Virus record (IMG/VR): IMGVR_UViG_3300009285_000507
Coordinates: 1-32,748 of that record
DNA: 32,748 nt
Origin: a virus
Direction: 5' to 3' (one strand)
The notes below the pieces were generated by a model that saw only the letters and a list, made by a program, of their open reading frames with translations, was not told the origin of the DNA and searched no databases. The position numbers and the translations under genes are program-made. How positions within the stretch are numbered: the first letter of the stretch is position 1; every line of letters starts with the position of its first letter. Positions 1 through 32,748 of the stretch are shown piece after piece.

Positions 1-422
1 GGGGTAAGTACAAGAATGTATTGTACATCAATGGCAGTAGCAAGGGTGAGGACAGGGGATACATAGCGGATGAGCATAAGGTTGGGGATGTGGTTATCAT
101 CACTGATGCCGGTGGTATGAGTCTCAACTTTGACAAGACAGATGAAATTATTTTCTATGGATTGCCATTTAGCATTGGAAGTTTTATACAGACTGTGGGT
201 AGAATAACAAGAGAGAGCAGTGCATTTGATAAGTTTAAGGTTACTATATTCTCAGTGACTAACACCATTGATGAGTATAAACTTAACTTAATCAAACTGT
301 TCTCGAGTGTTGTTCTTAAGGTACTTAGTGGCAAGGCTGAACCGTTGCCCGATGAGGGCGAGATTACACGAGATGCAATTATAAAAATGAGAAAGGATCT
401 ACTGTGGCGGTCAAGAAAGTAA
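1..422 (+). CDS. SNF2/SF2-type DNA helicase, C-terminal end (5' truncated)
   Basis: The frame is open from the left edge (first full codon at 3) to TAA at 420-422, so only the last ~140 residues are present. They contain the second RecA-like lobe signatures of superfamily 2: an AGGMSLNF stretch (motif V; SNF2 proteins have AGG-GLN here) followed by QTVGRITRE (motif VI with the arginine finger), then an ITIFSV-like strand and a TIDEYK segment. This resembles SNF2/UvsW-type ATPases that remodel DNA during phage replication and repair. Motifs Ia-IV lie outside the window. It overlaps the next gene by 19 nt, which suggests one replication operon. The family call is good; the exact role (UvsW-like branch migration or other) is inference. 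Confidence 0.8.
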   Translation, partial: GKYKNVLYINGSSKGEDRGYIADEHKVGDVVIITDAGGMSLNFDKTDEIIFYGLPFSIGSFIQTVGRITRESSAFDKFKVTIFSVTNTIDEYKLNLIKLFSSVVLKVLSGKAEPLPDEGEITRDAIIKMRKDLLWRSRK

Positions 423-1075
423 AGATCCCTAAGGTTGCCAAGAAGGAACCTAAATGTAAACTATGTAATGATTCCAAGGTAACAGTTCTCAATGGAATCA
501 ACGTTGAATGCTTCTGTGTGAAGAAAGCAAAGATCAAGGAGTACGTCACACGGTATGGATCAATGTCCATGCCAGCAGATTGGATACGAGAAAAAATAGA
601 TAAAGCCCATGCAGAGTTCGGTTTAGTTAATAACATTGTTTTTATGTTCGACTCAACTGTTACACTTAGGGAACAGAATGGAGCAATGGGCTACGCTCTA
701 TCCCTAATATATCCAAAGCCATATGTAAAGATGAATGTGTTTGAGCTGGTGTACGTTGCCTTTGAGGATGAAGCTCACCAGGGATTCAGTAATCTACACC
801 AGATTAATGTGCCTCACCTTGCGTTAACCTATGGGCAGGGAGAGTTTAAGAACAAGCGTCAGGAAGAACTGATCAACCAGCTCTTGATGAAGCGTCTCTC
901 AGATGGCACTACAACGTGGTTTCATTCGAGCTCATTAAATATTGACCTACCTGAAGTTAAGAAGTATCTAAGTAAGTGCGAGTTCCACGAGATCAAATTT
1001 GACAAGGCTATTAGTATACTTAGACATGGACTATTCGGTTTAAGGAAAGACTCTACTGATGAATCAGAATGTTAA
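404..1075 (+). CDS. Zinc-finger protein resembling a DnaI/DnaC-type helicase loader, lacking Walker motifs
   Basis: 223 aa from a GTG start at 404, chosen because GAAAGGA (391-397) precedes it. A basic N-terminus is followed by Cys18-x2-Cys21 and Cys36-x-Cys38, a likely zinc knuckle like the N-terminal domain of DnaI loaders. The rest can be laid over a DnaC/DnaI AAA+ core: a hydrophobic NIVFMF strand where a P-loop would follow, HLALTYGQGEF where Walker B would be, then NQLLMKRL and a TTWFHSSSLN stretch that resembles the NxxLxxR and pTI-TSN sensor region. No GxxGxGKT and no DD/DE box are visible, so ATP binding looks lost. The gene directly precedes and overlaps the DnaB-like helicase, the usual place for a loader. 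The function is inference from layout and weak similarity; a structural zinc protein is the alternative. Confidence 0.5.
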   Translation: MAVKKVKIPKVAKKEPKCKLCNDSKVTVLNGINVECFCVKKAKIKEYVTRYGSMSMPADWIREKIDKAHAEFGLVNNIVFMFDSTVTLREQNGAMGYALSLIYPKPYVKMNVFELVYVAFEDEAHQGFSNLHQINVPHLALTYGQGEFKNKRQEELINQLLMKRLSDGTTTWFHSSSLNIDLPEVKKYLSKCEFHEIKFDKAISILRHGLFGLRKDSTDESEC

Positions 1076-2420
1076 CCTAATATATGCTTACTTGTTTGAT
1101 CGTGAAGATTCTCTGGAGAACAAGATCAATGTCTGTAATCGCTTGTGCTCTATCTGGCGTGGTAATGAACCATTCCAGATTATTCCGAACATTCTCAAGG
1201 CACTAACAGAGACAGGTGAAGTACCATCTTATGAGCATTACGTAGAATACTACTCGTTTCTTCAGGAGTATGATAAGCCAGACATTATTCCCTCCGCACC
1301 TGAGATCATTAACCTAATTGAGAAAGAGCATACCAACGCTCTCACCAAAGAGGTAGCAGCAGAGATCCAGGATGCACTGGCAAAGACCAAGGATACAGAA
1401 GAGACAGCTGACTTGATGGATAAGCTGTCTCTGGTAATGACCAAGTACAATGCTTCAACAGATGCGGATCAGGAACTAACTCCAGCAAAGCAGTTATACG
1501 AGGAGAGGAAGAACAGGTCACGTGGTATTCTAACTGGCCTGGAACCCATTGATAATCTTGTTTACTCCTTTGAGATGGGTACAATTTCAGTAATAGCTGC
1601 TCCCTCCGGTTTCGGTAAAACAACCGTAGCCAAGTCAGTCCTATATACTAATGCTGTGCAGCTGGGATATAACGTTCTATTTGTATCTCTTGAAATGCCA
1701 CGTGAGCAGATCTTATTCAGTATTCTATCACGTCATTCCCAGCATGAGAAGTTTAAGAACGCAGGGGATCCAATTGAGTTCAGCAGGATTCAACACTCAG
1801 AGTTGTCACCCGAGGAAGAAGAATTCCTATTTGATGTGGTAGACGAGGACTTGCGTGAGTGCTCTGACTATGGTAAGATTGAGATAGTTGGCAGTCAATT
1901 CTTCAGGTCATTCACTGACTACGGTATGCGAGCTGCTATCTCTAAGCTTCCATTTAAACCTGACCTGATTATTGTTGACTATATTCAGATGCTAAACTAT
2001 ATTGGTCACCCTGCTGAAATCTACAAGATGAAGAACATTGACCCAGCTAACTACTATATCCAGCAGATAAAGAACTTAGCTGAAAATATGGATGGCCAGG
2101 GTCGTCAATGTCACTGCATGCTTCTGTCACAGCTTAACAAAGAAGGCCAGAAGTACATGGATGCTAACGAGGGCAGGGCTCAGCTCACTGCACTAGCACA
2201 GTTCAATGAGCTAGCCCGTACCCCATCCTATGTATTCTTCCTGTGGAAGAACAATGTACTCAAGGAGAACAATGAGTGCCTTGTATTCCTGGCTAAGAAC
2301 CGCTTTGGGGAGACCATGACGGACCCATGCATAATTAATTTTGATCCTAGGTACAGCCGTGTTGGTTCAGAGATCTCAGTTAACCCTACAAGCGTTGACT
2401 TCGGTGACCTACTCAACTAG
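1059..2420 (+). CDS. DnaB-family replicative DNA helicase
   Basis: 453 aa, ATG at 1059, overlapping the preceding gene by 17 nt, with AAGGAAAGA (1042-1050) as ribosome binding site. The RecA-like helicase core is clear: Walker A APSGFGKTT near residues 179-188, then LFVSLEMP (H1a), Walker B LIIVDYIQML near 303-312, LLSQLNKEG (H3) near 356-364, and a C-terminal FFLWKNN...AKNRFGE segment like the H4/arginine-finger region of DnaB and T4 gp41. The N-terminal ~150 residues are helical and shorter than in bacterial DnaB. The protein is expected to form a hexamer unwinding DNA at the phage fork. The neighbouring helicase and putative loader support a replication operon that ends at the hairpin downstream. 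Confidence 0.93.
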   Translation: MNQNVNLIYAYLFDREDSLENKINVCNRLCSIWRGNEPFQIIPNILKALTETGEVPSYEHYVEYYSFLQEYDKPDIIPSAPEIINLIEKEHTNALTKEVAAEIQDALAKTKDTEETADLMDKLSLVMTKYNASTDADQELTPAKQLYEERKNRSRGILTGLEPIDNLVYSFEMGTISVIAAPSGFGKTTVAKSVLYTNAVQLGYNVLFVSLEMPREQILFSILSRHSQHEKFKNAGDPIEFSRIQHSELSPEEEEFLFDVVDEDLRECSDYGKIEIVGSQFFRSFTDYGMRAAISKLPFKPDLIIVDYIQMLNYIGHPAEIYKMKNIDPANYYIQQIKNLAENMDGQGRQCHCMLLSQLNKEGQKYMDANEGRAQLTALAQFNELARTPSYVFFLWKNNVLKENNECLVFLAKNRFGETMTDPCIINFDPRYSRVGSEISVNPTSVDFGDLLN

Positions 2421-2481
2421 ACGAACCCAGCACTGAAGTGCTCAGAATTATCTCAATAGGTGGCAAGAATAGGAAATATAA

Positions 2482-2513
2482 AAGGGCAGCTGAGAATTAA
2501 CTCAGCTGCCCTT
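2482..2513. terminator. Bidirectional hairpin between convergent operons
   Basis: A perfect 13-bp stem (AAGGGCAGCTGAG / CTCAGCTGCCCTT) with a 6-nt loop AATTAA lies between the ends of the plus-strand helicase and the minus-strand fibre gene. Read on the minus strand it is followed by TTTATATTTC, a U-rich tail, so it is a good intrinsic terminator for the whole tail operon. On the plus strand the following bases (AGTCTATCT) are less T-rich, so termination in that direction is less certain. Confidence 0.85.
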
Positions 2514-2526
2514 AGTCTATCTAGTA

Positions 2527-4080
2527 CTAGATTGCGCTGAACACTGCATGCAGGGACTGGTTGGCTGTGACATTGTTGAAGGTGTAGTTGTACGAAGTCT
2601 GCATATTAACTGATACCCCATTAACTGAAACGTTCAGAAGTGTATCCGAATCATTGGGGAAGAAGTTAAATGTGTATCCTGCACCTGGGCTCAGCTTAGC
2701 ATACTCTGGTACGATTGAACCATTACCATCAAAGCTGGTTGAGATAAGGTACTTATTAACTGTGAGTGCTGAGTTTGTTGATAGCACATTGGTGCTGATG
2801 TTGATCATTGTGTTACCAGTCTCAACTGCAACCACTGTTGCCTGTGACTTACCATTTGCAGCTGTTACCACTGGAGTCAGATTAACCGATGCAACAGCGT
2901 AATCATTTGAGCTGAAGTACACTGAAACTCCAGACATAACGTTACTGAACTGGTCATATGCAACAACCTCGTAGACCTTGCTCTCAGCTACGTTTGCTGA
3001 GTATGTGGATGGGGAGATTGTGATTGAGGTAAGAACCTGAGTTACTGGAGCAGGTGTGCCGCCGCCACCAGCTGCAGAAATACCAGCAAAGATGATGTAA
3101 TTCATTGCTGCATATGGCTGCATGTTATTGTGTGGCATATCATTACCAACACCATTTAGACTGATGTTCTCTGGTGCATAGCTGAATGGGTTGGCTGTCT
3201 GTGTTTCCCTGTATAGTGAGCCGGTAATAAAAGCTCCTACATGGGTGTGATTAGCCATCTCATCCTGTGTAATCTGGTGCATGTACTCACCGTTATATGA
3301 CTCACGTGAAGAGATGCCAGGAGTGTCAGTCTCACCAAGTGTGAATGTCCTTGAGATGAACCGGCTATCCATATGAGTTCCTGAGCCTACAATAACACGA
3401 CCACGTAGATCTGGAACAGCAAAGTTGGTTGCATTGGTTGATCCCCATGTGTTGCCAATTGAAGCGTACAGCTCTGGGTAGTCATTGATACTGTAGAGAT
3501 CACCGTCGCACACTAGGTAATAAGTGGGGCAGGTAACGCCTCCGTATGGCTCAATTCTACCAGCTGGCATAATGGTGCGTAGCTTGTCTTCGAGGTATCC
3601 TGAAGTTAGATCCTGATTGTTTACACGGATATGCTTACCAGTGCCGGTGCGCTCTGAGTAATCAAACTCCATTGTTGGGCCATTATAGCTCACACGACCA
3701 AAGCAGATCTCACTGGTATCCGCACTGTTATATGATGTCTCAACACCAATGGCTGCGTACCAACCCTCAATGTCCTGATACTTATAACGAGCTATAACGT
3801 AGTCACCATCGACCACTGCTACAGTGGTGCTTGAGTTTGCACTGCAGCGTATGTACTGTGTGGTTCCAGGGTGAGCTACATCGTCAGCCCAGAACACAAA
3901 CATACCAGGCTGAACAACTGCGTTGGTTCCGTTGGCTGACAGAGTACAACCACCATAGATACCCATAGGAGTAGTGCCAGAATGAGGAACGTTCCAAGTC
4001 TCAGGAGCTACAGCTGCCCTGAAGTGAACCCCAACATTCTGGTTACCTTGATTTACGCTTGTCCCATAGCTTACTGTCAT
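2527..4080 (-). CDS. Tail collar-domain fibre/adhesin with Ig-like and InlB-repeat modules
   Basis: 517 aa, ATG at 4080 with AGGAGA 7 nt upstream. Residues 1-170 are a beta-rich N-terminal part that probably docks to the baseplate. Residues ~172-333 match the phage tail collar (MdpB-like) domain: MPAGRIEPYG, a YLVCDG turn, a PDLRGRVIVG box and a late DEMANHTH. A Gly/Pro linker (338-346) leads to a Big/Ig-like domain (~348-440, LTSITISPST, then VAYDQFSN). The last ~74 residues (444-517) resemble a divergent InlB B-repeat: FDGNGSI, then YTFNNVTANQ and a terminal AVF. This is the last gene of the tail operon, the position of P2 gpH and other receptor-binding proteins, so host recognition is likely. 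No separate fibre chaperone is seen downstream. Confidence 0.82.
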   Translation of the reverse strand: MTVSYGTSVNQGNQNVGVHFRAAVAPETWNVPHSGTTPMGIYGGCTLSANGTNAVVQPGMFVFWADDVAHPGTTQYIRCSANSSTTVAVVDGDYVIARYKYQDIEGWYAAIGVETSYNSADTSEICFGRVSYNGPTMEFDYSERTGTGKHIRVNNQDLTSGYLEDKLRTIMPAGRIEPYGGVTCPTYYLVCDGDLYSINDYPELYASIGNTWGSTNATNFAVPDLRGRVIVGSGTHMDSRFISRTFTLGETDTPGISSRESYNGEYMHQITQDEMANHTHVGAFITGSLYRETQTANPFSYAPENISLNGVGNDMPHNNMQPYAAMNYIIFAGISAAGGGGTPAPVTQVLTSITISPSTYSANVAESKVYEVVAYDQFSNVMSGVSVYFSSNDYAVASVNLTPVVTAANGKSQATVVAVETGNTMINISTNVLSTNSALTVNKYLISTSFDGNGSIVPEYAKLSPGAGYTFNFFPNDSDTLLNVSVNGVSVNMQTSYNYTFNNVTANQSLHAVFSAI

Positions 4081-4091
4081 TTATCATTCTC

Positions 4092-7000
4092 CTAAAGGCT
4101 GATTGTGCAGCCTAAATATTTACCGTAATTTGACTTACGACATTTGTCTGTCATGCTAAAACGAGTGATACAGAGCAATGTATTTGCTGAGAAGTAACCC
4201 ACCTCGTTAACCAAGTTACCACTAATAGATGGTATAAATAAGTCTGACTGTATAGCCAGTGTATTGGCAGTTGGATTGTAAACAACTGACAGATTAACTG
4301 GGTCAGAGCTGTACCTGCTATCAAAGAATGGGTTGTTAACATCAGTCATATTGGTATTAATTGCAACACCATCAGTTTCGTAGCCAAGTTTGTAGTATGT
4401 GATACCATGGGTATTTGGATCAACAATACCACCATTGCACACACAAGCTGCTGTTCCAAGAGTTCTGATCTTAGCCACAGTCTTGGCATTAATGTACTTA
4501 ACATCACCAGCATTATTGCAAGATCCGATCTCATCCTTAAGTGCGCTGGCGAACATTGCCATATGATCTGACATTGCCATCATGTTAACGTCACCACTAA
4601 CCTGAACCTTACCCTCAAACTGTGAGGTGTAGAACAGGTCATCATCTTCAGTGAAGTACCCGATGGTATTGAAGTACTCACCATTATGATCATTGGTGGT
4701 TGGAGTGAAATCAATCTTGTTGTCGATGATTGACTGGGCCTGATGATACCTACCATAGTTTAGTGCATTGCGGTTGTACAGTGGCTTATCAAGATTACCC
4801 TTGGTGTACACTATTGTCCCAGGAATATCTGTCCATGATGCTCTGCGGATATTGGATGGAACAGTTAGGTCAAGCATTGCAGCCTTCATATACACTGGCT
4901 GGTTCATGTCATTAACTGAGTATGCACATGGTGGGCAGGTGTAGGCTGAGTCATCAATGACCTGTTGGTTGATAAAGCGGAGCTCATCAATGCCCTGACC
5001 AATGGCATTCTGTGGGATGTCTAGATAGAACTCATTGTAGCTGCCAAGTGCATTGAAAGTAATTGTCTGCCATGATGTGGTATTGCACGTACCAGCATAG
5101 AGAGTTTCCATGGCTGAGTTTGAGCTACCAATGATTGTGTAAGGGCCAAATGCTTCATGAGCCTTAAACTCAACTGCATTGACGTACTGAACATCATTAG
5201 CTGAGATACCAATAGTTGAGTTGATTGAGTTTGTACCTTCCCACCAAGTGCTATCATTGTTATCAAATGCATATGATGCTGGGTGACCAATAACTGCACT
5301 TGATGCTTTAGGTGTTCCAGAAATCAGTAGATCATTGTACTGATAAAATTCTATCTCAGCTATGTTAGCACTCATGATAGGAGACAGAGCTATTGAGTTA
5401 ATGTTATATGTGTACGAAGGGATATCTATGTCATACCATACCCCAGCTGAATTAACAGTTCCAGAAGCAACAACGTTTGTGGTTAAGCCAGTATTGTCCA
5501 CTACTTCGTACCCACCAAATGCTGTTGTTGGGTAGAGGCGTATTCTTGAAACCTTAGGTAGTACTGAGTTACTAGAGATACCAAGGAAATCTCTGTAATA
5601 GTTAGCACCAACCCAGGATGTGCTAGTGTTCCCATCATACGCTAGGCTATTAACTGATGGATAAACCTGTGTGCTGACATAGGACTTAACTGGATTAGCG
5701 GATGGTGTTGGGGTAACAAAGTCTGTATTCTCAGCTATCTGTGTTAGTGTTCCTGGAGTTGACTGCTTGCCCATACCAACCAAACAAGATAGACTGTCTG
5801 TTAACGTATCCGCGTACCACATACATTCAGTACCAGCTATTCTTCCAGTAGCTGGGCTTACACAGATATACCCAACAAGAAGATACTTGGATGCCATAGT
5901 TCCTGTAGTTATATACTTAATGTCACTAAGTAATAACCATAGGCCACCACCTGGATCATTCGGGATGGAGTGGTACGTAGCCCATTCATCATCTGACCAC
6001 AGAATACACCTGGTTGGGTTAATGAATGCACCACCGGAACTTCCTACAGCAACAACCCACCTACCATTTAGGTACCCTCGCACATGTGTGTAATTCAGTG
6101 GTACACCTACAACTGAGCTCCATGAAGCTCCATTGTCATCAGAGTAACCCATTGCAAAACCTTCTCTGTTACCGTGCAACCAACGACCTAACCCAACTCC
6201 TGATGTAGGACTGAAACCAATTGATTCATTCTGTGCATATGCAGTTGTCTTAACATTTGTCCAGTTTATACCATCAGGAGACCATGATATTTTTCCTGGG
6301 CTTGCAATCATCCACCCACTTGTTCCACCGTAAGCTACTTGAGTAGCCTCCAAATAGAGTGTTGCTGTATTTATACCAGTCCAGTTAATACCATCATTAG
6401 AGTATGCAACATTATTTGTTCCAGTACCAGCTGCTACCCACATACCACCGCCGTACTTAACAAAATTACAGTGTGCAGTGAATATAGTGCTTCCAAGACC
6501 AGTCCAGTTAATACCATCATAGGAGTACGCTAGTGTGTTAGATGGACTCTCCATACCAGCTACCCACATACCGTTTCCATACTCCACGCAACGAACATTC
6601 TTAAATCCAGTTGGGGTTACAATAGTGGACACCATTGTTTCATCATGTGCTACAAAGTCTGGTCCTGCTGCAGTACTGTTAGAAACTACATATAATGCTT
6701 CAGTTATTGTTGATGTACTAACAGATAACTTGGAGAAAGCTCCACCATTAAATTTAAGTTCAGACAAAGACTGAAGAGCTACATTGCCACTAATTTCCAT
6801 GTAGTACTTGTTATACCAGTTAGTATCATTTACTATGACTGTCACTGGAGTGTTAATTACAGAGTTAACACCTGAGTACAAAACAACTGGGCTTGATCCG
6901 GTTGCTTCCCCATACATGTTAAAGCTTGTCCATGGGTGCTTTGCAGTGTACACAAAACTCTTAAGTGGTGGTTGTGCTGTGTTATTGGATATACCAATGG

Positions 7001-8381
7001 TTGCATTGGTAGTGTACGTAAGAGATGCTTGCCAGTAGGTTAGCTGGTCTCCATCAAATGCGGCTGACACTGGGTGATCAGCAACTTCAGATGACGCTTC
7101 TCCATTACCTGTGATAATAGTATTGGCTGTCTGAAACACACCATAGTTACCAGCAACAAGAGTTCTGTCTGCCCTGTAGAAATCAACATGATCTGATACA
7201 CGAGAGAATGGATCAATGCTATCATCTGGATCAATTGAATCAGGATAGATACCGAACTCACGATCAGCAACAATGTTAACAGGGATGATACTGTCAACTG
7301 ACTTTGCTGCATTCTGCAATAGCTGCTCAGTTGTCACTCCACCCTTATGAGCAAACTCAAGGATGACATGTGGGGTGTTATATGAAGGATGGTTAATGTG
7401 TGTCTTGTCGAGATCCTCATATGGAACAAGGTCATCAACAGTATAAGTGCTTGTCCAAAGGGGAATGATTTCCTTAAGCAAGCCAACGGTAGCCATGTAT
7501 GTGTCTAGTGATAGCTCTGTGCCCTTAATCTTGTACCACTCAGTAGCATACGCAATCTGCTGCCGAACTGAGCCCTGTGTCATCTGTGCTAGGTCATTAA
7601 TGTTAAGCCCAATATAATTAGCAAAGTCAGAAGCGTACTGGATAGGAAAATTATCTGGGTCTTTAGCCAGGATAACTCCCTCAGATTTCTGTTTGATCTC
7701 AAAGTAGATACGCTCCATGATCCTAATGAAATCCTGAACCTCAGGAAGGATGCGGAACTTCTCTGGGAACAAGAGACTCAGGTTGACAGCTGACAATGAG
7801 GAGATGCGCTGTACACCCAGTGAATTCATGGTGTACGTGTTAACTGTTCTGTCAATAGTATTAACGGTTGGGGTGGTGTAAATCTCCGCTGTCTCATCAA
7901 GGTTAACAGTTAGTGACTGGATAGTTCCTGTTGGCTCAAATGAACGAACCTTAAGGGTGTACACATTCTCAGCAGTTCTGTCAGCGAAGGTGATCTCATA
8001 GCGGCTATCCTCGTCACGTAGGTAGTCATCAACGTCAAGGAGAGTTGTGACAATATCTCCTGCGCTGGTTACCAGATTGACACTGAGAACATTTGTTGAG
8101 GTATTTGCAGAGAATGTGATGTACTCTTCTGTGAAGTTCTGCTCTGTAACCGCTGGATCCTTGAGGAACATCACTGCTGTGTTTGAAGTAGTTACAGTGT
8201 AGTTAACAGTCTCATAGGAAGTGTTGGTGCGCTTCTCCTCGTACTCACGGAGGAAGTTCTCGACCTTGTCAGTAATCCACACAATAGACTTACTACTTGT
8301 GGAAGCAAGGTCATCAATTGAATAAGTGTTGTATGTAATAGGTGTGGTTATGTGGTTAAAGGTAAGATCCTGTTCTGACAT
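4092..8381 (-). CDS. Giant baseplate protein: P2 gpI/gp7-like N-terminus fused to Asp-box propeller and discoidin-like domains
   Basis: 1429 aa, ATG at 8379-8381 with a GGGGAG-type SD overlapping the end of the previous gene. Residues ~190-390 look like the P2 tail protein I family: a LLFPEKFRILPEVQDFI helix, then ASDFANYIGLN and WYKIKGTELSLDTYM. Gene order (gp25, J, this gene, fibre) supports that role. Beyond ~420 the protein is unusual. There are three ~120-residue beta-sandwich units that resemble F5/8 type C (discoidin) domains (~420-545, ~897-1013, ~1014-1137), each with an S-HP-AFD/AYDG start and a W in the first loop. Between the first two (~590-880) are Asp-box motifs (SYDGINW, SNDGINW, SPDGINW, SDDNGASW) spaced ~40 residues apart, typical of sialidase/BNR beta-propellers. 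The C-terminal ~290 residues are unassigned. Glycan binding is inferred. Confidence 0.75.
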   Translation of the reverse strand: MSEQDLTFNHITTPITYNTYSIDDLASTSSKSIVWITDKVENFLREYEEKRTNTSYETVNYTVTTSNTAVMFLKDPAVTEQNFTEEYITFSANTSTNVLSVNLVTSAGDIVTTLLDVDDYLRDEDSRYEITFADRTAENVYTLKVRSFEPTGTIQSLTVNLDETAEIYTTPTVNTIDRTVNTYTMNSLGVQRISSLSAVNLSLLFPEKFRILPEVQDFIRIMERIYFEIKQKSEGVILAKDPDNFPIQYASDFANYIGLNINDLAQMTQGSVRQQIAYATEWYKIKGTELSLDTYMATVGLLKEIIPLWTSTYTVDDLVPYEDLDKTHINHPSYNTPHVILEFAHKGGVTTEQLLQNAAKSVDSIIPVNIVADREFGIYPDSIDPDDSIDPFSRVSDHVDFYRADRTLVAGNYGVFQTANTIITGNGEASSEVADHPVSAAFDGDQLTYWQASLTYTTNATIGISNNTAQPPLKSFVYTAKHPWTSFNMYGEATGSSPVVLYSGVNSVINTPVTVIVNDTNWYNKYYMEISGNVALQSLSELKFNGGAFSKLSVSTSTITEALYVVSNSTAAGPDFVAHDETMVSTIVTPTGFKNVRCVEYGNGMWVAGMESPSNTLAYSYDGINWTGLGSTIFTAHCNFVKYGGGMWVAAGTGTNNVAYSNDGINWTGINTATLYLEATQVAYGGTSGWMIASPGKISWSPDGINWTNVKTTAYAQNESIGFSPTSGVGLGRWLHGNREGFAMGYSDDNGASWSSVVGVPLNYTHVRGYLNGRWVVAVGSSGGAFINPTRCILWSDDEWATYHSIPNDPGGGLWLLLSDIKYITTGTMASKYLLVGYICVSPATGRIAGTECMWYADTLTDSLSCLVGMGKQSTPGTLTQIAENTDFVTPTPSANPVKSYVSTQVYPSVNSLAYDGNTSTSWVGANYYRDFLGISSNSVLPKVSRIRLYPTTAFGGYEVVDNTGLTTNVVASGTVNSAGVWYDIDIPSYTYNINSIALSPIMSANIAEIEFYQYNDLLISGTPKASSAVIGHPASYAFDNNDSTWWEGTNSINSTIGISANDVQYVNAVEFKAHEAFGPYTIIGSSNSAMETLYAGTCNTTSWQTITFNALGSYNEFYLDIPQNAIGQGIDELRFINQQVIDDSAYTCPPCAYSVNDMNQPVYMKAAMLDLTVPSNIRRASWTDIPGTIVYTKGNLDKPLYNRNALNYGRYHQAQSIIDNKIDFTPTTNDHNGEYFNTIGYFTEDDDLFYTSQFEGKVQVSGDVNMMAMSDHMAMFASALKDEIGSCNNAGDVKYINAKTVAKIRTLGTAACVCNGGIVDPNTHGITYYKLGYETDGVAINTNMTDVNNPFFDSRYSSDPVNLSVVYNPTANTLAIQSDLFIPSISGNLVNEVGYFSANTLLCITRFSMTDKCRKSNYGKYLGCTISL

Positions 8382-8386
8382 TTCCC

Positions 8387-10498
8387 CTACTCCCCAATGT
8401 ACTTCATAGTGGTATAAATATTATTGAGAACAGCACACTGAGTAGGACCAACCGTAATGTCATCACTTGGAATACTCTGAGCGTACTCAATAGTGAACAC
8501 TGCACGGGTTGGGATATCATCAGTTGGGGTGCTACCATTGTAGTTAACATAAGCCTGAATAGTGCCTGTGGTGTAGTTGATATCATTATCGCCAGTGCCT
8601 GTGTCAACTGAATAGCGGGATGAAAGTGAACCATTATAGGTGATAACATTACCTGAGTAGTCATCCTGTGCAATAGGAGTACCATCTGCGCTAATCACCA
8701 ATGACCCTGGGACAATGGGGACATAGGTGTTGTAGTCAACGATCTGGTGGGTGTATGGAACACTCAACAGTGAGTTCTTAATGGTCTTTACTTGCTCACG
8801 ACTCTGCTTGTACTTTGCTGAGACAGTGTTACCACTTGGGATTGGTGTTGCAAACATTGCATTGATAACACCTGTGACATAATCAATGTTGCCAGAATTA
8901 ACTGTGTAAGGATGAGGAGTAACTGACAGGTACTCACCAGCTGTAACAATGCTACCAGCCCCATCATCCTTACCAACCATAACCCCATTTACGTACAGGT
9001 AGAAATTGCTCTTTGCTACTGGGAGTAGTGGCAGGGTGAACGAAGATACATTGCCTGAAGTTACAGTTACAGGCGAGTACACCTTCATGTCAACTTCAGT
9101 GTAGGTAATGCCAGAAGCTAGATTAGCCTGGCTGGTAACAACTGAGCGAATGATATCCTGGTTAAGTTCAGCTGCATCGTATGACAATGCATCACGCAAG
9201 GCAGTCTCAACATTAGTACGTGCAATGGTTAGATCCTGACCATAGCGCACATATGCATTCATGTCAACGTCAAACTTAATAATCGTTCCCTCATATGCTT
9301 CATAGCGGATTGAGATCATACCCTTGTCATAAAGGTTACCCAGAAGAGTTCCCTTGTCTGGCTTAGTCATACTGGCATCAGTTGACGAACCAAACAACCA
9401 CTCATCTGTAACAGCCTGTGGAACTCCCGTGTTGTCAAGCTTGCGGAGCAGATAGATATTTACACGATTGAACATGTCATAGTTAGGTGGGAACAGGTCA
9501 CGCTCTGCCTCAATATAAACCTTGTCCACACTGGTATCAAGCTTCAACAGTGCCTCATGGTCAAGCTTGGTAACTGCACGGTCACCAGTCTGGAACACAA
9601 GTGGAGCCAGTGACTTAATATCAGCTGCTGTTTCACGCTCAATACCACCTGTTGCAGGAGTAACATTGGAGCAGGTTAGCTGTGCATAGATTGCTCCAGT
9701 GCTGTCATAGATGGCATTGACAATACGTGTCAGGACACCAGTTGATGCAATGTTGCCCTCAAGACCCTTGGACACTAGGTACTCAATAGTGATGGTATCA
9801 CCCTGCTCTGGAATCTGGCCGAAGTCTCCGTCACCAAGCTTGACTAGGAGATACTTATTGGGGAGCTCATTTACCTCAAACGCCTGGAACTGAATCCCTT
9901 CCTTTGTTGCAGTGGGTAGTAGAGCATCAACCAGTTCCCATGCTGTGTCTGCACTGCCATGTGTTACGTACAGGCGAACACCAGTGTTCTCAATTACTGT
10001 GCTCTCAAGAACATAGGACTGACTAGCCTGACCTGAACTTGTGATCTGAACTTCATACAGGCTACCCTCAACGCAATTGATGTCTTTAAATGTCTCACCT
10101 GCATTGATTGAGGTGTCTTCATTGACAATAAACTTTAGGCTATTCTCGTCATCAGTTACAACTGTTCCACGTGGGATAATAATGTTATACCCATGTGCAG
10201 CTGGCAGAGTAAAACGAACTGTGCAGCTTGCTGATACACGCCGCTGTGGCTGGTAGTTCAGAAGCTTTGCTGCACGAACAATGGATGACTCAAGGCGAGC
10301 TGTGTCTAAGTAGCTCTCCTCAATTGCACGTTCAAGAGAGTAATGCATGACATCGCCAACATAGGCAAACAGTTCAATGAGTGTCTGACCAGTGCTACTG
10401 CGATAAGCATCAGTCCATGTGGGCTCTTTAGCCAACTGGTTAGATAGGTTCTTTACTAGATTATCAAAGCTGAATTCACTATATGGGATGTTAGGCAT
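8387..10498 (-). CDS. Baseplate J / T4 gp6-like wedge protein
   Basis: 703 aa, ATG at 10496-10498 with AGGAGA upstream that overlaps the stop codon of the gp25-like gene. The N-terminal ~110 residues carry the baseplate J signature: TLIELFAYVGDVMHYSLERA, then ESSIVRAAKLLNYQPQRR. This is followed by a beta-rich part and a DRAVTKLDHEALL segment seen in gp47/J proteins. The C-terminal ~250 residues are repetitive beta-strand sequence beyond the P2 J core. The protein should form the wedge ring around the hub. It sits exactly between the gp25-like and gpI-like genes, as in P2 (W-J-I) and T4-like phages. J-family identity is confident; the C-terminal extension is not assigned. Confidence 0.9.
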   Translation of the reverse strand: MPNIPYSEFSFDNLVKNLSNQLAKEPTWTDAYRSSTGQTLIELFAYVGDVMHYSLERAIEESYLDTARLESSIVRAAKLLNYQPQRRVSASCTVRFTLPAAHGYNIIIPRGTVVTDDENSLKFIVNEDTSINAGETFKDINCVEGSLYEVQITSSGQASQSYVLESTVIENTGVRLYVTHGSADTAWELVDALLPTATKEGIQFQAFEVNELPNKYLLVKLGDGDFGQIPEQGDTITIEYLVSKGLEGNIASTGVLTRIVNAIYDSTGAIYAQLTCSNVTPATGGIERETAADIKSLAPLVFQTGDRAVTKLDHEALLKLDTSVDKVYIEAERDLFPPNYDMFNRVNIYLLRKLDNTGVPQAVTDEWLFGSSTDASMTKPDKGTLLGNLYDKGMISIRYEAYEGTIIKFDVDMNAYVRYGQDLTIARTNVETALRDALSYDAAELNQDIIRSVVTSQANLASGITYTEVDMKVYSPVTVTSGNVSSFTLPLLPVAKSNFYLYVNGVMVGKDDGAGSIVTAGEYLSVTPHPYTVNSGNIDYVTGVINAMFATPIPSGNTVSAKYKQSREQVKTIKNSLLSVPYTHQIVDYNTYVPIVPGSLVISADGTPIAQDDYSGNVITYNGSLSSRYSVDTGTGDNDINYTTGTIQAYVNYNGSTPTDDIPTRAVFTIEYAQSIPSDDITVGPTQCAVLNNIYTTMKYIGE

Positions 10499-10508
10499 TA
10501 TCTATCTC

Positions 10509-10901
10509 CTAGAGAGAAACTTCTGCTACAAATTGTGCGCCGGTCATAATAACAGTGCAGGCAATCTTCATGTTCATTGAGTGTCCATCTGGATCAATGT
10601 CAACTACAATGTCATCAATGCGTGGGCGAGGATCCCACTTAGCTATCTCTTTCTGAATCATAGAGATAACAACAGTCTTCAGTTTTTCATCAGCTGCTTC
10701 AAATAGAAGTGAGCGAAGTGACGCACCAAAGTCACGGAGCATAGGGCGTTCACCACGCATAGTGGACAGAATATTTACAACGCTACCCTTGACAGCATCA
10801 ACTCCATAGGCGATAGTAATATTACCATCAATACCCGTGGAGAGAGTGTTGTTGACATCGGAGTACTGCATTAATCCTTTTACTTCATCTACTGTTGCCA
10901 T
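10509..10901 (-). CDS. gp25/P2 gpW-like baseplate wedge protein
   Basis: 130 aa, ATG at 10899-10901 with GAGG 6 nt upstream. It shows the compact GPW/gp25 fold signature: VKGSVVNILSTMRGERPML then RDFGASLRSLLFE, followed by a helix and an IDDIVVDIDPD strand. The usual length for the family is 110-140 aa. gp25 binds the sheath-initiator side of the baseplate wedge with gp6 and gp53 and starts sheath assembly. The neighbouring J/gp6-like gene begins within 11 nt of its stop, so the two are probably translated together. Confidence 0.93.
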   Translation of the reverse strand: MATVDEVKGLMQYSDVNNTLSTGIDGNITIAYGVDAVKGSVVNILSTMRGERPMLRDFGASLRSLLFEAADEKLKTVVISMIQKEIAKWDPRPRIDDIVVDIDPDGHSMNMKIACTVIMTGAQFVAEVSL

Positions 10902-10909
10902 TAGTACCT

Positions 10910-11338
10910 CTAAATCATCTCGTCTGGTGTTTTAAGCCAGGAGTCACTGAGTACTGAATATGTAGTAATTGACTTCTCTGTGTCATATTCAGTGTATAAG
11001 GAACTCTTTATATATAGCTCTGCATTAGCACCATCAAAGTATGGAACAAGATCAATCTTTGCTGCAACGTCTGAAATGAGTTCCAACCCTTCCTCACCAA
11101 GATTAAAGTACACAGTTAAGGTTATTGTATTAGAGCCATTTAGATAATTATCAGAGATGGTAATGTCCTCTATCTTGTTATCCCAATCACCAAAATAGGT
11201 ATCTACAAGATCACGGGCAGCTTCTGATACATGCTCCTTTATGGTTGGCATACCTTCCAGATGTGCATACCAAGCTGATTCTCTGCGTGGAGTGTTGTCA
11301 ACCCCGAGCTCACAATCTTCTAAATAGTTATCTTCCAT
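10910..11338 (-). CDS. Unrecognised small baseplate-module protein
   Basis: 142 aa from ATG at 11336-11338; a GTG one codon earlier is also open, but the GGGGTAAGGTG stretch fits the ATG better. The protein is acidic with no Cys pairs, signal peptide or membrane segment. An N-terminal acidic stretch and a helix (EHVSEAARDLVDTYF) are followed by alternating beta strands (ITISDNYL, TITLTVYFNL). I recognise no family. Its place between spike and gp25-like genes suggests a baseplate component or assembly factor, the slot where P2-like phages keep small accessory genes. A TTATACA box lies 35 nt upstream inside the spike gene, so it could have its own promoter. Confidence 0.75.
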   Translation of the reverse strand: MEDNYLEDCELGVDNTPRRESAWYAHLEGMPTIKEHVSEAARDLVDTYFGDWDNKIEDITISDNYLNGSNTITLTVYFNLGEEGLELISDVAAKIDLVPYFDGANAELYIKSSLYTEYDTEKSITTYSVLSDSWLKTPDEMI

Positions 11339-11342
11339 CACC

Positions 11343-12317
11343 TTACCCCATTAAAATAGTGGAACTTCCACCCTGTATAAGATGGTAGTGCGCAGGTGCC
11401 CCACCTATTTGCGGACCAGTAGCGTCGTCAATTCTTGCCACTCCCTTGGTACCACTATTGAAGTTCATTGCTGTAGCTGTGATATTCAGAGCATCTGTAA
11501 TATTAAGTGTGATAGGTCCTGCAATGGTAGCAGATCCACCAAAGAATGAAATGCTGGCAACCTGCAGAGCAAGTACCCCTGAGCTGGTAACATTGATTCC
11601 AGCTACTCCAGTAACGTTATTAGTTGCTGATGCTTCAGAGGTAATATCAACAGCCTTGGTGGTATCAGACGCTTCTATCTTTGTCTGCCTGCTTGCACCT
11701 GCGTACTCGTAGGAATCAGCTTCAGCTAGTGAGTATAGATCACCAGCTGCATGGAGGATAATGTCACCATCCTCGTTCATTACAATGCGGCTACCGGATG
11801 GATGACGAATCACTAGCTTCCTGTCCCCAGGGGTTTCATCCATCTCAAATAGGAACCCGCCGCTATTCTTTGCTACTGTTGACTTTGGATAAACTGTACC
11901 CACTGGGACTGAGGGTTCCGACCAATCTCCAGCATCAATCTTTGTTGCTTCCATATCGTCAGCAATGTCATCTGTCTCGCCACGACCACGCAGTGGACCA
12001 TCAGGCACATTGTTCTCCATGGCTGGAGCAGATGCAAAGTACACTGGCTGATAGATGTCACCGTTCTCAAAGAAGCACCATACCCATGAGCCAACTGGTG
12101 GAACAGCTATTACTCCCTGATCCTGTCCTACACCAAAGAAGAGTGGTGCAGCTGTGACAGCCCATGGAATATCATCCTTAGGGACTTCAGTGAAGGCAGG
12201 GTGAATACGAACACGGGCTCTACAGGCTTTAAGTGGATCATCAACAGCTACCACTTCTCCCCTGTAGTTCCCCCAGTAACGATCTTCTTTACGCTTAACT
12301 GTATATACTTTGCTCAT
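11343..12317 (-). CDS. Baseplate central spike (gp5/gpV-like OB-fold plus beta-helix)
   Basis: 324 aa, ATG overlapping the hub stop (ATGA). Residues ~15-100 form the gp5/VgrG-type OB-fold: YRGEVVAVDDP then CRARVRIHPAF, DIPWAVTAAP and a VAVPPVGSWVWCFFENGD-type strand pair. A linker (105-150) leads to GGFLFEMDETPGDRKL and RHPSGSRIVMNEDGD, the usual entry to the spike. The C-terminal ~130 residues are low-complexity Thr/Ala/Ile beta-repeat expected for a trimeric beta-helix, ending in APAHYHLIQGG near the tip, where a His-x-His metal site is typical of spike tips. Unlike T4 gp5 there is no lysozyme insertion; wall hydrolysis is supplied by the two upstream tail genes. It should sit under the hub trimer and puncture the outer membrane. 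Confidence 0.88.
   Translation of the reverse strand: MSKVYTVKRKEDRYWGNYRGEVVAVDDPLKACRARVRIHPAFTEVPKDDIPWAVTAAPLFFGVGQDQGVIAVPPVGSWVWCFFENGDIYQPVYFASAPAMENNVPDGPLRGRGETDDIADDMEATKIDAGDWSEPSVPVGTVYPKSTVAKNSGGFLFEMDETPGDRKLVIRHPSGSRIVMNEDGDIILHAAGDLYSLAEADSYEYAGASRQTKIEASDTTKAVDITSEASATNNVTGVAGINVTSSGVLALQVASISFFGGSATIAGPITLNITDALNITATAMNFNSGTKGVARIDDATGPQIGGAPAHYHLIQGGSSTILMG
11374..11380 (-). promoter_or_regulatory. Candidate late-promoter box TTATACA (inside spike gene)
   Basis: On the minus strand CTTATACAGGG ends 35 nt before the ATG at 11338, the same spacing as the intergenic copies at 25351 and 29034. Because this copy lies in coding sequence it could be chance. Confidence 0.3.
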
Positions 12318-13504
12318 AGAGTCACCAAGTTATTTCTCTTAACCTTTTCCTCACTTGGGTTTATGCATGACCTAGTGAGTGTGTAGCGACGATAGACACG
12401 ATCCTTGATAGCTGTGTTGATTGCGTATACAACCCAGAGTCCTGCGCTACCTTTGTTAATTGCAGATGAGCTATCAAATGGAATACTGAAGTCAACCACG
12501 TCTCCTATATGTATATTGGAAAGGGTCTCTGACAAGCACGAAATCTTCTGCATTCCAGTGAAACTTCCAGAAATAATATTCTTAACGTATGCTTCATGTC
12601 TACCCTTGTAACTGTTATCTGTATTGGTACCAAAGTATACGGAGATATTATCACCCTTGAGACGCTCTCTGCGGATGATTGAGTCGGGCAAAGTATCTCT
12701 TCGTGAACAATCTGTTATGTCGAATGGCTCAGTCTTGAACTGCTTCTTTGAGTAATCAAAGTACTGAGCTGTTGCACCACTAGCCCCAGACAGGTAGGAG
12801 CTCATGGTGTCATTCTCTGAGTCAATGCCTGCCACCTGCACAGAACGCACGTCTATGGCGTATGAGAGCCTCGCTGTGGGCTGCTTCTTGATAAGGTGCT
12901 CATAGGTGCAGTACGAGAACTTGCTGTCTCTATTGCCATAACAGAGCAGCCCAGTGCGATCCTGGATGGCTCTGGCGTTAGAGATGAGATGGCGAATCAT
13001 TGTAGCATTGTCCCAGCTAGCTTGGATCCAGGTCTGCCGGTCATCAGTTGACTCTACATCGCCGGTCTCAAAGCCCATGTCAGCAATGATATTCTGAAAC
13101 ACTTCGGAGCTGGTCTTGCTTCTGAATGCCCTTGTTATAGCTGGCTGGAACATTCCATCCTGTGCAATATGAACACAGTCAATATGATATAGGTATGCAT
13201 CTTTAATATGGGACGGAGTAACCTTAAAGTTGTAAACTAAGAATCTAACACCATTTATAAACTGACCCTCAGTAGCTATGTCAGGAGTATTCTGACCAAT
13301 GTATAACTCAACATTGTCATCTCCAAGAAGAGGGTACTGTTGATCAAAAATATTATTGTTATCAAGGTACTCTAGATGAAGTGTTGGAAGGAAATTATTT
13401 ATTGACTCAACAAGATACATTTTCTCAAGGTTGTGCGTATTGAGTGGTAATGGATTTCCCTCAACATATATTGATATTGCGTACTGCCCAAAGATACCTT
13501 GCAT
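12314..13504 (-). CDS. Baseplate hub protein (gp27/gpD-like)
   Basis: 396 aa, ATG at 13502-13504 coupled to the gp53-like stop (TAATG). It shows the hub fold of gp27, gpD and gp44 family proteins: an N-terminal beta barrel (NVELYIGQ, then FLVYNFKVTPSHIKDAYLYH), a helical SKTSSEVFQNIIADMGF motif that typically joins the two barrels, an IQASWDNATMIRHLI helix, and a C-terminal barrel ending in a YAINTAIKDRVYRRYTLTR strand set. The hub trimer links the tail tube to the spike encoded immediately downstream with a 4-nt overlap. Hub identity rests on layout plus the SSEVFQNI motif; confidence is high for role, moderate for the exact family. Confidence 0.8.
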   Translation of the reverse strand: MQGIFGQYAISIYVEGNPLPLNTHNLEKMYLVESINNFLPTLHLEYLDNNNIFDQQYPLLGDDNVELYIGQNTPDIATEGQFINGVRFLVYNFKVTPSHIKDAYLYHIDCVHIAQDGMFQPAITRAFRSKTSSEVFQNIIADMGFETGDVESTDDRQTWIQASWDNATMIRHLISNARAIQDRTGLLCYGNRDSKFSYCTYEHLIKKQPTARLSYAIDVRSVQVAGIDSENDTMSSYLSGASGATAQYFDYSKKQFKTEPFDITDCSRRDTLPDSIIRRERLKGDNISVYFGTNTDNSYKGRHEAYVKNIISGSFTGMQKISCLSETLSNIHIGDVVDFSIPFDSSSAINKGSAGLWVVYAINTAIKDRVYRRYTLTRSCINPSEEKVKRNNLVTL

Positions 13505-13824
13505 TATGTGCTTACCCTGTATAGATTAAAGAACTTATATACATTATCAATATCAGGAACTATCAGCTCAAGCCCTGAGTACAGATTCTCAAATGGGTCT
13601 ACAATACCATTCACTAAACAAAGGTACCACCATAAATATTCAGTTCCGTAAACCTCTCTAGCTATTCTATCAGGAGCAGACAGATCTTCTTGCTTAACCT
13701 TATAGATCTGTATGTTTAGAAAATCATAGGACAAGTTATTAATTGGGTTGTATAGGTAATCCCTCTCCCAGAATTCGTCAACCTTCACCCTAGAGTAAAA
13801 TCGGTCTCTCCCATATTCATTCAT
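13504..13824 (-). CDS. Baseplate wedge gp53-like (LysM-type) protein
   Basis: 106 aa, ATG at 13822-13824 with AAAGGAG ten nt upstream. The sequence AREVYGTEYLWWYLCLVNGIVDPF followed by GLELIVPD is the characteristic gp53/LysM pattern (Y-G---YWW-I---NGI-DPF, then L-IP). The N-terminus (DRFYSRVKVDEFW) also fits wedge gp53 relatives. The usual function is to clamp adjacent baseplate wedges. It is shorter than T4 gp53 (196 aa), with only the LysM-like core. It is translationally coupled to the hub gene. Confidence 0.8.
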   Translation of the reverse strand: MNEYGRDRFYSRVKVDEFWERDYLYNPINNLSYDFLNIQIYKVKQEDLSAPDRIAREVYGTEYLWWYLCLVNGIVDPFENLYSGLELIVPDIDNVYKFFNLYRVST

Positions 13825-13826
13825 TT

Positions 13827-14783
13827 CTAAAGAACTCCTTTAAAAATACGAGTAGCAACTTCTATTGCACTCGTATAGTCCTTCTTCATATCTTCTACGC
13901 TGTTACTTATATTTGTCGCCTGCTCCTTAGCCTGTGCAACTGTAGGTAGAATACGCTCACCTGGAAATGGGCTCTTTTGTTTTTTACCAAATATATCTCG
14001 TGCGTACTCACGGATAACTGCATTTCTAGTACCAAATGTAAACGAGCAAGTTGCACTTTGTGGTAGAGCAGCACTACTACTGGACTCTCCAGCACTCTCA
14101 AGGAATGCAGACTTGCAAAGTGTGGTCGAGAAAGTGCTTCGCACAGATATAGGAACAATGTCAGCAAATGTAAAGTAGTCTGCTATCTGAACATAAAAAT
14201 CAATAGGACTTATTGTTATGGCCTCACCGCCAAGTGCAGTTGACGTAAGCGGATCCTGCAGTATTCTTGAAGCACTTATAGGAGGGGATGTTATCATATT
14301 TAAAAGCTGTATTGGTCTATAAACATCCCAGTAAGGATCAGTCTTTGTGAAAAACTGAAGAGGTAAAGTTATATCCATAGGAGCAGATCCAGTAAAAACT
14401 CTGCGTGTAAGATAATAACTCGGCCCTGTTTTTGTGTAAATCCCTCTTCCAAAGTAAGGAGTTGTCCAACCAAATAAAGCATTGCCAACTCCAGTATTAA
14501 CCTCTTTACCAGTAAGTGCACTAAGCACTGTGCTAGCTAGGTTTAGAGCTGACTGAGTATAACTTGAGGACGTTCCAAATGAAAACTCTTGTGGGAGGTA
14601 GGCTTGGAGCTTAACGTACTCTGTAGATTCCATTGTGCTATTTGATATACGCTTACCCCATTGATCAACATCTTCAAAACCATCTATGTTCCTGAAAAAT
14701 AAGGTTACACCTTTTCCAGCATTTCTTGTCTCTGAATTGTCTGCACCAAAAACTGAACTTTTATTTGCTGTCTGTAGTCCCAT
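13827..14783 (-). CDS. Probable baseplate tube-cap/tube-initiator protein (gp48/gp54-like position)
   Basis: 318 aa, ATG at 14781-14783 with GAGG 6 nt upstream. No catalytic motif. The N-terminus is glycine/serine rich, the middle has beta strands (APMDITLPLQFFTKTDPYW then PIQLLNM and SPIDFYVQIADYFTFADIVPISV) and the C-terminal ~60 residues form a charged helix. The strand FYVQIADYFTFADIVPISVRSTF resembles tube-fold proteins where two strands build the inner barrel. Its slot, between the tail-lysin genes and gp53/hub, matches T4 gp48-gp54. I do not recognise the family with certainty; the role is inferred from synteny. This part of the operon is visibly more AT-rich than the sheath and tube genes. 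Confidence 0.45.
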   Translation of the reverse strand: MGLQTANKSSVFGADNSETRNAGKGVTLFFRNIDGFEDVDQWGKRISNSTMESTEYVKLQAYLPQEFSFGTSSSYTQSALNLASTVLSALTGKEVNTGVGNALFGWTTPYFGRGIYTKTGPSYYLTRRVFTGSAPMDITLPLQFFTKTDPYWDVYRPIQLLNMITSPPISASRILQDPLTSTALGGEAITISPIDFYVQIADYFTFADIVPISVRSTFSTTLCKSAFLESAGESSSSAALPQSATCSFTFGTRNAVIREYARDIFGKKQKSPFPGERILPTVAQAKEQATNISNSVEDMKKDYTSAIEVATRIFKGVL

Positions 14784-14791
14784 TAGTCGCC

Positions 14792-16369
14792 TCAGTTAAC
14801 AAAGACTATTGTGCTATCATCATAGTCTATAAAAATATCAGAATTATTAACTACTTCTGTGTTATTCTTTATGGTTAAAGAACTTGAGCTCTGCGGCATA
14901 TCTGGCTGCAGCAATGGCATACCGGGGTACTCTGAGAATGTTGGACTTAGAGATGACATTGAATCCCCAGACTGGCTAGAGTACCTGGATCTAACTTGAT
15001 CAACATACTGAACTATAGAGGGTTCATTGCCATTTCCCTGGTTCCTGGTAAATCTTCTCTCTGACCTCCATCCAGTATGTACTGCTGCGTAGTCAGCTGC
15101 TGCACTGCCAGCATACCAAGCTATAGACACCATATCCCAATCATGGTATCTATTAAAGTACTGACCCATTTTAAATCTAGCAACCCTATTTTGATTAGCT
15201 GGAGTTCTAGGGGAGTTCGCTGGTAAACCAGCTTCCCTCGACCACTCAGGCCAATTAGCAGGCATTATTTGAAATAAACCATGCGCCCCAGTTCTTGTGT
15301 TTATTGCAGAGGAGTTACCACCACTCTCCTGCCCAGATATAGACGACATATACTGTTGCAGTGTAACATTTCTAGATCTAAGATAAGGATTATTCTGTAG
15401 AATATCCCTTGTGACATCCTCCTCATTACTTGTGGTGGCCAATGATTCAGCATTGAGTAATACATCCACAATTACAGCAACTGGCCAAGACAGTATAAAT
15501 CTTGCAACCTTTAGTGCTGCTCCAGATGAACCTGCAATAGCTGACCCAATACCAGGTATAACTATATTAAACTTCTTAGTTGCATATCTTGCTATAGCAC
15601 TAAAGTTAATGGCTCTTGAGTTCACAAGAACTTTCTCAAGGAATTCAATAAGTTTAAGCCCGGCATTTCTCCCAAAGTTTCTTGTCAAAACATACACAAC
15701 TCTAAGTGCTCTATACCCAAAAGCCTGAACTACCTTAAAGATTCTCCTGATTATTTCCCACTCAAATATCTCTTTAATATAGTCCCACATAGAACTATTG
15801 GTGTCATTAGAATCTTGTGTGTCTATTTCTTCCTGCTCTTCTCTGTCTCTTTTACTTGATTTTACATCATCAGTGCTACACACCTCAAGTAGCTGGTCAA
15901 GTAAACCTGGGATAGTATCAACAGTTGCTTCCTCAATTGAGTCCTCGCGCAGCTCTTCATCAAGCATGAGCTTCTCACTATACGGAGTGGTGTCACTTAG
16001 CATACCCCTGGAACCACGTCTGCCTGAGTTTATTGAGCTTAAAACGGAGTGTATCTTAAGGAGTGATCTCTCTGGAGTACCCTCAATAAGAGCCCCTGTA
16101 TACGAGCTCCTAGCCATGTAGAATGGGCTACTGAGCAGGGAGAAGCTCTTATCAAGGATATTGAATAGATCCTTGGATTTCTCAGGGATGTACACTGGAT
16201 CAACAGAGGAGTCCTCTTGTTGAGGTGAGTTTGCTACGCTATTATTTAGTTCTACCCTGTTCTCTAGTTGCTTCCTGAGATTGGTATATAGTATATCAAC
16301 ACGGTAGGAAAACTCCATGTTCCCTGCTACAAGGTCTTTAAATGCCTTGACAACATCGGTGTTAGCCAT
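14792..16369 (-). CDS. Tail-associated lytic transglycosylase (SLT domain) with hydrophobic segment
   Basis: 525 aa, ATG at 16367-16369, immediately after the stop of the previous gene. Residues 1-200 are charged and helical. Residues ~265-302 form a long hydrophobic Gly/Ala stretch, a possible membrane-inserting helix. From ~335 there is a Slt-type lysozyme fold: SGQESGGNSSA with predicted catalytic Glu348, then GAHGLFQIMP and SIAWYAGSAA, then YVDQVRSRY. The C-terminal 60 residues are Ser-rich. This is a virion enzyme for local peptidoglycan cleavage during injection, comparable to lysin domains on tape-measure or pilot proteins. It follows the M15-peptidase protein, giving the tail glycosidic and peptide-cleaving activities side by side. 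Whether it is a second tape-measure subunit or a separate tail lysin cannot be told from sequence. Confidence 0.8.
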   Translation of the reverse strand: MANTDVVKAFKDLVAGNMEFSYRVDILYTNLRKQLENRVELNNSVANSPQQEDSSVDPVYIPEKSKDLFNILDKSFSLLSSPFYMARSSYTGALIEGTPERSLLKIHSVLSSINSGRRGSRGMLSDTTPYSEKLMLDEELREDSIEEATVDTIPGLLDQLLEVCSTDDVKSSKRDREEQEEIDTQDSNDTNSSMWDYIKEIFEWEIIRRIFKVVQAFGYRALRVVYVLTRNFGRNAGLKLIEFLEKVLVNSRAINFSAIARYATKKFNIVIPGIGSAIAGSSGAALKVARFILSWPVAVIVDVLLNAESLATTSNEEDVTRDILQNNPYLRSRNVTLQQYMSSISGQESGGNSSAINTRTGAHGLFQIMPANWPEWSREAGLPANSPRTPANQNRVARFKMGQYFNRYHDWDMVSIAWYAGSAAADYAAVHTGWRSERRFTRNQGNGNEPSIVQYVDQVRSRYSSQSGDSMSSLSPTFSEYPGMPLLQPDMPQSSSSLTIKNNTEVVNNSDIFIDYDDSTIVFVN

Positions 16370-18346
16370 TTATCGTACTCTATTGAGCATTATTATGCTT
16401 GGGTTATTTATGTCCTCTGGAAACAAGTTCTTCTCTATTCTACGACTGGAGTTTGACTCAGACGCAGTATTTGTCTCAATGGATTGTGATGAACCTCCAC
16501 CAGCTAGTGCCCCAATGCTGCCACCACCAGCTAGTCCTGAACCACCACCCCCACGGATCTGAGTGTGGGTTACAGAGCCAGCCTGCATACTTGAAGGTCT
16601 TGCGCCTCTTCGAACACCAATGTGAATGTGATTCCAGTGCCCTGAGATATGACCAATACGAGCACCGTTATCCCAGTTGGTAGGCATATGATTATACATG
16701 AGCTCATCTATTTGTCTGTTAGGACCTATTGCAAAAGGCTCAAGCTCACGGAAGATTCTCCCCAGTATTGGGCTGTACTTGTCTCCATAGCTACCACTAC
16801 CAATGTCAAGACCATGGCCGCTATAGTGGTATGACCCAGCTGTGTGCTCTCCACCAGTGGTTGATGTAATATTGGGGTTAAATCCTCTGGAGTTCAGGAA
16901 GCTCTTAACATCCTGCCAAGTGCTCATCTCTGTGTTTGGCTCACCCCCACCACCTGAGGTAACAACACGTGACTCAGAAGCATCTGGCTGTGTTGGTGCA
17001 TTTGAAGTAGCATTTGATGACGGGGTTATGCGGGACTCAACCTTGCTCCAGTCATTGGTTACAAAGTCACCATAGATATATCCTCTTTGACCTGACTCAG
17101 CTATTACATGCGCCCAACCATTAACCATCTTAACAAGGTTGATCTTATCCCCATTGTTAAGGGTATCCAAGATAGCAGCACTGGTGTTTGGCATAGCTCT
17201 TAGGTTTACATTGAAACCAGTTACATACCACTGCCCAGGGTACACACTTGGAGTAGGTGTTACCCTACCCTCTGAGGATGTTGAAGACGCGGGCACCTCT
17301 TCAGCAATAGGTACTGTTGAGCTACCTCTTACAGGCATAGCATCTGAAGCTGTGCTACTTCCAGCCATTACAGGGTGGAAGGTGGGTACCATTGGGATTG
17401 GTTCTAATGGATCACTTGAACCAGATGGTGGGGGTACAGGGGCCTGCCTATCACCTGCGTCAAACTCTCCTGCTCCCTGTGTACCACCAGTCACTGTGCC
17501 AGCTGGTATGCCCTCAGTAAAAAAGTCATAAGCTGATGAAGCAATGGCAGCTCCTGCTCCAACGGCAGCAATGCCAGCACCTGCAATCAATCCTAGTGCA
17601 AGTGTGCTAAGGCTAGCCTTTGACGCAGCTTCGTCCTTTTCTTTCTTACCTTTGTGGCAATCAATAAGTGCTTGTAGTTTCTCAGGGATGGTTACAACAA
17701 CAGAGCGAGTTACTGAACTCTTCTGTTTCTCATCCTCAGCATCATGACGCTCACTTTGTGGAGTTACATCACTAAGAAAGCTGTTGCTCTCAACAGATGA
17801 GGTATCTGTGTTCGATGGATCAACCTGGGTCATTCCATCCTTAAGCTTAACTACCTCCGTGTATATGAGTTGTAGTGAGTGCTCTTGAGTTCCAGCAATA
17901 GACAAAGCAGTGCGAGTCTTAGCTGATACAAAGGTTGGATTGTCCATCCTTGCATAGTTAAGAGCTGTCTCTAGCCGTGTGACATCTTCCTTGGCTAGAC
18001 CATAGTCAGTTGTTACTCGTGCGCTTGACTGAGGATTCTGTGCTGCTGGTGCTAGCTGGTCATCTTTTGAGAAGGCCTTCTTGATCAACTTGCCAGCTAA
18101 GTATGCTGTGCCAAACAATGGGTCAGCCAGAGATAGACCAGCTGCAACTCCCATTGTAGCTAGGTTTGACTTGCGTTCTGCTTCTGCTTTGGTTTTCTCT
18201 TCTTCCTCTTTGATCTTCTTCTGAACACCAAGTATATCATCAAACTTCTTTACAAGCTCTGAGTACTGTACACCAAGCTCGACAATGTTGCGTCTGGTTT
18301 CCTCATCTAATACTGAAGCTGACCTCTTATCACTGGAGTCCACCAT
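16370..18346 (-). CDS. Tape-measure candidate with SH3 and M15-type peptidase domains
   Basis: 658 aa. The reading frame can start at a TTG (18364), but ATG at 18344-18346 is chosen because GGAG lies 7 nt upstream. Residues 10-60 form a charged coiled coil (VQKKIKEEEEKTKAEAERKS). There are hydrophobic segments near 62-92 and a glycine-zipper stretch at ~245-276 (ALGLIAGAGIAAVGAGAAIA). A bacterial SH3 domain covers ~372-427 (FNVNLRAMPN, then GWAHV and GYIYGDFV). From ~474 there is an M15-like metallopeptidase: SYHYSGHGLDIG (fits SxHxxGxxxD; ~505-516) and HWNHIHIG (HxH; ~569-576) supply zinc ligands. Position after the chaperone-like gene is the usual tape-measure place. The enzyme would cleave peptide stems during DNA entry. 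The tape-measure role is inference; the peptidase motifs are directly visible. Confidence 0.75.
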   Translation of the reverse strand: MVDSSDKRSASVLDEETRRNIVELGVQYSELVKKFDDILGVQKKIKEEEEKTKAEAERKSNLATMGVAAGLSLADPLFGTAYLAGKLIKKAFSKDDQLAPAAQNPQSSARVTTDYGLAKEDVTRLETALNYARMDNPTFVSAKTRTALSIAGTQEHSLQLIYTEVVKLKDGMTQVDPSNTDTSSVESNSFLSDVTPQSERHDAEDEKQKSSVTRSVVVTIPEKLQALIDCHKGKKEKDEAASKASLSTLALGLIAGAGIAAVGAGAAIASSAYDFFTEGIPAGTVTGGTQGAGEFDAGDRQAPVPPPSGSSDPLEPIPMVPTFHPVMAGSSTASDAMPVRGSSTVPIAEEVPASSTSSEGRVTPTPSVYPGQWYVTGFNVNLRAMPNTSAAILDTLNNGDKINLVKMVNGWAHVIAESGQRGYIYGDFVTNDWSKVESRITPSSNATSNAPTQPDASESRVVTSGGGGEPNTEMSTWQDVKSFLNSRGFNPNITSTTGGEHTAGSYHYSGHGLDIGSGSYGDKYSPILGRIFRELEPFAIGPNRQIDELMYNHMPTNWDNGARIGHISGHWNHIHIGVRRGARPSSMQAGSVTHTQIRGGGGSGLAGGGSIGALAGGGSSQSIETNTASESNSSRRIEKNLFPEDINNPSIIMLNRVR

Positions 18347-18404
18347 CTTCTTGCTTCTCCGCAATCATGTCGATAACCCTAAGAAACTCAAACATATCCA
18401 TCAT
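18330..18404 (-). CDS. Possible 24-aa ORF or frameshift extension of the gp26-like gene
   Basis: After the TAG of the gp26-like gene there is a 24-codon frame starting ATGATGGATATG at 18404 and ending TGA at 18330, overlapping the next gene's start by 17 nt. It has no good Shine-Dalgarno. The same frame is open leftwards from 18590, so it could instead be the C-terminal tail of a +1 (or -2) frameshift product. A phage tail chaperone with such an extension is common in this genomic slot. Expression is unproven. Confidence 0.3.
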   Translation of the reverse strand: MMDMFEFLRVIDMIAEKQEDGGLQ

Positions 18405-18420
18405 ATCTGAGTGTATAATA

Positions 18421-19224
18421 CTATTGTTTGTTTTCTGACTTAACCACAATTGATTCTCTAAAGTCGTAGTCACTGATGGTAGGTGCGATAAATAGGCTTG
18501 TACAAAAGGGGACCAGTACGGAACTCGACTCCTTACACTTTGGGCATTCCATTTCATAGTTGAAGTCAATGCCGTGGTCATAGATCTCAAAGAACCTACG
18601 GATAATTGAGATAGCCTTACTTCCCTCAGGTAGAACAGACATCAGCTTAATAGCTTCTTCAAATGATACTTCTCTGCCGTCAACAACGCGAACAGTGCTG
18701 GCGTACCTAGCAACAATATCCTCATCCATCTCCAGGTCAACACCTGCTTCACGAGTGAAGTTAATAACCTTCTCCTCGTCCTCAATGTTGTGTAGTGAAA
18801 GGATTAAGGAGTGCTTCACTCCATTGCTCTCTACAAACTGGAACTCCATAGGATGTGTGTAGTCTTCCTTGATATGCTTGACAGTCAGCTGTGACAGATC
18901 AACGTTGAGCCCCTGGGTCTTTTCCTTGCAGTGCTTGCAGGTGTAATCCACAAGGAAGTTCTTACCTAGTGAATTCATACGGAGCCAGATCAACAGGAAG
19001 AACTTGTCCCCATATGTCAGCTTCTTATAGTCAAAGTCGAAGCAGTTATTGAGGATGCTGTTGGAGGTCAGTGCTATCTGGTAGTAGTCTTTGGTGTCGA
19101 GAATAGTACGGAGAATCTTAGCCTCCCGCACAGTAATAGAGCGTCCTTGAATCTTGGTAATACCTGAATAAGCAAGGCCCTTAGATGGAAGCTCTGACAG
19201 TTCAATCGTGTACGGGAAATCCAT
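18421..19224 (-). CDS. T4 gp26-like baseplate/tail assembly protein with two CxxC pairs
   Basis: 267 aa. The longest frame begins at 19263, but ATG at 19222-19224 has a near-perfect AAAGGAGAG five nt upstream (19228-19236) and is chosen. The sequence starts FPYTIELSELPSKGL, a pattern seen in the T4 gp26-type family (PF12322-like), and is followed by GDKFFLLIWLRMNSLG. Two CxxC pairs, Cys96/Cys99 (TCKHCK) and Cys227/Cys230 (ECPKCK), could together bind one zinc. A helical middle and C-terminal SVLPEGSKAISIIRRFFE complete it. Its place between tube genes and the tape-measure candidate is the standard locus of tail assembly chaperones. The family call is moderate. See the separate entry on a possible +1 frameshift at GTCCCCTTTTGT (18502-18513). 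Confidence 0.72.
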   Translation of the reverse strand: MDFPYTIELSELPSKGLAYSGITKIQGRSITVREAKILRTILDTKDYYQIALTSNSILNNCFDFDYKKLTYGDKFFLLIWLRMNSLGKNFLVDYTCKHCKEKTQGLNVDLSQLTVKHIKEDYTHPMEFQFVESNGVKHSLILSLHNIEDEEKVINFTREAGVDLEMDEDIVARYASTVRVVDGREVSFEEAIKLMSVLPEGSKAISIIRRFFEIYDHGIDFNYEMECPKCKESSSVLVPFCTSLFIAPTISDYDFRESIVVKSENKQ

Positions 19225-19234
19225 ATACTCTCCT

Positions 19235-19795
19235 TTAAGGTCTATTGAAATTAACGTTATCACATGAGAACCGTACCGAGAAAGATACTGGTCTCGACTG
19301 TGTATAATCTGTCCTTATAGTTCCTATTGATAGCGGGAACATCCCGCCCATCTCAGCTACAATACCCTTCTCAACACCTTCAATGTTACCAACGAACTTA
19401 AGCTTGCTCTCCTTCTTGTACTCTGATGGAGGGTTGTAGACACCAGTAACAGGGTCAACAACTTTCTTCAGCCATTCATTTATATAAGCAAGGGCTGAAA
19501 AAGATCTGTCATTTGTCTCAAGGAATGTAATGTCAACATCTTGAACAGTCTGCTGATCAGGGAGTTTGATGGAGTACCCGTTACCAATATAGAATGGTTT
19601 GCTTGATAAACCTAACGGAGCAAAGGAAACATTCTGTACAGCAATGTTTACACCATTATCCTCTTCAACATCATCAATGATCATCTTCCAACGTACTGCA
19701 TTGATAGGTTCTAGGTTTTTTAGGATACTTCGAAAGGGTGCCCTATTACCGGACGAGCCGGTAATAGGTTGTTCCCATTTAGCTTGCTTTGGCAT
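19235..19795 (-). CDS. Tail tube-fold protein (gp19/gp54-like), second tube gene
   Basis: 186 aa, ATG at 19793-19795 without a strong SD. The pattern VNIAVQNVSFAPLGLSSKPF, then YSIKLPDQQTVQDVDITFLE and ALAYINEWLKKVVD is the tube-fold signature: an N-terminal strand pair, IPG-like loop replaced by PLGLSS, and a helix before the second sheet. A final FSVRFSCDNV strand closes the barrel. Length is close to T4 gp19 (163 aa). It is adjacent to a longer tube-like protein, so this could be the major tube subunit, a tube initiator or the tail-tip ring. A perfect 11-bp hairpin lies in its first 20 codons. Confidence 0.65.
   Translation of the reverse strand: MPKQAKWEQPITGSSGNRAPFRSILKNLEPINAVRWKMIIDDVEEDNGVNIAVQNVSFAPLGLSSKPFYIGNGYSIKLPDQQTVQDVDITFLETNDRSFSALAYINEWLKKVVDPVTGVYNPPSEYKKESKLKFVGNIEGVEKGIVAEMGGMFPLSIGTIRTDYTQSRPVSFSVRFSCDNVNFNRP
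19742..19768 (-). other. Perfect 11-bp hairpin within the start of the second tube gene
   Basis: CCTATTACCGG at 19742-19752 and CCGGTAATAGG at 19758-19768 are exact inverted repeats around a 5-nt loop. The stem lies in codons ~10-18 of the tube-like gene and has no T-tract, so it is not a terminator. It may be an mRNA-processing or translation-control hairpin between the two tube genes. Confidence 0.6.
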
Positions 19796-19801
19796 AGTGT
19801 G

Positions 19802-20617
19802 TTACCAGCCGGTAGTTACATCTTTCCAAATGTCCTTAAATGCATCCACCACGTTATTTACATTGTTAAGCTCTTCCTGGAGATTGGACAATGCACTACC
19901 AGTTGTGCTACTTGCTGTCCCACCATTGGCATTGCTACCATTGATGATGTTGTAACCAGTTAGGTACTTACCTACTTCAGTGCCTGTTGACTGGCCATCG
20001 CCACGATCTGTACCCTTGGTGCCTACTGGTGAAGCCTGTGTGCCCTTACCAGTTGCTTCAAAGAGAACAAGACCAGTGTTGGTATCGCCAGTGCCCATTT
20101 CCCAGTAGTCATAGGCTAGGGTGCAGTTGTACATAACTAGGCCATTCTGGTTCTGGTTCATACCTACATCAGCAACGTTCTGTAGCCATGCATTATACAG
20201 GTTGTACACGTTCACTGCCTCACGATTCTCATTGAGACAGATCAGCTGAATGTCCATTGCGTACTCGTTGTTTCTGTTCTGACACATACCATCATAGTGT
20301 GAGGAGCAAAGCTGCGCCCAACTATAGAGGGTACGACCAACTGTGCCTTCCTCAACTTCCATGCACTGGAAGCCTAGTGAGTGGGTGTAGTTACGACGGC
20401 CTGCATAACGTGCAATCTGACCCTGCCAAGGAACGTCAATGAAGTCAACGCTTGCCCCTGGGATAGAAGTGTTATGAACCACAAAGGTGAATGCATCAGT
20501 GAATAGGCCCTTCAATGCACCAGTCTGTGCGGGTGGAAAGTACAGGTACCACAGGAAGGTCTTAGCTGGATTCGCAAGACCACGAATAAAGTTTAGACCT
20601 TTGTTATTCTTTGCCAT
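19802..20617 (-). CDS. Tail tube protein with helical C-terminal extension
   Basis: 271 aa, ATG at 20615-20617 with AGGAGAG upstream. Residues 1-180 follow the contractile-tail tube pattern: FLWYLYFPP, FTFVVHNTSIPGASVDFIDVP (the SIPG loop common in gp19-type tubes), QIARYAGRRNYTHSLGFQCME and AMDIQLICLNE. The last ~90 residues are a Gly/Thr-rich linker and an amphipathic helix (SNLQEELNNVNNVVDAFKDIW), absent from T4 gp19. It lies directly after the sheath gene, the canonical sheath-tube pair. It probably forms the inner tube that is driven through the envelope; the C-terminal helix could contact the sheath or tape measure. Confidence 0.82.
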   Translation of the reverse strand: MAKNNKGLNFIRGLANPAKTFLWYLYFPPAQTGALKGLFTDAFTFVVHNTSIPGASVDFIDVPWQGQIARYAGRRNYTHSLGFQCMEVEEGTVGRTLYSWAQLCSSHYDGMCQNRNNEYAMDIQLICLNENREAVNVYNLYNAWLQNVADVGMNQNQNGLVMYNCTLAYDYWEMGTGDTNTGLVLFEATGKGTQASPVGTKGTDRGDGQSTGTEVGKYLTGYNIINGSNANGGTASSTTGSALSNLQEELNNVNNVVDAFKDIWKDVTTGW

Positions 20618-20627
20618 TTAAACTCTC

Positions 20628-22385
20628 CTACCGGCTCAGTAGTTCGCTGAAGCTTACGCCAGTCGAACCAATGATGAAGTTAGCCTTAATGTATTCAACA
20701 GTACGTGCAGGCTTAACTAGAATGTCAACATAGAGCTCATTACGATCAATGCTCTCAGGTGTGTTGTTAGTTGCATCACAGTTAACCTGATAGTCGTATA
20801 GCCCACCCTTGTTCTTGATCCCGCCTAGGTACTTGTCAATGCCACTCTTGACACTTGCACGTAGCTTGGCAGTGTGGGTCTCAAAGGTAACGCCTTCTAG
20901 ATATGCACCAACCCAGCTCTCAATACCTAGCATGAGCATTCTAACATTCAAGCGTGATGTAGCTTTGCTGCCGCCTAGAAGTGTACGCTGACCCCAGATG
21001 AACTTACCTGAGCCAGGGAACAGTACGATTGGATTGATACGTGCATCCTGTAGATCATCCAACTGATTCTCTGTGTCAGGGTCGGTCTCACTGAATACAG
21101 TCTTCAGCTCAATGCAGTTGATCCCGCCACGGAGCAACCCAGCAGGTGCTTCCCATGGGAATGACTGGGTGATTGTACGGCTGATCACGTCTGCAGCAAA
21201 GCCTGATGGAGGAACCCAGAGTTCACGGTCTGCATATGAATCGTACACTTTGCAATAGTCTGTGTAAATACATGCATAGCTTGAACTTGAAGCAAGGGTG
21301 AGCTGTGAGTAGTCAGTCATCTGCTGCACTGACATACTATCACCATTGTCCTTCAGTGGCATATCGAGAACCGCAACGCAATCCTTGCGGAGCTCTGCGA
21401 TCTCAATCATCTTAACCTGAACTGAAGTGTCATCAAATGCTGCATACCCTGCGTTGATTAGCAACCGAACTGGGACTGCCTTCTTGTTTGCAAATGCATC
21501 CCAACCGTCAATCACGTCACCGAAAGTAACACTGTTACCGCTTGTGCCACCAGTAAAGTCAACTGGAGTTAGCTGCTCAGCTGGCAGTACGTTCTCGTCA
21601 ATTAACTGATTGTCATAGACGCGAACATAAATACTCTGGTTGTTAATTACTTCCTCAATGTACATGTTACGGCCAGCTTCGCTCTTCTTGTTGGTGATGC
21701 GTGAAACGAAGTAGGGTGAATCAACCATTGCATAGTTGTTGGTGCCGAGCTTCTTCCATGCTGTGAAGTAGAACTCATCAAAGATGCAATTCAATGCGTG
21801 GCCATCATTCACTGAGTAATTGAAGGTGATGATGTTGCCACTGATGTTGTAGCTTAGGCTGTCAACAGTGTTGCCTGAGTCTTCAATGATGATGTTGGTA
21901 TAGTCGCCAGCCATGCGTGGTAGAGTGAATGAGTTAACTGTGTCATTACCACGACCAAACAGAGTACGGTTGTAGGAGATGGTAACTGCATAAGCTTCGG
22001 CATTTGGATTCTGTGTGGTTACAAGCATACAGTCGTTTGAGCTGTAGTTGTACGAGGCAGGATCAGCAACACCTACAATGCCAGTGTTGGCAGAGCCACT
22101 TGTCTCTGTCTTAACTGCAACACCACCATATAGCGCACCGTTAACTACACGCTTGCACAGAAGTGCTGAGCCACCACGGAGATATGCAAGTGCTGAGAAA
22201 TGTGCAATGCTTGTTGGGGTGCCATAGACATCCTCGAACTGCCGGTTGTTCTTAATAACCTGGATGTCAAGTGAACCCTTTGGTGCATCGAACACGATGC
22301 CTGCAGTAATACCACCCTCTGCAGGAATTGAAGCAGATAGATCAGTTTCAGTGATTGTTACTGATGCGCTATGTCCAAAGCTCAT
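20628..22385 (-). CDS. Contractile tail sheath protein
   Basis: 585 aa, ATG overlapping the previous stop (TAATG), with GGAGGTAAGGA upstream. Domains follow gp18-type sheaths: an N-terminal SVTITETDLSASIPAEGG segment used for subunit linking, GIVFDAPKG, a variable beta-rich middle, then the conserved contractile core with CIELKTVFSETD, SRLNVRMLMLGIESWVGAYLE and the C-terminal DYQVNCDATNNT then RNELYVDILVKPARTVEYIKANFII. Length is near T4 gp18 (659 aa). The sheath contracts to push the tube encoded downstream into the host. This is one of the most secure identifications in the window. Confidence 0.95.
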   Translation of the reverse strand: MSFGHSASVTITETDLSASIPAEGGITAGIVFDAPKGSLDIQVIKNNRQFEDVYGTPTSIAHFSALAYLRGGSALLCKRVVNGALYGGVAVKTETSGSANTGIVGVADPASYNYSSNDCMLVTTQNPNAEAYAVTISYNRTLFGRGNDTVNSFTLPRMAGDYTNIIIEDSGNTVDSLSYNISGNIITFNYSVNDGHALNCIFDEFYFTAWKKLGTNNYAMVDSPYFVSRITNKKSEAGRNMYIEEVINNQSIYVRVYDNQLIDENVLPAEQLTPVDFTGGTSGNSVTFGDVIDGWDAFANKKAVPVRLLINAGYAAFDDTSVQVKMIEIAELRKDCVAVLDMPLKDNGDSMSVQQMTDYSQLTLASSSSYACIYTDYCKVYDSYADRELWVPPSGFAADVISRTITQSFPWEAPAGLLRGGINCIELKTVFSETDPDTENQLDDLQDARINPIVLFPGSGKFIWGQRTLLGGSKATSRLNVRMLMLGIESWVGAYLEGVTFETHTAKLRASVKSGIDKYLGGIKNKGGLYDYQVNCDATNNTPESIDRNELYVDILVKPARTVEYIKANFIIGSTGVSFSELLSR

Positions 22386-22639
22386 TATTCCTTACCTCCA
22401 CGCTTCTTACGAGATACCTTCTCATCTTCACCTGGAGTGTATTGAGAATTCGTAGTTTTCTCTTCCTTTGGAGTGTCAACGAAAACGTACTGCAGCATGG
22501 TACGGATGGAGTCAAGGTTGACAATCTTGGTAATATCCTCTAACTGCATACGTTTACCACAATTTAGAATAATGTTTTCACCATTTTCAAACTTGAGTCT
22601 CACTGGCAAAGTGCGGTGCTTATTGATCAATAGGTACAT
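22385..22639 (-). CDS. Small conserved-position protein upstream of sheath
   Basis: 84 aa, ATG at 22637-22639 with a textbook AGGAGG at 22643-22648. The N-terminal two thirds are beta/alpha (LPVRLKFENGENIIL, then LEDITKIVNLDSIRTMLQYVF); the C-terminus is a charged, lysine-rich tail (EDEKVSRKKRGGKE). No signal peptide, membrane helix or cysteine pair. I do not recognise it. It is translationally coupled to the sheath gene (TAATG), so a structural or sheath-assembly role is possible. Confidence 0.75.
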   Translation of the reverse strand: MYLLINKHRTLPVRLKFENGENIILNCGKRMQLEDITKIVNLDSIRTMLQYVFVDTPKEEKTTNSQYTPGEDEKVSRKKRGGKE

Positions 22640-22653
22640 ATAATCCTCCTAAG

Positions 22654-22827
22654 CTAAGTGTTAACAGAAACGTTAGTACCAACTGCATAAATGGTACTTT
22701 CATATTTATAAGAATTCCCGCTTAATATGTAAACGTCGGGTGGGTAGGTGGGAAACTCGCCATCAGTGGTCTCAATAATGATGTCCCAGTTATATGATTG
22801 GTTTACACTCCAAACATCGTCAGCCAT
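22654..22827 (-). CDS. 57-aa small protein in the tail operon
   Basis: 57 codons, ATG at 22825-22827 overlapping the TAA of the upstream gene (TAATG), TAG at 22654-22656, followed by the AGGAGG of the next gene. The sequence starts MADDVWSVNQSYNWD and contains IIIETTDGEFPTYPPDVYIL, a beta-hairpin-like protein rich in Tyr/Asn/Asp. The strict coupling on both sides and lack of a gap argue that it is real even though it is below common ORF-length cut-offs. Function unknown; possibly a minor tail/neck component. Confidence 0.7.
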   Translation of the reverse strand: MADDVWSVNQSYNWDIIIETTDGEFPTYPPDVYILSGNSYKYESTIYAVGTNVSVNT

Positions 22828-23450
22828 TATGCTAGACCCTCATTATAGATACGTGCCTTGACATAGAAGATGGTTGCATAGTCAGGATCAGTTACACGTG
22901 CAAGTGCACCATTTACAATGAACTTAAATGTAGTCCTGTAAACCTTACCCTTGGTGTACTTGCTCTCAATGTCACTGGCATCCTGGGGATCACTGAAGGT
23001 AATGTTGAATCCAAAGTTCTGCTCAATTACATTATGCTCAGTGAACTCAACAATGGGTTCGTACTTCCACCACCACATATAGTTTGAGATCACTGTATTC
23101 TGGGTACGACGATCAGTTGACCAGAAATCCAGTGTGTAAGGAATCATTACTGGGATCAACTTAAGCTTGGCTATTCTTTCTTTGACAGCTCCAGTGGCCT
23201 CATCAAATTCTCCATAGGGGAAACCTTCGATTGCTGTGAAGTGCGAGTACCTCATTTCATTTTGCAGCTGAGGAGCTTCACGCCAGAGATTAGCAAAGGG
23301 CATTGATACCCTTGACTTATCTTCTGTTCGTGTGAAGTACGCCACGCCCTTTGGTTGAAAAAAAGCATCGCTCTGGTTTATCCCAAGTCTATCACAGACA
23401 CGGAGATATACCTCCCTATCCGTCTTCTCTATAAGCTCGACCTCGGCCAT
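22827..23450 (-). CDS. Probable tail terminator/neck protein
   Basis: 207 aa, ATG at 23448-23450 with GGAGATAAATA upstream. It is beta-rich with IPYTLDFWSTDRRTQNTVISNYMWWWKYEPIVEF in the centre and YRTTFKFIVNGALARV near the end. No enzymatic motifs. A protein of this size immediately before the sheath is often a tail terminator (T4 gp3/gp15 or P2-like equivalents) because the WWW-containing helix followed by a paired sheet suits ring formation. I recognise no exact family; the call is by layout. Confidence 0.45.
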   Translation of the reverse strand: MAEVELIEKTDREVYLRVCDRLGINQSDAFFQPKGVAYFTRTEDKSRVSMPFANLWREAPQLQNEMRYSHFTAIEGFPYGEFDEATGAVKERIAKLKLIPVMIPYTLDFWSTDRRTQNTVISNYMWWWKYEPIVEFTEHNVIEQNFGFNITFSDPQDASDIESKYTKGKVYRTTFKFIVNGALARVTDPDYATIFYVKARIYNEGLA

Positions 23451-24271
23451 TATTTATCTCCACTAGTGCTGATATTTTCTGATTGAACCCATCTTACATA
23501 GTCTGCCTCTATAAAACCACGATCTAGTTCTCTATGATGATTAGGACAAAGATATATTAAATTACTGGAGGAGTTAACCTCACTTATAAAAGAGTTATCA
23601 GAAAAGGACTCAACTGCTTTTATATGACATACATCAACTGATTTTGTGTACCCACACAACAAGCACCTCTTCTCTTTGTACGTCTTAACTATCTCTTTCC
23701 TAGCATAGTTATCAATCATAGCTCTCGCACTTCCTCTAGTTGAGTATAGTAAAAAAACATCATGAATAGTTAAGTCAACAAAAGATGTTCTCTTTTCTAC
23801 CCTAATCTTGTACCTCTCTTTTTTTACCTCTTCACTACACTCTTTGCAGTACTTTTCTTTTTTACCAGAATACATGTATGTTATGTCAGCTTCACATCTA
23901 CAACACTTTTTTCTTTTAATCTCCTTGAACTTCATCTTAATGTTATTGGCATTATATAGACCAAAACATGTGCTGTTACAAAATTTCTTAATCTTTGTAG
24001 CACTTACACTATCACCAATTATATCTATTGGTTTAGAACAGTACATACAGTGTTTAGGATTCTTTAGGTACTCATCAACTAGAAGTTTTTTTTCTTTAGC
24101 CTTAGAACATCCTATAGAGCAGAACTTTCTTGCTCTTATATGCGATATTTTGTCAGTAGGTTTCATAGGTATAGCCCTACCGCAGAACTCACATAACTTT
24201 GGATTCTTGTTGTACTCTTGTAGTGTATAGTCGCTAGCTCTGTACGGATCTTTCCAATTCGTGTTATACAT
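23450..24271 (-). CDS. Free-standing HNH endonuclease with three zinc-finger modules
   Basis: 273 aa from ATG at 24269-24271; a GTG at 24280 is an alternative. Three N-terminal Cys4-type modules are visible: C27xxC30/C51xxxC55, C75xxC78/C98xxxC102 and C123xxC126/C142xxC145. The first two follow a repeat EYxKNPKxCxxC. The C-terminal ~75 residues form the nuclease: CLLCGY (C203, C206), VCHIKAVESF (H216) and NLIYLCPNHHRELDRG with H245-H246, matching HNH family signatures. The gene is strongly AT-rich compared with the flanking tail genes and sits next to a tRNA, typical of a mobile homing endonuclease. It overlaps the next gene by TAATG, so it is now integrated into the operon. Confidence 0.88.
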   Translation of the reverse strand: MYNTNWKDPYRASDYTLQEYNKNPKLCEFCGRAIPMKPTDKISHIRARKFCSIGCSKAKEKKLLVDEYLKNPKHCMYCSKPIDIIGDSVSATKIKKFCNSTCFGLYNANNIKMKFKEIKRKKCCRCEADITYMYSGKKEKYCKECSEEVKKERYKIRVEKRTSFVDLTIHDVFLLYSTRGSARAMIDNYARKEIVKTYKEKRCLLCGYTKSVDVCHIKAVESFSDNSFISEVNSSSNLIYLCPNHHRELDRGFIEADYVRWVQSENISTSGDK

Positions 24272-24307
24272 TTTGTTCACGCTCTTTATCTTAACTCGTT
24301 GTTGTGT

Positions 24308-24385
24308 ATGGTAACGGGACTGGAAATCGAATCCAGAGTCTTCGGCGTATGAGACCGACGTTTTACCAAATTAAACTATCCCGTA
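24308..24385 (-). tRNA. tRNA with CAU anticodon (Met, initiator-like or Ile2)
   Basis: A 78-nt cloverleaf on the minus strand, including an encoded CCA end. Acceptor arm 5' TACGGGA pairs with TCCCGTT except for U1-U72; D stem GTTT/AAAC with GG in the loop; anticodon stem TCGGT/GCCGA around loop CTCATAC (anticodon CAT at 34-36); 5-nt variable loop; T arm CTGGA-TTCGATT-TCCAG. Discriminator A. The identity (Met or lysidine-modified Ile2) cannot be settled from sequence. Confidence 0.92.
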
Positions 24386-24414
24386 TCAATGACTTATATC
24401 TTTTTATCTACCAA

Positions 24415-24452
24415 TAAAAAACCCTGCTGTCCTAGTATATAAGACAGCAGGG
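24415..24452 (-). terminator. Intrinsic terminator after the zinc-ribbon gene
   Basis: On the minus strand CCCTGCTGTC / GACAGCAGGG (24422-24431 and 24443-24452) form a 10-bp perfect stem with an 11-nt loop, followed directly by TTTTTTATTGG. It ends the transcript of the gene at 24467 and separates it from the tRNA, HNH and tail operon. Confidence 0.93.
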
Positions 24453-24466
24453 ATAAGTTGCACTAA

Positions 24467-25318
24467 TTAGCTCTTGCCGATAGCTGAGTCCGGACCGTAG
24501 GATGCGCCAATCTCTAGATTCTCGCCGCACTCACACCAAAAATTGCCGGTTACCTTGTCTTGCTTCATATGACGCATGCACTTAGGACACTTACGAACTG
24601 CAACCTGCATGTCAGTGTCTTCCTTAGCAACATGAGCCAGACCCTGCATAATTGTAGGAACCTTAACGATTGCACCGATGAAGCTTGCTAGCTGTGGCTT
24701 CACTTCTTTGCCACCGCCACTAACGTTACCCTTGAAAGGCTCAGTTACCTTGGTGTCACCATGCATTGTGATCTTTGCACCAGCAACTGAGTCAGCGTTC
24801 TTAACTGACCCACCAGTGAAGTCCTTAGCTGGCTGATCAATCTTTGGCTTACCATCACCAACGCCATCAGGATTGGTTGATTCAGTCTTGTTGATATTGT
24901 CATCACCAGTCTGAACCTGCTTGCGTAGCTTGTCATACTTGTAGCCAGGGATCTCTTTTGCCTTGCCCTGTGCCTTGGTAACAAGTGAGTCAATTTCGTC
25001 ATAGAGTTCAATGGCGCGCTGATGCACTGCAGCCATACTCTCTGAGCGTGTCTTGGCATACTTGCTTGTAGCCTTGAGGCCAGTGCCCTTCTTGTCTTTC
25101 TTCTTACCCTTTGCAGCAATCTTATGACCAGTTACCTTGGAGACACCCTGGCTTGGTGAGCCCTTCTGTACGCCTTCGCCTGTGTCAGCTGGAACTGCAT
25201 CAGAGCTAGTAAATGACTCACTGGCTGCTGAATGAGTTGAGATGACCTCACGGACACTCTTACCAGCTAGAATACCATCAAGCATGCTGTCCATTGATTC
25301 CTTCTTCTGATCTTTCAT
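24467..25318 (-). CDS. Lysine-rich protein with C-terminal zinc ribbon
   Basis: 283 aa, ATG at 25316-25318 with GGAGG upstream. The N-terminal half is disordered and Lys/Ser/Gly rich (KGKKKDKKGTGLKATS), with one helix (RAIELYDEIDSLVTKAQ). A hydrophobic patch ASFIGAIVKVPTIMQGLA is followed by a four-cysteine ribbon: C244xxC247 (KCPKCM) and C262xC264 (WCECGE). No catalytic motif. It could bind DNA or act as an internal or scaffold-type head protein, but I do not recognise a family. A TTATACA box lies 32 nt upstream and a terminator directly downstream, so it may be a stand-alone transcription unit. Confidence 0.7.
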   Translation of the reverse strand: MKDQKKESMDSMLDGILAGKSVREVISTHSAASESFTSSDAVPADTGEGVQKGSPSQGVSKVTGHKIAAKGKKKDKKGTGLKATSKYAKTRSESMAAVHQRAIELYDEIDSLVTKAQGKAKEIPGYKYDKLRKQVQTGDDNINKTESTNPDGVGDGKPKIDQPAKDFTGGSVKNADSVAGAKITMHGDTKVTEPFKGNVSGGGKEVKPQLASFIGAIVKVPTIMQGLAHVAKEDTDMQVAVRKCPKCMRHMKQDKVTGNFWCECGENLEIGASYGPDSAIGKS

Positions 25319-25350
25319 ATGTAGTCCTCCAAAGTAATTAGCTAACTAAC

Positions 25351-25362
25351 TGTATAAGTAAA
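25351..25362 (-). promoter_or_regulatory. Candidate late promoter TTTACTTATACA
   Basis: The 12-mer lies one base after the TAG of the upstream gene and 32 nt before the ATG at 25318. The identical 12-mer occurs at 29034-29045, 35 nt before another start. No obvious -35 hexamer, so a single-box phage promoter is more likely than sigma70. Confidence 0.55.
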
Positions 25363-25363
25363 G

Positions 25364-25741
25364 CTATTGTTTTGGTGTTTCCGGTTGAGCCATCCTTGAC
25401 TTTGCTTCATCTTCCATATTCTTTAAAAGCGAATAATAATCTTTGATCTCAGCGAGGTGATCCAAAGCTATCTTCTTAGCCAGCAAGGGATTAGACGTGT
25501 GCTCAGTTTCGACTTCAATGCCCATACGCAGCTGCTCTGGGTCTGCATCTGCTTCAGTGAAACCAAGCTCCTTTGCTTTGCCTGCATCAAGGAACTCGGG
25601 AACAAAGTCAATAGGTGGGGCTGACTCTGGGGCAGTGTCTGTGATCTGCTGCTCAGGTGGGGTTACTTTAGAGGGAGAATAGGACAGCACATCCTCTTCC
25701 TGGAACAATCTTAGATTCTTAATTACGTCACGTTCCCACAT
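25364..25741 (-). CDS. DUF5661-like phage protein
   Basis: 125 aa, ATG at 25739-25741 within the 16-bp repeat GGAGAGTGTAACCATG that supplies its SD. The C-terminal half, MGIEVETEHTSNPLLAKKIALDHLAEIKDYYSLL, matches the pattern of DUF5661 proteins common in phages and prophages (Gx2VExEHTxN...A..IALDHL.E..DYY..L). The N-terminus is Pro-rich and probably disordered. Biochemical role unknown; in other phages such domains are often attached to structural or maturation proteins. Confidence 0.75.
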   Translation of the reverse strand: MWERDVIKNLRLFQEEDVLSYSPSKVTPPEQQITDTAPESAPPIDFVPEFLDAGKAKELGFTEADADPEQLRMGIEVETEHTSNPLLAKKIALDHLAEIKDYYSLLKNMEDEAKSRMAQPETPKQ

Positions 25742-25754
25742 GGTTACACTCTCC
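25739..25754. repeat. 16-bp direct repeat, left copy
   Basis: CATGGTTACACTCTCC (minus: GGAGAGTGTAACCATG) covers the SD and start codon of the gene at 25741. It is identical to 26075-26090. Together the copies bracket the AT-rich gene at 25754-26077. Confidence 0.85.
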
Positions 25755-26077
25755 TAACCAATGTTTTTTTTCACAAAATCATGAAGTTCTTTAACACTCT
25801 TTCCCTTAAAGCTTTCATAATCCATTGTATACCCATATGTTACTACGCTTATGGTTCTTAGATTGGTGTCAAAGTTGTACGTAAAAACTTCATCACTATA
25901 CCCGTCTCCTATCATATCAAACTCTGCATCTGTTATAATATCAGAGTCATCCGAATACAAAACCTGTTTTCTTGCTACTCCATTATTTAATTCTTCGTTC
26001 CAGGTATAATTTCTACCATCTGTTATAGAATCTTCTCTAATACATTTAAACATACCAATCATCTGTTTATTATTCAT
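25754..26077 (-). CDS. AT-rich inserted gene of unknown function
   Basis: 107 aa, ATG at 26075-26077, starting in the right copy of the 16-bp repeat and ending beside the left copy. Acidic, Asp/Tyr-rich (WNEELNNGVARKQVLYSDDSDIITDAEFDMIGDGY), beta-rich with no cysteine pair, signal or membrane segment. Base composition is more AT-rich than its neighbours. The exact bracketing by direct repeats that each contain a ribosome binding site and ATG suggests it was inserted between the genes at 26080 and 25364, duplicating the initiation region. No family recognised; a moron-like passenger is the inference. Confidence 0.7.
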   Translation of the reverse strand: MNNKQMIGMFKCIREDSITDGRNYTWNEELNNGVARKQVLYSDDSDIITDAEFDMIGDGYSDEVFTYNFDTNLRTISVVTYGYTMDYESFKGKSVKELHDFVKKNIG

Positions 26078-26090
26078 GGTTACACTCTCC
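26075..26090. repeat. 16-bp direct repeat, right copy
   Basis: Same 16 bases as 25739-25754, 336 bp away. This copy overlaps the stop of the upstream gene and gives the SD and ATG of the inserted gene. Confidence 0.85.
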
Positions 26091-26571
26091 CGTAAATATC
26101 GGCTATCATTTCAGCTGGCATATTCTGGAAGTCCCTGACAGGACTGAGGATATAGATAACACTGGCTTCCATGTCCTGACCAAAAAACTTGCGATCAATT
26201 ATTTCAAAAGCATACCCATACTCCTGAGATGTTGGGTGTGCTCCTTGATAAAATAAGTATGGTACAGTTATGATGCTACCTATATCAACTCTGTCTTCGA
26301 ACTTTAGCCTGCACTGAATAGGTAATCCATCTTCAACCATTGCACCAAGGTTCTTTGTCTTGTGATGTTCTTTGCTCCATATAGTAACCATCTTGGTTGA
26401 GACAGGATCAGCAAACAGCTTAGTTCCCTCGTTGTAAGTGTCATCTGTAGCTTCACTTACGTACTGATATAGCTTACAATCCTGACCCACAACATCGACC
26501 ACTATATCGGTCACCAAATGGATGGCTTCTATGAGTCTTTTAGGTAGAGGGATTGTACCTGGATGAGCCAT
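26080..26571 (-). CDS. Possible neck/head-completion protein
   Basis: 163 aa, ATG coupled to the preceding stop (TAATG at 26571). A helical N-terminus (LPKRLIEAIHLVTDIVVDVVG) leads to CKLYQYVSEATDDTYNEGTKLFADPV, then beta strands (VTIWSKEHH, CRLKFEDRVDIGSIITVPYLF) and FEIIDRKFFGQDMEASVIYIL. The all-beta pattern with a VxIGSIIxVPY segment suits head-to-tail stopper or connector proteins, which lie upstream of the sheath in myoviruses. No firm family match; the call is from position and secondary-structure pattern. Confidence 0.4.
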   Translation of the reverse strand: MAHPGTIPLPKRLIEAIHLVTDIVVDVVGQDCKLYQYVSEATDDTYNEGTKLFADPVSTKMVTIWSKEHHKTKNLGAMVEDGLPIQCRLKFEDRVDIGSIITVPYLFYQGAHPTSQEYGYAFEIIDRKFFGQDMEASVIYILSPVRDFQNMPAEMIADIYGRV

Positions 26572-27491
26572 TAGCTAAGCATCTGCCTTTCAAGACTACG
26601 AACCATCCTGTACACACTATCCATACGTGCACCAGTTCCAAACCTACTTGTCTCTGGTGTATCACCTGCAGAGATGTTCTGAAGTTTAACAAAGATGAGA
26701 ACTACATTCTGAACATCTAATGGTTGGTGGGACAGTGGCTTAGTGTCAAGACTCTTAGCATATCTACCCTGGATCTTCGCTACATTAGGAGTATGCTTGC
26801 TACCAACATCTTTCAGTGATGGCTCAATAGCTTGCTTCCCAGCTACCAATGAATCCTTGTACTTATAGATAAGCTTAACTACTCCATCAGCCAATGCTTC
26901 AACGCTTGACTCTGTTTCTGGAACAACATCAATGTCAACAAGACCGGCTCTAACCTTTGATGTTTCTGCACTGTTACGTGGGTTTCTAAACCAGTTGCGC
27001 AGGGTAACTCTCATGGATCTCTCTACTTCTGGATCTTCAAGGTTACCTTGTTCCTTGGGGATGATACCAAGATTTGTGATGTAGTTTACAATGCTCATGC
27101 CTTTTGCTTCTGGGTGACTCTCTGCATGGCGAACATCAGACAATGCTTCCTGATTATTTGAAGCTTTAATTGCATCAGCCTGTTGATCAATTGAGTTAAT
27201 TACCTCAACAGGAACTTCAAACTTCTGCTTGATGCCTTCATTTGGAATAAGCTTGGCCAGATCATCGTAGATGTCTGGTCTGGTCAATTGGATTTTCTGG
27301 TACTCATTACTGTTAATACCATCAAGTGCATTCTCTAAAGCTGCATCAAAGTTGTGACCAGCTCCATAGAAAGCAGACCACTCAGGACTAGGGTACTCAC
27401 TAGCAAACCTGCTAGCAGCGTCCTGTACATTGAAGACAGCTAGATTCTGCTTACCAAGTGGTTCAATGTGCGCATCAACTACTTTGCTCAT
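26571..27491 (-). CDS. Unrecognised structural-module protein
   Basis: 306 aa, ATG at 27489-27491 with AAAGGAGATATG upstream. Mostly helical and moderately charged, with no cysteine motif, signal or catalytic signature. It contains MSIVNYITNLGIIPKEQGNLEDPE, a basic segment MRVTLRNWFRNPRNSAETSKVRAG, and a C-terminal DVQNVVLIFVKLQNISAG. The stop overlaps the next start (TAATG), so it belongs with the neck-like proteins downstream. A portal-associated or neck protein is possible; no family is claimed. Confidence 0.6.
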   Translation of the reverse strand: MSKVVDAHIEPLGKQNLAVFNVQDAASRFASEYPSPEWSAFYGAGHNFDAALENALDGINSNEYQKIQLTRPDIYDDLAKLIPNEGIKQKFEVPVEVINSIDQQADAIKASNNQEALSDVRHAESHPEAKGMSIVNYITNLGIIPKEQGNLEDPEVERSMRVTLRNWFRNPRNSAETSKVRAGLVDIDVVPETESSVEALADGVVKLIYKYKDSLVAGKQAIEPSLKDVGSKHTPNVAKIQGRYAKSLDTKPLSHQPLDVQNVVLIFVKLQNISAGDTPETSRFGTGARMDSVYRMVRSLERQMLS

Positions 27492-27509
27492 GTCATATCT
27501 CCTTTGCCA

Positions 27510-27602
27510 CTACAACTTTAGAAAATCAGCAAACCCCGCTACCAGCCGCCTAAGCGACAAAATCAAAACAGCAAGTAAGGTATCACATAAGCCTTTCCCC
27601 AT
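27510..27602 (-). CDS. Possible 30-aa hydrophobic peptide
   Basis: ATG at 27600-27602 to TAG at 27510: MGKGLCDTLLAVLILSLRRL then VAGFADFLKL. A short hydrophobic stretch flanked by basic residues could span a membrane. A TTATACA box lies 18 nt upstream, but there is no good SD. Its location next to the transglycosylase would fit a lysis accessory peptide; this is weak and may be chance. Confidence 0.25.
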   Translation of the reverse strand: MGKGLCDTLLAVLILSLRRLVAGFADFLKL

Positions 27603-27620
27603 TAGTAGTTACACTAGACG

Positions 27621-27629
27621 TGTATAAGG
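27621..27629 (-). promoter_or_regulatory. Candidate promoter box CCTTATACA
   Basis: Seven nt after the stop of the transglycosylase, on the minus strand, matching the TTATACA core found at 25351 and 29034. It could drive the operon that starts at 27491. Confidence 0.35.
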
Positions 27630-27635
27630 AATCTG

Positions 27636-28313
27636 TTAGTTGCATATCAAGGACATGTTCTTGAGTACACCACGGCTGTACGCATTGGATCTACAATATG
27701 CCCTACCTGCATTGTAAGCAACCAGAGCTCTAGACAGATCATTGTACCTGTCCATGTTATACTCCAGGTAAAGAGTCCCCAACATTATGTTATAGCCAGG
27801 ATCCTTCAGACGTTCATAGGAGTACTCAATATCAAACATACGACAGATACTCCGTGCGGTTGACGGTAGTATCTGCATCAACCCAACCTCACCACTCCCA
27901 CCAATACACCCTGGATTAAAACGTGACTCACGTAGTATTACAGCCAGTGTTACCTCAGCCTTGATACCATGGACTTCAGCAAATCGCTGTCTCTTATAGT
28001 CAGCGTTACGCAGCTTGCCAAGGCTATCCTGATAGGTGAGTGCGTGTGCAACCATTGAGCGTATAGCCTCAGTGTCAGTAACATATGGTTGTAGACTTAG
28101 CACTGAGTTTGTGAACTGCTCATTTGCTGTTGCTTTTTTACAGATCTTTACAGATGGGATTACTTTGTTGGTATTTACACCTAGAAAAGTCACTGAACAG
28201 GCAACAAAAAGCCCCAGCAAAGTTATATAAACTCTGCTGGGGACGTTGTTTAGCTTACTGTTCAGTGTCTGCCGAAACCTTTGCGCGTAGACGCTTAATG
28301 GATTCTTGGACAC
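27636..28313 (-). CDS. Membrane-anchored lytic transglycosylase (possible endolysin)
   Basis: 225 aa from GTG at 28311-28313, chosen because AAGGAG (28324-28329) precedes it by 10 nt; the longest frame starts with TTG at 28376 (246 aa). A basic N-terminus is followed by one membrane helix (~28-46, VYITLLGLFVACSVTFLGV), with no signal-peptidase site evident. The catalytic domain shows LRESRFNPG with predicted catalytic Glu129, GEVGLMQILPSTA and YNAGRAYC, the family-1 Slt pattern. Cysteines (GCIGG, SICRM, YCRSN, LICN) may form disulfides in the periplasm. It is a good candidate for the lysis enzyme, possibly of signal-anchor type. The first 59 bases overlap the upstream gene, and an intrinsic terminator of that gene lies inside this coding sequence. 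Confidence 0.85.
   Translation of the reverse strand: MSKNPLSVYAQRFRQTLNSKLNNVPSRVYITLLGLFVACSVTFLGVNTNKVIPSVKICKKATANEQFTNSVLSLQPYVTDTEAIRSMVAHALTYQDSLGKLRNADYKRQRFAEVHGIKAEVTLAVILRESRFNPGCIGGSGEVGLMQILPSTARSICRMFDIEYSYERLKDPGYNIMLGTLYLEYNMDRYNDLSRALVAYNAGRAYCRSNAYSRGVLKNMSLICN
28203..28242 (-). terminator. Intrinsic terminator inside the transglycosylase gene
   Basis: On the minus strand CCCCAGCAGAGTT and AACTTTGCTGGGG pair over 13 bp (one G-U) around a TATAT loop, followed by CTTTTTGTT. It starts 12 nt after the stop of the gene at 28255 and lies in the membrane-helix codons of the next gene. Confidence 0.85.
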
Positions 28314-28998
28314 TTTCTTTCTTCTCCTTGAGCCTCTGCTCTGCTTTCTGAACTGCAATGCGGTGTTCCTTGGCAACCTTCAAGCCGTATTTGTCACGCC
28401 AATCCTGGAGCTGTGCACTGAGGCGATCAAAGCTTAGCTCACGTTCAAGCTCTTCCTTGATCTCAAAGCTATCATAATCTTCCCGTGTGATCATACCATT
28501 AGGAGTCTGAACCATGTCAATGTCTGCATTGTCAAAGAAGATACGAGCAATGACTGGCTCTTCTGCTGTGTCACTCCAAGTGGCTGTGCCTAGTGAAGTT
28601 ACTTCTGATTCGAACACTGCTACCTCTGGCTCTGCTACCTCAATGTTTTCCTTGACTGCACCCATGCCGAACATGTCAGAGAGGAACTGCTTGGTTTCCT
28701 CTAGGCTCTCGCTTGCAACCTGAACAAACACGGCAGGGCTGAACCGATGAAGGCTTGCACGAATATCAACTGTTTCGTCGCCTTCCTTGATGTACAGATT
28801 ACGGAAAGTCTCTGATGCATTGCTGACACCATAGCACTGCTCAAACAGAGAGTCAATCTCAAAAGGATTGTCAGTGAACTTATAGCCCTCAAATGACACC
28901 TCTTGGATATCTTCAGAAGTCACTGGCTGCTCTTCAGTTACGACTTCCTGCTTGCCTACCAATGCTTCTGCTTCATCCAGCAGACTGTTTGTTTCCAT
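28255..28998 (-). CDS. Acidic protein with C-terminal coiled coil
   Basis: 247 aa, ATG at 28996-28998 with GGAGG upstream. The N-terminal ~170 residues are acidic, mixed alpha/beta (DNPFEIDSLFEQCYG, AVFVQVASESLEETKQFLSDMFG, PVIARIFFDNADIDM). From ~185 there is a long charged helix (LERELSFDRLSAQLQDWRDKYGLK...) with heptads. No catalytic motif or membrane segment. The gene follows a TTTACTTATACA box and ends at a strong terminator, so it is likely expressed alone and highly. A head or scaffold-related role is possible but not supported by a recognised family. Confidence 0.65.
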   Translation of the reverse strand: METNSLLDEAEALVGKQEVVTEEQPVTSEDIQEVSFEGYKFTDNPFEIDSLFEQCYGVSNASETFRNLYIKEGDETVDIRASLHRFSPAVFVQVASESLEETKQFLSDMFGMGAVKENIEVAEPEVAVFESEVTSLGTATWSDTAEEPVIARIFFDNADIDMVQTPNGMITREDYDSFEIKEELERELSFDRLSAQLQDWRDKYGLKVAKEHRIAVQKAEQRLKEKKESVQESIKRLRAKVSADTEQ

Positions 28999-29033
28999 AG
29001 CGTCCTCCAGTATATTTAGTTAAGCTAAATACA

Positions 29034-29045
29034 TGTATAAGTAAA
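29034..29045 (-). promoter_or_regulatory. Candidate late promoter TTTACTTATACA
   Basis: Identical to 25351-25362. It lies 35 nt before the ATG at 28998 in the gap after the stop at 29057. Confidence 0.55.
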
Positions 29046-29056
29046 CCAACTAAATA

Positions 29057-29368
29057 TCACTTGCCAGGTACATTAACCTTACCGGAGTTAGCGTACATTG
29101 CAATCTTGTAGCCGTTACTCCGCAAAGAATTAGCTCGTGACTTAATACTCGTCCTGCTACGACCACCTAGAGCTTCAGAGATATCCTGAATATCTTTGAC
29201 ACCATAAAACTTAATGATAACATCATCGTGCCAATCAGGATAGCACGTTGACCTAGCATTGGGCTTTCCCTCCAATGCCTCCAACGCCCGCATTGCTTCT
29301 ACGGGTAAACTCAAACTTTTAACACTTGCGCTTTTTGAGCCTTTAACTTTGCTTTGTGAACCTGCCAT
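29057..29368 (-). CDS. Small Myb/GcrA-like DNA-binding protein
   Basis: 103 aa, ATG at 29366-29368 with AAAGGA 8 nt upstream, overlapping the upstream phosphoesterase by 58 nt. After a basic Ser/Lys-rich N-terminus, residues ~42-90 give a three-helix pattern with spaced aromatic residues, DWHDDVIIKFYGVKDI then ISEALGGRSRTSIKSRANSL, as in Myb/SANT and GcrA-type helix-turn-helix domains (W-x(3-4)-hydrophobic helix, then GRSxxSIxxRxxxL recognition helix). It could regulate phage transcription or bind its own DNA. The family is inferred from the pattern only; no partner is known. Confidence 0.65.
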   Translation of the reverse strand: MAGSQSKVKGSKSASVKSLSLPVEAMRALEALEGKPNARSTCYPDWHDDVIIKFYGVKDIQDISEALGGRSRTSIKSRANSLRSNGYKIAMYANSGKVNVPGK

Positions 29369-30093
29369 GTGTACTGTCCTTTCCTGTCAATATTAATATG
29401 GACGAAACCAAAGTCCACTAGTCCTGTGCATGCCCTGCTTCCGTAACGTGAACCCAGACCTTCCAGTGCTGGCGTAGTGAAAGCCAGGTATGTATCGTCG
29501 CCACAGTACCCGAAGAAATGTGTGTGGCTTCTAATTACTATGTTACTATCTGGCTGCTCATTTTTCAAGGCCCACAGTTTATTCCATAGCTTTTCACGTG
29601 CAACTGGGGTGTGACGACCATGTGGGACTGAGGAGCTTCCGGTCTTGTGCTTGACATCGAGAACCACTCCATTGATGTCAATGAACAGGTGGCCACCAAT
29701 CTCAACCTTAAGTCCACTACCAGCCAAGTTACGTGCTACAACATTCTCAAAGTCTTCATAACTACCTGTGTGATAAGGGGTTCCGTATGAAATGAAGAAC
29801 TGCTTTGCCTTTGTCTCACGCAGACAATAGGTTGCCATGTTAGCCTGTTCAAGACGATCAACAGCAAGTAGTCCAGTGCTCCCATCTTTTTCCTGACGAC
29901 CATCAATGAGGTCACCATTGGCAATACAAATATCAATATTGCCAAGAGTCTTAATTTCATTCTTATACCACTTCCACCCTTCCTGCTGCAGAGGATACAG
30001 AGGATCCCTGTTGTCCTGCCACATAGGTGGAGTCAAACCATTACGGCTACCACAATGCAGATCTGCAATTACAATAATATTCTGATCTTTCAT
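29311..30093 (-). CDS. Calcineurin-like metallophosphoesterase
   Basis: 260 aa, ATG overlapping the previous gene's stop (ATGA), with GAAAGGA upstream. Metal-binding motifs in order: ADLHCG (D11, H13), NGDLIDG (D61), a third motif reading GTPYH (104-108) where most members have GNHE/D, H149 in DVKHKTG, and RSHTHFF (H190, H192). The His pairs fit a two-metal phosphodiesterase. Family members hydrolyse phosphomono- or diesters or DNA ends (SbcD/Mre11); phage versions of this length are generally of unknown substrate. The unusual third motif may alter activity. Adjacent genes suggest late or DNA-metabolism expression. Confidence 0.88.
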   Translation of the reverse strand: MKDQNIIVIADLHCGSRNGLTPPMWQDNRDPLYPLQQEGWKWYKNEIKTLGNIDICIANGDLIDGRQEKDGSTGLLAVDRLEQANMATYCLRETKAKQFFISYGTPYHTGSYEDFENVVARNLAGSGLKVEIGGHLFIDINGVVLDVKHKTGSSSVPHGRHTPVAREKLWNKLWALKNEQPDSNIVIRSHTHFFGYCGDDTYLAFTTPALEGLGSRYGSRACTGLVDFGFVHINIDRKGQYTWQVHKAKLKAQKAQVLKV

Positions 30094-30437
30094 TTCTTAT
30101 CCTTTCGATTGCTTTTCCACTCTGTCATATTTATCCATCCATTACGGATAAATGTATCCACTAACACAGTGGCTAGTGTATTTAGGTCTTTGTGGTTCTC
30201 AGGTGCACACAGACAAAGCTCCAGGTCTTTTGAGATAATCTCAATGATCTCGTGCATCAATGTGGACATCACTTCCTGCTTAACCATCTTACCCTCAAAC
30301 AACCTAATGGTGTGCTCGTGGAAGTTAGCCATACCAAATGCCTGATCTCTTCCCTCGGTGTTTACTTTCTCAATGCTATCCAGATATGTAACTTTGTACT
30401 CCCTGCTTAGGATGTTTACACTTTCTGGTTTCTTCAT
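30090..30437 (-). CDS. ImmA/IrrE-like zinc peptidase-like small protein
   Basis: 115 aa, ATG at 30435-30437 with AAAGGAG five nt upstream. The layout is typical of short phage metallopeptidase-like proteins: an N-terminal strand pair (REYKVTYLDSIEKV), a MANFHEHTIRLFEG strand and the helix STLMHEIIEIIS. The motif is H62-E63-x-x-E66 where zincins have HExxH, so one zinc ligand is replaced. It overlaps both neighbours by 4 nt (ATGA). Function unknown; possible regulatory protease or inactive relative. Confidence 0.75.
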   Translation of the reverse strand: MKKPESVNILSREYKVTYLDSIEKVNTEGRDQAFGMANFHEHTIRLFEGKMVKQEVMSTLMHEIIEIISKDLELCLCAPENHKDLNTLATVLVDTFIRNGWINMTEWKSNRKDKK

Positions 30438-32122
30438 ACACGCTCCTTTAGTGCATCAACCTTTCTTAGTATACTAGAAATACCTTCAGGAGAAACAAAA
30501 CCTTGTAGATTCTTAAGCACTGCTATCTTGTCATCATCTTTCATCCCAACCAGTCTGTCTGCTAATGCATCAAAGTCACGTTCCCTATTCACGTCCTTAA
30601 CACGGCTAGCTATCTCTGCAATTGCATCCTGGGAAATATACCTGCTTAGATCCTGCAGTTTGTTGCCTTGCTGGTTACGTGGAAGATTAGCAATACCCTT
30701 CACCATATCTACATATTCCTTTGGAGTTACAACTTTATGCTTCTGTTTCTTAGCTACCTTAGCAGGCTTCTCTGGCTGCACAACTTCAGCTGGCTCAGGT
30801 ACTTGTGTCTCCACTGGTGCTGGAGGAACGGACTCCCCAGGCATAGGTGGTTGCTGTTCATATGGTTGTAACAATTCGCTAGAATCAACTGGGGCAACAC
30901 CCTGATCAAAGAAGTCAATGCTTGTATCAACTGGTGGAACTTCTGGCTGTAGAAAGTCAATTGAAGTATCAACAGGTGGAACTTCTGTCTGAAGAAAATC
31001 AATGCTTGTGTCAACAGGGATTAGATCTGTTGGCACAAAAAACAGGGACTGGTCAAAGGGTTTCTCCTGCTGCTGAGCTTGAAACTCTCTAAACCTATTT
31101 AGATTATTCAGTAGCTCCTGATAGTCCTCTTGCGGGATCTTACCCTGAAGCTCAGCTAGCCTCTGCTGTGCTTCATCGTCTGACAAGAACGAGAGGCTGA
31201 CGCTGAGCTCCAGCTTCTCCTTGGCAGACAGTGGACGCTTAAGGGCAGCGTTGATATGGTCACGAATCTTCTTCACCATAATAACCCATATGGTGTGTGC
31301 TTGCTTTGTTATCTCACGTAGTAGGAATTCTCGGTATGGCTGATTGTCAGCAAAGTTAGTGAACAGGAAGTGCAGGTGCTTACAGACAATACCCTTTGAT
31401 CCAATATTTACTGGAGCCTGTCCTGGCTCTGTGCTCACATAGTTCTGGTTACGGTCACGAGGAGCTCTGAGTATCTCAATTGGTTTGCTGCGTGGGCCTG
31501 TAACTTTAGATGGGTCAAAGTAGTCAGTGCTCAACCTTGAACCACCAGGAGATGTGTACAGTGCACCGTCCTGGTTTAGAAAATGCCTGAACCCCAGGAA
31601 ACGTTGTGAGGGACAGGAACAATCAACCTCAATGTTACCATTGGATGCTTCATCAAGGACATGCTCAATCAGGTCGTCAACCAGTTTGTCTGGATCTACT
31701 TCCTCTTCCTCGTCGTACACTATCTGCTTAAGCACATCAATGTTCTTGGTTAAGTAGTCATCAACTATATCATCAAGACTTGCCAACCTTAGTTTTTGTG
31801 TATACGAATTTTCTGGTGTTGACTTGGATGTGATGGAGAACGTTAGTGAATTATCATTACCAAGTCCCATGAATGACAGTGAGTTATTATCCTGCACAAA
31901 TAGATCATTGAGTTGTTTTACTGTTAGTGCTCTGTGTTGAAATGATATATCAGAGTTTGACTTTGCTAGAAGGTCACGCAGTGTTGCTTCCTCAAGAAGT
32001 TCACTTGGTACCTGATCAATGTTCTCAGAGATAAACTTACAGGAGTGCTTGTCTGATAGTATTGATTCCATATCAGAAGCACTTGCTTGTTTGAGTTTAG
32101 AGTACCAAGGTTCTTCGTTCAT
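30434..32122 (-). CDS. SWIM-motif protein with PVDTSIDF repeats
   Basis: 562 aa from ATG at 32122, chosen because AGGA lies 5 nt upstream and a promoter box 33 nt upstream; ATG at 32140 (568 aa) is an alternative. A SWIM-type CxC...CxH set is present: VDCSCPS (C168, C170) and VCKHLHFLF (C247, H249) about 77 residues apart, longer than usual. Flanking helices (FADNQPYREFLLREITKQ) follow. Residues ~369-415 hold three copies of a 14-residue repeat PVDTSIDFLQxEVP plus a fourth partial one, then a Pro-rich linker and a C-terminal helical, basic region. SWIM domains bind DNA or protein, and a head-associated role is possible. No firm phage family is claimed. Confidence 0.75.
   Translation of the reverse strand: MNEEPWYSKLKQASASDMESILSDKHSCKFISENIDQVPSELLEEATLRDLLAKSNSDISFQHRALTVKQLNDLFVQDNNSLSFMGLGNDNSLTFSITSKSTPENSYTQKLRLASLDDIVDDYLTKNIDVLKQIVYDEEEEVDPDKLVDDLIEHVLDEASNGNIEVDCSCPSQRFLGFRHFLNQDGALYTSPGGSRLSTDYFDPSKVTGPRSKPIEILRAPRDRNQNYVSTEPGQAPVNIGSKGIVCKHLHFLFTNFADNQPYREFLLREITKQAHTIWVIMVKKIRDHINAALKRPLSAKEKLELSVSLSFLSDDEAQQRLAELQGKIPQEDYQELLNNLNRFREFQAQQQEKPFDQSLFFVPTDLIPVDTSIDFLQTEVPPVDTSIDFLQPEVPPVDTSIDFFDQGVAPVDSSELLQPYEQQPPMPGESVPPAPVETQVPEPAEVVQPEKPAKVAKKQKHKVVTPKEYVDMVKGIANLPRNQQGNKLQDLSRYISQDAIAEIASRVKDVNRERDFDALADRLVGMKDDDKIAVLKNLQGFVSPEGISSILRKVDALKERV
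30878..31018 (-). repeat. Tandem 42-bp repeats coding PVDTSIDF
   Basis: Three and a bit copies of a 14-codon unit within the SWIM-motif gene. The protein repeat is better conserved than the DNA (synonymous changes such as ACA/ACT and AGC/TCA), suggesting selection on the peptide. Confidence 0.8.
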
Positions 32123-32155
32123 TGTCATCCTATTTAACATTATACTACTTACAGT

Positions 32156-32165
32156 TGTATAATTA
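32156..32165 (-). promoter_or_regulatory. Candidate promoter box TAATTATACA
   Basis: On the minus strand TTTAATTATACA starts in the stop codon of the upstream gene and lies 33 nt before ATG 32122, the spacing of the better copies at 25351 and 29034. Confidence 0.4.
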
Positions 32166-32378
32166 AACAGGAGGTTGGGGTTTGGTAGGTTTTCTTATTG
32201 ACCGTGATACTCTAAATCTATTACCGCCAATCTTCTTCAGCTTGATTGTGGATGGATACTCAGAGTTATCACTGCTGAACACACCAGGATCTACGTCGAT
32301 CTCAAAGTCACTCAAGCTACCTTTTAGTAAGTTGAGAACTGTGACAGCAATAGCGTTTACTTCACGCTGTGTCATCAT
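32163..32378 (-). CDS. Small basic-tailed protein, unknown
   Basis: 71 aa from ATG at 32376-32378; the frame is open further upstream (to 32480), but that part overlaps the partial gene and reads as non-coding. The body has an N-terminal helix (REVNAIAVTVLNLLKG), a beta part with DFEIDVDPGVFSS and a basic tail (RFRVSRSIRKPTKPQ). No SD of note, so it is probably coupled to the upstream stop at 32380. Not recognised. Confidence 0.6.
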   Translation of the reverse strand: MMTQREVNAIAVTVLNLLKGSLSDFEIDVDPGVFSSDNSEYPSTIKLKKIGGNRFRVSRSIRKPTKPQPPV

Positions 32379-32379
32379 A

Positions 32380-32748
32380 CTACTGAGTACCAGCTGGTGC
32401 AGACTCTGGAGCAGGTGGTGTGTTGGTACCTGCAGTTGAAGACACAGCAGGAGCATCCTGTCTGAAGAACACTGGATCATTTAAGCTGTGTGGGTTGAAT
32501 GACAAAGTGGTTGAGTCAACATAGAAATCCAAGTTCAGCTTGTATGGATCTCCATTAAGCTTGTCCTTGCTATGCTGTGGAGTACGTCTATACTCAGTGC
32601 TGATATGAGTAATGATGTTCTTGATTACGTTCTGTATATCTTCAGTACCAAGATCTTTACCATACTCATAAATCATTACAAACTTAGGATCTGACGGGAG
32701 AACACCTGGACCATCATTTGGATAGATAGCTACGACTGGGTAGCCAAA
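32380..32748 (-). CDS. Unrecognised protein, 5' end outside the window
   Basis: The frame is open from the right edge to TAG at 32380-32382 (~122 residues seen). It has VVAIYPNDGPGVLPSD then FVMIYEYG, a helix with GTEDIQNVIKNIITHISTEYR and a Pro/Ala-rich C-terminal tail. The missing N-terminus prevents a call. It lies upstream of the small protein with no gap. Confidence 0.7.
   Translation of the reverse strand, partial: FGYPVVAIYPNDGPGVLPSDPKFVMIYEYGKDLGTEDIQNVIKNIITHISTEYRRTPQHSKDKLNGDPYKLNLDFYVDSTTLSFNPHSLNDPVFFRQDAPAVSSTAGTNTPPAPESAPAGTQ

Follow-up and report, generated by a model that had tools for sequence, protein, structure and literature searches.

A gpI/gp7-like baseplate wedge protein with a predicted Asp-box propeller and discoidin-like units in a contractile-tailed phage

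Host recognition by contractile-tailed phages is usually attributed to fibres and spikes. Asp-boxes are typical of sialidases, and Ycf48, which carries an Asp-box propeller, is a photosystem II assembly factor. According to the title of Copley et al. 2001 (cited in PMC4802629), Asp-boxes occur in different protein folds. Within the literature searched, which comprised open-licence papers only, there was no description of a propeller in gp7 and a single related experimental case (PMC11406892), which concerns a wedge protein that has CBM folds. This is Gp119, baseplate wedge 3 of the Bacillus cereus Herelleviridae phage Vp4, which combines CBM16 and Xyn10B-type folds and for which binding to Bacillus cereus cells was shown; it resembles the protein described here in being a wedge protein with carbohydrate-binding-type folds, but no propeller was reported (PMC11406892). 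Several oligosaccharide-binding sites within a single tail have been described for RcGTA (PMC7296036).

The locus analysed here lies in a window of 32,748 nucleotides, the whole stretch of DNA examined, which belongs to a virus record of 96,748 bases (IMGVR_UViG_3300009285_000507). An earlier note, made from the sequence alone, had described a protein in the gpI/gp7 position carrying a propeller and F5/8C-like units and distinct from the adjoining collar-domain fibre, a description that holds, and it had placed the region correctly, at residues 420-1140 of the reading frame (nt 4962-7124). The features of the locus, all on the minus strand, are as follows.

2527..4080 (-), gene of a collar-domain tail fibre, next downstream of the wedge-like reading frame (PF07484, E=8.3e-19)
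4092..8381 (-), gpI/gp7-like baseplate wedge protein of 1429 aa, whole reading frame
4095..4955 (-), C-terminal region, aa 1143-1429 (287 aa), no recognisable family
4956..5345 (-), discoidin-like unit 3, aa 1013-1142, repeat of unit 1 and sub-threshold match to PF00754 (E=4.4e-4)
5346..5726 (-), discoidin-like unit 2, aa 886-1012, resembling unit 3 (E=1e-8)
5727..6713 (-), predicted Asp-box beta-propeller, aa 557-885, probably of seven blades (blade HMM, homologue alignment and model)
5973..5996 (-), degenerate Asp-box SDDEWATY, aa 796-803 (sequence, and equivalent blade position in the homologue alignment)
6120..6143 (-), Asp-box SDDNGASW, aa 747-754
6261..6281 (-), Asp-box SPDGINW, aa 701-707
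6381..6401 (-), Asp-box SNDGINW, aa 661-667
6504..6524 (-), Asp-box SYDGINW, aa 620-626
6714..7136 (-), discoidin/CBM32-like unit 1, aa 416-556, repeat of unit 3
7137..8381 (-), N-terminal wedge region, aa 1-415, assigned because the gene follows gp25 and gp6
7449..7739 (-), gpI-like helical segment, about aa 215-311, with the motif WYKIKGTELS (TIGR02242, PF09684)
8387..10498 (-), gp6/J-like baseplate wedge gene, next upstream of the wedge-like reading frame (phrog_219, E=1.3e-58)
10509..10901 (-), gp25/W-like wedge gene (PF04965, E=1.1e-12)

The wedge-like reading frame is probably no assembly error, because an identical protein (100%) recurs in a second IMG/VR record, UViG_3300025010_000002, of 139,571 bases. 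Scans of viral contigs with this protein, gp6 and the sheath produced a near-identical record, a 13.5-kb fragment and one distant relative; a chaperone-like gene matched in a genome-contig scan through a short peptide was unrelated and was discarded. The gp6/J-like gene had tblastn matches in 1145 phage records. The same strand also has, upstream, genes for an OB-domain hub-type protein, the sheath and other tail components. Two big proteins of the tail region (14792-18364, minus strand) carry a transglycosylase SLT domain and a bacterial SH3 domain, and a protein at 23450-24280 (minus strand) has an HNH-endonuclease-like C-terminus, with a tRNA-Met gene just past it at 24309-24385. At its end the downstream collar-domain fibre has a Big_1-like Ig domain, which scored under the cut-off, together with another C-terminal stretch.

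The protein is termed gpI/gp7-like, and is not assigned to a family, because both of its gpI-family scores fall below the curated cut-offs: the TIGR02242 phage tail domain scored 22.3 bits (E=1.1e-4) against a cut-off of 51.85 and PF09684 (Tail_P2_I), in its sole match in the record, 17.7 bits (E=1.7e-4) against 20.6. Both models hit the same residues, about aa 215-311, and the gene comes directly after gp25/W and gp6/J. Gene position and the two sub-threshold matches thus lend moderate support to a baseplate wedge identity, position being the stronger of the arguments. A comparison of the N-terminus with gp7 N-termini by hhalign did not reach significance (P=0.047, at a probability of 1.1%), aa 1-400 found no homologue at E<=1 in the phage database and neither the PDB sequences nor the phage collection yielded a match to the whole 1429-aa protein. 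Apart from a portion of discoidin-like unit 1, aa 1-556 were modelled poorly, at a mean pLDDT of 42.7.

The wedge-like protein contains four canonical Asp-boxes, three of the pattern S-x-D-G-x-x-W (from aa 620, 661 and 701) and one, from aa 747, of the pattern S-x-D-x-G-x-x-W, with spacings of 41, 40 and 46 residues. The earlier note had likewise read repeats about 40 residues apart, with four or five clear boxes; a fifth box-like site, at aa 796, is degenerate. The number of canonical boxes exceeds chance, the expectation being 0.28 and four or more being reached in 7 of 20,000 composition shuffles. A one-blade HMM built solely from blades of other phages scored three blades at 54.1, 42.5 and 21.7 bits, compared with 4.9 for the best of 200 shuffles. 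Structure prediction, which had been suggested as a check, did give a propeller: the AlphaFold2 model of the propeller (pTM 0.68, mean pLDDT 63.8) has pLDDT values of 78-94 over blades 2-4 and below 50 in the last approximately 110 residues. Foldseek returned 618 matches in the PDB at E<=0.001 and the 50 listed were all propeller proteins, of YWTD, kelch and Ycf48 types, with Ycf48 5ojr (TM-scores 0.55/0.61) among the best. Viral structure matches included proteins with BNR repeats and DUF6242, and the sequence profile of the propeller matched the DUF6242 chain 9hjm (E=6e-5). Ycf48-type and DUF6242 propellers have the fold and the Asp-box repeats in common with the present domain and differ in being mostly cellular proteins.

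A short-alignment homology search of viral contigs matched at least 599 stretches, 219 of which were confirmed as relatives, and the best 80, from 79 loci, were kept; phmmer E-values for the homologues went down to 1e-87. An alignment with 14 homologues indicates that aa 557-885 spans all seven blades of free-standing relatives, with blades 1, 6 and 7 kept in position and their boxes degenerate. The domain is therefore probably a full seven-bladed propeller of some 330 residues and of BNR/Ycf48/DUF6242 type, the count of seven having moderate support and resting on the alignment, because of the low pLDDT at the end of the model. The suggestion that the propeller might be short is answered in part by this alignment. 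A generic beta-sandwich array of the tail-fibre kind, which had been named as what the homologues might turn out to be, is ruled out for aa 557-885 by the homologue alignment, the PDB matches and the blade HMM; the homologues are propellers instead.

In unrelated phages such propellers are free-standing or occur in tail-fibre or other tail proteins, and the genes beside them are tail genes of varied kinds. The free-standing and fibre-borne phage propellers of the DGINWT type, for example that of locus L014 with 309 aa, form one family with the present domain (at most 45% identity, over about three blades), but differ in their surroundings: among the 79 viral loci sampled, which were partly truncated and had limited flanks, there was none in which a relative of gp6 or gp25, of the kinds looked for, lay beside the propeller reading frame. 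The L014 propeller (6950-7876, plus strand) is a free-standing gene of the seven-blade type near a sheath gene and is the top-scoring single relative of the propeller in the wedge-like protein. Loci L028, L042, L043, L047 and L054 encode related proteins of about 1060 aa in which the propeller follows an N-terminus of about 250 aa, the one in L042 being truncated where the contig stops; the gene immediately upstream matches tape-measure families in L042 and L047.

The propeller is flanked by discoidin-like units, one N-terminal and two C-terminal of it. The three are related internal repeats, units 1 and 3 sharing 32% identity over 129 aa (E=3e-16) and units 2 and 3 similar at E=1e-8, and the proposal of three such units around the propeller is thereby borne out. 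In sequence pattern and predicted fold they resemble F5/8C discoidin and CBM32 modules, but they are termed discoidin-like only, because PF00754 (F5/8C) matched just once in the whole 96.7-kb record, in unit 3, at 16.8 bits against a curated cut-off of 28.2. The model of unit 1, part of which reached pLDDT 80-89 and most of which was of low confidence, matched CBM32 and the factor VIII C2 domain at E of about 2e-3, and other beta-sandwich domains at slightly better E-values. Its matches to the clostridial enterotoxin C-terminal domain were read as reflecting only a common beta-sandwich fold. Neither Pfam nor PHROG gave a match for aa 1143-1429; this region contains two G-Y-F motifs reminiscent of phage collar-fibre proteins, and a suspected internal repeat in it was not detected.

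The earlier note had regarded Asp-box repeats as unusual in a gp7-type wedge protein, but they are not unique to this one, and a propeller on a wedge is not a new kind of arrangement, since some cyanobacterial phages have it too. The propeller gave weak tblastn matches in cyanophage gp7 genes, and searches with the matched regions together with reading of the genes established related propellers in gp7-position proteins of at least six lineages (S-CAM9, S-8S53/55/56, S-SSM7/S-SSM6a, DSL-LC03, Sf-FS3 and S-SCSM2R). Cyanophage gp7 ('baseplate wedge initiator') is thus alike in bearing a related Asp-box propeller at the gp7 position, and in S-CAM9 and S-8S56 the gene order of gp25, gp6 and propeller-bearing gp7 is that found here; it differs in its size, from about 2,500 to more than 5,000 aa, and in having the propeller near its C-terminus. 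A phmmer comparison of discoidin-like unit 1 and of units 2-3 with the S-CAM9 gp7 gene found nothing. In a tree the six cyanophage propellers included formed one clade (99/97) apart from that of the wedge-like protein, which grouped, on a long branch, with other phages' propellers that are free-standing or part of fibres (95/83). It is therefore likely that the present propeller was captured independently of those in cyanophage gp7, the length of the branch keeping this short of proof.

The Asp-box and internal discoidin repeats, the family to which the propeller belongs and the order of the genes are observed, and the explanation that we favour, with moderate confidence, is that the gene encodes a gpI/gp7-like wedge of a contractile-tailed phage whose head binds glycans multivalently and non-enzymatically. 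Such binding is proposed on the strength of the Vp4 and RcGTA precedents and of the tail genes that neighbour related propellers. An adhesion cassette, consisting of a discoidin-like unit, the putative seven-bladed propeller and two further discoidin-like units, would be inserted between a wedge-forming N-terminus and the C-terminal region, and multiple copies would be present, at least one in each wedge of a six-fold baseplate, if known myophage baseplates are a guide. If exposed on the surface, it would present low-affinity glycan-binding surfaces without enzymatic activity and would keep the baseplate on host surface polysaccharide, complementing the collar-domain fibre, a separate protein. 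Since some Asp-box propellers, such as Ycf48, bind protein, the ligand could be something other than a sugar. This leads to the most substantial of the alternatives, in which propeller and discoidin-like units are structural or assembly parts, a protein-protein scaffold that might, for instance, dock the collar-domain fibre. A close fold match, Ycf48, has a peptide-bound solved structure (5ojr, 'YCF48 bound to D1 peptide'), the next gene downstream encodes the fibre and an insertion domain of the A-1(L) wedge holds the long tail fibre (PMC10966104). However, the occurrence of the propeller as a free-standing protein and in tail-fibre or other tail proteins of unrelated phages is easier to reconcile with a mobile adhesin than with a fixed contact, and the flanking units look like CBM32/F5-8C modules, many of which are sugar binders, so that a scaffold seems rather unlikely.

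That the gene might instead encode a tail fibre or spike sitting in the wedge position is compatible with gpI-family matches that stay under their cut-offs, the non-significant hhalign result and an aa 1-400 region lacking phage homologues, but two gpI-type models fall on the same residues, PF09684 matches nowhere else in the record and the gene comes straight after gp25 and gp6, which makes this distinctly improbable. Least credible is an active sialidase-like glycosidase that trims host surface glycans. The sialidase-like head of the earlier note, taken in an enzymatic sense, has in its favour marginal profile matches to sialidase chains (E 0.06-0.12), but there is no sialidase family among the Pfam matches, the F/Y-R-I-P motif is absent from aa 557-885 and DUF6242 and Ycf48 match better; an active sialidase was rejected on the Pfam results and the profile matches.

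For the wedge carrying a glycan-binding head, a broader suggestion can be put forward tentatively, namely that gp7/gpI wedges have captured propellers independently at least twice, in cyanophages and in this lineage, and serve as a general, exchangeable receptor-binding platform beside the fibres. The propeller/discoidin-like wedge head and its apparently independent parallel in cyanophage gp7 suggest that binding modules are exchanged in the structural core of the baseplate itself. If so, this would be relevant to the prediction of host range, in which wedge genes are seldom considered.
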